Origin: Gammaproteobacteria bacterium
Lineage (GTDB): Bacteria > Pseudomonadota > Gammaproteobacteria > Steroidobacterales > Woeseiaceae
DNA: 64,000 nt
Direction: 5' to 3'
NCBI GenBank assembly: GCA_029884455.1
Contig: JAOUHU010000007.1
Span: forward strand, 1 to 64,000
Positions 1-64,000 of the stretch are shown piece after piece. Position numbers and translations under genes: made by a program. The number at the start of each line of letters is the position of its first letter. The first letter of the stretch is position 1. Under the pieces are notes generated by a model, which was not told the origin of the DNA, made no database searches, and worked only from the letters and a program-made list of their open reading frames with translations.

Positions 1-892
1 TACCGGCAATGTTGTTGATGCTGGAAAAAGCCGGCGCCGCAGCGGGTGAGCTCTGCAGGTCACTGTTGCGGCCATCCGCAAAGCGCAACAGGCGACCGTC
101 GACAGCGATGCGATCAGCGCGCCGATCCGCGGGTGCGGCGAAACCAAAGCTGGCAGCAATAGCGATCAGTTCGTCATCGTCGCTATCGGTATCGGCAATA
201 TCGGCATCAAACGAATAGCCAGCATCGCTGATAACGCCGACACCACCCACCGGTGTGCCGGCCTTGTACAAGGGAATGCCGCCGGGATCCGCGGCGAGGC
301 CAAGCGGCGAACGATGCGGCCCGATATCCGCAGTACCCCCCGAGTAGCGCGTCAGCAGGTCAGAGCAGGGCAGCTGGCTGAACTGCACACCGAATAAGGG
401 ACCGGCCGGCTGCTGATGGTCACGCGGATTAAAGTGCTCCTGCACAATCTGGCTGGCGGTTCGGGTAGTAAATGCGTTGCCCTCGGTGGAGAGGTAGGCA
501 GCGGTAATTGCTTTCGCAATTGCGGCGAGGCTGTCTGGCACGATGTTGACGCCTTCGAGACCACCATCGACAGTCGCTCCCGGAGAACGAATCGTGATTG
601 CTGTTGCAGCGCCGTTCATGCGAAAAACGGCGAGCACGTTGCCGACCCTGTCAACTACCGCGATCGTGGCATTGACGCCTCGCGCCTGCGCCTCGGCAAC
701 CGCCTGCGCGATGACAAACTCGATGTCTGCTACCGAGAGGCTGGTTGCCGTATTCGCGCATTGGCCCGTACAACCGGCATCCGGTGTTGCCGGATCGACG
801 CCGGCGACTTTGGATTGCGAACCGCCGCCGCAGGCGATCAGCGTGGCGAGCGCCAGACAGCCGGTGGCCAACGGCCGCACCAGGCTGATCAT
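1..892 (-). CDS. HbpS/GlcG-family heme-binding-like lipoprotein, 3' end off window
   Basis: This reading frame runs off the left edge, so about 297 residues are visible. The ATG at 892 overlaps the stop of the upstream decaheme cytochrome gene as ATGA, which fixes the start and suggests coupled translation. The protein opens with a lipoprotein signal ending L-I-A-C (Cys21) followed by a glycine/serine stretch. It then resembles the HbpS/GlcG family: an early helix (roughly 50-70), then a strand with the characteristic V-D-R-V-G-N-V-L-A-V-F pattern, and a later glycine-rich G-G-V-G-V-I segment. Family members are small alpha/beta proteins, some of which bind heme or sense redox stress. A haem- or redox-linked role fits the cytochromes upstream, but no ligand is demonstrable. 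It is the last visible gene of the redox operon. Confidence 0.75.
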   Translation of the reverse strand, partial: MISLVRPLATGCLALATLIACGGGSQSKVAGVDPATPDAGCTGQCANTATSLSVADIEFVIAQAVAEAQARGVNATIAVVDRVGNVLAVFRMNGAATAITIRSPGATVDGGLEGVNIVPDSLAAIAKAITAAYLSTEGNAFTTRTASQIVQEHFNPRDHQQPAGPLFGVQFSQLPCSDLLTRYSGGTADIGPHRSPLGLAADPGGIPLYKAGTPVGGVGVISDAGYSFDADIADTDSDDDELIAIAASFGFAAPADRRADRIAVDGRLLRFADGRNSDLQSSPAAAPAFSSINNIAG

Positions 893-2451
893 GGATACAG
901 GCCCAGCGCGTCGAAATGAAAGCCGTGACACATGACGCAGGTGCTCGGTATTTGCGCGGCATTATTACGGCTGGCGTTGCCACTGCCATGGCAAGAGCGG
1001 CAGGTTTCGATGCCAGGTATCAGCGCATCGGAAGCAGCCGTTGATGTACTCGCCTCGTGGCAAACGTCGCAACGGGTTACTTCGGTCTGGTGCGCCGCGT
1101 GTGAAAAACTGGCGTGCGGCAGGAACTCACTGGTCAAAGTTGTCGGCGCGACATCCCAGGGCATTGCCGCATTGCTGTCAGTAGTGTTGACAACGTGGCA
1201 ATTCACACAGGCGCGACGCAGGAACAGGTCCTCGGCGACGGCGAGTGCCTGCACGCGCGCTTCGGCGGCAGCCCTATCGCGATCGGCACGCGTCAGAGAT
1301 TGCCCCGGGCGCCGCACGCGTTGCTCCACGGCATCCGGGTCGGCGCCCAGCAGTCTCGCGCTGTAATACTCGATCAGTGTCTGCAGCACGTCGGCCGGAT
1401 CGCCGTGCGGTACGGTGCGTGCAGGCTCGTCAGGATCGAAGGCCAGCGTGTGACAGCCGCTGCAGTGGTCGACCATGGAAATCGGCAACATGCCCCTGCC
1501 GCCGGTTTCCGCAACATGGCACTCGTCACACTCGACCACGCGTCGTCCATCCGGAGTCACGATGCCTTCCGGGTCAAGGTGCTTTGCGTGGTTAAACAGC
1601 AGATTCGAATCTGCCGGCGTCTGCAACAGGCTGATGCTGAACTCAGGATGCTGGTCAAGGAAATCAGCTGCAGCTTCGAGCTCGCTGCCGGCAGCCGGAC
1701 TGGCGTGACAATCGGCGCAAAGTGCCTGGTGCTGGTTCACCAGTTGCGGCGGTTCATTGTGTTCGAGGTGGCAGCTCGCGCAGCGCATGTCACCGAGCAC
1801 GCCAGCTGTCGTATTGCTGCTGTCCGCCGCTACATGTCGCGCGACATTATGGCAGGCGACACACGCGCCATCCGGAACGCGCTCGAATGCCGTGATATGA
1901 CACGCGCTGCAGTCTTCGCTGAGAGCCGAATGTGCTGCATGTATCGGGCCGGCCTGGAGCACGGTCTTGCTGAGCACGTTAAATGCCGGTAGCGCAACAG
2001 CGAGGACCAGCACGATACCGGCAACTGCCCAGGACAAGCGTCGTTTGCTCCAGCCCGCGATGCCGGTGGTGTCGGAGCTCCAGTCGGCGACAAAATGCTC
2101 GGCGCTGGCGTCGCTGCGTAACTCGAAGCTGAGCGCGAAATCGGCACCGCGCTCAGCGGCAATAACCGTGAGAATGTTCGAGCCGATTTCCACGACATCA
2201 CCAACGGCGAGGCGCGTATCGCTTTGCGACCGGCCATTGACGGTTACGCCTGAGAGCGTGCCCGTCGTGAGGCGCGCACCACCGGCGTCCGCTGCAATTT
2301 TCGCGTGCTGCAGGCGAACCCGTTTATCGCGCAGATGCAGGGTCTGATCCGTTGCGCGGCCAATCGTAATTTCGTTTGCGGCGACGATCTTGTCGTTGTA
2401 TTCGATGCCGCCAGCGGCACTGCGTGTGATGAATCGGATCAGGAACTTCAC
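889..2451 (-). CDS. FHA-domain transmembrane decaheme c-type cytochrome
   Basis: A 520-residue protein starting at GTG. Residues about 5-100 look like a forkhead-associated domain (I-G-R at 30-32, His49, N-G at 72-73), but the Ser normally in the V-S-R-x-H motif is not there, so phosphothreonine binding is uncertain. One membrane segment lies at about 139-160. Ten CxxCH haem-attachment motifs follow at 181, 197, 224, 245, 308, 330, 415, 461, 484 and 505. The topology implied is cytoplasmic FHA, one helix, periplasmic multihaem domain. The gene follows a membrane b-type cytochrome gene (4 bases between) and overlaps the HbpS-like gene. The likely role is receiving electrons from the b-type cytochrome and passing them on in the periplasm. 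Acceptor unknown. Confidence 0.88.
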   Translation of the reverse strand: MKFLIRFITRSAAGGIEYNDKIVAANEITIGRATDQTLHLRDKRVRLQHAKIAADAGGARLTTGTLSGVTVNGRSQSDTRLAVGDVVEIGSNILTVIAAERGADFALSFELRSDASAEHFVADWSSDTTGIAGWSKRRLSWAVAGIVLVLAVALPAFNVLSKTVLQAGPIHAAHSALSEDCSACHITAFERVPDGACVACHNVARHVAADSSNTTAGVLGDMRCASCHLEHNEPPQLVNQHQALCADCHASPAAGSELEAAADFLDQHPEFSISLLQTPADSNLLFNHAKHLDPEGIVTPDGRRVVECDECHVAETGGRGMLPISMVDHCSGCHTLAFDPDEPARTVPHGDPADVLQTLIEYYSARLLGADPDAVEQRVRRPGQSLTRADRDRAAAEARVQALAVAEDLFLRRACVNCHVVNTTDSNAAMPWDVAPTTLTSEFLPHASFSHAAHQTEVTRCDVCHEASTSTAASDALIPGIETCRSCHGSGNASRNNAAQIPSTCVMCHGFHFDALGLYP

Positions 2452-2455
2452 GTGG

Positions 2456-3334
2456 TCACCAGTACACGAACACAGTCACTATGTGCGCGACCAGGGCCAC
2501 CAGCAGACCGGTCGTTAATGGCACGTGCAGATACAACCACAACTCCATTGTCGCCTGCAGTTGCAGGTCTTCGCGAATCTGGCGCAACAGCTTGCGCTTG
2601 TTGCGCAGTAGCGCGGACAATTCGCCGATCTTTGCCGCCGACTCGGCATCGCTGGCACGCGATTGTTGTTCCGCCAGCCAGTCGAGCGCCGCCTCCTGGC
2701 CGGCATTCGCCACTGCGCCGGATTGGCCCTGGCCGGGCAGCACGATGGTCGAGCCGTCGGCACCGCGAAATCGTGTCCACAGCGAGCCGCCCAGTTGTGT
2801 GCGACTGGCGCCGCTTTGTACCAGCGCGGCAAATGCCTCCGGCAACGCCGCTGCGATGCGGCTGCTGCGTGCATCGAGGTCTTCGAGCTGCAGAAACAGC
2901 TCCGGGCGGCTTGCGCCACCGCGATTGTTGCTGACGCGCCCTGGATATTTCAGGTAGACGAATACGCCGTACAGGCCAGTCACGATCACCAGCAACAACA
3001 AAACGAACGCCAGCGTGTGAATGTTGCTGCCGAGCTGAAAACCGGCATGCAGCAATACCAGCACCGGCAGCGCGATACCGAGATAGACGTGTGCTGACAG
3101 CCAGCCCTGAACTGTGCCTGCTGTCGAGGCGTAGCGGCGTTTGCGAATACCGAACCAGGCCAGCCAAACGACCAGCAAGGCTGCCACCGTGCCAAGCACG
3201 TAGCCAAGCAGCGTGCCGCCATTGGCCGGTTCCTGCGGGTCCTGCAGCAGGTAGGCCGCGACCGATGCGGCCAGCATAAAGACGGCGAGCCAAAGGTAGC
3301 GCCGGCCGCGATAAGCGAGGATAGACTGGTGCAC
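2456..3334 (-). CDS. Membrane cytochrome b-like protein with two pairs of axial-ligand-type histidines
   Basis: A 292-residue protein starting at GTG, one base after the stop of the upstream flavo/iron-sulfur gene. Predicted membrane segments are at about 14-30, 42-61, 80-97, 107-128 and 268-290, with a soluble stretch at roughly 130-265. Two helices each carry two histidines exactly 14 residues apart: His82/His96 and His270/His284. This spacing within two helices is the classical arrangement for two stacked b hemes. I cannot assign it to a named family with certainty; b561-like and ferric-reductase-like proteins are the nearest impressions. Its place between a cytoplasmic-type FAD/Fe-S protein and a periplasmic decaheme cytochrome makes it the likely transmembrane electron carrier. 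Confidence 0.75.
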   Translation of the reverse strand: MHQSILAYRGRRYLWLAVFMLAASVAAYLLQDPQEPANGGTLLGYVLGTVAALLVVWLAWFGIRKRRYASTAGTVQGWLSAHVYLGIALPVLVLLHAGFQLGSNIHTLAFVLLLLVIVTGLYGVFVYLKYPGRVSNNRGGASRPELFLQLEDLDARSSRIAAALPEAFAALVQSGASRTQLGGSLWTRFRGADGSTIVLPGQGQSGAVANAGQEAALDWLAEQQSRASDAESAAKIGELSALLRNKRKLLRQIREDLQLQATMELWLYLHVPLTTGLLVALVAHIVTVFVYW

Positions 3335-3335
3335 C

Positions 3336-5705
3336 TCAGCCTGCCCGCTTGCTCAGGTGTACGAACTCGGCCGGGCTCATACGCAAGGCCGCCCCGGTGG
3401 GACAGGCACGTACGCAGGCGGGACCACCCCTCAGGTCCTTGCACATATCGCATTTAACCGCTTTCTTCATGCCGCCATCCGCAGCCAGCGGCCGCCGTTC
3501 GCCCGGCCCGGGGCCTGTGCCAGCCAGCAGCCAGCTCAGCAGGCCGGGTGCCGGCTCCTTCTCGCCAGCCATCTGAATGACTCCGTACGGGCAGTTACGC
3601 TCGCAGTTGCCGCATCCAATGCAACTGTCCTGAATGTATACCTCACCGTTAGGTGCGCGCCGGATCGCATCCGGCGGACAATCCTTCATGCAATGCGGAT
3701 CTTCGCAGTGGCGACACGAGGTTGGTACATGCACCTGTGCGTAGGACGGGCCGGCCGACCGATCCAGGCGCGAAGTGCCACCGTGGGTCTCAGCACAGGC
3801 CTTTTCGCAATTGTCGCAGCCGATGCACAGCGACTCGTCGATCAACAGCACGTCGGTCGCCTCGCCGAGTCCCTGCTGCATCAGGAACGAGATCAGGTCG
3901 CCGGCTTCCGGCGCGGCTTCCATGCGCGCGTTTTCGCTCAGCCTGTCTCTGACCGTGTTCTGAATGCGTTCCCGCAAACCGGTCTGCGACAGCATCATTT
4001 TCTGAAACGCATCCGCGCTCAGGAATACGGACTCGGTCGCAACGGTGGCGCGAACTGTCGCCGAGCGTTTCGCCTGGCCCAGCAATCCCATCTCGCCAAC
4101 GTAGTTCCCTGCCGCGACATAGGTCGTGACGACCTCGCGGCCACCGATATTGCGCGACACCGACACCGAGCCGCTGCGGATCAGGTGCAGGCCATCAGCT
4201 GTGTCGCCCTCGCTGAACAATTTGTCACCAGCGCTGAATTTCCTGAGTTCGGCCGTCGCCGCGACCGCGGCCACGTCTTCGAGCGGCGCGTCGGGAGCAA
4301 GGTTGGCGCGCAGCGTACGAATGATGAAGTACTGGTCGATAACGCGGCGCACCTGTTCATAAGTATTCATCAGCCGGATGACGTCGCGGCGCGGCGATTC
4401 CAGCAGCACACAATCAGAAGACGCACGTACCGTTGCTGACCGACGCCTGCCCGACAACAGGCTCATCTCGCCAAAAAATTGCCCTTCTTGCAGGCGGATC
4501 GACCGGCCGTCATCGGTTTCGACTCTGACCTCGCCCTGCACGATCGAGATAAACGAATTCGTATAGTCGTTCTTCTGAAAAATGACGTCGCCGTTCCGCG
4601 GTGTCAGCAGGTTGCTGGCGAGCACCAGCTCGCGCAACACCAGGCCATTGATGTCGGCGAACAAAGGTATACGCTGACGAATAAGTGCGAGGGTATCATC
4701 GACGCTGGCAGCGAACGGCAGGCCCTGAAACTTCTGTTCGAGGATGCCGTGATCAGCCGGCTGGATATCGTTGCCGAGAATAAACTCGACGACTTCGTAG
4801 CCCTGGTTCATGGCCTGCTTGATCAACGGGTAACCGCCCAGCGCACCAATCACGTACAGGCCGGGCACATTGGATTCGTAGCGGCTGCTGAGTTCCGGCA
4901 GCGTGGTCGGGTCACTGCCCGGGAAAACGATGCCACAGGACTCAACGAAAGCGCGCGGCGGGATTGCGCCAAGACGAGCGATAATTCGATTGCAGGGCAC
5001 ACGTGTCTGGCCGGTCTCGGTGCTGAGTATGGCAGCCTCGCCGACTTCCAAAGCGCTGATTCCGGAATTGTAGTAGCAGGCGATGGCACCATCGGCGATC
5101 GCGCGCGTAATCAGGGCGAGGTTGCCTTCTTTCGCGCGCGCAAACTCGTCGCGACGGTTGACGATGATGACCGAATTGTTGCGTGCCAGCGCAATTGCGT
5201 TCTCTATCGCGGCGTCACCCGCACCAACAATCATGATTGTTTCGCCGTTGAACGCGTCCGGATCGTCGAGCGTGTACTGCACGAATGATGCATCTTCGCC
5301 TGGCACGCCCAGCTTGCGCGGGTTGCCCTGCATGCCAATTGCGAGCACAACGGATTTGGCGGAAATGGTCTCACCGTTGGCAAGTAAAACGCTGAACTGC
5401 GGATGGCTGCCGGTAATGGCGGTGACTTCGGCCGCGTAACGCAGCTTGATAGCGAGCTTGTCGAGACCCTGGCGCCACGCGCCGAGTACGGCTTCGCGTG
5501 TACCAGCGGTAAATGGCAGGTCACTGCGCAATGGCACGACGGCGGGTTCCGCCATCACGTGTTTGCCTTTCTGGTAGCGCTGAATGGTGTTCGCGTGTTC
5601 CGCTGTGCCCTCAAGCAGCAGGTAGGACATGCCCCTGGTCGCAGCATGCGCCGCCGCACTGAGCCCGGCGGGCCCGCTGCCAACGATGACCAGGTCGAAA
5701 CTCAC
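3336..5705 (-). CDS. FAD/NAD(P) oxidoreductase fused to two cNMP-binding domains and a four-cluster ferredoxin domain
   Basis: A 789-residue fusion starting at GTG, overlapping the FecR stop as GTGA. Residues 1-315 are a thioredoxin-reductase-like flavoprotein fold with G-S-G-P-A-G at 9-14 and G-A-G-D-A-A at 161-166. The CxxC redox pair of true thioredoxin reductases is absent. Two CRP-like cyclic nucleotide domains follow, with phosphate-binding cassettes at 411-425 and 536-550; both keep the G-E and the R-S-A elements needed for cAMP or cGMP. Residues 621-770 hold four Cys quartets (627/630/633/637, 664/667/672/676, 695/698/701/705, 752/755/764/768), as in NrfC/DmsB-type electron-transfer subunits. 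The probable job is to take electrons from NAD(P)H to the membrane cytochrome under cyclic nucleotide control. The adenylate cyclase in the same operon is the obvious source of ligand. Confidence 0.88.
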   Translation of the reverse strand: MSFDLVIVGSGPAGLSAAAHAATRGMSYLLLEGTAEHANTIQRYQKGKHVMAEPAVVPLRSDLPFTAGTREAVLGAWRQGLDKLAIKLRYAAEVTAITGSHPQFSVLLANGETISAKSVVLAIGMQGNPRKLGVPGEDASFVQYTLDDPDAFNGETIMIVGAGDAAIENAIALARNNSVIIVNRRDEFARAKEGNLALITRAIADGAIACYYNSGISALEVGEAAILSTETGQTRVPCNRIIARLGAIPPRAFVESCGIVFPGSDPTTLPELSSRYESNVPGLYVIGALGGYPLIKQAMNQGYEVVEFILGNDIQPADHGILEQKFQGLPFAASVDDTLALIRQRIPLFADINGLVLRELVLASNLLTPRNGDVIFQKNDYTNSFISIVQGEVRVETDDGRSIRLQEGQFFGEMSLLSGRRRSATVRASSDCVLLESPRRDVIRLMNTYEQVRRVIDQYFIIRTLRANLAPDAPLEDVAAVAATAELRKFSAGDKLFSEGDTADGLHLIRSGSVSVSRNIGGREVVTTYVAAGNYVGEMGLLGQAKRSATVRATVATESVFLSADAFQKMMLSQTGLRERIQNTVRDRLSENARMEAAPEAGDLISFLMQQGLGEATDVLLIDESLCIGCDNCEKACAETHGGTSRLDRSAGPSYAQVHVPTSCRHCEDPHCMKDCPPDAIRRAPNGEVYIQDSCIGCGNCERNCPYGVIQMAGEKEPAPGLLSWLLAGTGPGPGERRPLAADGGMKKAVKCDMCKDLRGGPACVRACPTGAALRMSPAEFVHLSKRAG

Positions 5706-7339
5706 GGATTGCCAAATACGGCTGCGCCCGATACCGAAGTGGAGCCTGCCATGTCCTGCAGGCTATAGGTCAAACCGGCGCCACCCGGAAACGCAGGGTC
5801 TGAACTCGGGCCAGGTTCGGCAAAAAATCCCGAAAACACGCCATTGCCGCCCGTGACTCCATCGATTGCGACATTGCCGTAAATGCCCTGAAAAAGGTGC
5901 GCCGGCAGTTGCGCAGCGGCACCAATATTGCCGTTACCGCTTGCGCTCCAGCTCGCGCCATTGATGTCGATCAGCAGCGTGCTGTCAACGCGCATATTGG
6001 TGAAGTCGGCGCGAAATGTCGCATTGCCCAGCGCGCCGACGTTGCCGAGGTTGTCGGTCGGTGAGGTGGAGCCGACCAGGGAATAATTCGCAACGCCGGA
6101 AATTGGCATCGCGGTTGAGGTGGACCAGGCCGGGCCCGCGATCCAATGCACACTCTGGCCACGCAGATCCTGGTTGGCGGCCGAGCCATCGCTCAAGCTG
6201 ATGCTGGCTGTGCCACCCGCCCAGCGGCCCCAGCGCATCACGGTCATGCTGTCGGCGCCGCTTTCGGCGAGTGTCGCACTGCCGATCGCAAAACTTGCGG
6301 TATCCAGGCCCGTTGGAGCGGGGTAGAGATTGGCGAATTGCACCAGGTTACCGTCGCTGTCGAGCTGATACTGGCCCGGGTCATTATCGAGCATGCCGCT
6401 GAAGATCGCATTCGGGCCACCAAGCGGCCCGGTCGAGAAGGTAACCGATCGATTGGACGGATCCGGCGCCGCTCCCGGCGTCAGGTCGACCGGGTTACCC
6501 GCAGCATCGGTGCCGCGGATCGACTGTGCCGGCACAGCGATGTTGCTGCCATCGTCCTGGGTACTTGATGCTGGCGCCGTTGATATCGGCGGCGGCGCAC
6601 TCGCACCGGCCTCGCGTCGCGGCCCGAGCTTCGAGTCGAAGCCGCTTAGCGACTCGAGGTCCGGCTCAAAGCGAAAATCGCTATCGTCAATAAATACCGG
6701 TGGTACCACCTCGAGCCGCGTGGGTTGCCTGCTGTCAAACGGAATGAACACGAATTCGCCGGCCCCGACCTCAATCTCGCCGACCTCATTGCGAAATACG
6801 ATACGTCCTTCATCCACCATGATGTACAGGCCTTGTGGCACGACCGTGCCTGGCGGTACACCCGGCGCTGTGTTGCAGTTGCCGCATAGCAGCACGGCGA
6901 AGTTGGTACCGCGGATACCGAGCACGCCGACCGCGGTGCGTACCTCGTAATTTTGCGGGTTGTCCTTGCCAATCGCACCGGTGATGGAGCGGAAACCGCC
7001 CTTGACCAGGCTGATAACACTGCTGTCGTCGCTCGAGGATACGGCAGCTGCACCCGAAGTCGCGGCGGCATACACATATTCATCAATCACGATGCGGCTG
7101 TCGGGGCGAATTGCAATACGCGCTCCATCGCTCATCAGCAACTGCGCGCGGGATGCGGGTCCCGTGATGACAGCATCGCTACTACGCACAGCATCGCCTT
7201 TCGCGAGCGCCACCGCTGGTTCTCGTTCTGCGCTGACATCGCCGCTCGCAAAGCTGACCATGCCGGCGTCCTGGGCATAGACCGGGCCCGTGACTACCAG
7301 CACCAAAATCAACCACAGTTGCAATTTGCGCTTATTCAT
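5702..7339 (-). CDS. FecR-domain protein with TbpB-like beta-rich C-terminus
   Basis: A 545-residue secreted protein. The ATG at 7339 overlaps the upstream stop as ATGA and gives a clean signal peptide ending V-Y-A-Q; an ATG 12 bases earlier is less likely. Residues about 45-150 form a FecR domain (repeated G-D-A-V, then S-R-A-Q-L-L-M-S-D-G and V-L-G-I-R-G-T-N). A proline/serine/alanine-rich linker follows. The last 200 residues are glycine- and serine-rich beta strands with G-V-F-S-G-F-F-A-E-P and V-S-G-A-A-V-F-G, resembling the handle/barrel domains of TbpB-like surface proteins. Slam proteins export TbpB-like cargo, and a Slam-like gene lies directly upstream, so this is a plausible substrate. 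There is no lipobox cysteine, so it would be a soluble rather than lipidated cargo. Confidence 0.78.
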   Translation of the reverse strand: MNKRKLQLWLILVLVVTGPVYAQDAGMVSFASGDVSAEREPAVALAKGDAVRSSDAVITGPASRAQLLMSDGARIAIRPDSRIVIDEYVYAAATSGAAAVSSSDDSSVISLVKGGFRSITGAIGKDNPQNYEVRTAVGVLGIRGTNFAVLLCGNCNTAPGVPPGTVVPQGLYIMVDEGRIVFRNEVGEIEVGAGEFVFIPFDSRQPTRLEVVPPVFIDDSDFRFEPDLESLSGFDSKLGPRREAGASAPPPISTAPASSTQDDGSNIAVPAQSIRGTDAAGNPVDLTPGAAPDPSNRSVTFSTGPLGGPNAIFSGMLDNDPGQYQLDSDGNLVQFANLYPAPTGLDTASFAIGSATLAESGADSMTVMRWGRWAGGTASISLSDGSAANQDLRGQSVHWIAGPAWSTSTAMPISGVANYSLVGSTSPTDNLGNVGALGNATFRADFTNMRVDSTLLIDINGASWSASGNGNIGAAAQLPAHLFQGIYGNVAIDGVTGGNGVFSGFFAEPGPSSDPAFPGGAGLTYSLQDMAGSTSVSGAAVFGNP

Positions 7340-8679
7340 TTCGGTGCCCATCGAATCATCAAGCCGACTTCGGTTCGGTTGTACGTGTAAAGGTCAACAT
7401 CGGAGTTATTGTCGATATACCGCAATCGCGGCGCGAGCGTCAGGCCGTCGGTAAATACGTTGCGAAACTCGAACTGCAACAGCGACGATGTCTGCCGGTC
7501 TTCGCGAGCGCTGCCGAAAAACAGTCCATCGTAATCGCTGCTCAGGCTGCCCAGTGATGCGATCAGGAATGCAGATTCGCCCAATGGTGCCGTCAGGCCG
7601 ACGCGTGCGCCTTCCTTCGAATTGCCGTAGGGCGAGCCACTTTGTTGCTCGTTGTCATTGCCGCCGATCGCCTCGAAACTGAGCCGGCCAAGCGAGGCGA
7701 ACCGATATGAAGCGGCGACCGTGTACAGCGTGCGGTTGACGTCCAGCACTTCGATCGACTCGTCGTAATGCAAAGCGCCGCTGCGCACCGCGAGACTGAT
7801 ATCCCAGTTGCTGTTCAGGCTGCGACCCAGCATCAGGTCAAGTCCGCCATAGGATTCGTTGGACTCGCCGTCGCGCGTGGCGCCGTAACCGTTCAAACCG
7901 GCACGGCCAAACACTGCGCCGCGGCGCCAGTTCATGCTGACCAGCCCACTGAGAACGGCCGCATCGACGAACTCGGCGTCCGGGTTATTGCGGACGCTGG
8001 CCCGGGCACCGAGAAACCAGCCGAACTGCGTGCTGCGCGGCAGGTTCCAGTCGAAGCCGGCAGCGGCCTCAGCGAAAACCGAATCAGTTTTCTGGTTCTC
8101 CGGGCTTAGCGTAAAGCCGAGAAACTGTTCATTCTCAGTGGCGCCATTGGCATTACTGTCATGTCCCGACAGTAACTCGGCGTATGGGGCGAACCGGCTC
8201 GGTGGCATCGACGGCCGAGCGTCGATGGCCTGGATGTAACTGTCGATAACGGCGAGTACTTCGGCCGGTGGGTTTTCGCCCAGCAGGTTTACAAACAGCG
8301 AGCGTGCCTGGTCGTATTCGCCGGCGTCGTACAGGGCACGCGCGAGTTCCATGCGCGCACCTGCAAAAAGTGGCGCCTCGGCTACCGCACGCCGCAGTCG
8401 CAGTATTGCTTCGTCGCCGCGTCCGTAATCCAGAGCGGCCACACCCAACAGGTAATTGAAGTATGCATTCGCTGCGAATTCCGATTCGTAGGCGTGCAGC
8501 AGCTCATAGGCATTGGCGATTTTGCCGCTGGCCAGCAAAGACTCTGCCTGCAGGTACAGGTCACGCGCATCGCCGCTGTCAGCCAGCTGCATGGTCTGTT
8601 GCGCGTGCAGCGCGGTGAACGGCGCGATCAGCAGTGCAAGCGTCAGGACGATGTGTCTTCGGAGTGTTGCTGCGGCCAT
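7336..8679 (-). CDS. Slam-like outer-membrane protein (TPR domain plus beta barrel)
   Basis: A 447-residue protein with signal peptide (residues 1-26, ending A-L-H-A). Residues about 38-165 are tetratricopeptide helices (A-Y-E-L-L-H-A-Y, A-R-M-E-L-A-R-A-L-Y-D-A-G-E-Y). From about 175 the sequence alternates as amphipathic strands to the C-terminus (E-V-G-L-M-I-R-W-A-P-K), consistent with a beta barrel. Size and order, periplasmic TPRs then barrel, match the surface lipoprotein assembly modulator (Slam, DUF560) family, which moves TbpB-like proteins across the outer membrane. The gene downstream, overlapping by four bases, encodes a FecR protein with a TbpB-like tail. The Slam assignment comes from architecture and not from a diagnostic motif. 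A generic TPR-barrel protein is the alternative. Confidence 0.65.
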   Translation of the reverse strand: MAAATLRRHIVLTLALLIAPFTALHAQQTMQLADSGDARDLYLQAESLLASGKIANAYELLHAYESEFAANAYFNYLLGVAALDYGRGDEAILRLRRAVAEAPLFAGARMELARALYDAGEYDQARSLFVNLLGENPPAEVLAVIDSYIQAIDARPSMPPSRFAPYAELLSGHDSNANGATENEQFLGFTLSPENQKTDSVFAEAAAGFDWNLPRSTQFGWFLGARASVRNNPDAEFVDAAVLSGLVSMNWRRGAVFGRAGLNGYGATRDGESNESYGGLDLMLGRSLNSNWDISLAVRSGALHYDESIEVLDVNRTLYTVAASYRFASLGRLSFEAIGGNDNEQQSGSPYGNSKEGARVGLTAPLGESAFLIASLGSLSSDYDGLFFGSAREDRQTSSLLQFEFRNVFTDGLTLAPRLRYIDNNSDVDLYTYNRTEVGLMIRWAPK

Positions 8680-8697
8680 CGTTATTGTCGTCCTTGG

Positions 8698-10947
8698 TTA
8701 CTTGTTCAGCTGCGCGAATACGCCGTCCCAGCCCGCCGGCGGTGGACTCTGTCTAAAATTGCCAATGCGATCGAGGTACACATTATATAGGAGCTCATCC
8801 GAGTGTTGCCGCAAAGTCGTCAAAGCCGTCTCGGCGTCGTCCCAGAGGCGGCTGCGGTACGCCGCAAGCGCCGCCGCATAAGTGGCGAGTCGTTGTTGCT
8901 GCCCGGCTGACAATTCTGCCAATAGTCCGATCGGTTCGTATATGGCGACTGGCTCCGATTTACCTTTGACCCGCACCAGGTCAAGTTCGCGAAATGCGAA
9001 TTCAGGTACCTGGTTGGCGGTTACGTCATTGACGATGATGTCAACGCCATACTGTTTCGTCAGCCCCTCCAGCCGCGAGCCCAGGTTAACTGTATCGCCC
9101 ATCACGGTATAGGCGATGCGAAACTCGGAACCCATGTTGCCAACGTTCATCGGGCCGCTCGCAATACCGACGCCAACACGGATCTTCGGCCAGCCCCTGG
9201 CAGCAAATGGCTGGTCGAGTTCATGCACGACGCGCAGCATGTCGAATGCCGCCAGCAAAGCGTGCCGCGCGTGCTGCGGGTCGGTGAGCGGCGCTCCCCA
9301 GAAGGCCATTACAGCATCGCCCATGTATTTGTCGATGGTACCGCGGTATTTCTGGATGACGCCCGTGAACGGTGTCAGGAATTCGTTCATCATGCGCGTC
9401 AGCTCGGTCGCATCGAGACCTTCTGAAATGGTCGTGAAACTGCGAACGTCGGAGAACAAAACCGACATCTCGCGATTCTCTCCCTCAAGTGAGATCTGTG
9501 CACCGCTGGCATCAATTTCCTCGACCAGTGCCGGTGGAATGTACTGGCCGAATATTTGCGACAGGTGACGTTTGTTGCGCTGCTCGACGAAAAAGCCGTA
9601 AGTAATCTGCAACATCGATGCAATCAGGATAAAGCTCAGCAAAGAGGCAATTGGCACGACCAGGCCGAGCGCGCTCCACATCCAGAGGTTGCTGGCCATC
9701 GCCGCAGCCAACAGCAGGAATACCAACGCCAGTGCCGCGAACGGCGCCAGTCTCGGCAACAACAAGGCAGTCAGCAATGCGATCAGCAACAGCAGGGAGA
9801 ACTCAAGGCCGTCGGACCAGGCGGGCTGTTGGCGAATCGCGCCGTCCAGCAGGCCGGCGATCAGGTTGGCATGAGCCTCGACGCCGATATAGCGTTGTCC
9901 GACCGGGGTCGAGCGCAGATCGAGCAGGCCGGCCGCGCTCGCGCCAAGCAGTGCTATCCGGCCCCGCAAGACATCCGCGGCTGCGGCACCGCTGAGTACA
10001 TCCTTGGCTGATATGTACGGGAAACTTTCCTGCGGGCCACGAAAGGGAATGAACACGGCGACCTGTTCATTCACCGGTATACGCCGTTCGCCGATCGTCA
10101 GGGCCTCGAGTTCAACGCCGCTCATGCGCCCATCCTTGGTGGCGGCAAACGCGAGGCCAATATCCGGCATGTCCAGTGCCACCCGGGCAACGGCCAGCGC
10201 GAGCGAGGGGTACAGGTCACCCTGGAAGCGTTGCAGTAGCGGCGCGCGCCTGAACACGCCGTCGGCGTCGATAACAGGCGCGTCGAAAAAGCCACCGCCG
10301 ACCGCATTCTGTTGCAGCGCGGGCAGGTTGCCCGAGAAACCGCTGGCCGTTATGAAGGGTACCGACAGGTCGGCTATGGCATCCGCCGTGATAATCGGCG
10401 ACGGCAATGCGCCCGTGGCGACCGGCTCATCCCCTTGCAGTGAGTCTTTGAAAACGAATCCAGTCACCACATCGCGAGCGATGAACGATTCCGCGAAGCG
10501 AAAGTTGCTGTCCAGTGCTTCGCGCTGCCGCGCCAGTTCAGTGGCTATCGCGGGATCTCTGCCAATCTCGCTGGCCGCAAGTGTATCGAGCAATCGCTCG
10601 GCCGAGGTCTCCTCGGCTTCGGCAAACAGGGCATCCAAACCAAGGACCCGAATCTCGTAATCGTCAAACAGTCGATCGACGAGAGCGGCCAGGGTATTTC
10701 TCGGCCATGGCCATTGGCCGAGTTCGGCCTGGCTCGCCTCGTCGATATCGATAATGACAATGCGGTCGTCAACGGTGCCCGGCATGGTCAGCCGGATGCG
10801 TACGTCGTACAGATAGTTTTCAATGCGCTCAATTATTTCCAGGCGCGGCGATCCGGCGATGTGCAGCGTAAACAGCAACAGCAGCAGACCACTGATCAAG
10901 GACCGGATCAGGAGCCGAACTGCGCGCTTTTTTGCTGCCGACGACAT
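8698..10947 (-). CDS. CHASE2-domain adenylate cyclase
   Basis: A 749-residue membrane protein. An N-terminal helix precedes a CHASE2 extracytoplasmic sensor (about 35-370, with D-D-R-I-V-I-I-D-I-D-E near 62 and the typical W-P-W-P-R). Three further membrane helices lie at about 375-455, and a class III cyclase domain at about 492-674. The cyclase keeps both metal-binding aspartates (L-F-S-D-V-R-S-F and M-G-D-A-V-M-A-F-W-G), a D-K-Y-M substrate segment and G-D-T-V-N, whose Asp favours ATP over GTP. An ATG at 10947 is used; an in-frame GTG lies at 10962. It is the first gene of the operon, and two cyclic-nucleotide domains are encoded three genes downstream. CHASE2 ligands are generally unknown. 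Confidence 0.9.
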   Translation of the reverse strand: MSSAAKKRAVRLLIRSLISGLLLLLFTLHIAGSPRLEIIERIENYLYDVRIRLTMPGTVDDRIVIIDIDEASQAELGQWPWPRNTLAALVDRLFDDYEIRVLGLDALFAEAEETSAERLLDTLAASEIGRDPAIATELARQREALDSNFRFAESFIARDVVTGFVFKDSLQGDEPVATGALPSPIITADAIADLSVPFITASGFSGNLPALQQNAVGGGFFDAPVIDADGVFRRAPLLQRFQGDLYPSLALAVARVALDMPDIGLAFAATKDGRMSGVELEALTIGERRIPVNEQVAVFIPFRGPQESFPYISAKDVLSGAAAADVLRGRIALLGASAAGLLDLRSTPVGQRYIGVEAHANLIAGLLDGAIRQQPAWSDGLEFSLLLLIALLTALLLPRLAPFAALALVFLLLAAAMASNLWMWSALGLVVPIASLLSFILIASMLQITYGFFVEQRNKRHLSQIFGQYIPPALVEEIDASGAQISLEGENREMSVLFSDVRSFTTISEGLDATELTRMMNEFLTPFTGVIQKYRGTIDKYMGDAVMAFWGAPLTDPQHARHALLAAFDMLRVVHELDQPFAARGWPKIRVGVGIASGPMNVGNMGSEFRIAYTVMGDTVNLGSRLEGLTKQYGVDIIVNDVTANQVPEFAFRELDLVRVKGKSEPVAIYEPIGLLAELSAGQQQRLATYAAALAAYRSRLWDDAETALTTLRQHSDELLYNVYLDRIGNFRQSPPPAGWDGVFAQLNK

Positions 10948-11174
10948 CGCGACAATGTACACGAAAATCTCGTTAAATCAACCGCTTACGAGAATGGTGC
11001 CAGGTGCCCAAACCAATTGCTGAGTTCGCGCATCTTATAAACGCGGTAACTAATAACTAATTGATCGCAAGGCTTGCCGAACCAACGTCGCGAACTGCAT
11101 CTAAGAGAATGTCGTGGCGTGGCGGTTTCGCCCTGTCGGCGGAATGCCAGAGCAACGAAGGCTGTAGTTCGTCC

Positions 11175-11202
11175 TTGCATTCAAATGCTATGGTGTTATA
11201 GT
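11175..11202 (+). promoter_or_regulatory. Probable sigma-70 promoter of the MacA/MacB-like operon
   Basis: TTGCAT at 11175-11180, a 16-base spacer and TATAGT at 11197-11202 form a good vegetative promoter. A TG one base before the -10 gives it an extended -10. Transcription would start near 11209, about 33 bases before the ATG at 11242. The divergent intergenic region between 10948 and 11241 also holds AT-rich sequence at about 11030-11065 that could serve the minus-strand cyclase operon (TATAAG on the minus strand), but that second promoter is weak. Confidence 0.6.
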
Positions 11203-11212
11203 TCACTAGAAC
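11201..11212. promoter_or_regulatory. Inverted repeat at the predicted transcription start, possible operator
   Basis: GTTC-ACTA-GAAC overlaps the last bases of the predicted -10 and the start site. CACTAG also occurs twice in direct orientation here (11204 and 11212). A small dyad in this position is typical of a repressor site, but no regulator gene is next to it. Confidence 0.35.
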
Positions 11213-11241
11213 ACTAGCTCACTTTTTCTTTGGGGCGCATT

Positions 11242-12498
11242 ATGAAACGCAAAACCATATTGATCACGATCGGGACGCTTGCAGTAGCCGGCGGCGCCGC
11301 GGCATTTGCCCTCCGCGGCGGCGACGACGACTTGCTCGAAGTGCAGACGGCGACGGTGGCCGCGCAGACGATCGTGCAGAAAGTTGACGCAACCGGGCGT
11401 ATTCAGCCAAAGACCCAGGTCCGTATCAGCGCCGACGTCAGTGCGAAGATTGTGGCGCTGCACGTCGAGGAAGGTGACTTCGTACAGCAGGGCGATTTGC
11501 TCGTCGAGCTGGACCGCGAGCGTTTCGAGGCGGCCGTCGAGAGCGCCGAGGCGAACGTGCGCTCGGCGCAGTCCAACGCCACCCTGGTGGAGCAGAACAT
11601 GCTCAAGGCCGAGAAGGATTTTGACCGCTCACGGGACCTGGTCACACGCAAGCTGGAATCGCAATCCGCACTGGATACCAACAATGCCGCCTACCAGGTC
11701 GAAGTGGCGCGTTATGCGTCAGCGCTCGACCAGGTCGAGCAGGCGCGCGCCGTTCTGAAACAGGCGCGCGACGATTTGTCCAAGACGATCATTTACGCGC
11801 CCATGACAGGCACCATCAGCGACCTGGAAAAAGAGCAGGGCGAAATCGCAATCGGCTCGGCATTCCAGGAAGACCTAATCCTGATCGTTGCCGATCTCAC
11901 CGAAATGGAAGCCCAGGTCAATGTTGACGAAAACGACATTGTCGGTGTGAAGCTCGGGCAGACCGCGAGCATTAAAGTGGATGCGTTGTTCGGTGAAACC
12001 CTGGTCGGCAAGGTATATGAAATCTCCAATACTGCGAACACCCAGGAACCGGGATCGCAGAATCAAAAGACCGAATTTGAAGTGAAGATCGCGATTGAAG
12101 GCGAGATTTCCAAACTGCGGCCTGGCATGACTGCCAGCGCCGATATCAGCACCGAGACCAAGACGGACGTAGTTGGCGTGCCGATCCAAAGTGTTGCGGT
12201 GCGCACCATCGACCAGCTGACCCTGGAAGGTGAAGAGATTGCCGACGCCGAAAAGCGTTTTACCGCGGATGACGACGGCTTTGTCGAAATCGTATTTTGC
12301 CTTGAGGACGACGGCTCGGTTGTTGCGCGTCAGGTCAAGACCGGTATACAGAGCGATGACATGATCGAGATACAGTCCGGGATCGAGATTGGTGAGAAAG
12401 TGGTAACCGGCAGTTATCGCGCAATTTCCACGGACTTGCAGAACGGCGCTCAGGTCAAGGTCAACAACAGTAAAGACGGCAAGTCAGACGATGCGTGA
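11242..12498 (+). CDS. MacA-like periplasmic adaptor (membrane fusion protein)
   Basis: A 418-residue HlyD/RND-type adaptor. I chose the ATG at 11242 because GGGG (11232-11235) lies six bases upstream; a TTG at 11230 also is in frame. An N-terminal membrane anchor (about 5-24, ending A-F-A-L-R-G) is followed by a lipoyl-like half (V-D-A-T-G-R-I-Q-P), a coiled-coil hairpin (about 95-175), the second lipoyl half ([11 protein letters not shown]) and beta-barrel domains with L-R-P-G-M-T-A. It would bridge the inner-membrane ABC permeases and an outer-membrane channel. The ATPase and two permeases follow directly. No TolC-like gene is in the window. The exported substrate is unknown. Confidence 0.9.
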
Positions 12499-12511
12499 GA
12501 GGAGCCAAAGT

Positions 12512-13231
12512 ATGAGCCACATTGATCAGCAGCGCTTCATCCTGTCGCTGCAGGACGTGGTCAAGACCTACGTCATGGGCGATCAAAAAGTGCATGCATT
12601 GAGTGGCGTTACCCTGAACATTCGCAAAAATGAGTACGTCGCCATCATGGGCCCGTCCGGTTCAGGAAAGTCGACCCTGATGAATATCATCGGCTGCCTC
12701 GACGTCCCGACCACAGGTAGCTATTCACTTGATGGAGAGATGGTAGCGAACAAGTCGGAGGGCGAGTTGGCCGAGATTCGCAATCGGCTGATTGGCTTTG
12801 TGTTTCAAACCTTTAACCTGATTCCGCGTTCCGACATCTTCCACAATGTCGAATTGCCACTGATTTACGGTGGCATTCCGCGCGCTGAGCGTCGCGAACT
12901 CGCCGAGCGCGCCATTGAGCAGGTCGGCCTTGCGGATCGCATGAAGCACAAGCCGAACGAGCTTTCTGGTGGCCAACGACAGCGTGTGGCCATAGCCCGG
13001 GCATTGGTTTTCAACCCTTCGATCATTCTTGCCGACGAGCCGACCGGCAACCTCGATAGCAAGACCGGCGAAGAAATCATGGCCATGTTCGATAAGCTGC
13101 ACGATGAGGGGCAGACAATTATTCTCGTTACGCACGAAGATCTCATTGCCGCGCATGCGCACCGCACCGTGCGCCTGCGCGATGGCAAGATAGAGACAGA
13201 CGAATTGCGCCGTGACGCCGCCGCCGCATGA
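12512..13231 (+). CDS. MacB/LolD-type ABC transporter ATPase
   Basis: A 239-residue ATPase. The ATG at 12512 has the Shine-Dalgarno sequence GAGAGGAG (12497-12504) seven bases upstream and is preferred to the ATG at 12491, which would overlap the previous gene. It shows Walker [10 protein letters not shown], the signature [15 protein letters not shown], Walker [14 protein letters not shown] and the switch histidine in L-V-T-H-E. The conserved [10 protein letters not shown] and M-N-I-I-G-C-L-D place it in the MacB/LolD group, where it powers mechanotransmission by FtsX-type permeases. Its stop overlaps the next start as ATGA. Confidence 0.95.
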
Positions 13232-14466
13232 ATCTGCTGGCTGACATCCTCGAGTCACTCAGGATTGCCTGGCAGGCAATCGTCGCCAACAAGGCGCGCG
13301 GTGTGCTGACCACCCTTGGCATTATCATCGGCATTGTGGCTGTAACGACGACCATGACCGCGTTTAACGGCATGCAGTCGTCGTTCCGCCAGGGTGCCGG
13401 TGCGATTGGCGCGGATGTCGTGTACGTGTCGCGCATGCCGTGGATCGTCATGAACGATTTCTTCGAATTTCGAAATCGCCCGAACCTCAATCTTGCCGAA
13501 GCGCAGGCGCTGGAGCAGGCTTTCAAGGGACGCGCACTCGTCAATCCGACCATGGACACGCGCCGTGATCTGCGCTACCGATCGACCACCATGGAAGGCG
13601 TGACGGTGATCGGGACCACGGAAAAGATGCTTAACGTCACCAACAGGGTGCCGGAAGTCGGCCGCTTCCTGATGGAGTTCGACATTCGATTCAAGAAAAA
13701 CGTCGTCATTCTCGGCCAGAAAGTTGCCGCAGACCTGTTCGGGACGGTCAGCCCAATCAACAAGGAAATTAATGTCGGGCGTTCCCTGTACCGCGTTGCC
13801 GGTGTATTGGAAGAGCAGGGCGGTAATACGCTCGGTGGCCCGGATTTTGACCGTCAGGTGATCATACCGATTTCCACCTTCGTCAAGGATTTTGGCGGCC
13901 GTCGTTTCACCGATGTGGATATCGCGGTCAAGTCGCCGCTGATCGATAATCTCGATGATCTCGAATACGAAGTCATCGGCGAGATGCGCAAGATCCGGAA
14001 ACTTCGGCCGAGTGAAGCAGACAACTTTTCCATTAACAAGCTCGACTCCTTGCTGGGCGCATTCAACGCTGTGGTCGGTGCGGTATTGGGTATTGGACTG
14101 CTGGTAACCAGTATTTCCCTGTTCGTCGGCGGTATCGGCGTCATGAATATCATGTTCGTTTCTGTCACCGAGCGGACCCGCGAAATTGGCATCCGCAAGG
14201 CAATTGGTGCGAAGAAACGCAGCATCCTGATGCAGTTTCTGTTCGAGTCCGCGGCGATATGCCTGATGGGTGGCCTTATTGGAATTGTCATTGCAGCAGC
14301 GATCACGGCCGCGATTAATGCCTCTGGCATGATGCCGGCAGCCCTGTCCCCCGCAATCATGGTGACGTCGGTGGTGATCGCAGTGATCGTCGGTGTCGCT
14401 GCGGGCATGATGCCGGCATTAAAAGGTGCGCGACTCGACCCTATCGATGCGCTGCGTTACGAGTAG
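13228..14466 (+). CDS. MacB/FtsX-type ABC permease, first of two
   Basis: A 412-residue permease beginning in an ATGA overlap with the ATPase gene. It has one N-terminal membrane helix (about 20-42, [13 protein letters not shown]), a large periplasmic MacB core domain (about 45-270) and three C-terminal helices (about 285-395). The coupling segment [14 protein letters not shown] is the conserved contact with the ATPase. The C-terminus, [10 protein letters not shown], is the usual end of the family. Unlike MacB itself, the ATPase is on a separate chain. A homologous permease follows, so the transporter is probably a heterodimer of the two. Confidence 0.93.
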
Positions 14467-14480
14467 ACGGGAATAAGACG

Positions 14481-15734
14481 ATGCAAAGAATTGATACCTT
14501 TCTCATGTCACTGCAGGCCATCCGCAACAACAAGCTGCGCTCATCCCTGACGCTGGTGGGCATTATTCTGGGCGTTGCGTCAATCATTGCCGTAATGACC
14601 GGCATCTCGGTTATCCAGGGCACAATGGAGCAGGAAATGAGCGTGCTGGGGACGCAGACCTTCCAGGTGCAAAAGTGGCCGGCCGGGTTCTCCACAGACG
14701 AGGAGCGGCGCAAGGCGATGCGTCGCCCGGCGGTAACCCTCGAGGACGCGCAGGCAATTCGCGACCATGTGGATACCGTGGATATCGTCGGTGCTGAAAT
14801 CTGGGATTTCGGTTTCAAGGCCGAATATCGAGGTGAGGCAACCAATGACAACCTTGCGATCGTTGGTGGCACGCCGGAGTATCCACAGAACAACACGCAT
14901 TTTGTTGGTGAGGGCCGCAACATCTCGCAAATGGACGTACATGCGGGGCGCAAGGTAGTGGTCATCGGCCAGGCGATTGCGCAGAAACTTTATCCTTTTG
15001 TCGATCCGGTCGGACGTGAGGTCCGCCTCGACGGGCGGGATTACGAAATCATCGGTGTATTCGATGAAAAGAAGTCCGCATTCGGCTCGCAATACGACAA
15101 TTACGTGCTGATGCCCGTGTCCACATTTCTGAATACGTACGGCAAGGTTGATCGGGACGGTTTTGAGCGATCTGTGAATATCACGGTGCACGCGAAGACA
15201 CCGGAGGTCGTTGCCGATGCGATCGCGGAAACGCGTGCTGTACTGCGCCGGGTGCGCGGCGTGCCGCGTGGAGAAGAGGATAATTTCGACTACTTCAATT
15301 CCGAAGGCATGATACGCCAGTTCAACGACATGACCGCTGGTATCAAGGTTGGCGCCTTCGTTATTGGCATAATTGCGCTGCTGGTAGCAGGGATTGGCAT
15401 CATGAATATCATGCTGGTGTCAGTGACCGAGCGCACCAAGGAAATCGGTATTCGCAAATCTTTGGGCGCGAAGCCGCCGTATATCCTGAGACAGTTTTTG
15501 CTCGAGGCAATCCTGCTGTGCAACCTTGGCGGCATCATCGGGGTCGCATTGGGATTCGGCATCGGCAACATGATGGTCAAGCTTGGCATGTCGCCGACTT
15601 TCGAGGCGGTCGTGCCAATGCAATGGGCCATCATCGGCTTGTTATTCTGTACTGCGGTGGGCGTGATTTTCGGCATGCTGCCGGCAATCAAGGCATCGCG
15701 CCTGAACCCCATCGACGCGCTGCGTTACGAGTAA
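14481..15734 (+). CDS. MacB/FtsX-type ABC permease, second of two
   Basis: A 417-residue paralogue of the preceding permease, 14 bases downstream. It has the same plan: N-terminal helix (about 20-42, L-T-L-V-G-I-I-L-G-V-A-S), MacB periplasmic core with several acidic and aromatic stretches, and three C-terminal helices. The segment E-R-T-K-E-I-G-I-R-K-S-L-G-A contacts the ATPase, and the chain also ends N-P-I-D-A-L-R-Y-E. The periplasmic domains of the two differ strongly while membrane and coupling parts are alike, which suggests an old duplication and a heterodimer. It is the last gene of the unit; a stem-loop lies downstream. Confidence 0.93.
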   Translation: MQRIDTFLMSLQAIRNNKLRSSLTLVGIILGVASIIAVMTGISVIQGTMEQEMSVLGTQTFQVQKWPAGFSTDEERRKAMRRPAVTLEDAQAIRDHVDTVDIVGAEIWDFGFKAEYRGEATNDNLAIVGGTPEYPQNNTHFVGEGRNISQMDVHAGRKVVVIGQAIAQKLYPFVDPVGREVRLDGRDYEIIGVFDEKKSAFGSQYDNYVLMPVSTFLNTYGKVDRDGFERSVNITVHAKTPEVVADAIAETRAVLRRVRGVPRGEEDNFDYFNSEGMIRQFNDMTAGIKVGAFVIGIIALLVAGIGIMNIMLVSVTERTKEIGIRKSLGAKPPYILRQFLLEAILLCNLGGIIGVALGFGIGNMMVKLGMSPTFEAVVPMQWAIIGLLFCTAVGVIFGMLPAIKASRLNPIDALRYE

Positions 15735-15779
15735 TGCCCGAAACAGCTGTTGCTTAACAACCACAACTTTTTGCGCATT

Positions 15780-15800
15780 TCTTGCGCTCGATGCGCAAGA
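15780..15800 (+). terminator. Stem-loop after the ABC operon, weak terminator candidate
   Basis: TCTTGCGC and GCGCAAGA form an 8-bp perfect stem with a 5-base loop, 45 bases after the permease stop. No T run follows, so intrinsic termination is doubtful. It may instead protect the 3' end of the mRNA. Confidence 0.35.
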
Positions 15801-15843
15801 GCAACAGTACTTGAAATGTGACGCTTATAACACTTTCGCATAA

Positions 15844-15925
15844 CCGTGTCGCCCCCTCAGAGAATTTTTTCTCTTAAATAACAAAGACTTATATTTAAGC
15901 TTCTTACGACCTGAGGGCGACACGG
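15844..15925. repeat. Long inverted repeat around a 50-bp AT-rich core
   Basis: The arm at 15844-15860 and the arm at 15911-15925 are reverse complements over 15 bases apart from two extra C residues in the left arm. The enclosed 50 bases are strikingly AT-rich for this genome and contain TTTTTT. This is the main structure in the 396-base gap between the ABC permease and the TonB receptor. The rest of the gap holds the 15780 stem-loop and the receptor promoter. The function is unknown: a divergent regulatory site, an RNA element or a remnant of a small mobile unit are all possible. Confidence 0.5.
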
Positions 15926-15970
15926 CCTGCGCCGGGCCCGAATGCGGCTGTTGTAAGTTCGCTACAGCAA

Positions 15971-15998
15971 TTGTCGATAGCGCTATTTCTGCTAATAT
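15971..15998 (+). promoter_or_regulatory. Probable sigma-70 promoter of the TonB-dependent receptor
   Basis: TTGTCG at 15971-15976, 16 bases, then TAATAT at 15993-15998. The predicted leader is about 125 bases, long enough for post-transcriptional control. It includes a small hairpin, CTTTGA/TCAAAG, at about 16046-16063, and a GAGGG Shine-Dalgarno sequence about nine bases before the ATG at 16131. Confidence 0.5.
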
Positions 15999-16130
15999 TT
16001 CGATCGCTTGCATGCTGGGGGGAGAACCTTGCACATGCGAATCCTTTGAGTCTATTCAAAGAACTGACGCGGCATTTAAAGTTTTCGGACGGAACGTGCC
16101 GCACTTATTAAAGCATGAGGGAATCATTCA

Positions 16131-19100
16131 ATGGCTAACCAAACTTTCAAGAAGAGCTTGCTCGCACTTGCAGTTGGTGGAATCTGCTCGTCTGCTGCCA
16201 TGGCAGAGGATTACACCACCGGCAATCTGCATGCAAAAATTCAGGATACGGCGGGTAATCCGATCGCCAATGCGGAAGTAACGGTACGATCGAATAAAGG
16301 TGTTAACCGCACCGCTACCACCGACAGCGCGGGCAACATTCGTATTCCGCAGCTGCCAATCGGCACTTACAGCGTCACAGTTAGTGGCCAGGGTTATAAC
16401 GAACTGGTTACCGAGAATATCCAGGTCCAGATCGGTTCCGCGGGCGCATTTACATTCACGATGGAGTCTGAAGACTCTGCCATTGAAGAGATCTACGTAA
16501 CCGGCGTTCGCCAGGGTTCGTGGGACTTCAATACGACCACGACCGGTATCACGGTGGATGTGGGCGAAGTATTCAGCCGCGCTCCGCTCGGCCGCGACGC
16601 CACGTCTGTTGTGCTGTTGGCTCCCGGCACCAGCGAAGGCGAGTCCGGATTCGCAACTGGCCAGTACGGCGCCACCGGCGCGATGGCAAGTTTCGCCGGT
16701 TCATCCATTGGTGAAAACGTTTATTACATCAACGGCATGAACATCACCAACTTCCGTAACTTCATCGGCGGTTCGACGATTCCGTTCGAATTGTTTGACC
16801 AGATCGAAGTCAAGACGGGTGGTTACCAGGCCGAGTTTGGTCGTTCAACCGGCGGTGTCACGAACGCAGTAACGAAGTCGGGTTCGAACGATTTCGAATT
16901 CGGTGTTAATGCTTACTTCTCGCCGGATTCGCTGACCGAAGACCGCGCCACGACGTATACCAGTGCAAACCAGTTCGACGAACGCGACAACACCGACATC
17001 AACGTCTGGGGGTCCGGCGCAATTGTGCAGGACAAGCTGTTCTTCTTCGCCCTGTACAATGCGCGCGATATCACGCAGTTTGACTGCTTCAGTGGCGGCT
17101 GCGAAGAGCAGAGCGGCACCGATCCTTTCTACGCTGTGAAACTCGACTGGGTACCGGTTGATGGCCACCGTTTTGAGTACACGTTCTTCTCGGACGACCA
17201 GACCCGCGAAATCAAGAAGTGGCGTTACAACGCTGCTGGTACCGCGGCATCGGGTGATGTCTCGACCCTGAAACAGGCATCGCTGAGCGACCTGAAGGCC
17301 GAGCGCATTTCCGACAGCGTCTACGTTAACGGCGGTGAAAACCAGATTTTCCGTTACACAGCAGCGCTGACCGACTGGATGACGGTTTCCGCCATGTACG
17401 GCCGCAACGAATATTCACGCGAGAATTATTCGGATACGGACGCACCGTGCTTGCAGGACTACCGTACGGGTACACCGGTCTACGGCGTAGCTGGCTCGAA
17501 CGGCGACGCGCGTAACGTTGGCACCTGGTCAGTCTGCCAGTTCGAAACGGGTGAAGACATTCGCGACAACTACCGTGTTGATGCGGATTTCTACTTTGAA
17601 GCACTGGGCGATCACCACGTTCGCGTAGGCTGGGACAAGGAAGAACTCGAGTCTAATGTGAACAACATTTACTCCGGTGATTGCTGGTGCCGCCTGTACT
17701 ACAACGCAGCTTCACCAACCGGCCAGCGCTGGCGCGTACGTCATTACTACAATGACGGCGGCTATACGACTGACAATGGCGCGATGTACATCCAGGACAG
17801 TTGGCAGATTACTGACAACCTGACCCTAAACATCGGATTCCGCGATGAGACCTTCGAGAACTTCAACGTCGAAGGCGACAGCTACATCAAGAGTGAGAAC
17901 CAGCTGGCACCACGTCTGGGCTTCTCCTGGGATCCGACCGGCGATGGCAGGAACCGTATTTACGGTAGCTGGGGCGAGTACTACCTGCCGATTGCGACGA
18001 ATACCAATATTCGTCTCGCCGGCAAGGAAATCTACACGCAGCAGTACTTCCAGACCACCGACGTCGACCAGGACGGCCAGCCGGACTACGATGCCAATGG
18101 CCAGCCGATTCTCGGCCCGGCTTTGAGTGGCCTGGGTTATTTCGCCGACGGCTCCCTGCCGTTTGCGGAAGCAGCGCATGCCGAGAAACTGGATCCTTTG
18201 TACCAGTCCGAATACATCATTGGCTTTGAGCACACCTTCAGCGACGAGTGGACGGTGGGTATCCGGTACATCAAGCGCGATCTGACCAGCCTCATCGAGG
18301 ACGTGGCCATCGACTTTGGCGTAATCCAGTGGGCGAATGCCAATGGCTACGGCTCCGATCCGGCGCTGGACGCGTACACGGGCTTCCACCAGTACGCGCT
18401 GGTCAATCCGGGCAGTGACTTCCGCATTGCCACCGTCGAAGACTTTGGCGGCGACGGCGTGATCGACTGGATCGACATCACTACCGACATGCTGCCGTAT
18501 CCGAAAGGCGATCGTACCTACGAAGCCATCGACGTTACCGTCGAGCGCGAGTGGGACGAGAAGTGGTACCTGTCCCTCGGTTACACCTGGTCGGAAAGCA
18601 AGGGCAACTACGAAGGTGTGGTCAAGTCCGAGAACAACCAGGATGACGCTGGTTTGACGCAGGACTTCGACCAGCCGGGTCTGACTGACGGTGCCTATGG
18701 TCCGACGCCAAACGATCGTGAACACCGCCTCAAGGGCCGGGTTTCATACGCGCTCAGCGAGCAGTTCATGGTCGCGGCAGCCGTGTATGTCGAGGCGCCA
18801 CGCCAGATGGGTTGTATCGGTGATCACCCAACCGACTACTTCGCCTGGGCTTACGGTGCCGCTTCCTGGTATTGCGGTGGCGAACTGACGCCGCGTGGCT
18901 CACAGATGGAAACCGACTGGCGCCGCCAGGTGGATGCGAGCTTCATCTGGACACCGGATTTCTCGATGCCAGGTGACGGTGAGCTGGTGCTGCGTATGGA
19001 CGTGTTCAACCTGCTGGACGCAGGTGGAATCACGGACCGCTGGGAGTTTGGTGACATTGCCAACAGTTCCGATACGGCTATCGGTGGCACGACGCTGCCG

Positions 19101-19181
19101 GAAGCAGATCCGAACTATAGTTTGCCGACCAACTACCAGGCACCGCGCAGTGTGCGGTTCGGGTTCAGCTATAACTTCTAA
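16131..19181 (+). CDS. TonB-dependent outer-membrane receptor with carboxypeptidase-regulatory-like domain (Oar-like)
   Basis: A 1016-residue receptor. The signal peptide covers about 1-25 (S-S-A-A-M-A-E). Residues about 28-112 form a CarboxypepD_reg-like Ig domain (A-N-A-E-V-T-V, G-T-Y-S-V-T-V-S-G-Q-G-Y). A TonB-box-like segment, I-E-E-I-Y-V-T-G, lies at about 118-125. The plug runs to about 245 (E-V-K-T-G-G-Y-Q-A-E-F-G-R-S-T-G-G-V-T-N-A-V-T-K-S-G). The remainder is a large barrel, ending in the outer-membrane signature R-F-G-F-S-Y-N-F. This is the Oar-like receptor subgroup, common in marine bacteria and usually linked to peptide or polymer uptake; the substrate cannot be read from sequence. 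A strong terminator follows. Next to it are sulfotransferase and halogenase/SapC genes, a combination often seen with such receptors. Confidence 0.93.
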   Translation: MANQTFKKSLLALAVGGICSSAAMAEDYTTGNLHAKIQDTAGNPIANAEVTVRSNKGVNRTATTDSAGNIRIPQLPIGTYSVTVSGQGYNELVTENIQVQIGSAGAFTFTMESEDSAIEEIYVTGVRQGSWDFNTTTTGITVDVGEVFSRAPLGRDATSVVLLAPGTSEGESGFATGQYGATGAMASFAGSSIGENVYYINGMNITNFRNFIGGSTIPFELFDQIEVKTGGYQAEFGRSTGGVTNAVTKSGSNDFEFGVNAYFSPDSLTEDRATTYTSANQFDERDNTDINVWGSGAIVQDKLFFFALYNARDITQFDCFSGGCEEQSGTDPFYAVKLDWVPVDGHRFEYTFFSDDQTREIKKWRYNAAGTAASGDVSTLKQASLSDLKAERISDSVYVNGGENQIFRYTAALTDWMTVSAMYGRNEYSRENYSDTDAPCLQDYRTGTPVYGVAGSNGDARNVGTWSVCQFETGEDIRDNYRVDADFYFEALGDHHVRVGWDKEELESNVNNIYSGDCWCRLYYNAASPTGQRWRVRHYYNDGGYTTDNGAMYIQDSWQITDNLTLNIGFRDETFENFNVEGDSYIKSENQLAPRLGFSWDPTGDGRNRIYGSWGEYYLPIATNTNIRLAGKEIYTQQYFQTTDVDQDGQPDYDANGQPILGPALSGLGYFADGSLPFAEAAHAEKLDPLYQSEYIIGFEHTFSDEWTVGIRYIKRDLTSLIEDVAIDFGVIQWANANGYGSDPALDAYTGFHQYALVNPGSDFRIATVEDFGGDGVIDWIDITTDMLPYPKGDRTYEAIDVTVEREWDEKWYLSLGYTWSESKGNYEGVVKSENNQDDAGLTQDFDQPGLTDGAYGPTPNDREHRLKGRVSYALSEQFMVAAAVYVEAPRQMGCIGDHPTDYFAWAYGAASWYCGGELTPRGSQMETDWRRQVDASFIWTPDFSMPGDGELVLRMDVFNLLDAGGITDRWEFGDIANSSDTAIGGTTLPEADPNYSLPTNYQAPRSVRFGFSYNF

Positions 19182-19211
19182 GGTTCTTTTCTTAGAAAAG
19201 TGTGATCAAAG

Positions 19212-19245
19212 ACCGCGGTCGGATTTCCGGCCGCGGTTTTTTTTT
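19212..19245 (+). terminator. Strong intrinsic terminator after the TonB receptor
   Basis: The arms at 19212-19222 and 19227-19237 form an 11-bp GC-rich stem with one G-T pair and a 4-base loop, and nine T residues (19237-19245) follow. It ends receptor transcription and also shows that the long open frame starting at 19202 cannot be translated from its first codon. Confidence 0.92.
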
Positions 19246-19258
19246 GAGGACTGGCCTT

Positions 19259-20665
19259 TTGGCAGCAACAGGTGTACAGGACGCGATACGGCTGATTCAG
19301 GGCGGCGAACGCGCGGCTGCGGTCGCCGTGATCTCGGCATTGCTTGCAACACGGCCGGCACTTAATGACCTCTGGCTGCCGCTTGCGAACGCAGCGCTGG
19401 GTATCGGCGAAATGTCGTTGGCCGAAGCGGCTGCACGCAACTACCTGGCTGTCAACAAACAGCAAACCCAGCGCCTGGTACAGTACGCCGGCGTGCTTGC
19501 TGAAACAGGCAAGCTGGACAAAGCGCTCAAGCTGGTCAGGCCGCAGCTGAAAAAAAATCCGGACGACGCGGCACTCAATCATTTTTGTGGCACCGTGTAC
19601 CAGCAGCAAGGCGAGCTGTCGCTGGCCGCGAAGCACCTGCGCAGGGCGCTCAAATCGGCGCGGCTGTCGGGTGCGAGCTGGCTGACACTGGCAGCCCAGC
19701 ACCGATTTACCGAGAACGATGCACTGCTCGATCGACTGCGGCTGTTGGCAGCAGACTTCGCACAGACGGAGCCTTTCAACCAGGTTCAGTATCACTTCGC
19801 GCTGGGCAAAGCCTTATTGGACGTCTCGGAAGATGACCTGGCTTTCGATGAATTCTCCGCTGGAGCCGTGCTCGCACCGGGGCGGCGCAACTACAACGCA
19901 GCGGGCGAGGCGGCATACGTCGACGCAGTTATCGCCGGCCATGCAAAATTGCCGCTGCCGCGGGCCTCAGAGTCAGAAGACAACCCTGCAATATTCCTGC
20001 TCGGTATGCCGCGTAGCGGCACAACATTGCTGCAGCGCATCCTCAGTGCGGCCAGGAATATCGCTGATGGCGGCGAGTTTGCCGGCATCGGCGTGGCGAG
20101 CATGGACTACAGGCGCGCACTGGCGTCTGGTGGCGCTCCAACACTGGACGAAGTCCACAGCAACTACTTGCACGTCTCAAAGGAGCGATTCGGCGGCAAC
20201 AGCAGAATCGTCGATAAATCGATCAACAATCTTTACTACGCTGGAATCATTGCGCATACCTTTCCAGCGGCACCGATTATTTTGCTTGAAAGAAATGCTC
20301 GAGATGTGGCGTGGTCCTGCTTCAGGACCTGTTTTAACCGGGGCATGCACTGGAGCTGGGCATTGGACGATATCGGGGCGCACCTTCGCGCAGAGCAGCG
20401 CCTGATGGAGCATTGGAAGACTGTTATGCCCGAGCGCCTCATTGTTGTGCAATATGAGAGGCTGGTGCGCGAGCCGCAGCAGGTGTTGCCGGATTTGTTT
20501 GCGCGTTGCGGCCTTGAATTCGGCGAGCATGTTTACAATTTTTACCAGCGCAAGAGCCCGGTCATGACAGCCAGCGTGGCGCAGGTGAACAGAGCTCTGA
20601 ATGCAAACTCGATCGGCTCTGCTGCGCGGGTAGCGCATCGGCTTATCCAACTTGGGGACATTTAA
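19259..20665 (+). CDS. TPR-domain sulfotransferase family protein
   Basis: About 468 residues. The open frame extends upstream through the terminator hairpin, so the start must lie after it. TTG at 19259 has GAGGA (19246-19250) eight bases upstream and is my choice; TTG 19244 is less likely. The N-terminal half is tetratricopeptide-like helices (L-V-Q-Y-A-G-V-L-A-E-T-G-K-L-D-K-A). The C-terminal half is a PAPS-dependent sulfotransferase domain with 5'-phosphate loop G-M-P-R-S-G-T-T-L-L-Q-R-I-L and the 3'-phosphate segment R-N-A-R-D-V-A-W-S. Because the terminator separates it from the receptor, it needs its own promoter or read-through. The acceptor substrate is unknown. A larger protein of the same type is encoded at 23061-25058. 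Confidence 0.85.
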   Translation: MAATGVQDAIRLIQGGERAAAVAVISALLATRPALNDLWLPLANAALGIGEMSLAEAAARNYLAVNKQQTQRLVQYAGVLAETGKLDKALKLVRPQLKKNPDDAALNHFCGTVYQQQGELSLAAKHLRRALKSARLSGASWLTLAAQHRFTENDALLDRLRLLAADFAQTEPFNQVQYHFALGKALLDVSEDDLAFDEFSAGAVLAPGRRNYNAAGEAAYVDAVIAGHAKLPLPRASESEDNPAIFLLGMPRSGTTLLQRILSAARNIADGGEFAGIGVASMDYRRALASGGAPTLDEVHSNYLHVSKERFGGNSRIVDKSINNLYYAGIIAHTFPAAPIILLERNARDVAWSCFRTCFNRGMHWSWALDDIGAHLRAEQRLMEHWKTVMPERLIVVQYERLVREPQQVLPDLFARCGLEFGEHVYNFYQRKSPVMTASVAQVNRALNANSIGSAARVAHRLIQLGDI

Positions 20666-20686
20666 GCTATTGAATATAAAAGGGTT

Positions 20687-22999
20687 TTAGGCAGTCTTCC
20701 GGCGGCGACTTTTGAGATGTATCAGGGTCGATATATGTGAGTGCGATGCGCGCATCAGGTAAATAAGTTCGAGGTAACCGCGCTCGTGCAGCTCGCGCAG
20801 TACCGATTTCGAAAGCGCTTTTTCTTTTTCCTCGCTTACGCCATAGAGGCCACCGAGCTGGCTCGACTTGCCGTCGCCCAGATCGATATTGATGCCCATT
20901 GGCACTATCAAGCCGTGTTCATCCAGTTTTGACAGGAATGCGTGGCAGGCCTTGGTGCCGTGAATAAGCTCGTTCAGAATTGCGGTAATCTTGTGCAGAT
21001 ACGGCGAAGCCTCGCCGTGGCCGACAAAAAGTGGCTCACCCATATCGTCGCGCACGCGACGACTCTTGGCATCGATCAGGATCAACATCTGTCCGGTCTG
21101 GGTTCGCGCGGACTGGCTTTGTTCATCCGGCTGAATCCTGACCACGAACGGGCGTCTCTGGATATGCAGTGGTATGTAGCCCGCCGCCCACTCATCGCCG
21201 TTGAGAAACAGGTTTTCACCCTCCTCGAAGCCGAACAATGCACAGAGGCTGTATTCGTTGGTGCTGCTGTCCCTGTTTATAAAAATCGGGTAATGAGCAA
21301 CCAGGTTTCGAAACTCGCGCGGCACCACCGTTACCATACTGACATCGTCGCCGTATTCCGCGCCGCTGGCTGTTACGATCCGCGTGTTGCGGTGCCTGGT
21401 GCTGTCCAAAAGAGTGAATTCGCTGCCACCAAAACGCTTGCCACTGGTCGCATCCTTGTCGTCGCGACCCGATATCCGGTTCAGCAGTTCACGATTGCCT
21501 GGTAAAGACGCGCCGAGGCGATTCCTGACACGCTCGGCCTCCTTGAATTGCCGCTCGGCGAAGTTTCTCGCAGCATCCGAGCTGCCGAGGTGGCTGCCCG
21601 CGGTACGAAACCCCATGCCATAAAGGACATATTGGTAGCTGGCGGCGCCAAACACCTCTTCGCGCTGATCGAAATCGCTATGCCATGGGTACTGGGTTTT
21701 CCACAACGTCAACAGCTCCTGCAGGCTGTCCGGGATGGTTTCGGGCTTACGATTGTCCAGCCAAAACGCACTGTCGTCACGCGCACTGAGCACGTAGTGC
21801 AATTTCAGGAAGTCGATTATGCGCTTCCAGCGGTACTGAAACTTGTCGTTGAAACGCCGCGCGACAATATCCATCGCCTCGCGTGTCACCGGCATCTGCT
21901 CGGCGATCATCTGTGCCGACAATTCGACCAGCACCAGCGCTGACGCTTCCAATGGTTCAAGGAAACCTGCAGATAAACCGACCGCAACGCAGTTGCGGTG
22001 CCAGAATTTCTCGCGGTGCCCCGAGCGAACGTCTATCTTCCGGATTTCGATCTGTTCGACATCAGCCACCGAGTCATTCAGATACGCACGCAATGCAGCC
22101 TCCGCCGTATCCTGGCTCGAATGCCGGCTGGAATAAACATGCCCGACACCCCGCCGCGTGGACAATCCGATGTCCCAAATCCACCCGGCCTGCTGGGCCG
22201 TGGCTATGGTCGCGGAGGCGATCGGGCTGTTGTCATCCGCATACGGAACCTGCACGGCAAGCGCGGTATCGACAAACAGGATGTCCTTCTTGTCCACGTG
22301 CCGCACGCCAAAGTGCTCGCCAAGCAATAGTGACGCGAAACCAGTGCAATCAATAAACAGGTCGCCCTGGATGCTGTCGTTGGCGCCAGTACTCACCGAG
22401 GTGATGTCACCGTTGTCCGCGGCGTTCACACGGATGACGTCGTCAACTACATGTCGAACACCGAGCTTCTCGACGCAATGCCGTTTCAGAAATGATGAAA
22501 AAGCACCGGCATTCAGGTGATAGGCATAGTTGGCGGGCGCCGCGTAATCCGGCGTGCCGAAATGCTTGGGCGCGCGACCCTGCTCGCAAAGATAGGGCTG
22601 GGCACAGACGGCGTCCGCAAACGCCATGCCACGATCATCATGATGCCACGCCGGGGCGAGGTTGCCCTCGAGGAAGCCCTGCGGAAAGGTGAATGGGTGA
22701 TAGTAGACGTCGTCGGCCGCACCATTTTTCCAGCCGACAAACTTTGACCCCTGTTTGAAGGAAACGTCGCATTCGCGGATAAAGTCCCGTTCGGCGATGC
22801 CCATTGTTCTTAAGGTGTCACGCATCGTCGGCCAGGTGCCCTCGCCAACACCGATAGTGCCAATACTGGCTGATTCGATCAGCGTGACCTGGAGACGTTC
22901 GTCACTGCCCGACTGATGTTTTGCTGCAATCGTTCCCGCCGTGATCCAGCCGGCTGTACCGCCACCGACGATAACGACTTGTCTTATGCTGTTGCCCAT
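20687..22999 (-). CDS. Flavin-dependent tryptophan halogenase-type protein fused to a SapC domain
   Basis: A 770-residue protein from ATG 22999 (an in-frame TTG at 23014 is possible). Residues 1-520 match flavin-dependent tryptophan halogenases: FAD loop G-G-G-T-A-G at 12-17, the active-site Lys82 in F-K-Q-G-S-K-F (PrnA Lys79 equivalent), W-I-W-D-I-G at 273-278 in place of the usual W-x-W-x-I-P, and G-F-L-E-P-L-E-A-S near 345. Residues about 525-765 look like a SapC-family domain (V-V-P-R-E-F-R-N-L, L-F-G-F-E-E-G-E-N-L-F-L, Y-I-P, R-R-P-F-V-V). These are normally separate neighbouring genes. The missing Pro in the WxWxIP motif leaves true halogenation open. Sulfotransferase genes flank it. 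Confidence 0.85.
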   Translation of the reverse strand: MGNSIRQVVIVGGGTAGWITAGTIAAKHQSGSDERLQVTLIESASIGTIGVGEGTWPTMRDTLRTMGIAERDFIRECDVSFKQGSKFVGWKNGAADDVYYHPFTFPQGFLEGNLAPAWHHDDRGMAFADAVCAQPYLCEQGRAPKHFGTPDYAAPANYAYHLNAGAFSSFLKRHCVEKLGVRHVVDDVIRVNAADNGDITSVSTGANDSIQGDLFIDCTGFASLLLGEHFGVRHVDKKDILFVDTALAVQVPYADDNSPIASATIATAQQAGWIWDIGLSTRRGVGHVYSSRHSSQDTAEAALRAYLNDSVADVEQIEIRKIDVRSGHREKFWHRNCVAVGLSAGFLEPLEASALVLVELSAQMIAEQMPVTREAMDIVARRFNDKFQYRWKRIIDFLKLHYVLSARDDSAFWLDNRKPETIPDSLQELLTLWKTQYPWHSDFDQREEVFGAASYQYVLYGMGFRTAGSHLGSSDAARNFAERQFKEAERVRNRLGASLPGNRELLNRISGRDDKDATSGKRFGGSEFTLLDSTRHRNTRIVTASGAEYGDDVSMVTVVPREFRNLVAHYPIFINRDSSTNEYSLCALFGFEEGENLFLNGDEWAAGYIPLHIQRRPFVVRIQPDEQSQSARTQTGQMLILIDAKSRRVRDDMGEPLFVGHGEASPYLHKITAILNELIHGTKACHAFLSKLDEHGLIVPMGINIDLGDGKSSQLGGLYGVSEEKEKALSKSVLRELHERGYLELIYLMRASHSHISTLIHLKSRRRKTA

Positions 23000-23060
23000 G
23001 GGACTGTCCACCAATTCGTTTTTTGCTTACAAGGGTTTCGAAACTATAAGAATAGAGGGG

Positions 23061-25058
23061 TTACCGCAACAATGTCTCGAACTCCGCGATTTCGTCGCGC
23101 AGCGTGGACTGCAGCGTACCCAGGTTGCTCTCGAAATTGCGCCAGTAGTCGAGTTGCCGGTCGGAAATTGGCTGCCGAACCTGCTCCGAACTCGGCGTCC
23201 GGATTGCCCTGACCGTGCTTTCCGGAGCGAGACAGGCTGGCTCGAAGTCCAGGCCGCAGAACTGCAGCAATTTGCGTATTTCGACGTCAGGTTTGGTCAC
23301 AAGGTTTTCATAGACCAGCTCATGCACGTGCCCGGGCAGCACGCCATGCCAGTGCCGCATCAGGCGCCGGTAACCCCGGTAATAGGCAGCAAGATCTTCG
23401 AGCGCATAGCTAAACGACTGGCCCGCGGCGAATCGCTGCTTGAATACGCTCAGGCAGGTATCAAGCGGATGGCGCACCACGTCAATGAATATCGCCTTTG
23501 GCAGCAGCAGGTGAATTAGCCCCAGGTGCACGAAGTTGTTCGGCATTTTGTCGGTAAATCGCGGTGCCTGCTGCCGATACAGTGCGGCCGACTCGAGATA
23601 GCGAACGGCAAATTGATCCAGCTCCTGTGGCTGCAAATTGCGCACTGACTCCGGATACGTGCCAATGTCGTCAGCACGAATCTGCAACTCGCGGACGTAG
23701 TGCTCGATGAATGGCAGTTCCATTGTGGCGTCGACACTGGAATGCGAAGCGAGAATCTGCTCGACCAGCGTCGAACCTGATCGCGGCATGCCGACAATGA
23801 AAATCGGTGCATCAGGCGCTGCAGTTGATCGGCCGGACAGCGCCAGCAGTCCGGCGTCAAAAACCGCCGCGATGCGATCAATCTCCTGCGAGTAAAGCGC
23901 CGCATTGAATGAAGACAGGCGCTTGTGAATCTGGTTGCCCTTGGTGTAGTAAGCGAACGCGGCCGGAAAATCGCCGCGATCTTCCTTGGCCTTGGCGAGA
24001 GCAAAGTATATCGGTGCTGCGTTATGCAGGCTGGTCGAGTCCCGGTCGAGTGACCTCGTCATGCGGGCGACAAGCTGGTCGTTGAACTTGAAGGTCTTCA
24101 GGTTGCTCAAGCCCCAGTACGCCTCGCCGTTCATGCCTTCAAAGCGCAAGGCGTCGAGAAAGGTCTTAATGCTTGCCTCGCGATCGCCGATAATTCTCTG
24201 GATGTTGCCGATTGAGACGCAGGCGCGCGGCTGGTTTGGCTCCAGGCTGAGCGATTGGCGAAATGCAGCAATCGCTTCACTGTGCTGCATCAGTAACTCG
24301 TTCGCCGTACCCAGCATGTTCCAGGCCAGCAACGATGTCGGATGAACCTCAACCAGCGTCTGTAGCGTGGTGCGCGCCAGCGGCACGCGATTTGTCATCA
24401 GGAATAGCTGCGACAGTCCCAGCAGCAGGGTGGGCCAGTAACGTGTTCGGTTACGAATCTGCGCAAACAGGCGCTCGGCTTCAAGCCAGTTTTCGGATGC
24501 CATCGCCAGCACTTCCATGCCCGCCAGTGCCTCGACGTGATTCGGGTCCTGCTCAAGTATGTGCCGGAAAATCCGCTCCGCCTTGGCGAAATCGGATTCA
24601 TTGATTGAGCGCTTGCACTGATCGATCTGAACACGAAAAGGATCGTTGTCAACAGCAGCAGAATACGCGTCGCGGGCCTCGGCGAATTTGCGTTGTTCGA
24701 CCAGCACGTCCCCCAGCAAGAACCAGCCAGGCGTCAAGGTGGGCACATTCCCAAGCACCTCGCGCAGCAGCAGCTCCGCCTGCGCCAGCTCTCCGGCCTG
24801 GCTCAGGGCCCGGCCCAGGTCCAGGACCCGGACCGGATTCCTGTTGCTGTCATCGAAAAGCTGCTGGAACTCTTGCACAGCCTCGGCTGCTCGATCCTGC
24901 TGCAACAGCGCGACACCCAGCGTCCTGCGCGCGCCGTCGTTGGCTGGCGCTGTCCGCAAGATGGCCCGGGCATGCTGCTCGGCCAGCTGTGGCTGACCTT
25001 CCTCTAGCAGTTGTGTAGCTCGCAACAGCTCCGCCTGTACATTGTCAGATGTTGGCAC
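23061..25058 (-). CDS. Large TPR-domain sulfotransferase
   Basis: A 665-residue protein starting at GTG. Residues 1-380 are about ten tetratricopeptide repeats (A-E-Q-H-A-R-A-I-L-R, A-E-A-V-Q-E-F-Q-Q-L-F, A-I-A-A-F-R-Q-S-L-S-L-E-P-N). Residues about 410-660 are a sulfotransferase domain with I-F-I-V-G-M-P-R-S-G-S-T-L-V-E-Q-I-L and V-V-R-H-P-L-D-T-C-L-S-V-F, the two PAPS-contacting segments. It is on the same strand as, and 61 bases upstream of, the halogenase/SapC gene, so the two are probably co-transcribed. No signal peptide is visible, so it acts in the cytoplasm unless exported by another route. Substrate unknown. Confidence 0.92.
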   Translation of the reverse strand: MPTSDNVQAELLRATQLLEEGQPQLAEQHARAILRTAPANDGARRTLGVALLQQDRAAEAVQEFQQLFDDSNRNPVRVLDLGRALSQAGELAQAELLLREVLGNVPTLTPGWFLLGDVLVEQRKFAEARDAYSAAVDNDPFRVQIDQCKRSINESDFAKAERIFRHILEQDPNHVEALAGMEVLAMASENWLEAERLFAQIRNRTRYWPTLLLGLSQLFLMTNRVPLARTTLQTLVEVHPTSLLAWNMLGTANELLMQHSEAIAAFRQSLSLEPNQPRACVSIGNIQRIIGDREASIKTFLDALRFEGMNGEAYWGLSNLKTFKFNDQLVARMTRSLDRDSTSLHNAAPIYFALAKAKEDRGDFPAAFAYYTKGNQIHKRLSSFNAALYSQEIDRIAAVFDAGLLALSGRSTAAPDAPIFIVGMPRSGSTLVEQILASHSSVDATMELPFIEHYVRELQIRADDIGTYPESVRNLQPQELDQFAVRYLESAALYRQQAPRFTDKMPNNFVHLGLIHLLLPKAIFIDVVRHPLDTCLSVFKQRFAAGQSFSYALEDLAAYYRGYRRLMRHWHGVLPGHVHELVYENLVTKPDVEIRKLLQFCGLDFEPACLAPESTVRAIRTPSSEQVRQPISDRQLDYWRNFESNLGTLQSTLRDEIAEFETLLR

Positions 25059-25138
25059 TATTCATTCCGTCGTGCTTGGGGGCCGCCTATTTTACGACAG
25101 CTGGGGTCCGCTTGCGCGGTTATGCTGCTGGCGGGCTG

Positions 25139-26902
25139 TCAGTGCCGCGGAATTGGCTCGCCAAGTATCAGCGCGCGAACATACTTGACCGGTGGCGAGC
25201 CATAGCTCAGCGCCTGGTCGTGGTAGCGGCGCAGCGTGAATTCCTCGCCCCAGGCCGCTTCCACAGCGCGACGCATCTCGATATGTTCCTGGTAGCCGAC
25301 GAAGTAGGTCGACAGTTGCGCCGCGGTTAACTGGGCGCGTACCCACTTGCCGGCGGCCTCGCGCTCTTCCTGGAAACCACCTTCTATCATTAGCTTCATC
25401 GCCGCGTCGCGGGTCATGCCGTCGACATGAATTGCGGAGTCGATGATCGCATTCGTTACAGCACGCAAATACCATTTGAGATTGATCAGGCGCATCAGTG
25501 GATCATGATTGAGGTAGCCTTCGTCGATCATGACGCGTTCTGCGTACACGGCCCAGCCCTCAATGAATGGACCCGAGCCAAGCACCGCGCGCAACGTCGA
25601 TGGGTAGCGGTTGCTCAAAGCCAGCTGCAGGTAATGGCCGGGAACACCTTCATGAATCGTCAGGTCCTGGATGGAATACAGGTTGTATTCGCGCAGGAAT
25701 GAATTGACCTGTGTCTCAGTCCAGTCGCCCGGCAAGGGCGCCACTGCATAGAATGCGGCCTGACCCTGGTCCAGCGGTCCGGGGGCATCGAGATAGGCGA
25801 CCGATACACCACGTTGAAACTCCGGCATGATAATGATCTCGACCGGATCATCCGGCATCGTGACAATATTTTTTTCGATCACGAAGTCGGTAGCTTGCTG
25901 CAATTGCTGCTTTGCGATCTCAACGATTCCATCAGGTGGCGGCAATTGTTGGTAAGCCTGCTCCAGCGCGGCGCGAATTATCACCTGCTTGTATGGTTCA
26001 TCAGGTGAATCGGGAAATGATGTAAACGGATGTGCACGCAGGTACACCTCCTTCGCTATCTCATACATCTGGCCGCGTACTGCTTCGTATTCACTTTCAG
26101 CGCGCGTTTTTATGTCGCGGCGTCCGAGCGGCGAATCGAGTGCAAATGCAAGCTTCTTGTCATAAAGTTCCGCACCGACCCGGAAGTCGCCGGCGGCCTG
26201 TGGCAGTAACTCCTGTTCCAGCCAGTTCTGGTGCAGCGCAATCGCATCCTTGGCAATTTCTATCGCGCTGTTAAGACGCGTGCGAGTCGTGGCCGAAACT
26301 GCAGCCATCTGTGGCGCGATCATCGAGTCAATAATCGAGATCAGCCCCTGGTTCTGCTGCACGGCAGTTTCAGCGTGAATTTTTGGTACACGTGCAGGTT
26401 CAATAGAGCTGCGAGCCTGCGACAGGAATTGCGGCAGTTGTTCCATTCTCGCAGCTGCATTGGCAAGTCGTGTTTCTAGCGGCGCAAAGTCACGAGCAAC
26501 GAGTCCATAAATGGCATTGCCAGAAACGTTGACATAGTAGAGTGGGTTCCATGCCCATTCCCGCAAAGTCTCGATCGCCCAGATCCGTGAATCAAGTTCA
26601 TTACGCAGCAGCTCGGCATCAACCTGGTTCGCACGCGACAACTCGTCACGATCGATAGCCGCAAGTGCGCTGCGATGTTCGACATAGCGCGCCAGCGTTC
26701 TTTCGCGCGCCGCAGTATCGACCTGGTCCAGCTGGTCATCAGCGCTATGATCCCCGGTGAGCGTGGCAGAAACCGGTGAAAACACTGCCAGATCGCCAAT
26801 AAAATCTGTGGCGAGTTTTTCGAAAACCGAATCTTCCCGTTCAGCGCCGAACGCGAGCAACGGCATGAGTAGGAACGCAAGCGTCGATCTGGCTATGGTC
26901 AT
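25139..26902 (-). CDS. DUF885 family secreted metallopeptidase-like protein
   Basis: A 587-residue protein from ATG 26902 (GTG 26908 is in frame). The signal peptide spans about 1-20. The family hallmark H-E-G-V-P-G-H-Y, a variant of the HExxH-type zinc motif, lies at about residue 410, and the N-terminal half is helical with many Arg/Glu pairs as in other DUF885 members. Such proteins are thought to be zinc carboxypeptidase-like enzymes, but few have been assayed. It is divergent from the L,D-transpeptidase gene. The product is probably periplasmic. Confidence 0.88.
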   Translation of the reverse strand: MTIARSTLAFLLMPLLAFGAEREDSVFEKLATDFIGDLAVFSPVSATLTGDHSADDQLDQVDTAARERTLARYVEHRSALAAIDRDELSRANQVDAELLRNELDSRIWAIETLREWAWNPLYYVNVSGNAIYGLVARDFAPLETRLANAAARMEQLPQFLSQARSSIEPARVPKIHAETAVQQNQGLISIIDSMIAPQMAAVSATTRTRLNSAIEIAKDAIALHQNWLEQELLPQAAGDFRVGAELYDKKLAFALDSPLGRRDIKTRAESEYEAVRGQMYEIAKEVYLRAHPFTSFPDSPDEPYKQVIIRAALEQAYQQLPPPDGIVEIAKQQLQQATDFVIEKNIVTMPDDPVEIIIMPEFQRGVSVAYLDAPGPLDQGQAAFYAVAPLPGDWTETQVNSFLREYNLYSIQDLTIHEGVPGHYLQLALSNRYPSTLRAVLGSGPFIEGWAVYAERVMIDEGYLNHDPLMRLINLKWYLRAVTNAIIDSAIHVDGMTRDAAMKLMIEGGFQEEREAAGKWVRAQLTAAQLSTYFVGYQEHIEMRRAVEAAWGEEFTLRRYHDQALSYGSPPVKYVRALILGEPIPRH

Positions 26903-26987
26903 GGACACGGTGGGTCACCGGAAATACAGGATTGATGCGCAACAACATAGCATGGAGACGGATTCCGGGCAGCTGTATTATCGATCC

Positions 26988-27884
26988 ATGTTGCGCCGCT
27001 TACTCTACTGGATTGTGCTTTTGCCGTGTGTCATCGCGGCGCAGGAAGCTGCCGTTCCGGCATACGTACTATTGCTGCCGCCGAGCGTACAAACGGTGCT
27101 GATCGCGGAGACCGATACAGCGACTTTATACCGCTATACGGCCAGCGATAGCGGGCTGGTGCCGGCCGACCAGCAGCGCATGTCGGTCGGCCAGGATGGC
27201 GTTGGCAAGCAAAATGCAGGGGATCGCAGAACACCACTTGGTGTCTATTTTGTTGCCGAGGAACTTGATACCCGCACGCTGCATGAAAAATACGGCCCGG
27301 TCGCGTTCCCGCTGGACTACCCGAATGCCTGGGATACGCTCAATAACAGGAGCGGCTACGGCATCTGGATACACGGCGTGGCGCCAAACACCTGGCCGCG
27401 GCCGGAACGTGATACCGATGGCTGCATCGCGCTGGACAACGAGTCCCTGCTGGTATTGCGGCGCTATCTTGTGCCGACGCAAACGCCGGTTATTGTCACT
27501 CGCGGTCTTGGCCTCACAAGTCATGCGGAGCTGGCGCGCATGCGCGAACAATTACTCGCTGCCCTGCAGTCCTGGGTGGAGAGCTATCGCGCCGGTGACT
27601 GGCACAGGTTCCTGGGATTGTACGCGGACGATTTCAACTACCGCGGCATGAGCCGCTCTGAGTGGTCGGTGTATCGCCTGCAGTCGGCCGGCAATCGGCA
27701 GCTTTCGGACTTCGCCGTCGATGAAGTCATGTTGCTCAAGGATCCGGACGAGCCAGGCCTATATATCAGCCGATTTCAGCAAAAAATGGCCGCGGACGGC
27801 CATTTGCTTGCCATTACGAAACGCCTTTACTGGCGCGAGACCGACAGTGGTGAGCTGAAAATCGTCGCTGAAGACAACGGCTAG
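26988..27884 (+). CDS. L,D-transpeptidase (YkuD) with C-terminal NTF2/SnoaL-like domain
   Basis: A 298-residue periplasmic enzyme. The open frame begins at 26757, inside the opposite DUF885 gene, but the ATG at 26988 gives an immediate signal peptide (M-L-R-R-L-L-Y-W-I-V-L-L-P, cleavage near A-A-Q) and is preferred. The YkuD catalytic domain covers about 25-165 with His129 and the nucleophile Cys146 in T-D-G-C-I-A-L; Asp stands two places before Cys where most family members have His, a known variant in the erfK/ybiS-related group with this layout. The C-terminal 110 residues (W-V-E-S-Y-R-A-G-D-W onward) are NTF2/SnoaL-like. It would cross-link peptidoglycan or attach proteins to it. The stop overlaps the convergent dsbA-like gene by four bases. 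Confidence 0.88.
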   Translation: MLRRLLYWIVLLPCVIAAQEAAVPAYVLLLPPSVQTVLIAETDTATLYRYTASDSGLVPADQQRMSVGQDGVGKQNAGDRRTPLGVYFVAEELDTRTLHEKYGPVAFPLDYPNAWDTLNNRSGYGIWIHGVAPNTWPRPERDTDGCIALDNESLLVLRRYLVPTQTPVIVTRGLGLTSHAELARMREQLLAALQSWVESYRAGDWHRFLGLYADDFNYRGMSRSEWSVYRLQSAGNRQLSDFAVDEVMLLKDPDEPGLYISRFQQKMAADGHLLAITKRLYWRETDSGELKIVAEDNG

Positions 27885-28735
27885 CGAGCACCTTCACGTG
27901 CAATCAGTTCGTTGATTACCTCGATCAGGTTCGGGTAGCTGCCCGCTTCGGCGCCACCGGTACGGTATTTACCGTTGACAACCACGGTTGGTACGTTCTG
28001 GATCCCATAGCGGCGCGCCAGGTCTTCGGCGACGCGCAACTTCTGGCTGACCTCAAATGACTTCCAGGCGCGCTGAAAGTCATCTGCACTGACATCGAAC
28101 CGTGCGAACAGCGCTTGTATGGATGCTTCTGAGCCGAGCCGATTTCCACGACGATGATACTCATTGAACACCGCTTCATGAAAAGCAGCCGGATCCTTAA
28201 TTACACCATTCCTGCCCAGGACTTCCTCGGTGTAGTACAACTGAGCATGCATTTTCAGTCCCGCATTCCACATCGCAGGGACACGTACAAAACTAACGTT
28301 TGCCGGTTTGTCGGCAGCCCAGGGATTGATAAATTTTTCGAAGTCAAAACAATGCGGGCAGCCGTACCAGAAAAACTCTGCAACCTCGATCTTGTCAGCA
28401 CCACCAACGGTAGGTTGGGTTGGCACGAGCCGGAAATAGTGTTGATTTTCCTTGTACTTCCATTCCCGTGCCGGCGGCGCTGGCTCAACCGCCTCCCTCT
28501 GGGCCAAAACGATTTGCTGCTCGCCTGATTCCGGTTCCGCCGCAGATTCTTCGACGACTTCAAGTACTTCGTCGCTGGTTTCCGCTTCGCCAGGAGTCTC
28601 GGCGACATCTGCCGCGGGCTCCTGCGCGGTGTCTTCGATTACTGCCTCTGCAGCATCGGTTGGTGCAGCCGGGTCGTCACTGCCGCAGGCTGCCAGCAAT
28701 AACAACGCAGCGCCCATGCATAAAAACTTTTTCAT
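27881..28735 (-). CDS. dsbA: DsbA-family thiol:disulfide interchange lipoprotein
   Basis: A 284-residue protein with a lipoprotein signal (L-L-A-A-C, Cys17) and an unusual acidic, alanine/glutamate-rich linker (about 18-75). The thioredoxin fold follows, with active site C-P-H-C at 126-129 and the cis-proline in N-V-P-T-V-V-V-N-G. It would oxidise periplasmic thiols; cytochrome maturation and T2SS substrates are likely users. The linker and lipid anchor set it apart from the soluble E. coli DsbA. It sits immediately after the cytochrome c4 gene with no bases between, the same pairing of c4 and dsbA as in Pseudomonas near polA/yihA. Confidence 0.92.
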   Translation of the reverse strand: MKKFLCMGAALLLLAACGSDDPAAPTDAAEAVIEDTAQEPAADVAETPGEAETSDEVLEVVEESAAEPESGEQQIVLAQREAVEPAPPAREWKYKENQHYFRLVPTQPTVGGADKIEVAEFFWYGCPHCFDFEKFINPWAADKPANVSFVRVPAMWNAGLKMHAQLYYTEEVLGRNGVIKDPAAFHEAVFNEYHRRGNRLGSEASIQALFARFDVSADDFQRAWKSFEVSQKLRVAEDLARRYGIQNVPTVVVNGKYRTGGAEAGSYPNLIEVINELIAREGAR

Positions 28736-29386
28736 CTATTTCAAACCCTGTATGTAGGAGGAAATGGCCGTAATCTCTTCCTTGCTCATACGTCCCGCAA
28801 TGTCGCGCATGATCTTGGTCTTGCCGTCCGAGGTTCTCGACTCAGCCGCATAGTCACGCAATTGCTTGGCAGTGTATGTGGCATGTTGACCACTCAGCAT
28901 TGGATAAGTTGCAGCCGGGTTGCCGCGTCCGGTTGGGCCATGGCAGGCAAGGCACGCGGGTACTTTGGTCTGCTCGTTACCGCCGCGATAAAGAGCTTCG
29001 GCGCGTGCCAGCATTTGCTCATCGGCGACCGAATTCACGGCGGCAGGCAGACTCTCAAAATAAACGGCGAGGTCACGAATATCCTGGTCCGATAATGGCA
29101 TTGCCATGCTGGTCATCAGCGGGTCGCTGCGAGTGGCCTTGCCGTCCGCGCCAGGCTGAAATGCTTTCAGCTGGGCAACGATGTAGGGAGCGTTCTGGCC
29201 TGCAAGGTTCGGCCACATGGGGTTGGCGCTGTTGCCGGCCGTGCCATGACAGGCGGAACAGGTAATCGACTTGGCCTTGCCCGCTTCAGCCGAACCGTCA
29301 ACAAGACTGTCGGCGCTGACAGGCAGGGACGCCAGTGCCAGGACGGCAACGGCGCATAAAGTATTGATACTGGTTTTCATATTCAC
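28736..29386 (-). CDS. Cytochrome c4, di-heme
   Basis: A 216-residue secreted cytochrome. The signal peptide covers 1-25. The two halves are homologous, with CxxCH haem sites at 43-47 (C-S-A-C-H) and 145-149 (C-L-A-C-H) and downstream Met ligands in M-A-M-P-L-S-type and similar segments. Cytochrome c4 carries electrons in the periplasm from the bc1 complex towards terminal oxidases. The gene is divergent from yihA and is followed directly by dsbA. Confidence 0.95.
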   Translation of the reverse strand: MNMKTSINTLCAVAVLALASLPVSADSLVDGSAEAGKAKSITCSACHGTAGNSANPMWPNLAGQNAPYIVAQLKAFQPGADGKATRSDPLMTSMAMPLSDQDIRDLAVYFESLPAAVNSVADEQMLARAEALYRGGNEQTKVPACLACHGPTGRGNPAATYPMLSGQHATYTAKQLRDYAAESRTSDGKTKIMRDIAGRMSKEEITAISSYIQGLK

Positions 29387-29470
29387 TTAACCGCTACATC
29401 CTCGCGATGGCCAAGACCACCGCTCACAGGTTTTGATTATGCCCCGCTATCATCGGGGGGCGACGGACTG

Positions 29471-29510
29471 CGAAGCGCTCGAAGCCTTGCCGCATAAGCC
29501 CGAAGCGCTC
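29471..29510. repeat. Direct repeat CGAAGCGCTC, two copies 30 bp apart
   Basis: Exact 10-base copies at 29471-29480 and 29501-29510, each containing the palindrome AGCGCT, in the divergent region between cytochrome c4 and yihA. Spacing of about three helical turns would suit a dimeric regulator. No named motif recognised. Confidence 0.35.
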
Positions 29511-29555
29511 AGACTCTGGGGCCAAATTATACACGACAATCTCCGGGCGTAACCC

Positions 29556-30152
29556 ATGTCGCAGTACCCGAATGCCGCATTTATCAAGAGCGCGAACGCT
29601 CTGGATCAGTTTCCAGTGGATTCAGGTTCGGAGGTCGCCGTCGCCGGTCGTTCCAATGCGGGTAAATCCAGCGCCATCAATATTATTGTCAACCGGCGTC
29701 AATTTGCGCGTACCAGCAAGACGCCGGGTCGGACGCAGCTGGTTAACTTTTTCAAGCTCAGCGACGGGCAAAGGCTGGTCGATTTGCCAGGCTACGGTTT
29801 CGCGCGCGTCGCCGATTCGATGCGCGAGCATTGGGGCGAGTTGTTGTCCGGTTATTTTCAGATTCGCCAAAGCCTGTCGGGCCTGTTGCTGGTGGCGGAC
29901 ATGCGTCGACGTCTCACGGACTATGATCGGGCGATGCTGCAATTCGCTGCGGACGTGCAGGTACCCGTGCATGTGCTGCTGACCAAGGCGGACAAGCTCA
30001 AACGCGGACCGGCAGCCGCTGCAGTGTTCGAAGTGCAGCGAGAGCTGGCGGGCAGGGCGACGGTGCAGGCATTCTCGGCAACCAGCCGACTGGGCGAGGA
30101 CCAGGCCCGGCAAAAGCTCGAAGACTTCCTGCGCACTCCGCGACCTGCATAA
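29556..30152 (+). CDS. engB: Ribosome biogenesis GTPase YihA/EngB
   Basis: A 198-residue GTPase with G1 G-R-S-N-A-G-K-S-S, G3 D-L-P-G-Y-G and G4 T-K-A-D-K, and the expected length for the family. It helps late assembly of the 50S subunit. It converges on polA with a putative sRNA gene between them, the arrangement seen in E. coli and Pseudomonas. Its TAA stop touches the A tract of the opposite-strand terminator. Confidence 0.96.
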   Translation: MSQYPNAAFIKSANALDQFPVDSGSEVAVAGRSNAGKSSAINIIVNRRQFARTSKTPGRTQLVNFFKLSDGQRLVDLPGYGFARVADSMREHWGELLSGYFQIRQSLSGLLLVADMRRRLTDYDRAMLQFAADVQVPVHVLLTKADKLKRGPAAAAVFEVQRELAGRATVQAFSATSRLGEDQARQKLEDFLRTPRPA

Positions 30153-30183
30153 AAAAGGCCCCGGGACACGAGGTGCCCGGGGC
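30151..30183 (-). terminator. Intrinsic terminator of the putative sRNA
   Basis: GCCCCGGG at 30158-30165 pairs with CCCGGGGC at 30176-30183. On the minus strand the stem is followed by C and six T residues (30156-30151). Confidence 0.9.
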
Positions 30184-30265
30184 AGTAAAAAGCAACCAGC
30201 TTTGGGGTTACCTGGTCGCGCACTCGTTTAGGGAGGTAAACGGGTGAAGTGACAAAGTGCACTCA
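30151..30265 (-). ncRNA. Putative small RNA at the Spot 42/ErsA locus
   Basis: Between polA and yihA, on the polA strand, a sigma-E-like promoter is followed about 115 bases later by an intrinsic terminator. The intervening RNA has no convincing reading frame. It contains a C-rich stretch (complement of 30228-30240, reading U-U-U-A-C-C-U-C-C-C-U), which could pair with Shine-Dalgarno regions, and a small hairpin A-C-C-A-G/C-U-G-G-U (about 30194-30215). In E. coli Spot 42 and in Pseudomonas ErsA occupy this same locus. Similarity here is of position and layout, not of recognised sequence. The start is placed six to seven bases after the -10. Confidence 0.6.
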
Positions 30266-30271
30266 GAGAAC

Positions 30272-30299
30272 ATAGAGTCTGGACTGACTCTAAAGTTCC
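30272..30299 (-). promoter_or_regulatory. Sigma-E/AlgU-like promoter of the putative sRNA
   Basis: On the minus strand GGAACTT (30299-30293), 16 bases and TCTAT (30276-30272) match the extracytoplasmic stress sigma consensus GGAACTT-N16-TCTAA except for the last base. ErsA of Pseudomonas is transcribed by the equivalent sigma factor from the same locus. Confidence 0.5.
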
Positions 30300-30366
30300 T
30301 CGCAATACGTAAATCTTGGATTTATATGCAATTTTAGGAAGACGCAGCAGGCGCTTTTCGGCCAGG

Positions 30367-30389
30367 TTGTGGCAGGCCGCCTGCCACAA
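30367..30389. repeat. Perfect 11-bp inverted repeat after polA
   Basis: TTGTGGCAGGC and its exact complement are separated by one base, 12 bases after the polA stop. No T run follows on either strand. It may end or stabilise the polA transcript and separate it from the sRNA. Confidence 0.55.
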
Positions 30390-30400
30390 TTCGTCTGTAG

Positions 30401-33106
30401 CTAGTGCGCTTCGTCCCAGTTGAGGCCGCGGCCGACGTCGACCCTGAGCGGTACTGCGAGTTCCGCTGCGGCACACATGATCTTGCGGACCTGGTCCTGA
30501 AAGGCGTCGACCTGGTCGCTGGCGACCTCAAATACAAGTTCGTCGTGTACCTGCATAATCATGCGGCCGTCGGGCCTCGCCGCGAGCAGCCAGTCGTGCA
30601 CTGAGATCATTGCGCGCTTGATGATGTCCGCGGCGGTGCCCTGCATGGGCGCATTGATCGCTGTGCGTTCCGCGTACTGGCGCAAATTTGCATTGCGTGA
30701 ATTGATATCGGGCAGGTACAGGCGGCGGCCGAAAACAGTTTCGACAAAACCCTCAACGCGGGCCTGCTCACGAATGGCTTCCATAAATGCCTTGATCCCG
30801 GGGTAGCGATCGAAATACAGGTTGACGTACTCCTGTGCCTGGCCGCGCGCGATCCCGAGCTGTTTGGCCAGGCCAAAAGCAGACATGCCGTACATCAGGC
30901 CAAAATTGATTGCCTTCGCCGAGCGGCGCTGCTCCGCGGTGACATCTTCGAGCGGCAGTTCGAACACTTCAGCGGCGGTCGCCTGGTGAACGTCCAAATC
31001 GGCGGCAAACGCCTTGCACAGTCCTGCATCACCAGACAGGTGTGCCATGATGCGCAATTCGATCTGCGAATAGTCAGCGGCGAGCAACAAATAGCCCGGC
31101 GGTGCGATAAATGCCTGGCGAATGCGGCGACCTTCCGGTGAGCGAATCGGAATGTTTTGCAGGTTCGGGTCGGTGGATGACAATCGTCCGGTGGCGGCAA
31201 TCGCCTGGTGATAGGAGGTATGCACCCGACCGGTGCTCGGCGCTATCTGTAGCGGCAACTTGTCGGTATAGGTGCTTTTGAGTTTACTGACACTGCGGTA
31301 GTCCATGATCACTCGCGGTAGCTCGTACTCGTCGGCCAGTTCGATCAGCACATCTTCCGCAGTGGAAGGCTGTCCTTTCGGAGTTTTGCGAAGCACCGGC
31401 AGGCCGAGCTTTTCGAACAGTATTTCCTGCAGTTGTTTGGGTGAACCCAGATTGAAGGGACCGCCGGCGAGTGTGTGAGCCTCGGTCTCGAGTGCCTGCA
31501 TTTTTTTTGCCAGTTCCGTGCTTTGTGCGGCCAGCATCTTGCGATCAATCAGCACGCCGGTTTCCTCCATCTGCCAAAGCACCGGTACCAATGGCTGCTC
31601 GATGTCTTCGTACACGCGCAATAGCGACCCGGTCGCCTTGAGTTTCGCGATCAGGGTTTGGTGCAGCTGCAAGGTGACATCGGCGTCCTCGGCCGCATAC
31701 GGTGCCGCCGTCTCCAGATCGATCTGGTTGAAGCTCAGTTGTTTTGCGCCTTTGCCGGCAACGTCCTCGTAATGAATGGTGTCTCGATCCAGGTACAGGC
31801 GCGCAACCGAATCCATGTCGTGACGCGTCGCAACGCTGTTGAGCACATAGGACTCGAGCATGGAATCAAAGCGCATGCCGGCGAGCCGGATGCCATGCCT
31901 GGCGAGCACGTGTGCGTCGTACTTTAGGTGATGGCCGACTTTGCTGGCCTGCGGGTCTTCGAAAAAAGTTCTAAATTTTTCAAGTACTTCAGTGCGCGGC
32001 AATTGGTCCGGTGCACCCGGGTAGTCGTGGCCCACCGGAATGTACGCCGCCTCGCCCGCGTGTACGGCCAGTGATATGCCAACCACCTCGGCCGCCATGT
32101 AGTCGAGGCTCGTGGTCTCGGTATCGACGGCAACCAGTTCGGCATTTCGCACTTTCTGCAGCCATCGATCAAAGCTTGCCCAGTCGAGTACCGTTTCATA
32201 ATGATTTTCACCGGTAGCCGCAGGAGCGGACTGCCCTGTCTCAGCAGCGGCCGGCAAGTCATCGAGCTGGCGCAACAATGTGCGTAACTCGAAACGCGTG
32301 TACACACTTTTCAGCTTCCGAACATCGGCTGTCGCTGGTTGCAAATCATCAATGGCAAACGGCAGTTCGACGTCGAGCTTGATTGTCGCAAGCTGCTGCG
32401 ACAGCCGTAGCTGGTCAATATTTTCGCGCAGACTGTCGCCGACCTTGCCGCTAATCTCGTCGGAGTGCTCGACGATGCCCTCGGCAGTGCCAAACTGGTT
32501 GAGCCATTTCGCCGCAGTTTTGGCGCCCACCTTCGGAACGCCCGGAATATTGTCCGAGCTGTCACCGACCAGCGCGAGGTAATCAATAATCTGCTCCGGG
32601 AACACGTCGAACTTTGCTTTCACTGCGTCGCGGTCCAACACGCTGTCGGTCATTGTATTGACCAGCGTGACGCGGTCATTGACGAGCTGCGCCATATCCT
32701 TGTCGCCGGTTGACACCAGCACATCGAGACCGGCATCCGCGGCACGTTTGCAAAGAGTTCCAATGACATCGTCTGCCTCGACACCGGCGATCTGCAGCAA
32801 AGGCAGTCCCATCGCTTTTACAGCATCCAGAATCGGCTCAAGCTGCGCGCGCAGCTCGTCCGGCATTGGCGGCCGGGTAGCCTTGTAGTCGGCAAAGAAT
32901 TCATCACGAAAGGTCTTGCCAGGCGCGTCGAAAACCACGGCGATATGTGTAGCTGGTTGTTCGCGAACCAGCTTGTTGATCATGTTTAATACGCCGTGCA
33001 GGGCGCCTGTCGGCTCGCCCTTCGAGTTCGTGAGTTTAGGCAGGGCGTGAAACGCCCGATACAGATAGGACGAGCCGTCAATCAGGATCAGATCTGCGCC
33101 CGGCAT
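30401..33106 (-). CDS. polA: DNA polymerase I
   Basis: A 901-residue, full-length enzyme. The 5'-3' exonuclease domain covers about 1-290 (V-E-A-D-D-V-I-G-T-L, S-T-G-D-K-D-M-A-Q-L). The proofreading domain is about 310-500 and keeps its acidic residues (V-D-T-E-T, Y-A-A-E-D-A-D-V-T). The polymerase domain carries motif A D-Y-S-Q-I-E-L-R-I, motif B K-A-I-N-F-G-L-M-Y-G-M and motif C Q-V-H-D-E-L-V-F. All three activities therefore look intact. It acts in Okazaki fragment maturation and repair. It lies eight bases downstream of lptM, at the end of the arginine gene run, so some read-through from there is likely. Confidence 0.98.
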   Translation of the reverse strand: MPGADLILIDGSSYLYRAFHALPKLTNSKGEPTGALHGVLNMINKLVREQPATHIAVVFDAPGKTFRDEFFADYKATRPPMPDELRAQLEPILDAVKAMGLPLLQIAGVEADDVIGTLCKRAADAGLDVLVSTGDKDMAQLVNDRVTLVNTMTDSVLDRDAVKAKFDVFPEQIIDYLALVGDSSDNIPGVPKVGAKTAAKWLNQFGTAEGIVEHSDEISGKVGDSLRENIDQLRLSQQLATIKLDVELPFAIDDLQPATADVRKLKSVYTRFELRTLLRQLDDLPAAAETGQSAPAATGENHYETVLDWASFDRWLQKVRNAELVAVDTETTSLDYMAAEVVGISLAVHAGEAAYIPVGHDYPGAPDQLPRTEVLEKFRTFFEDPQASKVGHHLKYDAHVLARHGIRLAGMRFDSMLESYVLNSVATRHDMDSVARLYLDRDTIHYEDVAGKGAKQLSFNQIDLETAAPYAAEDADVTLQLHQTLIAKLKATGSLLRVYEDIEQPLVPVLWQMEETGVLIDRKMLAAQSTELAKKMQALETEAHTLAGGPFNLGSPKQLQEILFEKLGLPVLRKTPKGQPSTAEDVLIELADEYELPRVIMDYRSVSKLKSTYTDKLPLQIAPSTGRVHTSYHQAIAATGRLSSTDPNLQNIPIRSPEGRRIRQAFIAPPGYLLLAADYSQIELRIMAHLSGDAGLCKAFAADLDVHQATAAEVFELPLEDVTAEQRRSAKAINFGLMYGMSAFGLAKQLGIARGQAQEYVNLYFDRYPGIKAFMEAIREQARVEGFVETVFGRRLYLPDINSRNANLRQYAERTAINAPMQGTAADIIKRAMISVHDWLLAARPDGRMIMQVHDELVFEVASDQVDAFQDQVRKIMCAAAELAVPLRVDVGRGLNWDEAH

Positions 33107-33114
33107 AGCGGGGC

Positions 33115-33294
33115 TTACTGAGGGTCGGATTCTGCAGCTTCTTCCTTGTCTTCGTCCTCAGTGGCCGTTTGATCGCTAACCGGTTGCACAACAGAACTCG
33201 GATTACCGGAAACGTACAGTGGACCGCTTTGACCGCAACCGAGCAGGAACATGGTCAGCAGCAATGCCGTGGAATTACGTACAGGATTTTTCAT
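33115..33294 (-). CDS. lptM: LptM (YifL)-like small lipoprotein
   Basis: A 59-residue lipoprotein from ATG 33294 (a TTG three codons earlier is also open). The signal ends L-L-G-C-G-Q-S-G-P-L-Y, and C-G-x-x-G-P-L-Y right after the lipid-modified cysteine is the LptM hallmark. The tail is acidic (E-D-E-D-K-E-E-A). LptM promotes maturation of the LptD/LptE lipopolysaccharide translocon. In many relatives it precedes lysA and dapF; here it sits between argH and polA. Confidence 0.85.
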   Translation of the reverse strand: MKNPVRNSTALLLTMFLLGCGQSGPLYVSGNPSSVVQPVSDQTATEDEDKEEAAESDPQ

Positions 33295-33355
33295 GACTGG
33301 CAACCTTTGCGTAGATGGCCCGATTATAAAGAGAAGCGGGACGTATTGTGCAGAT

Positions 33356-34540
33356 CTATTTCACGAAACGCTCAGCAATGCGCCGATAGGCGTCGCGAAA
33401 CGGTATGCCTTCTTCACGAACAATACGATTGGCCTCTTCTGCGGCGTAAATTCCCGGGTCGAGGCGGATGTTCTCGGCAATGAATCGCATACCGTCGAGT
33501 ACATAGGCCATGATGTCGACACTTTCAATGCCAAGATCAATGCCGCGAAACAGGGGCGCTTTCAGCCGCTGCAGGTCGCGCTGGTAGCCGGATGGCAATT
33601 TCGCGGTGATCAGCAACGATTCATCAAGACAGGCTTGCGTCGTGGCAGCCGCAGCACGAATAAGCTCGAGCACGTCCGGATTGCGTTTCTGCGGCATGAT
33701 GGACGAGCCGGTCGTAACCTCCGCTGGCAATGCAATGTAGCTGAATTCCTGTGTGTAAAAGAGCAACAGGTCTGATGCCATGCGACCGAGGTCCTGTACC
33801 AGCAAGGTGATCTCGAATAACAGAGCTGATTCCGCCTTGCCGCGTGACAACTGTACAGCGGTTACAGGCTGTTGCGTGACGTCAAAGCCGAGTTTCTGCG
33901 CGGTCAGGTTGCGATCGATAGGCAGGCCCGGCGTACCGTAGCCGGCCGCACTGCCGAGCGGGTTCTTGTTGATACGCCGTCGCACGGACTGCAGACCGGC
34001 AACAATATCGACGAAGGCTTCATCGAAACCACCACACCAGAGTGCCACCGATGACGGCATGGCCTGTTGCATGTGCGTGTAGCCGGGCAGTGGAATCGTG
34101 CCTTGGCGTTCAGCGACGCCACGCAGTGATGCACGCAAGGCTTCGACTCGTTGCGTCAAGTCTGTTGCGACATCGCGCAAGTACAGTCGCAAGGCGGTCA
34201 GCACCTGGTCATTGCGCGAACGCCCGAGGTGCATACGCGCTCCGGCCGAACCGATATTCTCGACCAGGCGTGATTCCAGCGCCGTGTGCGCGTCTTCATC
34301 CTCGATGCGGATTGACCACTTGCCTGCCGCGAAATCAGCGTCAAGCCGCCTGAGGCCAGCACAAATTGAAGCGCTGTCGACGCCATTGATCAGGCCAGTC
34401 GCCGCCAGCATTTCGACGTGCGCAATCGAACCCAGGACATCGTAATGCACCAGACGCGCGTCGAGCATATGATCTTCGCCCGCGGTGTAGCGCAAGATCC
34501 TCGCATCCAGTGGCAGGCCTTTGTCCCAGAGCCGGCTCAA
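33356..34540 (-). CDS. argH: Argininosuccinate lyase, short form
   Basis: A 394-residue enzyme of the fumarase/aspartase superfamily. It has the signature S-S-I-M-P-Q-K-R-N-P, G-R-S-R-N-D-Q and the catalytic region T-H-M-Q-Q-A-M-P. It catalyses the last step of arginine synthesis, splitting argininosuccinate into arginine and fumarate. It is shorter than E. coli ArgH (about 457) because the C-terminal helical part is reduced. Translation starts at TTG within a TTGA overlap with argB; M-S-R-L-W aligns with the L-W-G start of the family, which supports this start. Confidence 0.93.
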   Translation of the reverse strand: MSRLWDKGLPLDARILRYTAGEDHMLDARLVHYDVLGSIAHVEMLAATGLINGVDSASICAGLRRLDADFAAGKWSIRIEDEDAHTALESRLVENIGSAGARMHLGRSRNDQVLTALRLYLRDVATDLTQRVEALRASLRGVAERQGTIPLPGYTHMQQAMPSSVALWCGGFDEAFVDIVAGLQSVRRRINKNPLGSAAGYGTPGLPIDRNLTAQKLGFDVTQQPVTAVQLSRGKAESALLFEITLLVQDLGRMASDLLLFYTQEFSYIALPAEVTTGSSIMPQKRNPDVLELIRAAAATTQACLDESLLITAKLPSGYQRDLQRLKAPLFRGIDLGIESVDIMAYVLDGMRFIAENIRLDPGIYAAEEANRIVREEGIPFRDAYRRIAERFVK

Positions 34541-35466
34541 CTGGCAGCACCCTGTTCAGCCGGCGATAGCGCGGAAATGTCATTCACGACCAGCGTGCCG
34601 GTGCCTTCGTTGGTAAATACTTCGAGCAGCAAACTGTCCGGAAGCTTGTAGGAAATAACGTGCACCCGGCTGACACCGTTCGCCAGCGCGGCATCAATCG
34701 CTGCTGCTTTTGGCAACATGCCGTCAGCGAGCTTGCCGTCCTGCTTGAGTTTGGTAAGTGCAGCACGATCGATGTAACTGATCAGTGACGAGGGATCATT
34801 GACATCTTCGAGTATGCCGGGCGCGCCGGTTGCCAGTATCAGTTTCTCGGCCTTCAGTTCGGCGGCGATGGCGGCAGCGACCGTATCGGCGTTGATATTC
34901 AGGACCTGGCCGGACTCATCGCAGGAAAGCGGGCTGACGACGGGCATGAAGCCACTGTCGAGCTGCTTGCGCAGGATGCCTGCGTCAACCGCGTCAATAT
35001 CACCGACAAAACCGTAGTCGACGGTGTCTTTGCCTTTTCGCACGACGGGCTGGCGGCGCCGCGCGCGGATCAGGCCCGCATCAATGCCGCTGATGCCGAT
35101 CGCTGGAATCTGCAAGTCGCGACAGGACGCGAGTATGCGCGTGTTGATCTGGCCGTTCAGAACCATGGTCGCTACCTCGACCGATGCACTGTCGGTGACG
35201 CGTCGCCCGTCGATAAAAGTCGTGTCCAGCCCCAGCGCAGTCGCGAGTTGGGTTGATTGCGGTCCACCGCCGTGTATCAGGACCACGTGGATGCCAACCT
35301 GGTGCAGCAGGCCAACCTGCTCCATCAGCGCAGTAGTCAACAACGGCTCGGCGAACACTTCGCCGCCCACCTTGAGGACAAAAACCTTGCCCTTGAACAA
35401 GCGAATGTAGGGTGCAGCATGTTTCAGCGCAGAGACAATTATCGCGCGGTCTTTGTTGGCGGTCAT
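34537..35466 (-). CDS. argB: Acetylglutamate kinase
   Basis: A 309-residue amino-acid kinase. The open frame extends upstream, but ATG 35466 overlaps the argF' stop as ATGA and gives the right length. It shows V-L-K-V-G-G-E near the N-terminus, I-H-G-G-G-P-Q, L-N-I-N-A-D-T-V and D-G-M-L-P-K. It phosphorylates N-acetylglutamate. Xanthomonas has an N-acetylglutamate synthase/kinase fusion; here no C-terminal GNAT domain is present, so the synthase must be elsewhere. The N-terminal extension I-V-S-A-L-K-H-A-A-P-Y-I-R-L-F resembles arginine-sensitive kinases. Confidence 0.93.
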   Translation of the reverse strand: MTANKDRAIIVSALKHAAPYIRLFKGKVFVLKVGGEVFAEPLLTTALMEQVGLLHQVGIHVVLIHGGGPQSTQLATALGLDTTFIDGRRVTDSASVEVATMVLNGQINTRILASCRDLQIPAIGISGIDAGLIRARRRQPVVRKGKDTVDYGFVGDIDAVDAGILRKQLDSGFMPVVSPLSCDESGQVLNINADTVAAAIAAELKAEKLILATGAPGILEDVNDPSSLISYIDRAALTKLKQDGKLADGMLPKAAAIDAALANGVSRVHVISYKLPDSLLLEVFTNEGTGTLVVNDISALSPAEQGAAS

Positions 35467-36470
35467 GCGCCTGCTCCAAGCATCTGGTAAAGCACTGCCA
35501 TCTGCGCCAGCATTCGATTGCGCGCCTCGTGTATCACGACACTGCGGGGACCGTCCAGCACCGGTTCGCTGACCACCACGCCACGCCGTACCGGCAGGCA
35601 ATGCATGAAGCGACAGTCCGCGCGTGCGTTCTCAAACCAGGGTTCATCCACACACCAGTGCTCGAGTTCCCGGCGCAGGGCGAGATCGCCGAGCTTGTCG
35701 CCGTAGGCGCTCGTTGACGACCAGGATTTTGCATAAATAATATGCGCGTCCTGCATGGCCTCGACCCGATCGGTCGACTCTTGCACGGAGCCGCCGTTTG
35801 CAGCCGCCGCCTTGCGCGCCTTGTCCATGATTGCCTCGGGAAGCGCGAATCCGTCCGGCCGCAGCACGGTAACGTCCATGCCACGCCTTGCAGCCATGTA
35901 CAGGGTCGAGGCGGGTACTGCCAGCGGCAGGGCCTTGGGGTGGTACGCCCAGCTGAGCACGAACTTGCCGCCATTGACCGGCACCTGCAAGTCGTCAAGC
36001 GTCTTCCAGTCCGCCAGATTCTGGCAAGGGTGATTCATGGCTGATTCCATATTGATCCAGGGAGTGTCGATCAGGTCCGTCATTGCCATGAAATCGGTCT
36101 CGGCCATATCGGCGGCAAGACTCTTACGCTCGGCGAATGCCCGAATACCTATCGCGTCGCCATACGACGCAATCACCGGTACGGCCTCGCGAATGTGCTC
36201 GGCGGCGGCGCCATCCATGACGATGCCCGGACGCGTTTCGAGTCCGTGAATGGACATGTCCGGCGAGATCACGAACGAACCCCCGCCGAGCCGGATCATT
36301 GCGGCCTGAAACGAGGCCAAGGTGCGCAGCGACGGGCTCATGAACAGCAGGGAAAGGACCTTGCCGCGCAATGCCGTGGGCTCCGGGTGCTGGTCCAGCC
36401 GTTTGGCAAGATGCAATAGTGCCTTGATTTCCTCGTTGCCGAAGTCGGCCAGATCATTGAATATTTTCAT
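35463..36470 (-). CDS. argF': N-acetylornithine (or N-succinylornithine) carbamoyltransferase
   Basis: A 335-residue transcarbamylase starting at ATG 36470 behind AGAGAGAG. It has S-L-R-T-L-A-S-F-Q as carbamoyl-phosphate loop instead of the S-T-R-T-R of ornithine transcarbamylase, H-P-C-Q, and F-M-H-C-L-P-V-R-R. The last motif, together with L-E-T-R-P-G-I-V-M-D-G, is typical of acetyl/succinyl-ornithine transcarbamylases from Xanthomonas and Bacteroides. It would carbamoylate the acylated ornithine before deacylation, so arginine would be made through acetylcitrulline. Which acyl group is used cannot be decided by eye. No deacetylase gene is in the operon. Confidence 0.88.
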   Translation of the reverse strand: MKIFNDLADFGNEEIKALLHLAKRLDQHPEPTALRGKVLSLLFMSPSLRTLASFQAAMIRLGGGSFVISPDMSIHGLETRPGIVMDGAAAEHIREAVPVIASYGDAIGIRAFAERKSLAADMAETDFMAMTDLIDTPWINMESAMNHPCQNLADWKTLDDLQVPVNGGKFVLSWAYHPKALPLAVPASTLYMAARRGMDVTVLRPDGFALPEAIMDKARKAAAANGGSVQESTDRVEAMQDAHIIYAKSWSSTSAYGDKLGDLALRRELEHWCVDEPWFENARADCRFMHCLPVRRGVVVSEPVLDGPRSVVIHEARNRMLAQMAVLYQMLGAGA

Positions 36471-36488
36471 TCACTCTCTCTTTGCTTG

Positions 36489-37664
36489 TTAACAGGTAGC
36501 TGGCGCCAGCGACAGCAGTGCCTCGGCGAGACGATCGACGTGCCTGGGTTCAAGTATCAGTGGCGCGAGAATGCGCAGCACCTGCGGGTCCGCGCTGATA
36601 CCGGCAAATATGTCGTGCTCAAGCAGCGCATTGCGAACTTCAACCGCGGGACGGTCGCAGACCAGGCCGAGCAACAGTCCCATGCCCTGAATCTTGCGTA
36701 CCGGGCCGACGACACACTGTTCGCGGATCTGGATCTCACGTGCGCGGACATTGTCCAGCAACCGGTCGTGCCGAATTGCGTCGATCACCGCTACAATTGC
36801 GGCAGCCGCAATCGGTCCGCCGCCGAACGTCGTGCCGAGATCGCCGGGACCGAAGCGCGCCGCCAGTTCGTTGCCGCACAGCACCGCACCGCAGGGAATG
36901 CCGCCCCCGAGAGCCTTGGCGGCCGTGATAATGTCCGGCTCAATGCCGTACGCCTGCACCGCAAAAAAGTGCCCGCAGCGGCCAATGCCGGACTGCACTT
37001 CGTCGGCGATCAACAGCGCTCCATGCAAGGTGCACTGCTTGCGCAATGTGCCCAGAAATTCGGCAGACAGGTCATAGGCGCCGGCGAGTCCCTGCACGGG
37101 TTCGACAATCACCGCGGCGACCTGGTCGGAAATCATCGCTTTTGCGCTGTCGCAGTCGTCACGTGGAATGAATTCGACAGCAAAGGGTTTTTGCGGAAAA
37201 CCGTACCATTTATCGGCACTCCAGGTTACCGCCGCCGCCGCCGCGGTGCGGCCATGGAAACCGTGCGTAATCGCCAGTACCTTGCGGCGCGCGGTCGCGA
37301 CGCAGGCCATGCGTAGCGCGTTCTCATTCGCCTCGGCGCCGGAATTGACAAAAAACACGCGGCGCAGATTGGCGGGCGCGACGCCAAGCAAAGTCTCGGC
37401 AGCCTTGGCCCGCACTTCGAGTGCAACCGCATTGCTTTGGAACAACAGCAATTGCGCCTGCGCGCCGATCGCTTTGACCAGGCGCGGATCACCATAGCCC
37501 AGCGCGGCAACCGCATGGCCGCCATAAAGATCCAGAATGCGCCGCTGATCCTCGGTAACGATGTCGCAACCACTGCCCGAGACGGGCACAAAAGGCAATT
37601 GGCCGTAGACGCTCAAGGTCGTGGCGGACTCGCGCGTGCGTGGATCTGATGCTGCCAGGCTCAT
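36489..37664 (-). CDS. argD: Acetylornithine aminotransferase
   Basis: A 391-residue class III PLP aminotransferase. I use ATG 37664 because it overlaps the argC stop as ATGA; ATG 37670 is an alternative and the longer open frame upstream is overlap with argC. The PLP region shows V-N-S-G-A-E-A-N-E-N-A-L, G-F-H-G-R-T, the D-E-V-Q-S-G-I-G-R strand and the Schiff-base lysine in A-A-K-A-L-G-G-G. It converts N-acetylglutamate semialdehyde to N-acetylornithine. The product then goes to ArgF', encoded 18 bases downstream. Confidence 0.94.
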   Translation of the reverse strand: MSLAASDPRTRESATTLSVYGQLPFVPVSGSGCDIVTEDQRRILDLYGGHAVAALGYGDPRLVKAIGAQAQLLLFQSNAVALEVRAKAAETLLGVAPANLRRVFFVNSGAEANENALRMACVATARRKVLAITHGFHGRTAAAAAVTWSADKWYGFPQKPFAVEFIPRDDCDSAKAMISDQVAAVIVEPVQGLAGAYDLSAEFLGTLRKQCTLHGALLIADEVQSGIGRCGHFFAVQAYGIEPDIITAAKALGGGIPCGAVLCGNELAARFGPGDLGTTFGGGPIAAAAIVAVIDAIRHDRLLDNVRAREIQIREQCVVGPVRKIQGMGLLLGLVCDRPAVEVRNALLEHDIFAGISADPQVLRILAPLILEPRHVDRLAEALLSLAPATC

Positions 37665-38722
37665 ATCCATCCCGGCGCCGCGGTCATCAGGCCGCTGGTC
37701 TCCGGCAGCTGCCAGAGGCGGTTCATCCATTGCACAGCGCCTCCGGCTGCACCTTTGACGAGATTGTCGATCGCACTCATAACCACGACGGCGTCATCGC
37801 CTGCTGCCAGGCCGATGTGGCAATAGTTGCTTGCGACGACGTTTTTCAACCGCGGGGTTGCATCAACCAGTTGCACAAACGGCGCGCTTGCATAGGCAGC
37901 GCTGAACGCATCCCGCAGCTGCTGCAACGTGACAGTTTGCGGCGTTTTTGCCTGCACGGTGGCGTAAATGCCGCGTGCAAACGGCCCTGAATGCGGCACA
38001 AAATGCACCCTGTTCTCGCGGCCACTGGCTTGCGCAGCGAGCCGCGAAATTTCAGGCGCATGCCGGTGAGCGAGCGGCTTGTAGGCGTACATGTTGCTGT
38101 GTCGTTCGGGATGATGCGTACCTTCCTGTGGACTCCTGCCCGAGCCCGTACTGCCGGTAGTGGCGGAGACGAAAATTTCAGCATCAGTCAGGCCGGATCG
38201 AAGCAGCGGCACGGCTGCCAGCAGGATGGCAGTTGCAAAGCAACCCGGGTGGCCGATATGTGGTGCGCTCACATCATGCGCGTGTTCGGGTACCGCCGAG
38301 TAAAACTGCGGCAACAGATCGGCTGCGCCGTGCGTACCGCCATAGACAGCCTCGTAGTCCGACTGCCGTGCGTAGCGAAAATCAGCAGATGAGTCGACCA
38401 CGTGCACCTGCAGGTTTTTTTTCTCCGCCGCAGCCAGTGTGCGTGCAATCAACGCAGCCGAAGCGCCATGCGGTGCTGCCGAAAATAGCGCGAGCTTCGC
38501 ACCATGGTCGATGTTCGAAAGGCAATGCTCGTGAGCAATAAAATGTTGCGCGACACACGCGCTTGCAAGATGCGGAAATGTGGCGGCGATCTGCTCGCCA
38601 TCACAGCGGTCGCTGACGGCGGCGGCAAGCTCAAATTCCGGATGCGCGGCAAGCAGACGCAACAGCTCGCCACCGACGTAGCCGGTCGCACCCAGGACGA
38701 TCGCCTGAATACTGCCGCTCAT
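37661..38722 (-). CDS. argC: N-acetyl-gamma-glutamyl-phosphate reductase
   Basis: A 353-residue NADPH-dependent reductase. The N-terminal dinucleotide loop is G-A-T-G-Y-V-G, and the catalytic cysteine lies in H-P-G-C-F-A-T-A near residue 160. T-T-G-S-T-G-S-G-R and the H-x-P-E histidine region are also present. It reduces acetylglutamyl phosphate to the semialdehyde. Both its ends overlap neighbours as ATGA. Confidence 0.95.
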   Translation of the reverse strand: MSGSIQAIVLGATGYVGGELLRLLAAHPEFELAAAVSDRCDGEQIAATFPHLASACVAQHFIAHEHCLSNIDHGAKLALFSAAPHGASAALIARTLAAAEKKNLQVHVVDSSADFRYARQSDYEAVYGGTHGAADLLPQFYSAVPEHAHDVSAPHIGHPGCFATAILLAAVPLLRSGLTDAEIFVSATTGSTGSGRSPQEGTHHPERHSNMYAYKPLAHRHAPEISRLAAQASGRENRVHFVPHSGPFARGIYATVQAKTPQTVTLQQLRDAFSAAYASAPFVQLVDATPRLKNVVASNYCHIGLAAGDDAVVVMSAIDNLVKGAAGGAVQWMNRLWQLPETSGLMTAAPGWI

Positions 38723-39777
38723 GCTGCAACCTGCTTGCCGAGCAGCCTGGCCACCAGGTCGCCGAGCGCCACGCCGTTGGTCAGGGCATTGATTCCCTGC
38801 AACGCCATGCGCTCGCGAATCTGGTCCACACCCACGGCGTTATCTGTGGCGGGTCCGGTGACAACGGCCGGTTCAATGCCAAATTGCTCGCGAAGGATTT
38901 TCGCACCGCCCCAGGCCGAGACCGGGTCATTCGCACATAACACCACCGCTGTCAGCGCGTCGCGAATGGCCTTATCGGTGAGAATTGCCTCAACACCGTA
39001 GGCGCCGAGCAGGCCGTCGCCCAGTTCCAGCACGATGACGTCAGGCCTGGAATTTGCGAGACTGCTTAGCAAGGTTCTCGTCAGCGCCGGACCGTTGGCA
39101 GCGGTGGTGGTGACGATGCCGAAGTCCGAGAAAATCATGGTCGCGCTGGCGCCGGCATCCTGCATCGTCAGGATGTCGCGCCGTAACGCCACACCGGTGG
39201 CCTTGCAGGCTGCGACATCAAGTCCAAGGTGCCGGAGTCTGCCAACGATGGCACAGGCGGCCGCCGTCTTGCCGGAGTCCATGCAGGTGCCCGCCAGCGC
39301 GATCACGGGTACGCCTTTGGTGTCCAGCAGCGCATTCTGGTCGAGGGCTTGTCGACCGGCTCGAGCCGGGACACCGATGCGTTCGCCCAGGTAGGGAAAG
39401 TGCAACACTGTGCCGAGCACCTCGCAGTCAAACGGCGGACCAACATCCGGGTTTGCCGAATCACAGAGACCGAGCACGCCACCAATATTCAGTAATTGCA
39501 CCAGGTCACCGGGCTGCAACGATGCGGGTAAGTGTCCCGAGTAGCCTCGTAAGGCCTTGCGATGTCCGAGCGCACCGACGACCACATCGCCCTGTTTCAC
39601 AGTTGCCATGCGTCCTGAGGTCAGTTCGAGCTGGTTGTACCGCGTTTTGTTATTCAGGACGCGAACGGCAACAAGAACTCCTTCTTCACAAGGAATGTCG
39701 TTGGACAGGCGCAGCTCGTGGCTGAGTTCGCTGTGCTGCGCGACCGAAGCGATCTTGTCCGCGAGAACGCTTTTCAT
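38719..39777 (-). CDS. Unassigned P-loop protein inside the arginine operon
   Basis: About 352 residues. The frame is open further upstream within argG, but ATG 39777 sits in an ATGA overlap with the argG stop and is clearly the start. The N-terminal part (about 30-125) is beta-rich. The C-terminal part has a Walker A-like loop, G-T-C-M-D-S-G-K-T, near 155 and then C-K-A-T-G-V-A-L-R-R, D-A-G-A-S-A-T and V-I-V-L-E-L-G-D-G-L-L-G. This resembles the P-loop fold of BioD/MobB/DUF1611-type proteins, but I do not recognise a named family. Its position between argG and argC with overlaps on both sides implies a role tied to arginine metabolism. A missing pathway step or nucleotide-dependent regulation are both only guesses. 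Confidence 0.8.
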   Translation of the reverse strand: MKSVLADKIASVAQHSELSHELRLSNDIPCEEGVLVAVRVLNNKTRYNQLELTSGRMATVKQGDVVVGALGHRKALRGYSGHLPASLQPGDLVQLLNIGGVLGLCDSANPDVGPPFDCEVLGTVLHFPYLGERIGVPARAGRQALDQNALLDTKGVPVIALAGTCMDSGKTAAACAIVGRLRHLGLDVAACKATGVALRRDILTMQDAGASATMIFSDFGIVTTTAANGPALTRTLLSSLANSRPDVIVLELGDGLLGAYGVEAILTDKAIRDALTAVVLCANDPVSAWGGAKILREQFGIEPAVVTGPATDNAVGVDQIRERMALQGINALTNGVALGDLVARLLGKQVAA

Positions 39778-40982
39778 ACCTGACCCGCCCGCGTTTGCAG
39801 AATGCCGGGCAGCGCGAGGATACGGGCGTATCCGAGCGAGTCGGCCGCCGACCACTCGCCGGCCGATTCGCCGTACACGCCTTTGGTCGCAGCCAGCAAG
39901 GAGTAATCGGATTTCGTGCCCGTGATGAACAGGTTGCCCGGCCGTAGCGAGAAGCTGACAGTGCCACTGACTCGGCGCTGTGATGCGGCGAGAAATGCCT
40001 CGATATCCGTGCACACCAGATCCAGCTGCTTGCCTTCATGTACCAGGTCGCCATACACAGCAGCGAGCGAGTCCTTGACCCGCGCCTGCTGCGCACTGAG
40101 CACGAGTTTCTCAAGTTCACGATGCGCGCTGATCAGCGTAATGGCTGCTGGCGCTTCAAATGCGACGCGGCCCTTGGTGCCAAGCACGGTATCGCCAAGG
40201 TGAATACCGCGGCCGACGCCGTAGGCACCAGCGAGCTGCTCGAGTTTTTCGATCAGTGCAACCGGCGCCAGGACTTCACCGTCGAGGGCGTGCGGAATGC
40301 CGGCCACAAATTCGAGCGTGTGTTCTGACATTGCCAGAGGATTGGAAAACGCCTGCGGCGACAACACCCAGGCAGATTCTGGCAGCGATTGTGCTGAGGT
40401 GAGCGTTTCCCTGCCACCGATAGTAATGCCCCAGAGACCGCGATTGATGGAATAGGCAGACCCTTGCGCAGGCAAGGGCAACGCATGCTGTTGCAGGTAT
40501 TGCAGCTGCTGCTCGCGACGCCAGTTGTTATCGCGTACCGGTGCGAGGACTTCGAGACCGGGATGCAGGGTGCGCAACGCGACTTCGAAACGTACCTGGT
40601 CATTGCCAGCGGCGGTGCAGCCGTGCGCCACCGTGGTCGCGTTCCGCTCGATGGCGAGCTTTGCCAACCGCGACGCCTGCAAACCACGTTCCGCGCCGAC
40701 GCACAAAGGGTAAGCCTGGCCACGAAGCACGTTGCCGGCAATCAGAAATCGAATAACTGTGTCGAAAAAATCCGCCTTGCTGTCGATCAGCACGTGTTCG
40801 ATTGCGCCAAGCGCCAGCGCACGCTCCTCGAGAGCAGCAGCTGCCTTGGCGTCTATACCGCCGGTGTCAACCGTCGCAGTGATGACATCGCGACCATAAT
40901 TTTCCTTCAACCACGGCACGCAGAACGACGTGTCAAGGCCACCGGAAAACGCAAGAATAATTGGCGACATATCTTCAGACAT
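39774..40982 (-). CDS. argG: Argininosuccinate synthase
   Basis: A 402-residue enzyme from ATG 40982, which has GGAG eight bases upstream; ATG 40970 is also possible. The PP-loop A-F-S-G-G-L-D-T-S is at the N-terminus, followed by H-G-C-T-A-A-G-N-D-Q and the substrate loop S-L-R-P-G-N (R-P-G-N-L-F) near the C-terminus. It joins citrulline and aspartate using ATP. In an acetylcitrulline route this step needs prior deacetylation by an enzyme not encoded here. Confidence 0.95.
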   Translation of the reverse strand: MSEDMSPIILAFSGGLDTSFCVPWLKENYGRDVITATVDTGGIDAKAAAALEERALALGAIEHVLIDSKADFFDTVIRFLIAGNVLRGQAYPLCVGAERGLQASRLAKLAIERNATTVAHGCTAAGNDQVRFEVALRTLHPGLEVLAPVRDNNWRREQQLQYLQQHALPLPAQGSAYSINRGLWGITIGGRETLTSAQSLPESAWVLSPQAFSNPLAMSEHTLEFVAGIPHALDGEVLAPVALIEKLEQLAGAYGVGRGIHLGDTVLGTKGRVAFEAPAAITLISAHRELEKLVLSAQQARVKDSLAAVYGDLVHEGKQLDLVCTDIEAFLAASQRRVSGTVSFSLRPGNLFITGTKSDYSLLAATKGVYGESAGEWSAADSLGYARILALPGILQTRAGQV

Positions 40983-41005
40983 GGAAGGTCTCCGGGCGCA
41001 CACGG

Positions 41006-41452
41006 CTAGTGGCGCGTGCGCTCGATTTTTGCAATCAGAAGTTTTTGTGCGGCGGCCGAGTCGGTAGCCACAAATACAGTGTCGTCCCCGCCGATACTGC
41101 CGACCATTTCTGGCCAGTCGCAGCGATCAAGTGCGAGGGCGACGCGTTGTGCCGCACCTATGGCGGTGCGGATGACAGTGAGATGCGGACCGGCTGGCAG
41201 GATCTCGCGCAAAAACTCCGCTACTTTATTCATCTCGTCCTGCGAGTCCGTCGGCTCGGGCAGGCGATAACCCTGGCCCGTCTTGATGGCGCCAAGCTCG
41301 TGCAGGTCGCGGCTAACGCTGGACTGGGTAGCGTGCAGACCCCTGGCGCTCAGGGCCTGGACCAGCGTTTTCTGGGTGCTGGCAGGCCCGCGCTGCAGTA
41401 GTTCGCGCAGCACGTTGCGCCGTTGCATTTGTTCCCGGGTGGAATTCGGCAT
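41006..41452 (-). CDS. argR: Arginine repressor ArgR
   Basis: A 148-residue regulator. ATG 41452 gives the normal family length; the frame is open upstream but that stretch contains the promoter. The N-terminal winged helix is M-Q-R-R-N-V-L-R-E-L-L with S-S-V-S-R-D-L as recognition helix (about 10-60). The C-terminal arginine-binding, hexamer-forming domain contains the G-S-I-G-G-D-D-T-V-F motif. It heads the arginine operon and two palindromes overlap its promoter, so it probably represses itself and the whole operon when arginine is plentiful. Confidence 0.94.
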   Translation of the reverse strand: MPNSTREQMQRRNVLRELLQRGPASTQKTLVQALSARGLHATQSSVSRDLHELGAIKTGQGYRLPEPTDSQDEMNKVAEFLREILPAGPHLTVIRTAIGAAQRVALALDRCDWPEMVGSIGGDDTVFVATDSAAAQKLLIAKIERTRH

Positions 41453-41480
41453 GACAAGGATGAAAAAGGATCCGCATAAA

Positions 41481-41510
41481 TATGCGCATAGAAGTAGCAT
41501 CATGCGCATA
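41481..41510. promoter_or_regulatory. Tandem palindromes, probable ArgR operator
   Basis: ATGCGCAT occurs at 41482-41489 and 41502-41509, exactly 20 bp apart, one in the promoter spacer and one over the start site. TATGCGCATA is a perfect 10-bp palindrome. Paired ARG boxes bound by ArgR hexamers have 20-21 bp spacing. The sequence differs from the E. coli ARG box, so the assignment rests on geometry and context. Confidence 0.6.
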
Positions 41511-41519
41511 CCGTGTCAA
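41491..41519 (-). promoter_or_regulatory. Promoter of the arginine operon
   Basis: On the minus strand a perfect TTGACA (41519-41514), 17 bases and TACTTC (41496-41491), preceded by TGC as an extended -10. Transcription would begin near 41484, about 32 bases before the argR ATG. Confidence 0.6.
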
Positions 41520-41568
41520 GCAGTCTTTCGGGTTACACTGCGCCGCTGCAGAAATCGGGGACAGGCTA

Positions 41569-42255
41569 ATGGCAGCAATCGAGACCGTCGAAGTCGTACA
41601 TGGCAAAGGCTCACCGTTGGGCAGCGTGATCTGGTTGCACGGCCTCGGCGCCGACGGCCACGATTTCGAGCCGATTGTTGCCGAACTAAGGCTGCCGGCT
41701 GACCTCAGTTTGCGATTCGTGTTTCCGCATGCGCCGCTGCGGCCTGTGACAATCAACGGCGGCATGTCCATGCGTGCCTGGTACGACATACTTAGTCTGG
41801 AACGTGGCGGGCCCAGCGACGACGACGGCATCCGTGCCAGTGCTGCGATTCTCGACGAACTGATTGCACGCGAAATACAACGCGGAATTGCGGCGCACCG
41901 GATCGTGGTTGCCGGTTTTTCGCAGGGCGGTGCGATTGCGTTGCACGCCGGCCTGCGCTGCAAGGTGCGGCTTGCCGGAATCATGGCGTTGTCGTCTTAT
42001 TTGCCGATCAGCGCGTCTTTTCAGCGTGAAGTGGTCGAGGCCTCGGATGGTGGCCACAGGGATGTGCCGGTTTTCATGGCGCACGGCAGTCTTGACCCGA
42101 TGTTGCCCATGGCGCTGGGCCGCGATTCGGCGAAGCTGCTAATCGCAAATGGATTCAAGGTCGAATGGCACGATTATCCGATGGCACATTCGGTATGCCT
42201 GGAAGAGATCGGCGACATTCGACGCTGGCTACTGTCGATCTACGCGGTCGAATGA
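41569..42255 (+). CDS. Carboxylesterase/phospholipase family alpha/beta hydrolase
   Basis: A 228-residue hydrolase from ATG 41569 behind GGGGACAGG; the open frame from 41482 would cross the arginine promoter. It has the oxyanion segment I-W-L-H-G-L-G-A-D-G-H-D-F, the nucleophile elbow G-F-S-Q-G-G, Asp in H-G-S-L-D-P-M and His in P-M-A-H-S-V. This is the Abhydrolase_2 (acyl-protein thioesterase/carboxylesterase) type. No signal peptide is visible. It is divergent from argR, and its end overlaps the NRDE gene by 27 bases. Confidence 0.92.
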   Translation: MAAIETVEVVHGKGSPLGSVIWLHGLGADGHDFEPIVAELRLPADLSLRFVFPHAPLRPVTINGGMSMRAWYDILSLERGGPSDDDGIRASAAILDELIAREIQRGIAAHRIVVAGFSQGGAIALHAGLRCKVRLAGIMALSSYLPISASFQREVVEASDGGHRDVPVFMAHGSLDPMLPMALGRDSAKLLIANGFKVEWHDYPMAHSVCLEEIGDIRRWLLSIYAVE

Positions 42256-42996
42256 GAATCGTGATTCACCGGTGGTATCGCCAGCCTGTCCGAATCGCCG
42301 CTCGGTCAGTGACCAGCGACCTTTTCGATCGACCATCACGATTGTCGAACAGCGCGTGCCATATTCGGGCAACACAATAAACGGCGCCGTAATCGCGTGC
42401 GCCGTCGCGAACGGCAGGTGTTCGGATGTGACTTCGTGGGCCGGACCCTTGTCGCGATCCGCGAGCAGTCGCAGCAGCGTGGTTTCGTTGACCGCGTTGC
42501 CAGCGATGATTGCGTTCAGGGTGCGCTTGCTACGCTCAACCTTTTCCCAGGGAGTATCCAGCGTTGCGTTGCTCAAGCCGTACACTCCGGCCGCGAGTTC
42601 GCATGGCGGCCCACTGCGATTCGAGAGACTGGCCAGCGTCTGTCCATCCGAAACCAGCAGGTTGAACCCGGCATAAGCCTCGCCATCGACGGACCGCAGG
42701 TAATCCGACGGCGCAACACTGCCCTGCAGAAATTCCTTGACCAGCAATCCGCGCGAGCGCTTGCCGCGGCGACTCGGCGCCGCGTCGCGATAATTTGTGA
42801 TCGCCGCGAACCGGCCGGAGCGGTGCAAACCGAGCCAGGTACCGCCGGCCTGCAAGTCACGGCCGCCGACAATGTCCTTATCGTCGGCCCACCAGTCGGC
42901 CGCATGTGACGGCCGAGCGTGGAACTCATCGCGATTCGCGGCAACCAGCAGCGGATACTCGGCAGCACTCTCGAATGCGACCACGATCAGGCACAT
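42229..42996 (-). CDS. NRDE (TANGO2-like) family protein
   Basis: A 255-residue protein from ATG 42996, which gives M-C-L-I-V-V-A-F as the usual start with Cys2; the open frame is longer upstream but would overlap nudC. The defining A-A-N-R-D-E-F is near residue 25, followed by G-G-R-D-L-Q-A-G-G-T-W-L-G and N-Y-R-D. The family resembles N-terminal nucleophile hydrolases and the eukaryotic member TANGO2 has been linked to haem and lipid handling; the bacterial role is not known. It overlaps the convergent esterase gene and follows nudC by one base. Confidence 0.9.
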   Translation of the reverse strand: MCLIVVAFESAAEYPLLVAANRDEFHARPSHAADWWADDKDIVGGRDLQAGGTWLGLHRSGRFAAITNYRDAAPSRRGKRSRGLLVKEFLQGSVAPSDYLRSVDGEAYAGFNLLVSDGQTLASLSNRSGPPCELAAGVYGLSNATLDTPWEKVERSKRTLNAIIAGNAVNETTLLRLLADRDKGPAHEVTSEHLPFATAHAITAPFIVLPEYGTRCSTIVMVDRKGRWSLTERRFGQAGDTTGESRFSFDRVDRQ

Positions 42997-42997
42997 G

Positions 42998-43885
42998 CTA
43001 TTCGCCCTCGCCGAGCCAATCGTCAATCAGCCGTCGCGCAATCGAAATCCTGAACGGCAATTTTGGAAATCCGGAGCGCAACTCCTTGCGCGAAAACCAC
43101 TGGGCATCTTCGAGCTCGCCATCGTTCAGCGCGATGTCCGAGGACTCTGCCATGGCGACAAATCCAAGCATCAAGGAGGAGGGGAACGGCCAAGGTTGCG
43201 AGCTGTGGTAACGAACTTCGCCGACATGGATATTGGTTTCTTCGTAAGTTTCCCGGCGTACAGCGTCCTCCAGACTTTCGCCGGGTTCGACGAAACCTGC
43301 AATCGTAGAGTAGCGGCCCTCGGGCCAGCTTTTTTGCCGCCCCAATAAACAGCGCTGGCCGTCGCTAACCAGCACGATGATCGCCGGGTCAACACGCGGA
43401 AATACTTCACGCAGGCAATTCTGGTTCATGCAGATACGGGAATTGCCTGCTGCACCGTGGCGCGCGGATGAACCACAAACGCCACAATAGATCTGCGACG
43501 CATGCCACATCACCAGGGCGCGTGCGTGCGCGATCAGGTTGGCTTCGTCCGCCGGCAGTACCGAGCCGAGATAGCGCAGGTCGTGAAATTCACCAAGTTC
43601 GCGAAAAGGCGCATCCAGGGAACCATCGACGGACATTGCGAACGCAGGCTTGTCGCGAAACAGACCCAGAAAAATAAGTTCCTGGTCATCAATAATCGAG
43701 CCTACCTGATGGCGCGATAACAGCACGACTGCGAGCGGCTCACCGCCGACCAGGCAGCGATCGCCCCAGACAGGCACGAAGCTGCAGTGCTCGCTGCGCA
43801 GTGCGTCAGCGAGCCATGCAGAATCTTTACGGCGCTCACCGATGCGGTCGACGAACGCGCCGGCGAATACATTGTAATTTTCCAC
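42998..43885 (-). CDS. nudC: NADH pyrophosphatase NudC
   Basis: A 295-residue Nudix hydrolase starting at GTG. It has a zinc site C-x-x-C (C-G-V-C-G) with two further Cys in C-M-N-Q-N-C, the Nudix box G-F-V-E-P-G-E-S-L-E-D-A-V-R-R-E-T-Y-E-E-T, and S-Q-P-W-P-F-P-S-S, which identifies the NADH/NAD-cap-cleaving NudC group. It hydrolyses NADH to NMNH and AMP and can remove NAD caps from RNA. The NRDE gene follows by one base. Confidence 0.96.
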   Translation of the reverse strand: MENYNVFAGAFVDRIGERRKDSAWLADALRSEHCSFVPVWGDRCLVGGEPLAVVLLSRHQVGSIIDDQELIFLGLFRDKPAFAMSVDGSLDAPFRELGEFHDLRYLGSVLPADEANLIAHARALVMWHASQIYCGVCGSSARHGAAGNSRICMNQNCLREVFPRVDPAIIVLVSDGQRCLLGRQKSWPEGRYSTIAGFVEPGESLEDAVRRETYEETNIHVGEVRYHSSQPWPFPSSLMLGFVAMAESSDIALNDGELEDAQWFSRKELRSGFPKLPFRISIARRLIDDWLGEGE

Positions 43886-43926
43886 GCAAGCTCCCGGGCC
43901 ACGCGCAGTCTACGCCCAGCGGGCAA

Positions 43927-44508
43927 TTATGTGCCAGCCGTGGTGCCGTGGCGGGAGCGCATTTCGATTTGGCAGGCGGGGCAGCGCTGGCTGTCCAGTG
44001 CATACGCATCCTGGACGTAATAAGCGCCGCAGGGTGCACAGGCGGCCAGATAGAGCTCGTCGTTGTAGGCGATATTGTGGAGCAGGTTCCAGGCCCATTC
44101 GAAACTCAATTCGGGTGCGTCGTGGATCAGCAGGTAGGTTTCGAAAGCGCGGCAGAGACGGTGGCCGAACTCAACGCCGGGCCTGGGCCAGCAGGGCGAT
44201 ACCTTGTTGCCATTATCGACCCGCAACAGTCGGCCGATGCAAAACAGAGTGACCAGCACGGTTGCTTGCAACTGGTTCTCCGGATTTTTCACAAAACGCA
44301 TTACCTGGCGCGGTGACTTGCCGCGCCGGCGCTGAACCGCGGTAGTGCCGGTGTGCCGAAAATAGGTCGTGTACAACTTGCGGATCCGGTCGTCCGAGAG
44401 CCCGGTACATTCACGAATAGTGCCGGTTCTCGCCTCGTGCCCGATCATCCTGAGGGCAAGTTCGAATTGGCTGCGCTCGGTTGCATAGCGATCGTCGGTC
44501 AGTCGCAT
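43927..44508 (-). CDS. FlhC-like transcriptional regulator
   Basis: A 193-residue protein. Its C-terminal C-A-P-C (157-160) and C-P-A-C (176-179), with 15 residues between the pairs, match the zinc site of FlhC (C-x2-C-x16-C-x2-C) and are preceded by a helix and S-F-E-W-A-W, like the T-R-A-W-T segment of FlhC. The N-terminal part (about 10-60) is helical with L-S-D-D-R-I-R-K-L-Y, close to L-S-R-G-R-L-I-K-L-Y of E. coli FlhC. In enterobacteria FlhC with FlhD switches on flagellar genes. Here the partner-like gene is divergent instead of upstream in an operon, and no flagellar genes are in view, so the regulon is unknown. Confidence 0.72.
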   Translation of the reverse strand: MRLTDDRYATERSQFELALRMIGHEARTGTIRECTGLSDDRIRKLYTTYFRHTGTTAVQRRRGKSPRQVMRFVKNPENQLQATVLVTLFCIGRLLRVDNGNKVSPCWPRPGVEFGHRLCRAFETYLLIHDAPELSFEWAWNLLHNIAYNDELYLAACAPCGAYYVQDAYALDSQRCPACQIEMRSRHGTTAGT

Positions 44509-44530
44509 TTTTTGCTCTTTGTGTTATAAA

Positions 44531-44600
44531 TAGACCATATATGGTAAGTAACGTTCGTATAGTATCCATAGGTGGTCTAAAAAGACAATATATAGTAAGT
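44531..44600. promoter_or_regulatory. Three copies of an operator-like motif between the FlhC-like and FlhD-like genes
   Basis: TAGACCATATATGG at 44531-44544 recurs inverted at 44566-44579 (12 of 14 bases the same) and directly at 44582-44595 (11 of 14). The first copy contains the perfect palindrome ACCATATATGGT (44534-44545). The two direct copies share GAC-ATATAT-GTAAGT with 15 of 17 bases equal, 51 bp apart. All lie in the 131-base divergent control region, so autoregulation of the pair is likely. Confidence 0.6.
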
Positions 44601-44639
44601 CCAGATTAGCGCCAGAAACGCCTGCCAGGAGCCAGCACT

Positions 44640-45317
44640 ATGGAATTCAAAGGACCCGAGGTCGCCGACCTCTTCGAGGTGCGCTGCATCAATATGGCGT
44701 ATCTTGAGTATCTGCGTAGCACGCATGGGGAAGCCCAGCGGCAAAGGTTGCCCGGCCGATTGCGCCCGGTGGTCGCAGCCCTGACCCAGCGGCAGGCGGA
44801 ACGACTGGCCAGCGTGCCATTCCTGCTGCTGACACTGAATGAGTCCGACGAGGCCTACTGGAGTCGTGTACGTGAGCAGTTGCCAGTGTGCGATCTGTTT
44901 GCAGTCGGCCAGGACCCGGTCAATCCGCTCGTTCAAGTGGTGGTCTCAGCGCTCGGATTTCAGTGGCAGTTGTCCCGCAAAAACCCTTATGCGGCGCGAC
45001 TTGTCGGTGGCGCATGTCTGGAATGGTGCGAGCAACTTGCAGCGTGCAGTCTTTTGCGCGTATTGCAGTGTGCTGTCGACTGCCAGCGATTCGTCGCACC
45101 ACGGCAGCCAGGCAACGAAATGCTCTGGACACGACTGTTGGGAGCGGGCCTGAGCTCCGCCGACGACGTGCGACGCGCGGCGCACCTGGCGGCACTTCAG
45201 CTGGTGCTGGCGCCCGTACATGCGATGGCGGGGCGCCAGTTGCGATCCGCTGCGTGCCACGCGTCCGTTCCGGTGCTTGAGATTCGCGGCGCCTGCAGTG
45301 TACGCGACAACAACTAA
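44640..45317 (+). CDS. FlhD-like protein with long C-terminal extension
   Basis: A 225-residue protein starting at ATG 44640 with AGGAG eight bases upstream. Residues 1-85 resemble FlhD: I-N-M-A-Y-L-E-Y-L (FlhD I-N-L-S-Y-L-L-L-A) followed, after a basic helix and gap, by V-A-A-L-T-Q-R-Q-A-E-R-L-A (FlhD L-A-A-L-T-L-P-Q-M-V-K-L-A) and a short strand ending in L-L-T-L-N. The other 140 residues are helical, cysteine-containing and unfamiliar. FlhD normally has about 115 residues and no such extension. The resemblance is weak by eye but gains weight from the divergent FlhC-like gene. The alternative is an unrelated helical regulator. Confidence 0.55.
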   Translation: MEFKGPEVADLFEVRCINMAYLEYLRSTHGEAQRQRLPGRLRPVVAALTQRQAERLASVPFLLLTLNESDEAYWSRVREQLPVCDLFAVGQDPVNPLVQVVVSALGFQWQLSRKNPYAARLVGGACLEWCEQLAACSLLRVLQCAVDCQRFVAPRQPGNEMLWTRLLGAGLSSADDVRRAAHLAALQLVLAPVHAMAGRQLRSAACHASVPVLEIRGACSVRDNN

Positions 45318-45363
45318 GTCACTGTGACGGGTGGCGCGCGGCGTGGGTACAATACGCCGCCTT

Positions 45364-46305
45364 ATGACCGCACTCACCATCAGGAATCTAAGCAAGACCT
45401 ACGCCAACGGCAATGTCGCCCTGAAGGGCATCGATCTTGTTGTCGAAGCCGGCGACTTTTACGCCTTGCTTGGCCCGAATGGTGCGGGCAAGACTACGGC
45501 GATCGGCATTGTGACCTCGCTGGTCAACAAGAGTGGCGGCGACGTAGAGATATTTGGTCATAGCATCGATACCGACCTCGAAGCTGCCAAGTCCTGCATC
45601 GGCCTGGTGCCCCAGGAAATTAATCTCAATCTCTGGGACAGCGTCTATAACATCGTGCTGAACCAGGCCGGTTACTATGGACTGCCGCGGCGCCTTGCGC
45701 AGCAGCGCACCGAGAAGTATTTGCAGGCGATGCGACTTTGGGACCGACGCCGGCAGGCGGCCCGCAGCCTGTCTGGTGGCATGAAGCGCCGGTTGATGAT
45801 AGCCCGCGCGCTGGTCCACGAACCGAAACTACTTATTCTTGACGAGCCGACCGCGGGTGTCGATATCGAAATTCGACGATCGATGTGGGACTACTTGCGC
45901 GAAATCAATGCGGCAGGCACGACCATCATCCTCACCACGCACTACCTTGAAGAGGCTGAGTCACTTTGCCGTCATGTGGCGATTATTGACGAAGGCCGGA
46001 TCATCGAAGATGCGCCAATGAAAACGGTCTTGCGGAAATTGCAGCGTGAGGTTTTTGTGCTGAGTCTCGAGGAACCGATTTCTGCCGCCCCGGCACTCGA
46101 CGGCTTCGAGGCAAGGCTGCTTGATAATCTGGAGCTGGAAGTCGCCAAGGGACCGGCGCGAAGTATGAATGAACTGTTCGCGCAGCTGGCGCAGCAAAAT
46201 ATTCGCGTTCTCAGCTTGCGCAACAAGGCCAATCGCCTTGAAGAACTGTTCATGCGCCTGGTCGAGAACAAGGACGTGGCCCGAACACAGGCGGTCGCAC
46301 CTTGA
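45364..46305 (+). CDS. ABC-2 type exporter ATPase (YadG-like)
   Basis: A 313-residue ATPase. ATG 45364 fits the M-T-A-L-T-I-R-N-L-S-K-T-Y start; the frame is open 33 bases upstream. Walker A is G-P-N-G-A-G-K-T-T, the signature L-S-G-G-M-K-R-R-L, Walker B L-L-I-L-D-E-P-T-A-G-V-D, and the switch T-T-H-Y-L-E-E-A. The C-terminal 80 residues are the regulatory tail of the DRA family. The permease gene overlaps its stop as TTGA. The pair matches E. coli YadG/YadH, whose substrate is not established. Confidence 0.95.
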   Translation: MTALTIRNLSKTYANGNVALKGIDLVVEAGDFYALLGPNGAGKTTAIGIVTSLVNKSGGDVEIFGHSIDTDLEAAKSCIGLVPQEINLNLWDSVYNIVLNQAGYYGLPRRLAQQRTEKYLQAMRLWDRRRQAARSLSGGMKRRLMIARALVHEPKLLILDEPTAGVDIEIRRSMWDYLREINAAGTTIILTTHYLEEAESLCRHVAIIDEGRIIEDAPMKTVLRKLQREVFVLSLEEPISAAPALDGFEARLLDNLELEVAKGPARSMNELFAQLAQQNIRVLSLRNKANRLEELFMRLVENKDVARTQAVAP

Positions 46306-47075
46306 ACATCGCGCTGAACCTGATCGCCATGCGGACCATCGTGCGCAAGGAAGTCGTACGTGTGTTGCGCATCTGGGTGCAAACGATCGTGCCGCCAGCG
46401 ATTACGATGACCCTCTATTTCATTATTTTCGGCAGGCTGATCGGCAGCCGCATCGGCAGCATGGATGGTTTTGATTACATGCAATACATTGCGCCGGGCC
46501 TGATAATGATGGCGGTCATTACTAACTCGTATGGCAACGTGGTGTCATCTTTCTTTGCCGCGAAGTTCGGCCGACATATCGAGGAAATGCTGGTATCGCC
46601 GATGGCGAACGCGAGCATCGTGATCGGTCACGTAGCCGGGGGTGTGCTGCGTGGCATACTGGTAGGCGCCCTGGTCACCATGATCGCACTGTTCTTTACG
46701 GACCTCAGCCTCAGACATCCACTGATCACGATTTCAATCGTGCTGTTATCGTCGACCGTGTTCTCCCTGGCGGGGTTTATCAATGCCGTATTCGCACGCA
46801 AGTTTGATGATATCTCGATCATTCCGACTTTCGTCCTGACGCCATTAACCTATCTCGGCGGCGTGTTTTACTCGATTTCGCTGTTGCCGGACTTCTGGCA
46901 AAAAGTCTCTTTGGCTAACCCGATTCTGTACATGGTCAACGCGTTTCGTTACGGCATTCTTGGTGTTGCGGATATCAGCATTGCTGTGGCTTACGGCATC
47001 CTGATCGGTTTCATCACGGTGTTATTCATCGTTTGCCTGGCGTTGATGCGGCGCGGTGTCGGCATCCGGGAATAG
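46302..47075 (+). CDS. ABC-2 type exporter permease (YadH-like)
   Basis: A 257-residue permease starting at TTG in a TTGA overlap; this start gives the same N-terminal length as E. coli YadH. An ATG at 46329 is the alternative. It has six membrane helices, and several stretches are close to YadH: R-I-W-V-Q-T, I-T-M-T-L-Y-F-I-I-F-G, G-S-R-I-G-x-M and F-V-L-T-P-L-T-Y-L-G-G-V-F-Y-S. With the ATPase it forms an inner-membrane exporter. Confidence 0.95.
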   Translation: MNIALNLIAMRTIVRKEVVRVLRIWVQTIVPPAITMTLYFIIFGRLIGSRIGSMDGFDYMQYIAPGLIMMAVITNSYGNVVSSFFAAKFGRHIEEMLVSPMANASIVIGHVAGGVLRGILVGALVTMIALFFTDLSLRHPLITISIVLLSSTVFSLAGFINAVFARKFDDISIIPTFVLTPLTYLGGVFYSISLLPDFWQKVSLANPILYMVNAFRYGILGVADISIAVAYGILIGFITVLFIVCLALMRRGVGIRE

Positions 47076-47086
47076 GCACAGGACAC

Positions 47087-47740
47087 ATGTGCGGCCGATT
47101 CGCTTTTTATTCGCCGAGTGAGGCAACCGCAGCGTTGTTTGGTGTGGATACGTCGATTGAGCTGGAGCCTCGATACAATATAGCGCCTACGCAGGACATC
47201 GCGGCGATTCGCAATGCCGCAGAAGCCGGCCGCGAACTCGTGTTGTTGCGCTGGGGCCTGCTGCCGTTCTGGGCCAAAGACCCGTCAATCGGTAATCGCA
47301 TGATCAATGCGCGCGCCGAAACGGTGGCCGAGAAACCTTCATTCCGTGCTGCGTATAAGCACCGCCGTTGCCTCGTGCTCGCCGATGGCTTCTACGAATG
47401 GAAGCTCGAGAACGGTACCAAGACACCCTATTTCATCTCCTTGGCAAGCTCGGAGCCGTTCGCATTTGCCGGCCTGTGGGAAAACTGGCAGGACAAGGAA
47501 TCCGGCGCGAGCATTCAGAGCACCGCGTTAATCACCACTTCGGCAAACGAGTTCATGTCAGCAGTGCATGACCGCATGCCGATTATACTTTTGCCGCATA
47601 CGGCCGATCGTTGGCTCAGTGGCGACAATTCGGTGCTTCACGATGCGACTGTCGAAACTCCCGAGCTGCAGGCATGGCCAGTCAGTCGGCGCGTCAACAA
47701 TGCGCGCAACGACGATGCCGCACTGATTAACCGCGCGTAG
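47087..47740 (+). CDS. SRAP-domain abasic-site crosslink protein (YedK/HMCES)
   Basis: A 217-residue protein from ATG 47087, required because the catalytic Cys must be residue 2 (M-C-G-R-F-A). It also has R-Y-N-I-A-P-T-Q, R-W-G-L-L-P-F-W and N-A-R-A-E-T, and the active-site glutamate and histidine in D-G-F-Y-E-W and A-V-H-D-R-M-P. YedK/HMCES covalently caps abasic sites in single-stranded DNA and so protects them. The last 14 bases overlap the convergent DAK2/DegV gene. Confidence 0.96.
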   Translation: MCGRFAFYSPSEATAALFGVDTSIELEPRYNIAPTQDIAAIRNAAEAGRELVLLRWGLLPFWAKDPSIGNRMINARAETVAEKPSFRAAYKHRRCLVLADGFYEWKLENGTKTPYFISLASSEPFAFAGLWENWQDKESGASIQSTALITTSANEFMSAVHDRMPIILLPHTADRWLSGDNSVLHDATVETPELQAWPVSRRVNNARNDDAALINRA

Positions 47741-49586
47741 TCGTCGTTGCGAGACTGGCCGGGTCCAGTACGGGTTGAGTTGCAACCACGAGTGTGCCAG
47801 GACCGCCGTGAACACCGAGTGCGGTGCCCAGCTCGGTCGTCGACAGGCGCTCGATATTGGTGAGCTCGGAACGCAACACCTGTGCCAGCAATTCTGCCTG
47901 TTCCGGGCAAACTGCATGGCCAATCGAAACCCGTGTCGGTCCTGCAGCACGAATCTTCGCCGCAACGTGCCGGGCGAAACGCGCCGGGACATTGCGGCGG
48001 CCGAACAGGCAGGTGCTCAGTACGATTTTTCCAGCAGGTGACGTACGGATCACAGGAGTCATGCGCAGGCTGTCCGTGAGTAGTTTGACCCAGCGCTTGA
48101 TCCTGCCACCGCGCACCGCGTAGCTCATGTTTTTGAGCACGCCGTAGGTGTACGTAACCGGTATTTGCCGCGTGATCGCGGCCAGCGCCGTCTCGGCCGA
48201 CAGCCCCGCCGCCGCACACTCAGCCGCATATACGACCAGCAGGCCCTGGCCCATTGAGGCGTTAAGTGAATCGATTACGTGTACCTTGCCGTGGGCAGTA
48301 GTGCGGCTGGCCGCGGAACGTGCCGCCTCGTACGTGCCACTGGCACCGCTCGTCAGGTTGATCGAAATCACATCCGGATAATGGCTGGCGAGAAACTGGA
48401 ACTGGCGGCGAAAGTCTCCCGGTGCCGGCTGTGATGTGGTCGGATGATGCTCGCCACGCGCCAGCTCGGCATAGAATTCCGACGTGCTGATACTGACCTT
48501 GTCGAGATAGCCGCGTTCACCGAACTGGATACGGCAGGGCACCATGTGAATATCGAGTCGTTCCATGTCAGCATCGGATATGTCGGCGGCCGAGTCTGTA
48601 ATAACAGCGAAGTTACGGTTCGCTCGCGCCCCGCGCGGCTCGCCGGCGTGCCGCTGCGAGTCCAGGTCATCGGCCTTTTCGCCGCTGACGACACCGAAGC
48701 GGCGCGCCGCATCGAATACCTGCTGCACATCATTGACGTGGATATGGACCTTGGCCTTATGCCTGGATCCGGCGAGTACCAGCGATGTTCCGAGGCTCGC
48801 CATCGCCTGGCGCAATTTGCGACGGTCGATATTTTCGGCAGTCACAATGCATTCTGTGCAATAGCGGAAATTGTGATCATCGGCATCGTACGCCGGCATC
48901 GCCATGTCCTCGGGCGATTGCAACACCGACATATCGGGCAGTGGCGTAATCCTGCCATGCACGATGAAATCACTGATACCGGAGATCAGGTCGACAAACC
49001 CCTTTGCGCCCGCGTCAACCACACTGGCCTTACGCAGCGCATCAAGTTGCTGCGTGGTTTCTTGCAGTGCGCGTTCCAGGCCGGGCAATACGGCAGTGAA
49101 CAGAGCGCTAAAACTGCGTTGCCCGGACTCGGCGAGTTGCTTTTCCAGTCCCCCTGCAAATGCCGCGATCACGGACAGGATCGTACCTTCCACCGGATTG
49201 GACAGGGCGTCGTGCGCGTAGTCGCAACCGGCACGCATCGCCCTGGTAAAGGTGGCTGTCGTGAATCGCGTCAGGTTGCCGGCCGAGTCGCTGACGCCCT
49301 GGAAGAACTGCGCCATGATGGCGCCGGAATTTCCGCGCGAACCATCGAGCAGGGCGTCGGCCGTGGCGGCCAGCAGGGTACCCAGGTGCCTCTCACCAGG
49401 CTTTTGCAGGACGCCGAGCGCGGCCCCCAGGGACAGGCTCAGGTTTGTCCCCGTATCGCCGTCCGCAACCGGATAAACATTGATTTTATTAAGAAAAATC
49501 TGATCTGCGATGACGCTATGTATACCCGAGACCAGTGCCCGGCAGAGCATTTCTCCATCCACATGCGTGTCGACGGCGTCGTTCAC
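47727..49586 (-). CDS. Fusion of FakA-like (DAK2) kinase and FakB-like (DegV) fatty-acid-binding domains
   Basis: About 619 residues from GTG 49586, which has GAGG seven bases upstream; the longer frame to 49703 would run into gspB. Residues 1-310 are a DAK2-type kinase with D-G-D-T-G-T-N at 42-48 and G-S-R-G-N-S-G near 95. Residues about 325-619 are a DegV domain, starting A-V-I-T-D-S-A-A-D-I, with T-S-Q-P and the S-G-T-Y region that holds the acyl chain. In Gram-positive bacteria FakA phosphorylates fatty acids held by separate FakB proteins. One chain would have both functions. It follows gspB closely on the same strand. Confidence 0.88.
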   Translation of the reverse strand: MNDAVDTHVDGEMLCRALVSGIHSVIADQIFLNKINVYPVADGDTGTNLSLSLGAALGVLQKPGERHLGTLLAATADALLDGSRGNSGAIMAQFFQGVSDSAGNLTRFTTATFTRAMRAGCDYAHDALSNPVEGTILSVIAAFAGGLEKQLAESGQRSFSALFTAVLPGLERALQETTQQLDALRKASVVDAGAKGFVDLISGISDFIVHGRITPLPDMSVLQSPEDMAMPAYDADDHNFRYCTECIVTAENIDRRKLRQAMASLGTSLVLAGSRHKAKVHIHVNDVQQVFDAARRFGVVSGEKADDLDSQRHAGEPRGARANRNFAVITDSAADISDADMERLDIHMVPCRIQFGERGYLDKVSISTSEFYAELARGEHHPTTSQPAPGDFRRQFQFLASHYPDVISINLTSGASGTYEAARSAASRTTAHGKVHVIDSLNASMGQGLLVVYAAECAAAGLSAETALAAITRQIPVTYTYGVLKNMSYAVRGGRIKRWVKLLTDSLRMTPVIRTSPAGKIVLSTCLFGRRNVPARFARHVAAKIRAAGPTRVSIGHAVCPEQAELLAQVLRSELTNIERLSTTELGTALGVHGGPGTLVVATQPVLDPASLATTTTRG

Positions 49587-49605
49587 TGGGGCGCCTCGGC
49601 GGATG

Positions 49606-50220
49606 CTATTCGCGCGGCAACAGAAATGCCTGTCCCTGGTGCTCGAGAATAACGCCCTCAGGCGAAATCTCCCGGACCTCCGGACCCGCTTCGATGCGTG
49701 CACCTTCGCGATACTTGTTCATATTGATGAATACGAAGCGCTCCGCCGGCGCGTCACTGTAGACATGAATATCAAGGTGCAACTCGGGCAGGTTGACGGA
49801 GCCGGCAAGGCGCAGCTGGTCCAGCGTCGGCAGCCTTGGGCCCGCTTTATCAGCACTTGGCGGTTGCGGATCGGCAGGCGGTACCTGGCTGACCGCGGGC
49901 CGTTCGATAACGGCGCTTGCAACTTGTTCCTCGAAACTCGGCGTGGCTTTTTCGACAATGGCAGCAGGTGCAGCAATGGACGGCGCGACAGGTGCCGGTG
50001 TCGTGACCTCTGCGACGGGCTGCACAGAAGCATCGTCGCCGGGGCGCAGCAGTATGCCAAGCAGCACTGCAACATTGATCAGCAGCAGAGCTGCCAGCAG
50101 CCAGAGCCAGCGCAAGGGGTTACCTTCCTCTGCACTGTTCGGCACCCTGGAAAATTCGGCGCCACTTTGTTCTTGCCGTTCTGATTCAGATTTCTTCAAG
50201 GCGTCGAGTATGAACGACAT
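49606..50220 (-). CDS. gspB: GspB-like type II secretion assembly protein
   Basis: A 204-residue protein with short cytoplasmic start (M-S-F-I-L-D-A-L-K-K-S-E-x-E-R-Q), one membrane helix (about 37-58), a proline/alanine-rich periplasmic linker and a C-terminal domain (about 135-204) with L-P-E-L-H-L-D-I-H-V-Y-S and F-V-F-I-N-M-N-K-Y. This is the GspB/ExeB layout. With ExeA it places the outer-membrane secretin through peptidoglycan. The exeA gene is three bases upstream. No other T2SS genes are in the window. Confidence 0.93.
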   Translation of the reverse strand: MSFILDALKKSESERQEQSGAEFSRVPNSAEEGNPLRWLWLLAALLLINVAVLLGILLRPGDDASVQPVAEVTTPAPVAPSIAAPAAIVEKATPSFEEQVASAVIERPAVSQVPPADPQPPSADKAGPRLPTLDQLRLAGSVNLPELHLDIHVYSDAPAERFVFINMNKYREGARIEAGPEVREISPEGVILEHQGQAFLLPRE

Positions 50221-50223
50221 GAT

Positions 50224-51867
50224 CTACTCCTGCGCGAACTGTGGCGTGCTTAGCCGCGGTGTATTGTCGGCCGCAAGCAGCGTGTTGATGATTATCTGTG
50301 TCTGTTGCCCTGCCAGGCCGTCAACTTCGAGTCGCTGCTCGCGCTGAAACAAGCGCACCCGTTGTTCGAGTTCCTGGTCGTAAACGTCTGAGCTGAGTGG
50401 CTCCGCGCGGTACCGCGGGTCGATTGCCGCAAGGCTGGTACGCAACCAGACGACATTGCTGTTGCGCATACCCGGCGCGAGGGAAATCGCGCGGCCGTTC
50501 GGTGGCCGCCATAACAACAGGTAGTTGCCGTACCAGATTTCGGCCACTGCAGCAGCGTCATGGCTTACCGCCACGCCGCCGATCGACAGATGGGCCTGTC
50601 CTGCATCGATAGACCTGAGAACCACGTGATGCGGATGGCCCGAACTGTCGACGAGCTCGAGGATGGCGGGGTGATCCAGTTGCTGCAGGCCGCGCCACGA
50701 ACTGCGGTTCCTTAGGCAACTGTAACCGAGGGTCGCAGCATATTCGCAGCTGGGAATGGTGCTGGCCGGATCGAGTCCCCATAGGACGAACAGTTCCGCC
50801 AGTGCGGTTTCTTCGGTGGTTAATTGTTCCGCGATAGCGAGCTGTTCGCTCAGCGACACGTGGGACTCGACGACAGGCTGTGCCGTTTCGGGTGTCGCGG
50901 TCGCGACTGGCTCGGCAGCTACAGCCGGCTGGAGAGCCTGCTCTTCTTTTTGCGGCGGCAACCGGTCGTACAGCGACCAGAATCCGGAGCCGAGCAGTAG
51001 CAGTACGCCGGCGCTGATCGCAGGTACCAGCCAGCGCCGGCGCATTTTCAAATCAGGTTCGCCACTGATTTCCCGCGCAGCACGTCGCACCAGGCGCGCG
51101 TTCACTACGCGCCTGCCCTGGCTGTAAGCACCAAGCAAGGCCCGATCGCAGATCACATTGATCAACCGTGGTATGCCTTGCGAAAGCCGATACACGGTGC
51201 GTTTGGCACCGGCATCAAATACTTCGCCCAATGCGCCGGCAACCTGCAGGCGGTGTTCGATGTATTGGGCGGTTTCCTCGCGACTCAAGGGCTCGAGGTG
51301 GTAGCGACCCGTGATGCGTTGTGCGAGCTGGCGCAGATCAGTGCGCGCCAGAAGTTCACGCAATTCGGGCTGGCCTATGAGAATGATTTGCAACAGTTTC
51401 TGCTTCGAGGTTTCGAGATTTGTCAGCAGGCGAACTTCTTCGAGTACATCCGGCGCAAGATTCTGCGCCTCATCGACAACCAGGATGGTGCGCCGGCCCT
51501 CCGCGTGTGCCGCGAGCAAGTGGTGATTGAGGGCATCAATCAGTGCCTTGATGCTGCCGCGGGGCTGCGGAGGCGTAATGCCGAGTTCCTCGCAAATCGA
51601 TTCGAGGAATTCGTGCGCCGACAGTTGCGGATTCAGTACCACCGCGACGTCTGCGTTGCTCGGCATGCGATTTAGCAGCAGGGTTCGGCACAGCGTTGTC
51701 TTGCCCGTGCCGACCTCACCGGTCAACTGGATAAAACCGCCGCTTTCAGTAACACCGTACACCAGGTGCGCGAGGGCCTCGCCGTGACGCGCACTCATAA
51801 ACAGATAGCGCGGATCCGGCGTTATCGAGAACGGCTTTTCATTAAGCCCGAAAAAACTGCTGTACAT
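50224..51867 (-). CDS. exeA: ExeA/GspA-type AAA ATPase with peptidoglycan-binding domain
   Basis: A 547-residue protein. The AAA domain covers about 1-270 with Y-F-G-L-x-E-K-P-F-S-I-T-P-D-P, Walker A G-E-V-G-T-G-K-T-T and Walker B I-L-V-V-D-E-A-Q-N-L. A membrane helix lies at about 282-300, then an alanine/glutamate linker and a peptidase-C39-like/peptidoglycan-binding region ending with R-V-R-L-F-Q-R-E-Q-R-L-E-V-D-G. ATP use and wall binding let ExeA open a path for secretin assembly. GspB follows. Confidence 0.94.
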   Translation of the reverse strand: MYSSFFGLNEKPFSITPDPRYLFMSARHGEALAHLVYGVTESGGFIQLTGEVGTGKTTLCRTLLLNRMPSNADVAVVLNPQLSAHEFLESICEELGITPPQPRGSIKALIDALNHHLLAAHAEGRRTILVVDEAQNLAPDVLEEVRLLTNLETSKQKLLQIILIGQPELRELLARTDLRQLAQRITGRYHLEPLSREETAQYIEHRLQVAGALGEVFDAGAKRTVYRLSQGIPRLINVICDRALLGAYSQGRRVVNARLVRRAAREISGEPDLKMRRRWLVPAISAGVLLLLGSGFWSLYDRLPPQKEEQALQPAVAAEPVATATPETAQPVVESHVSLSEQLAIAEQLTTEETALAELFVLWGLDPASTIPSCEYAATLGYSCLRNRSSWRGLQQLDHPAILELVDSSGHPHHVVLRSIDAGQAHLSIGGVAVSHDAAAVAEIWYGNYLLLWRPPNGRAISLAPGMRNSNVVWLRTSLAAIDPRYRAEPLSSDVYDQELEQRVRLFQREQRLEVDGLAGQQTQIIINTLLAADNTPRLSTPQFAQE

Positions 51868-51888
51868 GATTACCAGAGTCTAACCCAT

Positions 51889-53055
51889 TCAGGGTCGATG
51901 CAAGGTCCGTGCGCGGCCGAGTGCGGCCGCCCCAAAGCGCTCCTGGATACGGTCCACGGCCGCATCGATTCGATCTGGCGCGGCGTCGTCCGCAGCGGCG
52001 AACAGGTCGCGTTGTTCCGCCGGGGACAGCTTGCTGCCACCCACACCAAGCAATCGGATCCGGGTGCCTGGGTTGGCTTCGAGCCACACCGCCAAAAGCT
52101 CCCTCGCGACGCTGAATATCTGCTCGGTACTGCTGCTCGGCGGTTGCTGGCTTTGCTGGCGCGTGAATGTCTGAAAATCGGCCTGGCGTATCTTGATCTG
52201 GATAGTGCCGGCCTGAAGTTGTGATTTGCGCAGGCGTCGTGCCGTGGTTTCGGCCAGTGCCAGTAATTCACGTTCCATGTCGCGCCGGTCACACAGGTCA
52301 ACGTCGAAGGTCTCTTCCGCGCTGATCGATTTTTCCTCGTGGTTCGCGACTACCGGGCGGTTGTCGATACCGGCGGCTCGCTCACGCGTACGTTGCGTGT
52401 AACGGCCGAAGATCGGTTCCAGAGTGCGGTCGGGCGCGAGCCGCAAGTCGGCCACCGTGCGAATCTGGACAGCGTGCAGCTTCGCCAGCGTCTGGCGCCC
52501 AATACCCGGAATTACGGATACCGGTAGCGGATCAAGAATCGTGCGGCAATTTTCGGCCGTGACTTCAACCATGCCATTGGGTTTCTCGAGATCGGAGGCG
52601 ATTTTCGCCACCAGTTTGTTCTCCGCGACGCCAATGGAAGCGGTCAGGCCGGTCTGCTCAAGTATGCGCCGCTTGATGGTGCGTGCAATTTTTGCTGCTG
52701 CACCGTGCAATGCACGACTGCCAGTTACATCGAGAAATGCTTCATCGAGTGATAGACCCTCGACCAGTGGCGTGTAGTCGTTGAATATTTCGAATATCCG
52801 TGTCGATTCCGCTTTGTAATGCGACATGCGAGGCGCGACTCGAATGAGTTCCGGGCAGCGGCGTCGAGCTTCGCTCATTGGCATGGCGGAGCGCACCCCG
52901 AATCGTCGCACCTCGTAACTTGCTGCAGCAACAACACCCCGGGTGTCGCCACCTACGACCACCGGCTTGCCGCGCAATTCCACGTTATCGCGTTGCTCGA
53001 TGGAGGCGTAGAAAGCGTCCATGTCGACGTGCAGAATTGCGCGTATTGCGCTCAC
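51889..53055 (-). CDS. dinB: DNA polymerase IV
   Basis: A 388-residue Y-family polymerase starting at GTG. The catalytic acidic residues lie in H-V-D-M-D-A-F-Y-A-S and S-L-D-E-A-F-L-D-V. The steric-gate Phe/Tyr, helix-hairpin-helix (I-P-G-I-G-R-Q-T) and little-finger domain are all there. It carries out error-prone translesion synthesis. No clear LexA box was seen upstream. It lies 11 bases after ispA, with which it is probably transcribed. Confidence 0.96.
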   Translation of the reverse strand: MSAIRAILHVDMDAFYASIEQRDNVELRGKPVVVGGDTRGVVAAASYEVRRFGVRSAMPMSEARRRCPELIRVAPRMSHYKAESTRIFEIFNDYTPLVEGLSLDEAFLDVTGSRALHGAAAKIARTIKRRILEQTGLTASIGVAENKLVAKIASDLEKPNGMVEVTAENCRTILDPLPVSVIPGIGRQTLAKLHAVQIRTVADLRLAPDRTLEPIFGRYTQRTRERAAGIDNRPVVANHEEKSISAEETFDVDLCDRRDMERELLALAETTARRLRKSQLQAGTIQIKIRQADFQTFTRQQSQQPPSSSTEQIFSVARELLAVWLEANPGTRIRLLGVGGSKLSPAEQRDLFAAADDAAPDRIDAAVDRIQERFGAAALGRARTLHRP

Positions 53056-53066
53056 CGTGGGTGCGC

Positions 53067-53957
53067 CTAGCTGCCACGCTCGACAATGAAGCGCGCCAGC
53101 CAGCGCAGTGATGCTGCGCCATCGCCGAAATCGTCAAGTCGTTGCAACGCACTTTGCAAAAGCTCGTCGCAGCGGCGACGTGCCTGCTCTACCCCGAACA
53201 GCCCCGGAAAAGTCGCTTTCCTGAGCCGTTCATCAGCTCCGGCCTGCTTGCCAATGATATTCGTGTCGCCCTCGACGTCGAGCAGGTCGTCTTTGATCTG
53301 GAACGCAATGCCGATGGTACGGCCAAAGGCATCGATCGCCGATAACTGCGGCTGCGGAACAGATCCTGCGAGCAGCGCTGGCGCAACTACAGCAGCATGG
53401 ATCAACGCCCCTGTTTTCATTGCGTACATCTGCTCAATTGCTTCCGCCGTCAGCGAGCGCCCTTCGGCGGCAAGGTCCAGCGATTGGCCGCCAGTCATGC
53501 CAATTGAACCACAGGCGTCGGCAACCAGCCGCAGCAGTCGAATGCGCGCTTCTGCCGGTGTATCGGGCGTGGCCGCGAGCACATCGAATGCCAGTGGTTG
53601 CATCGCATCGGCGGCCAGGATCGCAGTGGCTTCGTCATACTTGCGATGCAGGGTCGGCTTGCCGCGACGCAGATCGTCATTGTCCATTGCGGGCAGGTCA
53701 TCATGGACAAGTGAGAACGCATGTAGCAGCTCGATCGCCGCGGCCGGCGCATCGAGAATATGCTCGTTTACCTGCAGGCATTCACCGGCGGCATACACCA
53801 GCAGCGGTCGCACGCGCTTGCCGCCATTGAAGATGGCGTAACGCATCGCCTCGTGCAATATGCGTGGTGCCCGCGTAACCGGCGGTAACACAGCGTCCAG
53901 TTTTTGAGCAACACGTTCGTTATAGTGCGCGATCCGGTTCTCAAATGCTGCTGGCAA
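53067..53957 (-). CDS. ispA: Farnesyl diphosphate synthase (short-chain prenyltransferase)
   Basis: A 296-residue enzyme starting at TTG with GGAG six bases upstream. The first aspartate-rich motif is D-D-L-P-A-M-D-N-D-D and the second D-D-L-L-D, with G-G-K-R-V-R-P early and K-T-G-A-L in between. The residues before the first motif (A-F-S-L-V-H-D-D) and the size fit FPP synthase. It condenses IPP and DMAPP made by the divergent mevalonate operon. Its promoter region is shared with mvaD. Confidence 0.93.
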   Translation of the reverse strand: MPAAFENRIAHYNERVAQKLDAVLPPVTRAPRILHEAMRYAIFNGGKRVRPLLVYAAGECLQVNEHILDAPAAAIELLHAFSLVHDDLPAMDNDDLRRGKPTLHRKYDEATAILAADAMQPLAFDVLAATPDTPAEARIRLLRLVADACGSIGMTGGQSLDLAAEGRSLTAEAIEQMYAMKTGALIHAAVVAPALLAGSVPQPQLSAIDAFGRTIGIAFQIKDDLLDVEGDTNIIGKQAGADERLRKATFPGLFGVEQARRRCDELLQSALQRLDDFGDGAASLRWLARFIVERGS

Positions 53958-54042
53958 TGCTGGCTCCGACGGGCGTTGTTGTGAGCTTGATGAATCGACT
54001 AGCGTACACCGATTTGCGCCACCTTGCGCGCGGGTGCTGGGC

Positions 54043-54048
54043 TATAAT
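54043..54048 (+). promoter_or_regulatory. -10 element for the mevalonate operon
   Basis: A consensus TATAAT lies 32 bases before the mvaD ATG, in the divergent region with ispA. No good -35 lies at 16-18 bases; TTGCGC occurs 13 and 23 bases away. GTCACTGCCT is repeated directly at 54058 and 54071 just before the start. Confidence 0.4.
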
Positions 54049-54080
54049 TCGCGTCCCGTCACTGCCTGAAGTCACTGCCT

Positions 54081-55040
54081 ATGCGGGCATCTGCAATAGC
54101 CCAGCCAAATATTGCCGTCATCAAGTACTGGGGCAAACGCGACCTTGCACGTAATCTTCCCGCAGTGGGTTCGATTTCGGTCACCTTGTCGACGCTGTAT
54201 ACCGAGATGCAGGTCGAAATCGACACGGCGCTGGCCGGCGACGTGTTACTGGTCAATGCTGAGGAGAATCGCAGCATGCTGGCGCGCGTTTCCGACTGTG
54301 TCGACATTATTGCCGGCATTGATCGGCCTGCCGTGCGGGTCAGCAGCAAGAGTAATTTTCCGATTGCGGCCGGCATTGCCTCTTCCGCATCGGCTTTCGC
54401 TGCCCTTGTGGTTGCCGCCGCGGCCGCATTTGGCTTGTCGATACCGCGAAATCGCCTGGCTCAGCTGGCCGGCCGTGCGTCGGGATCCGCAGCACGATCC
54501 ATGCTCGGTGGTTTTGTCGAACTTGAAAACGACACGGACAATATCAGGGTTGGCAGCCTGTTGAGCGCCGCAGACTGGCCGCTTGAAATTCTGATTGCCA
54601 TTACGGCACCGGGCCCTAAACCGGTGAGTTCCGGCGACGCGATGGAAATCAGTCGCAGGACTTCGCCTTTTTACGACCTCTGGATTGAACAACAGGCAGC
54701 CGACCTTGCCGAGGCGCGAGCCGCGATCCGGCAACGTGACTTGCAGCGCCTCGGCGCAATTGCCGAACACAATTGCCTGAAAATGCACTCTGTCATGTGG
54801 GGCTCCAGGCCACCGATGATTTACTGGAACAGCGCAACCATCGCCTGCATGCAGACGATACGTGAACTGCAGGCAAGGGGAGTTGCAGTGTTTTTCACGA
54901 TTGATGCCGGGCCGCAGCTCAAGGCGATTTGCGCGGCGGCCGACGTGATGACCGTGCGCACCGCGCTGTTGGCGACGGACGGTGTCTTGGAGCTAATGCA
55001 AAGTGGTATCGGTGAAGGTGCGCGGCTGGTGAGCGCGTGA
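54081..55040 (+). CDS. mvaD: Diphosphomevalonate decarboxylase
   Basis: A 319-residue GHMP-superfamily enzyme. It has N-I-A-V-I-K-Y-W-G-K-R-D at the N-terminus, S-N-F-P-I-A-A-G-I-A-S-S-A-S as phosphate loop, A-S-G-S-A-A-R-S in the position of the family S-G-S-A-C-R-S (Ala replaces Cys), and I-D-A-G-P in the place of the catalytic F-D-A-G-P-N. Asn to Gln after the Pro is a small departure. It makes isopentenyl diphosphate from mevalonate diphosphate. It is the first gene of the operon, seven bases before the phosphomevalonate kinase gene. Confidence 0.93.
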   Translation: MRASAIAQPNIAVIKYWGKRDLARNLPAVGSISVTLSTLYTEMQVEIDTALAGDVLLVNAEENRSMLARVSDCVDIIAGIDRPAVRVSSKSNFPIAAGIASSASAFAALVVAAAAAFGLSIPRNRLAQLAGRASGSAARSMLGGFVELENDTDNIRVGSLLSAADWPLEILIAITAPGPKPVSSGDAMEISRRTSPFYDLWIEQQAADLAEARAAIRQRDLQRLGAIAEHNCLKMHSVMWGSRPPMIYWNSATIACMQTIRELQARGVAVFFTIDAGPQLKAICAAADVMTVRTALLATDGVLELMQSGIGEGARLVSA

Positions 55041-55047
55041 CGGCCGC

Positions 55048-56043
55048 ATGAACAGCATCCAGACCAGCGCACCGGGTAAGGTCTTTATTGCGGGTGAGTA
55101 CGCAGTGCTCGACGGCGCGCCGGCGATTTGCATGGCGGTGGATTGCCGCGCGTACGTATCCATTGCCGAAAGCGACCAGCCCTTCCACAGTGTAATTGCG
55201 CCAGGCCGCTTGCAAACGCCGGGCCGCTTCTACGCCAATTCTCGCGGCCTCGAATGGCTACAGGGCGAAGCCGATTACCCGCTGCTGACGGCCGTCTGGG
55301 AAGAACTTGCGGCAACACCGCGGCAATATTTGTCCATCGTCCTGGATAGCAACGAGTTCGCGGATGCGAGGACCGGGGTCAAGTACGGCGTCGGTTCCAG
55401 TGCTGCATTGACAGTCGCACTGGCGGCGGCACTATGCGCGGCCCTGGGCAGAGACCAGCGGGTTGATGGTATCGCCCGCGATGCTCATCGGAAATTACAG
55501 AATGGTGCCGGCAGCGGCGCCGATATCGCCTGCAGCCTGCATGGCGGCGTCATCGCTTACCGCATCAACGAGAGCGCGCCAACGGCATTGCAGTGGCCGA
55601 CAGATCTGCACTATGCACTGCTCTGGAGCGGGGTCAGTGCCAATACGACTGCGCAACTGACGCGGCTGGCAGCCACTGCAGCCGGATCGACACGTGCAGG
55701 ACTATGTGCGGCTGCCAGCAAAGTTGCGGCCACCTGGCCTGGCGGCCAAAGCACCGACATTATTGCAGCATTGCATGAATACGCCGCCGCGTTGCGGCGT
55801 TTCGATGACGAGCATGCGCTGGGCATCCACGATGCTGGCCACGCCGGGTTGGCCGAGGCCGCAGAATCGTGCGGTGTAGTTTATAAACCCTGTGGCGCTG
55901 GCTGTGGTGACCTGGGCATCGTCATGGCGAGTGATCGCGCTGCAGTCGATACCTTTGCATCACGCGCCCAGGCACATGGCTTCACGCGAGTACGCATGTC
56001 AGTCGACATGAGCGGTTTGCGGCGCGACGGTGTGCGACCGTGA
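55048..56043 (+). CDS. Phosphomevalonate kinase
   Basis: A 331-residue GHMP kinase. The N-terminus S-A-P-G-K-V-F-I-A-G-E-Y-A-V-L is characteristic of phosphomevalonate kinase, followed by K-Y-G-V-G-S-S-A-A as phosphate loop and a C-terminal C-G-A-G-C-G-D-L-G-I. It converts phosphomevalonate to diphosphomevalonate, the substrate of MvaD. Its stop overlaps the next start as GTGA. Confidence 0.92.
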   Translation: MNSIQTSAPGKVFIAGEYAVLDGAPAICMAVDCRAYVSIAESDQPFHSVIAPGRLQTPGRFYANSRGLEWLQGEADYPLLTAVWEELAATPRQYLSIVLDSNEFADARTGVKYGVGSSAALTVALAAALCAALGRDQRVDGIARDAHRKLQNGAGSGADIACSLHGGVIAYRINESAPTALQWPTDLHYALLWSGVSANTTAQLTRLAATAAGSTRAGLCAAASKVAATWPGGQSTDIIAALHEYAAALRRFDDEHALGIHDAGHAGLAEAAESCGVVYKPCGAGCGDLGIVMASDRAAVDTFASRAQAHGFTRVRMSVDMSGLRRDGVRP

Positions 56044-58106
56044 AAGATTCACGCATCGGTGGCCTGCACAAACTGAGCATCGGTGAAAGAATCGATTTGC
56101 TCGAGCAGGGTGGCTGGCTGTCGGCAGCTGACGCGCAGGCGCTAAGGAGTGGGCAGCACGTGTTGCGACCGTCTGCCGCAAATCGGATGGTCGAGAATGC
56201 GCTGGCGAGCTTCGGGCTGCCACTTGCAATTGCACCCAACTTCGTCGTTAACGGCCGTGCTTATATGGTACCGATGGCGATCGAAGAGCCCTCGGTTGTT
56301 GCCGGCCTCAGCGCCGCCGCCAAGCTGGCCTTGCCGGACGGTTTCGTGGTGCGGTCTGAAGCTGCCTTGCTGGCAGGGCAGATTCACATTACCGGTATCG
56401 CCGATTGCGCCGCTGCGATCACTGCGTTGCAGCAACGACGTACGGAGATCATTGCGCTTGCTGATGCGGTACATCCCGGCTTGGGGCGGCACGGCGGCGG
56501 GGCGCGCGATATCGAAGTTCGCACTCTGAACCTGCCGCATGGCGAGACTGTTGTCGCTTTGCATATCCTGGTTGCGACCGGTGATGCGATGGGCGCCAAT
56601 ATTGTGAATTCGATTTGCGAATCGCTGGCACCACATGTAGCCGCGATTTGTGGCGGCGAGGCTGCCTTGCGAATTTTGTCGAACCTGGCAGACCGTTCGC
56701 TGGTGATCGCAAAAGTTTGCTATCGGCTTGCAGCCCTGGCGATGCCAGCATTTGCTGCCGAACTGGTGCGCGACCGAATCATTATGGCCAGCGCTATCGC
56801 ATGCGCTGATCCGTATCGCGCTGCAACCCACAACAAGGGGATCATGAATGGTATCGATGCAGTCGCTGTTGCGACCGGCAATGACTGGCGAGCGATCGAA
56901 GCAGGCGCGCATGCTTTCGCATCCTTGTCCGGGAATTATCGGCCGCTGGCAGTCTGGAATGCAGCGGCCAACGGCGATTTGTGCGGCGAACTACGCATGC
57001 CGTTGCGTGCTGCGATTGCAGGCGGTACAGCAGTGGTTAATCCGGCGGCGATGCTGGCGATGCGCGTGAGCGGGGTCAGTACGGCACAGGAACTGAACGA
57101 GCTGATGGCGGCGGTCGGCCTGGCGCAGAATTTTGCCGCGCTCAAAGCGCTTGCAACGAGTGGCATCCAGCATGGCCACATGAAATTGCACGCTCGGCAC
57201 AAGGCGCGGACTGAGGAAGAAGTTGTGCCGCTTTCGAGCCCGCAGGGCAGCGCTGCGGGCAAGGTGATCGTTCTTGGCGAGCATGCCGTTGTGTACGGCA
57301 AGCGCGCGCTGGCGTTACCGATCCCGCATGCGGTCACTGCGAGGCTTACTGCCGCGAACCAGGACCTGGACCCGTTCTGTCGAGCGATATTGCAGCTGGT
57401 GCGCACTGAACTGGCGCTGGATGGCGAGCAGTTTGGCGTCGATGTACGCTGCAAATTGCCCGTCGGAATGGGGCTTGGCTCCTCGGCCGCGGTGGCTGTC
57501 GCGATCATCCGGGCTATCAATACGGTACATGGTCTCGGTCTGGATGACGCCCGCGTAAACAGCCTGGCCCTGAGTTGTGAAAAACTTGCGCACGGTACGC
57601 CGTCCGGCATCGACAATACGATCGCGACTTTCGCTGTGCCGATGCTGTTCAATAATGCCCATGGCCTGCGATTCGACGTATTGCAGCTCAGCGAACCACC
57701 ACCAATGGTAGTTGCATTCAGTGGCCAGCCAGGCATGACGCAGGTGCAGGTCGGCGCCGTGCGTGCGCGCCGCGAAAAACAGGCAAAACACTATGCGGCT
57801 ATTTTCGACGCTATGGATGAACTCAGCGTAGCAGGCGCCGCGGCGCTGCAGCGCGCGGATTACGCTGAGCTTGGCGCATTGATGAATATCTGCCATGGTC
57901 TGCTGAATGCAATCGAGGTATCGACACCGGAGATCGAGCACCTGGTCGACATCGCAAGGTCAGCTGGCGCTGCTGGCGCAAAACTGACCGGCGCGGGCGG
58001 CGGCGGTGCGGTACTAATATTGTGTCCGGGTGTGGAAAATAAGGTTAGCGAAGTTTTGACGGCTGCGGGAATAAGGTCGCTGCCGTTGGCGAGCAAGGGA
58101 GTCTGA
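56040..58106 (+). CDS. Fusion of class II HMG-CoA reductase and mevalonate kinase
   Basis: A 688-residue two-enzyme chain starting at GTG. Residues 1-400 are HMG-CoA reductase of class II: E-E-P-S-V-V-A-G with catalytic Glu83, D-A-M-G-A-N at 182-187, H-N-K-G with Lys266, Asp282, and the histidine in G-H-M-K-L-H-A-R (His380). From about 405 the sequence is a mevalonate kinase, with G-E-H-A-V-V-Y-G at 413-420, G-L-G-S-S-A-A at 478-484, G-T-P-S-G-I-D-N at 519-526 and G-A-G-G-G-G at 651-656. The reading frame is continuous without a linker of note. The two successive reactions, HMG-CoA to mevalonate to phosphomevalonate, would take place on one protein. Both active sites look intact. Confidence 0.94.
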   Translation: MKDSRIGGLHKLSIGERIDLLEQGGWLSAADAQALRSGQHVLRPSAANRMVENALASFGLPLAIAPNFVVNGRAYMVPMAIEEPSVVAGLSAAAKLALPDGFVVRSEAALLAGQIHITGIADCAAAITALQQRRTEIIALADAVHPGLGRHGGGARDIEVRTLNLPHGETVVALHILVATGDAMGANIVNSICESLAPHVAAICGGEAALRILSNLADRSLVIAKVCYRLAALAMPAFAAELVRDRIIMASAIACADPYRAATHNKGIMNGIDAVAVATGNDWRAIEAGAHAFASLSGNYRPLAVWNAAANGDLCGELRMPLRAAIAGGTAVVNPAAMLAMRVSGVSTAQELNELMAAVGLAQNFAALKALATSGIQHGHMKLHARHKARTEEEVVPLSSPQGSAAGKVIVLGEHAVVYGKRALALPIPHAVTARLTAANQDLDPFCRAILQLVRTELALDGEQFGVDVRCKLPVGMGLGSSAAVAVAIIRAINTVHGLGLDDARVNSLALSCEKLAHGTPSGIDNTIATFAVPMLFNNAHGLRFDVLQLSEPPPMVVAFSGQPGMTQVQVGAVRARREKQAKHYAAIFDAMDELSVAGAAALQRADYAELGALMNICHGLLNAIEVSTPEIEHLVDIARSAGAAGAKLTGAGGGGAVLILCPGVENKVSEVLTAAGIRSLPLASKGV

Positions 58107-58682
58107 GTGGAAAATGCAAATCGTGTAGTGTCGTCGGAGGCGGAGCAACTGGTTCTCGTCGATGCGGATGACAGGGAGACCGGGTTCCTGTCCAAGGCCG
58201 AATGCCATGACGGCGCGGGGCTGTTGCATCGTGCCTTTTCTGTATTCCTGTTCAACGCCGATGGTGAGTTGTTATTGCAGCAACGTAGCGTCTCGAAGCG
58301 TCTATGGCCGGGATTCTGGTCGAACAGCTGTTGCAGTCATCCGCGACGTGGCGAATCGATGCAACTAGCGACAAGCCGCCGTCTGCAGGACGAGCTCAAT
58401 ATCAGATCGACACTCGAGTTTGTCTACAAGTTCAGTTACCAGGCTGAATTCAGTGATCTCGGCTCCGAGCACGAGTTGTGTCACGTATACCTTGGCAGGA
58501 TGAATACACCAGCCACCGCAAACCGGCATGAAATTGCGGCGCTGCGCTACCTGGCTGCCGATGTGCTTACGCACGAGCTTGGGCAAACGCCGCAAATATA
58601 TACGCCCTGGTTGCAGATGGAATGGCGGCAGCTCATCAGCGAGCACCGTGACGTGCTGTCACGTTATGCTGAATTGTCGTAA
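58107..58682 (+). CDS. idi: Isopentenyl-diphosphate delta-isomerase, type 1
   Basis: A 191-residue Nudix-fold enzyme starting at GTG immediately after the previous stop, with AAGGGA upstream. It has the active-site cysteine in N-S-C-C-S-H-P-R-R-G-E, and H-R-A-F-S-V-F and S-E-H-E-L-C-H-V-Y around the second catalytic Glu. It interconverts IPP and DMAPP; organisms using the mevalonate route need it. It converges on the HMG-CoA synthase gene with seven bases between. Confidence 0.95.
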   Translation: MENANRVVSSEAEQLVLVDADDRETGFLSKAECHDGAGLLHRAFSVFLFNADGELLLQQRSVSKRLWPGFWSNSCCSHPRRGESMQLATSRRLQDELNIRSTLEFVYKFSYQAEFSDLGSEHELCHVYLGRMNTPATANRHEIAALRYLAADVLTHELGQTPQIYTPWLQMEWRQLISEHRDVLSRYAELS

Positions 58683-58689
58683 AGCAGCG

Positions 58690-60174
58690 CTAACCGACGT
58701 AGCGGTAGTATTCGATGCCAAGATCACTGAAGTGGCGCTCGACAGCCATGCCGACATGATCAACGATGAACTCGTTCTTCGGCAGGTAGTGCAGTCCCTG
58801 TGGCAATCTGCCGTCATGTAGCGCTGAGTACTGTTCGAAACTCAGGTCCACAGCGTGGTTCATGATCTCGCCGAAGCCAATCGCGCTGGTTGCATCGCGC
58901 CAGCGCTCGGCAACGAAAAACGGAATTACTTCGGCCGCGTCACCACTGCCGTATCCCAGGGTGAGCACTTCCTGGCCGGGTTGCAGGATATTTTCATCCA
59001 GCGCCTGCTCGAAGCCGGCGGCCAGCCATGCGGGCAGGGCCGCAGTGTAAAGGTTTCCAAGGTCGAGCATCGTGTCGCTGCCCAGCGCCAGCTTGTCAAG
59101 AATCTCGGCGCGATAATGCCGTGATGCGCGGAATACACGCAACGCTGCCATGGTCAGCGGATAGATTTCATATTCCAGCCTTTCCGGCGACGCGAGTGTG
59201 GATACTTTGGGCTGACTCATCATCTCGGTGCGCAACCGCTCCGGCTCGACGCCTGCTTCATAACAGTACGATGCAAGTTCAGCGCGGTCTTCGGCGCTTC
59301 CCTGGCTAAGCGCGAACAGGTAGGCGACGGCCCAGCCGGTCTCCGGCATACGCCGATAGGGACGATGCATGAAGACAGTGCGCAACGAGCGCAGGTAGTC
59401 GATCGGAACCAGCTTGCGCTTGCGGTACATGTCGTTCAGCGCCTGCAGCGTCTCGTCGATGTAACAGGTCGTCGAGTACTTGCCGTTAAATATCGGGAAG
59501 TCCTGCACCTGGTGGGTTTCCGACCGGTCCTGGCCGCAGAAGCGCAACATCGGCTTGCGAAAATCCATCACGCGGTAATCGGATGCCGAGCCCGAGCCAG
59601 GCAAGTCGACCATGACCAGAGCCGGGTCTTCCTCAATCAACATCGCCACAGCACCGGCACCTTGTGTAGGTTCGCCGCTGCTGCCACGCGCATATTCAGC
59701 AATATCGGCACAGACGACTATCGCCTGCCCGCCGGCACCATCCAGTGCGAGATGGCGAATCGCACCCTTCATGGCGTAAACGCCGCCGAGACAGGCATGC
59801 TTGAATTCGGGAACCTCGCAACTCCTGGCGATAGGCGGTTTGCCGCGCGCATCCAGTGCCTGGTCAACCATGCCTTTGACAATGATGGCGCCGGCCGAGT
59901 TATCGGTACTTGATTCCGTGCCCAGGCCGAGAAACTTTATGCGCGTCGGATCGACGTCGTATTGGTCTATGAGGCGCATCACCGCAGTTGCGGCCATGGT
60001 GTACACACTGTGCTCCGGTCCGCGCACCCTGAAGCTACGCCCTACGACTTCGCGGACCTTAGGCCACTGGTCGCCGGTCCATGCGCACCAATCCTCCAGC
60101 CAGACGCGATACGGCGGCACATATGCGGCGAGGCCGCTGATACCGATGCGTTTGCTGGGAAAGCTTGGATTCAT
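58690..60174 (-). CDS. Hydroxymethylglutaryl-CoA synthase
   Basis: A 494-residue thiolase-fold enzyme. The catalytic cysteine is Cys128 in F-K-H-A-C-L-G-G-V-Y, with G-T-E-S-S-T-D-N-S near 85-93 (general base Glu87) and F-N-G-K-Y-S in the middle. It condenses acetyl-CoA and acetoacetyl-CoA, the first committed step of the mevalonate pathway. It is longer than typical bacterial HMGS (about 390), with extra sequence in the C-terminal half. It is on the opposite strand from the other pathway genes, so it has separate control. Acetoacetyl-CoA thiolase is not in the window. Confidence 0.93.
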   Translation of the reverse strand: MNPSFPSKRIGISGLAAYVPPYRVWLEDWCAWTGDQWPKVREVVGRSFRVRGPEHSVYTMAATAVMRLIDQYDVDPTRIKFLGLGTESSTDNSAGAIIVKGMVDQALDARGKPPIARSCEVPEFKHACLGGVYAMKGAIRHLALDGAGGQAIVVCADIAEYARGSSGEPTQGAGAVAMLIEEDPALVMVDLPGSGSASDYRVMDFRKPMLRFCGQDRSETHQVQDFPIFNGKYSTTCYIDETLQALNDMYRKRKLVPIDYLRSLRTVFMHRPYRRMPETGWAVAYLFALSQGSAEDRAELASYCYEAGVEPERLRTEMMSQPKVSTLASPERLEYEIYPLTMAALRVFRASRHYRAEILDKLALGSDTMLDLGNLYTAALPAWLAAGFEQALDENILQPGQEVLTLGYGSGDAAEVIPFFVAERWRDATSAIGFGEIMNHAVDLSFEQYSALHDGRLPQGLHYLPKNEFIVDHVGMAVERHFSDLGIEYYRYVG

Positions 60175-60231
60175 AGGAGTTTGTTCCTTGGCCCGGCGAT
60201 TTTAGAGGTCCGGGCGGGCGGTAACAACTGG

Positions 60232-60714
60232 CTACTCGACAATGATAGTTATTACCGAAGAGGCGACAGGTGGCTCGTGTGGAATATGCAGGTGGTCGCC
60301 AAGCAACAACTGTAGCGTATGCTGCCCCGGGGCGAGGGTCAATTCGGCCGAGGTGCTGGCATCGCCGTAATGAATATGCTGATCATCCTTGGGAATCGGC
60401 AAGCCGAGGTCGGGCAAACCGGTATCCACAAGCAGGTGGTGATGACCGGAATTTTCGCCGGCGGTGCCCGCTGCGACAAGCTGCATGCCCTCGATGCCGA
60501 ACTCGACTCGCACCGGGCTGCTGACGGTGCTGCCATCGGTCGGTGCGATGAAGTAAACGCGTGCCCCGGCCGGCGCCGGGCTGCGCGGCATGACGGCCTG
60601 TACGGCACTCGTGTCGGTTGGTGTCGCGACAGGTTCTGGCGTCGGCCGATCGCTGCAGGCGCCAAGAACAAAGACCCCGGTGAGGCCGAGGCAGGCAAGC
60701 AATTGGATTTTCAT
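60232..60714 (-). CDS. DUF4399 lipoprotein
   Basis: A 160-residue protein from ATG 60714 (upstream open frame starts inside the neighbouring gene). The lipoprotein signal ends V-L-G-A-C. The DUF4399 domain shows G-H-H-H-L-L-V-D, H-I-H-Y-G and H-T-L-Q-L-L-L-G-D, many histidines spaced as in a possible metal site. Function of the family is not known. It lies between HMG-CoA synthase and the DUF3667 gene on the same strand. Confidence 0.88.
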   Translation of the reverse strand: MKIQLLACLGLTGVFVLGACSDRPTPEPVATPTDTSAVQAVMPRSPAPAGARVYFIAPTDGSTVSSPVRVEFGIEGMQLVAAGTAGENSGHHHLLVDTGLPDLGLPIPKDDQHIHYGDASTSAELTLAPGQHTLQLLLGDHLHIPHEPPVASSVITIIVE

Positions 60715-60736
60715 CAAAGGATCCTCAGATAATGGG

Positions 60737-62005
60737 TCAGATCGAGAATGCGGCAATCAGGAACGTGGTCGCTATTATGATCGAAAAACCAGTGGTGTAG
60801 GCGAAAGCCAGTGGCACGAACTTTAACAGTGTTACAAATCGACTTTGTCCGTAAACTCGGCGCATGGCAATGAAGACGTAGGACGGAATATACAACGAGG
60901 TCGCCACGACCGTTACCGTCGTGGCGATTTCTGTGACCTGCAAAGCTGTTGCCAGCCGCGTAAACAGTATTTCCAGCGTAAGCAGCAGAAACACGAACGA
61001 GTGAAAGTGCACGAAAAACAACAGGTGTTCGACGTAATAGCGGCGTGACAATGGGTATATCGCCTTCATAACCAAGGCCATCAGCGGCAATAGTACAATT
61101 AACGCGGCCGGCGTGTTATCGAGAACCTTGGCACTCAGGCTCTTGCCCTTGTCGGCTACGACCTGTTTGCACACCTGCTTCAGGCGCTCGACACTGAGTC
61201 TGCGTGCGAGAAAGTCAGGCAGTTCCTCAATGCCGTCTGCCTCAATATCGCAATCTTCCTCGATGGTTTCGTTGTTGCTGTCGCCAAACGAGACAACCAG
61301 GTCCTGGCCTTCTTTAGCTTCGGCCTCGGCAGCAGGTTCGGCCTCGACTGCCGGTTCAAAGAACAGGCCGAATTCCTCGCGCGGATCAAAGAACGCGACC
61401 ACGAAAAAGACTACGCTCATCACCAGGTACATGCGAAACGGCGGCATGAACCTCGCGCGCCGGCCCTGCAGGTAATCGCTTGTCAGGCGGCCGGGCTTCA
61501 GCAACAGCGGCGTAATGGTTTTCCAAAGCCGTGAATCGAGCTCGAACAGGTCACCGAACGCGTCGCTGATGAGTTCCCAGAGGCTGATCAGCCGGCTGCG
61601 CGAGCGTTGGCCACAATGGCCACAATACTGGCCGCGCAGGTGTGTTCCGCAGTTCAGGCAGTTTGGTGCATCACTGGGAGGAAAGTCGTGCGTCAAATCC
61701 TCGCGCAACACCCGCGCGCTGACGGTAGCCGAATTGGCACAGTGGCTGGCTATGAAACTCTCGATTGCTGTGCCGGAGTCAGCCAGAAAAGCATCCAGCG
61801 CCTCGTCACTGGCAAATCGGTATTCGCAAATACGGCCTGCGCGACCTTCGTCGTCATGCGCAATCGGAAATGTGGTGCACTGGGCCACGGCCGGCGCAAG
61901 TCGTGCCGCCTCGACATGAACGTGGAGCCACTGCTCGCAGACCGCAACATCGTTGCGGTCTACGAATAGTGTCACTTCATAGACGGGTCCCGGTGTTGTC
62001 GGCAT
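60737..62005 (-). CDS. DUF4286 / zinc-ribbon / DUF3667 membrane protein
   Basis: A 422-residue protein. Residues 1-100 look like DUF4286 (Y-E-V-T-L-F-V-D, A-F-L-A-D-S). A zinc ribbon C-L-N-C/C-G-H-C lies at 116-131, and R-R-A-R-F-M-P-P-F-R-M-Y-L at about 180 starts a DUF3667-type membrane domain with about five helices separated by an acidic loop (roughly 210-280). DUF4286 and DUF3667 are usually separate proteins. The function is unknown. It starts three bases after the fadE stop. Confidence 0.85.
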   Translation of the reverse strand: MPTTPGPVYEVTLFVDRNDVAVCEQWLHVHVEAARLAPAVAQCTTFPIAHDDEGRAGRICEYRFASDEALDAFLADSGTAIESFIASHCANSATVSARVLREDLTHDFPPSDAPNCLNCGTHLRGQYCGHCGQRSRSRLISLWELISDAFGDLFELDSRLWKTITPLLLKPGRLTSDYLQGRRARFMPPFRMYLVMSVVFFVVAFFDPREEFGLFFEPAVEAEPAAEAEAKEGQDLVVSFGDSNNETIEEDCDIEADGIEELPDFLARRLSVERLKQVCKQVVADKGKSLSAKVLDNTPAALIVLLPLMALVMKAIYPLSRRYYVEHLLFFVHFHSFVFLLLTLEILFTRLATALQVTEIATTVTVVATSLYIPSYVFIAMRRVYGQSRFVTLLKFVPLAFAYTTGFSIIIATTFLIAAFSI

Positions 62006-62008
62006 TTT

Positions 62009-64000
62009 TCATCGCTTGCTGGGGATTTTTTTCTTGCGCGTTATTTTTTTCGTACTTGTGCGAACCAGATCCTCGGGCAAAAAATCGTCAACGTCGAGCA
62101 GGCTGCGCACCTTGTCCTGGTAGCTCTGCAGGTTCGCCGCTTCACTGTTGCTGATTATTCCCGCCTGCAAAGCAGCTGTTATCTGCTCGGCCAGGGATTC
62201 CGCCTTGATCGAACCATCCTTCAGCGCCTGACGCAGCCGTTTTTCCAGCGGTGCAAGCTGCTCCGACAAGAGCAAGGCTTGCTGCAGCAGACCCAGCGGG
62301 TTGCCGGGCTCGATGCTGGTATAGGCCTGCTGGCTCAACCGTTCGCGCGCCTCGCCCGACGTCGACATAAGCTCCACGACTTTTTGTGCGATCTCGTCGG
62401 ATGGCGCGGAGTAGGTTCGGCCCCGCGGAAAGATGCACATTCTGAGCAAAGCGGCGGCCCAGCGATTCGGCAGGTTGCGCAGAAATGCGTGCAGTGACTC
62501 CTGCGCCTGGTACATCAGAGTGCGTATCGACCACTCAACCAAAGGCAGGTCCGTAGCCCTTCGGCCCTGATTCTCGAAATGCTTGAGAACCGTGGACGCC
62601 AGGTACATCGAACTCAGCACATCACCAAGTCGCGCCGACAGCAATTCACGCTTCTTCAGCGCGCCGCCCAGCGTGAGCATCGCAAAATCCGAAGCCAGCG
62701 CAAACGCGGCGCTGTAACGATTGATATTCTGATAAAAGCGTCGTGTCGGCGTATTCAGTGGCACCCGGCTGAATTTTGCGTGTGTCAGCGCAAGAAACAG
62801 CGAACGCGCCGCATTGCTGATGCCGTAACCAATGTGACCAAATAGCGCGTCATCAAATTCAATCAGGCCCTGTTCGGTGTCTTCCTCTGCTGCGGCGCGC
62901 AGCTCGCGTAACACGAACGGATGACAGCGAATTGCGCCCTGGCCGTAAATAATCAGGCTGCGCGTCAGTATGTTGGCACCTTCTACCGTGATCGCGATTG
63001 GCGTCGCCATGTAGCTGCGGCCAATGTAGTTTTTTGGCCCGAGCATAATGGCCTTGCCACCATGAACGTCCATCGCGTCATTAGCTACCTTGCGACCCAG
63101 CTCGGTGCAGTGGTATTTAAGAATTGCTGACGGCACCGCCGGTTTCTCACCCTGGTCAATCGCGCCCGAGGTAACTGAAACTGCGGCGTTCATGATGTAG
63201 GTATAACCGGCGATGCGCGTTAATGCTTCGCCGACACCTTCAAAATTGGCAATCGAGGTGTTGAACTGCTTGCGTATGCGCGCATAGGCACCACTCGCGT
63301 ACGCAGCTGCCTGCCCACCGCCGCTTGCGGTTGACGGCAAGGTAATAGCGCGGCCAACCGACAGCAGCTCTACTAGCATCTTCCAGCCTTTGCCGGCCAT
63401 TGCCTGTCCGCCGATAATGTAGTCAAGCGGCACGAAAACATCCTTGCCCGAGGTCGGTCCGTTCTGAAATGCGATCGACATCGGGTAATGGCGCCGGCCC
63501 ACGGTCACGCCCGGTGTGTTCGTCGGGATCAGTGCAGCGGTAATGCCATACTCGACACGATCACCAATCAGATGGTCCGGATCGTACAGTTTGAATGCCA
63601 GCCCCAGTACTGTCGCCACCGGTGCAAGCGTGATGTAACGCTTGTTCCAGTTTAGGCGTATACCGAGAATTTGTTCGCCATTCCAGTTGCCCTCGCAGAC
63701 GACGCCATTGTCAACGAGTGCGGCAGCGTCCGAACCTGCTTCAGGTGAGGTCAGTGCGAAACAAGGAATCTCGGTGCCGGCCGCCAGCCCGGGCAGGTAG
63801 CGTTGTTTCTGCTCGTCACTGCCATAGTGCAACAACAGCTCGGCCGGGCCCAGCGAGTTGGGCACGCCGACAGTCGACGATGCCGTTGGGCTGCGGCTTG
63901 CCAGCTTGGTTATGACCATCGCGTTTGCGTAAGCGGAGAACTCGAGGCCGCCATACTGCTTCGGAATAATCATCGCGAAAAAACGATGCTTGATGATGAA
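62009..64000 (-). CDS. fadE: FadE-type acyl-CoA dehydrogenase, 5' end off window
   Basis: About 663 residues of an enzyme that continues past the right edge: the frame remains open through the last base, encoding F-F-A-M-I-I-P-K-Q-Y-G-G, as in E. coli FadE. The core acyl-CoA dehydrogenase fold covers the first 380 visible residues (L-T-S-P-E-A-G-S-D-A, D-V-H-G-G-K, E-G-A-N-I-L-T-R-S). The rest is the long C-terminal DUF1974 domain. The C-terminus is lysine-rich. FadE does the first step of fatty-acid beta-oxidation; the total length should be about 800. Confidence 0.95.
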   Translation of the reverse strand, partial: FIIKHRFFAMIIPKQYGGLEFSAYANAMVITKLASRSPTASSTVGVPNSLGPAELLLHYGSDEQKQRYLPGLAAGTEIPCFALTSPEAGSDAAALVDNGVVCEGNWNGEQILGIRLNWNKRYITLAPVATVLGLAFKLYDPDHLIGDRVEYGITAALIPTNTPGVTVGRRHYPMSIAFQNGPTSGKDVFVPLDYIIGGQAMAGKGWKMLVELLSVGRAITLPSTASGGGQAAAYASGAYARIRKQFNTSIANFEGVGEALTRIAGYTYIMNAAVSVTSGAIDQGEKPAVPSAILKYHCTELGRKVANDAMDVHGGKAIMLGPKNYIGRSYMATPIAITVEGANILTRSLIIYGQGAIRCHPFVLRELRAAAEEDTEQGLIEFDDALFGHIGYGISNAARSLFLALTHAKFSRVPLNTPTRRFYQNINRYSAAFALASDFAMLTLGGALKKRELLSARLGDVLSSMYLASTVLKHFENQGRRATDLPLVEWSIRTLMYQAQESLHAFLRNLPNRWAAALLRMCIFPRGRTYSAPSDEIAQKVVELMSTSGEARERLSQQAYTSIEPGNPLGLLQQALLLSEQLAPLEKRLRQALKDGSIKAESLAEQITAALQAGIISNSEAANLQSYQDKVRSLLDVDDFLPEDLVRTSTKKITRKKKIPSKR

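Follow-up and report, generated by a model that had tools for sequence, protein, structure and literature searches.

A cyclic-nucleotide-binding flavoprotein joined to multihaem cytochromes: a predicted cAMP-responsive electron-export gene set and its cyclase in Woeseiaceae

Seven genes at a contig edge

The window, meaning the whole 64,000-nucleotide stretch of DNA that was analysed, opens with seven genes on the minus strand, of which a CHASE2 cyclase is the first and an HbpS-like lipoprotein the last, as read from the window open reading frames and Pfam searches. All seven were found in the order of the original prediction (cyclase, barrel, FecR, flavoprotein, b-type cytochrome, decaheme, HbpS), and the junction spacings given there agreed with a direct reading of all six junctions.

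8698..10947, minus strand: CHASE2-sensor class III adenylate cyclase (PF05226 187 bits, PF00211 71.7 bits)
7336..8679, minus strand: TPR and predicted outer-membrane barrel protein, borderline Slam-like (TPR_19 42 bits; SlipAM 22.4 bits)
5702..7339, minus strand: exported FecR-domain protein, alternative start 7351 (PF04773 41 bits, cut-off 24)
3336..5705, minus strand: electron-input protein of 789 aa, FAD/NAD(P)H (TrxR/YpdA-type), two cNMP domains, 4x[4Fe-4S] (Pyr_redox, 2x cNMP_binding, 4Fe-4S)
4359..4595, minus strand: cNMP-binding domain A of the flavoprotein (PF00027 72.6 bits; FGEMSLLSGRRRSATV)
3990..4244, minus strand: cNMP-binding domain B of the flavoprotein (PF00027 76.8 bits; VGEMGLLGQAKRSATV)
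2456..3334, minus strand: b-type inner-membrane protein, probably diheme (two WX3HX13H motifs and [S/T]GXXG)
889..2451, minus strand: c-type cytochrome of 520 aa with FHA domain, single TM segment and decaheme part (PF00498 34.9 bits, cytochrome c3/c7 families)
2..892, minus strand: HbpS-like lipoprotein, 5' part only, alternative start 931 (PF03928 36.5 bits)

A gap of 18 bases separates the cyclase and barrel genes, followed by an overlap of 4 between barrel and FecR with FecR start 7339 (16 with start 7351) and an overlap of 4 between FecR and flavoprotein. The flavoprotein and b-type genes are 1 base apart, the b-type and decaheme genes 4 bases apart, and the decaheme gene overlaps HbpS by 4 with HbpS start 892. 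Window base 1 is the start of contig G000:C123 and cuts the HbpS gene. The predicted seven-gene extent is therefore due to the contig ending inside HbpS, and seven genes as a complete unit were rejected: in relatives, a full-length HbpS-like lipoprotein (~675 aa) is followed by an outer-membrane barrel and two more multihaem cytochromes, namely a decaheme LVIVD protein of ~1,235 aa and a tetraheme c554-type cytochrome. The window thus holds the front half of a larger gene set present in many bacteria. The c554-type tetraheme and part of the large LVIVD decaheme were found on another contig of the same genome, whose own barrel gene would lie in an assembly gap.

The cyclase is 754 aa long if GTG at 10962 starts it and 749 aa from ATG 10947, with both CHASE2 and Guanylate_cyc over the Pfam cut-offs. 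Its best solved relative is CyaB (3r5g), and alignment to that structure placed in its class III catalytic domain an Asp pair, which we take to be metal-binding, and K and T at the same positions, presumably of the adenine type. The predicted assignment as an adenylate cyclase with CHASE2 was thereby upheld, and the gene product probably makes cAMP. The next protein is only just Slam-like, because its SlipAM score stands against a cut-off of 22.0 bits, and the FecR protein has a hydrophobic segment at its N terminus.

The flavoprotein was compared in 81 copies, comprising the best 80 loci and the window, which are 54–90% identical to the window protein. The 16 Fe-S cluster Cys are invariant throughout (81/81). 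A cNMP domain of the CRP/PKA type carries a phosphate-binding cassette, Gly-Glu ... Arg, and this is kept in both domains of every copy (81/81), so the two predicted cNMP domains are indeed intact. They separate the flavin domain from the Fe-S domain, and their solved-structure matches are cAMP/cGMP kinases and CAP; PF13247 was also detected in the protein (37.7 bits, cut-off 26.2). In disulfide reductases, TrxR has a redox CXXC motif. A disulfide reductase role is disfavoured here, as the window protein has no CXXC in its flavin/NAD(P)H region, up to residue 330.

The b-type gene had no Pfam match over cut-off. Two WX3HX13H motifs and [S/T]GXXG are present in all 43 membrane proteins aligned, drawn from the 71 loci with the gene plus the window, whose third motif reads TG. 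The predicted four-His cytochrome was partly confirmed: haem is probably bound by the four His that lie within the WX3HX13H motifs, but five His (82, 96, 106, 270, 284) are invariant in a 14-row alignment. In the account of He et al. 2017 (PMC5566968), the two WX3HX13H signature is read as a diheme cytochrome b.

The adjoining protein is, as foreseen, a decaheme cytochrome; it is membrane-anchored, with one hydrophobic segment (142–160) followed by ten CXXCH, but its N-terminal FHA domain, over the Pfam cut-off of 20.7 bits, had been missed. Ten CXXCH occur in 58 of the 59 FHA-decahemes aligned and seven in the other, and the haem-site Cys/His are conserved at all ten sites in 58–59 of the 59. 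Phosphothreonine-binding FHA domains have a Ser three residues before a conserved His (SxxH); this Ser was found in 0/59 aligned decahemes, which disfavours a canonical phosphothreonine FHA. For the HbpS-like lipoprotein, the family match and a lipobox-like TLIAC agree with the prediction, but the window copy is truncated; relatives have about 660–710 aa, and three HbpS stretches were found in the one relative's protein scanned. The outer-membrane barrel of relatives was modelled with the AlgE/OprD fold. The large LVIVD cytochrome has 10 CXXCH in 14 of 15 copies and 8 in one, and haem counts in cluster relatives are 10, 10 and 4 (+1 CX4CH).

A six-gene core and a cyclase trio

The cluster is made up of two units: a six-gene core (in order, flavoprotein, diheme b-type membrane protein, FHA-decaheme, HbpS, barrel, big decaheme) and a trio of cyclase, TPR-barrel and FecR. 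Among the best 80 loci, the decaheme was detected in 74 and the b-cytochrome in 71, and all six core genes stand in order in 49 of the 52 loci with enough downstream DNA, a count that leaves out seven rearranged loci where the flavoprotein stands last. The neighbours are thus kept across genomes, and the conserved order exceeds chance. One locus (L083) continues for 2.1 kb past the flavoprotein without any core gene, and a restriction-helicase-like frame was recognised there by eye. The module occurs in records titled Alpha-, Beta- and Gammaproteobacteria and on a plasmid typed as conjugative. A glutamate dehydrogenase-like gene adjoins the flavoprotein in several loci, which fits a pyridine-nucleotide link.

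Of 23 relatives from the same order, 21 have the trio linked to the core, on its upstream side in 18 cases and on its downstream side in 3. Of the 49 wider loci whose upstream DNA reaches 6.5 kb or more, only 8 have a colinear cyclase there. The prediction of a single cluster therefore stood as regards co-orientation and a cyclase linked in two arrangements, but the trio lies outside the widely conserved machine. Because both cNMP pockets are kept in all 81 flavoproteins, sensing of cyclic nucleotides seems to belong to the core, and the cyclase seems to be a lineage-specific addition. Two decay cases were seen: a one-contig genome (G078) without the flavoprotein retains the cyclase and the barrel, and FecR is matched there across residues 24–311 only; fragments remain in another genome (G051).

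Two cyclases of the PF00211 class were detected in the window's own genome, one of them in the cluster. In the cyclase tree, a single branch (support 94/86, not starred) divides sixteen unlinked paralogues from the rest. The neighbourhoods of these sixteen (5.8–18 kb, some cut by contig ends) contain no cluster-type barrel, FecR or core; seven of the sixteen gave weak flavoprotein-domain matches only, of 37–52 bits.

Proposed electron path and rival readings

We read the gene set as a transmembrane module for electron export that is driven by NAD(P)H and responds to cAMP, accompanied here by a cyclase of its own, and on the sequence evidence give this reading a probability of about 0.5. NAD(P)H would reduce the FAD of the TrxR/YpdA-type domain, from which, to judge by the anatomy of the proteins, electrons could pass to the four [4Fe-4S] clusters of the same polypeptide, to the two b haems of the membrane protein and, on the periplasmic side, to the ten c haems of the FHA-anchored decaheme. 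This cytochrome would hand them on to two further carriers, the c554-type tetraheme and the large LVIVD decaheme, and both may act with the barrel and the HbpS lipoprotein at or across the outer membrane. The endpoint would be an extracellular electron outlet, or a periplasmic or surface reductase whose substrate uses the barrel. Binding of cAMP to the two cNMP domains probably switches electron transfer, and the source of this cAMP in Woeseiaceae and their relatives would be the CHASE2 cyclase, acting with barrel and FecR on an envelope signal. Such gating of the predicted conduit is plausible. A more specific form is put forward tentatively: cAMP at the two inserted domains would directly open or close, by allostery, the path from NAD(P)H to the multihaem cytochromes, and in Woeseiaceae it would be made by the co-operonic cyclase in response to a cue from the envelope.

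Rather than extracellular electron transfer, the module might serve to reduce a small substrate such as an oxyanion in the periplasm, with the barrel as substrate channel and the LVIVD decaheme as reductase. The AlgE/OprD-family fold modelled for the barrel is that of transport channels, and the best NCBIfam match of a large decaheme (locus L043) is ExtM of a selenite/tellurite cluster (NF040943). This reading is rather unlikely, as the match scores 60.6 bits against a cut-off of 800, on which Ext/ExtM membership was rejected, and the lipoprotein-like HbpS protein could have a surface position.

It is somewhat less likely again that the trio is an independent envelope sensor merely co-transcribed with the core, with its cAMP going to CRP-type regulators and the flavoprotein cNMP domains being structural or reading cell-wide cAMP. 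Restriction of the trio to a lineage would agree with this, as would the fact that most of the loci examined have the core but no cyclase beside it, and the PF00027 stretches in four other open frames of the genome, including a CRP-size frame of 217 aa. Against it stand the invariant pocket residues, the separate branching of the unlinked paralogues, whose neighbourhoods lack barrel, FecR and core, and the attachment of linked cyclases at either core end.

Inward flow, in which outer cytochromes would take electrons from Fe(II), Mn(II) or organics and the membrane protein would pass them to quinone or, driven by membrane potential, to NAD(P)+, is improbable: for a high-potential donor, an NAD(P)H-type flavoprotein bearing four [4Fe-4S] clusters would be a strange end point, and several hosts (Dokdonella, Solimonas, Alcanivorax, Tahibacter) are heterotrophs. 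A ten-haem 'Forkhead-associated protein' noted in 27 of 87 iron-oxidising Gallionellaceae (PMC10734462) and the model of He et al., in which the same membrane-protein signature serves electron uptake to quinone (PMC5566968), speak for it, but export is suggested for the mostly heterotrophic PCC bearers described in PMC13264449.

Returning to cAMP-responsive export, if cAMP binding sets electron flux, a signal would switch respiration to external acceptors from moment to moment, and not through gene expression alone. Even without gating, pieces that were apparently published separately are joined here in a single ordered gene set whose entry enzyme is clear. Cultured hosts (Dokdonella immobilis, Alcanivorax sp. 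1008, Sphingobium) allow testing.

Comparison with known systems

The Mtr/Mto/Pio plan consists of an inner-membrane donor, a periplasmic decaheme and an outer-membrane barrel, and the cluster shares this general plan with a flavoprotein as input instead. An Mtr-type conduit was rejected by HMM scores: the decaheme reached 22.5 bits with TIGR03508 (MtrA/DmsE type, cut-off 192.2), and the barrel of a relative (L046) matched no NCBIfam family at E 0.1, MtrB/PioB included. An MtrA/MtrB pair over the cut-offs is located elsewhere in the window's genome. With other class III cyclases with CHASE2, the likeness lies in the domain plan, and the cluster differs by the neighbouring barrel and FecR and by its linkage to the conduit. 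As described in PMC5877670, the Geobacter ext cluster extHIJKLMNOPQS shares a porin-like protein, several multihaem cytochromes and a b-type cytochrome, but its input is Rieske/cytochrome b, and it includes a rhodanese and a predicted selenoprotein, unlike the cluster.

Among the closest descriptions are those of PCC4 and PCC3 (PMC5566968), whose membrane protein likewise bears two WX3HX13H motifs and one of SGXXG type. PCC4 is described there as having periplasmic cytochromes with 4, 5 and 10 haems, a porin and no extracellular cytochrome; a decaheme and a porin are likewise in the cluster here, and in subgroup II a PF13247 Fe-S gene lies directly upstream of the membrane protein, as here but here fused. 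The Solimonas terrae variant (L153) encodes cytochromes of 10, 5 and 4 haems together with a 538-aa exported protein, barrel-like by eye, and in this resembles PCC4 as described there. Compared with those descriptions, the Fe-S part is fused here to FAD and two cNMP domains, the decaheme bears FHA, an HbpS lipoprotein and the cyclase trio are present, and a second decaheme, the ~1,235-aa LVIVD protein, replaces the five-haem protein of PCC4. The periplasmic cytochrome that defines PCC3 carries some 21 haems or more (median 21; 21–27 in Gallionellaceae), whereas the FHA-decahemes (n=59) and the large cytochrome (n=15) have at most 10 CXXCH.

In ghost-rock group 1 (PMC13264449, 2026), a large decaheme lies beside a ~20-strand porin, as here, and 7 of 11 also have a 'ferredoxin-NADP+ reductase' gene close by. 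Its decaheme genes are given as 4–5 kb, against about 3.6–4.0 kb here, and cNMP domains, FHA, HbpS and cyclase go unmentioned in the description used for comparison. The original statement that no named system with this combination is known needs partial correction: the PCC3/PCC4 membrane-protein signature (PMC5566968) and the decaheme/porin/'ferredoxin-NADP+ reductase' group (PMC13264449) have been published. This last group, the unassigned ten-haem 'forkhead-associated' protein and the PCC4-type membrane protein, apparently separate in print, come together here in a cNMP-bearing gene set that is a variant of an already known kind.

Gene set and protein anatomy

The gene order and junction spacing of the original prediction were borne out, with junctions that match its counts. 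The genes, listed from high to low coordinates, are as follows:

1-10962, minus strand, seven genes: CHASE2 class III cyclase, TPR-barrel, FecR, flavoprotein, b-type membrane protein, decaheme cytochrome, HbpS lipoprotein

The predicted set of seven thus held in content and order, but the last gene, HbpS, is incomplete because contig G000:C123 starts at window base 1 and cuts it. The decaheme protein, with ten haems, is headed by an FHA domain, which the original prediction had overlooked. Since this domain lies N-terminal to a single hydrophobic segment (residues 142-160), a probably cytoplasmic FHA domain and probably periplasmic haems would share one chain.

The Gly-Glu and Arg of both cNMP pockets, as well as the 16 Fe-S cluster Cys, were kept in all 81 flavoproteins (the best 80 of at least 531 loci plus the window). 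The flavin region was of the TrxR/YpdA type, and no CXXC was found in that region of the window flavoprotein. Two WX3HX13H motifs were present in the membrane protein in 43/43 aligned rows. Based on this protein anatomy, electrons would pass from NAD(P)H to FAD, Fe-S clusters, b haems, and finally c haems, a direction deduced from the low-potential input. The position of the cNMP domains between the flavin and Fe-S parts suggests that they are a putative gate. The AlgE/OprD-type barrel argues equally for a substrate channel and for an electron conduit at the outer membrane.

A glutamate dehydrogenase-like gene adjoined the flavoprotein in several lineages, including 6 of the best 80 of at least 531 loci (L125, the one locus covered by a Pfam check; L131; L097; L099; L102, partial; L117, opposite strand), and was also seen in L036, L055, and L056, lying between FecR and the flavoprotein in L036. 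This neighbor hints at a pyridine-nucleotide link. In another locus, an aquaporin-like channel (by eye) and, C-terminal to it, a cNMP-like stretch (47-bit match) were encoded by a single frame (L054:5169-6272), which lies upstream of the flavoprotein at a distance of about 3.7 kb.

Distribution and order of the core

Counting the window's own genome, the flavoprotein was detected in 24/197 relatives at E 1e-60, and at E 1e-150 in 16/369 genomes sampled from the class and 15/398 from the phylum. The b-cytochrome and decaheme genes followed it in all 23 relatives' loci reaching its end. A scan of genome contigs confirmed at least 531 flavoprotein stretches, the best 80 of which were scored by tblastn with bit thresholds; these overlap in part with the relatives' genomes, and the MAG labels that serve as titles for several records may be mistaken. 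Among these 80, the flavoprotein was detected in 80, the decaheme in 74, the b-cytochrome in 71, HbpS in 66, the barrel in 63, and the ~1,235-aa large decaheme in 57, while the cyclase, TPR-barrel, and FecR (the trio) were each found in 9. A c554-type gene was present in 11 loci, with 4 more on the other strand.

The nine loci without the b-cytochrome comprised L093, with just 194 bases beyond the flavoprotein match, L083, where the following 2.1 kb is unrelated (a restriction-helicase-like frame by eye), and seven rearranged loci (L134, L135, L140, L145, L147, L148, L152) with the flavoprotein last, behind the large decaheme and c554-type genes. Excluding the rearranged loci, 52 of the best 80 of at least 531 had at least 9.9 kb downstream, and 49 of them contained all six core genes in order; the other three (L144, L150, L153) lacked HbpS, the barrel, and the large decaheme but retained the flavoprotein, b-cytochrome, and decaheme. 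In Sphingobium herbicidovorans the core was carried by plasmid pMSHV (L185), typed as conjugative in PLSDB, in two facing sets: flavoprotein, b-cytochrome-sized protein, and c3-type cytochrome in one, and HbpS-like, hypothetical, and multihaem genes in the other. Just past the c554-type gene of L073 (11000-11160) lies a near-palindromic repeat of about 40 bases per arm (by eye), which may be an operon end or a repeat element.

Linkage of the cyclase trio

Among the 23 flavoprotein-bearing relatives (own genome excluded), the trio was upstream of the core in 18, including three with the cyclase cut by the contig end (G030, G048, G075) and one whose contig stops within the flavoprotein gene (G089). 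It was downstream on the same strand in three (G121, G155, and G134, where 4.2 kb separates cyclase from barrel) and in neither position in G093 and G172. By comparison, a colinear upstream cyclase was found in 8 of the 49 wider loci whose upstream DNA spanned 6.5 kb or more (from the best 80 of at least 531). Consequently, the trio would best be seen as having been attached to an older core at the level of lineages.

A tree of 41 cyclases contained one branch (support 94/86, not starred) that set apart 16 unlinked paralogues (40-50% identity), which had no trio or core gene in the surrounding 5.8-18 kb; L176 was a long row next to this branch. The other side contained 17 upstream-linked rows, three downstream-linked rows forming a starred group, three with trio genes only, and two without a core seen (G158 and G112), whose genomes had no flavoprotein at E 1e-60. 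The G158 contig is 3.2 kb long, and no barrel or FecR was found within 1.9 kb after the G112 cyclase. Directly upstream of the latter is a short cNMP-like match (L164:4128-4454, 44 bits). In further genomes of the window's family without a flavoprotein match, the contigs ended inside or just past FecR (G058, G084, G085) or cut the cyclase (G083), and a weak cyclase match of 35% identity was seen in G102; cyclase, barrel, and part of FecR remained in G078, a genome of one contig, and fragments in G051.

Relation to known multihaem systems

An mtrCAB cluster is described for the Woeseiaceae genus UBA1847 (PMC12175321). The window's genome contained a separate MtrA/MtrB pair above curated cut-offs (G000:C81:18002-20928; loci L166, L168). 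Elsewhere in it, a frame of 864 aa (G000:C32:42545-44533; L167) shows numerous weak DmsE-type haem stretches and is possibly another large multihaem cytochrome.

No report tying cNMP domains or a cyclase to such a cluster was recognised, largely by title, among the open-access papers listed, which is weak evidence of absence. The Gallionellaceae pangenome (PMC10734462) lists a ten-haem "Forkhead-associated protein" in 27/87 iron oxidisers, filed under "Other"; the term "cyclic nucleotide" is absent from its text. The membrane-protein signature and the PCC3 and PCC4 porin-cytochrome clusters are defined by He et al. 2017 (PMC5566968), with whose PCC4 description L153 (Solimonas terrae) agrees by haem counts. 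After its decaheme, L153:14976-19438 encodes a 538-aa exported barrel-like protein (likeness by eye, no Pfam match) and five- and four-haem cytochromes, as described for PCC4. Finally, PMC13264449 (2026) describes 11 clusters with a large decaheme beside a porin of about 20 strands, and a "ferredoxin-NADP+ reductase" in 7 of the 11; judging from this description, they are probably the same core as that of the window.
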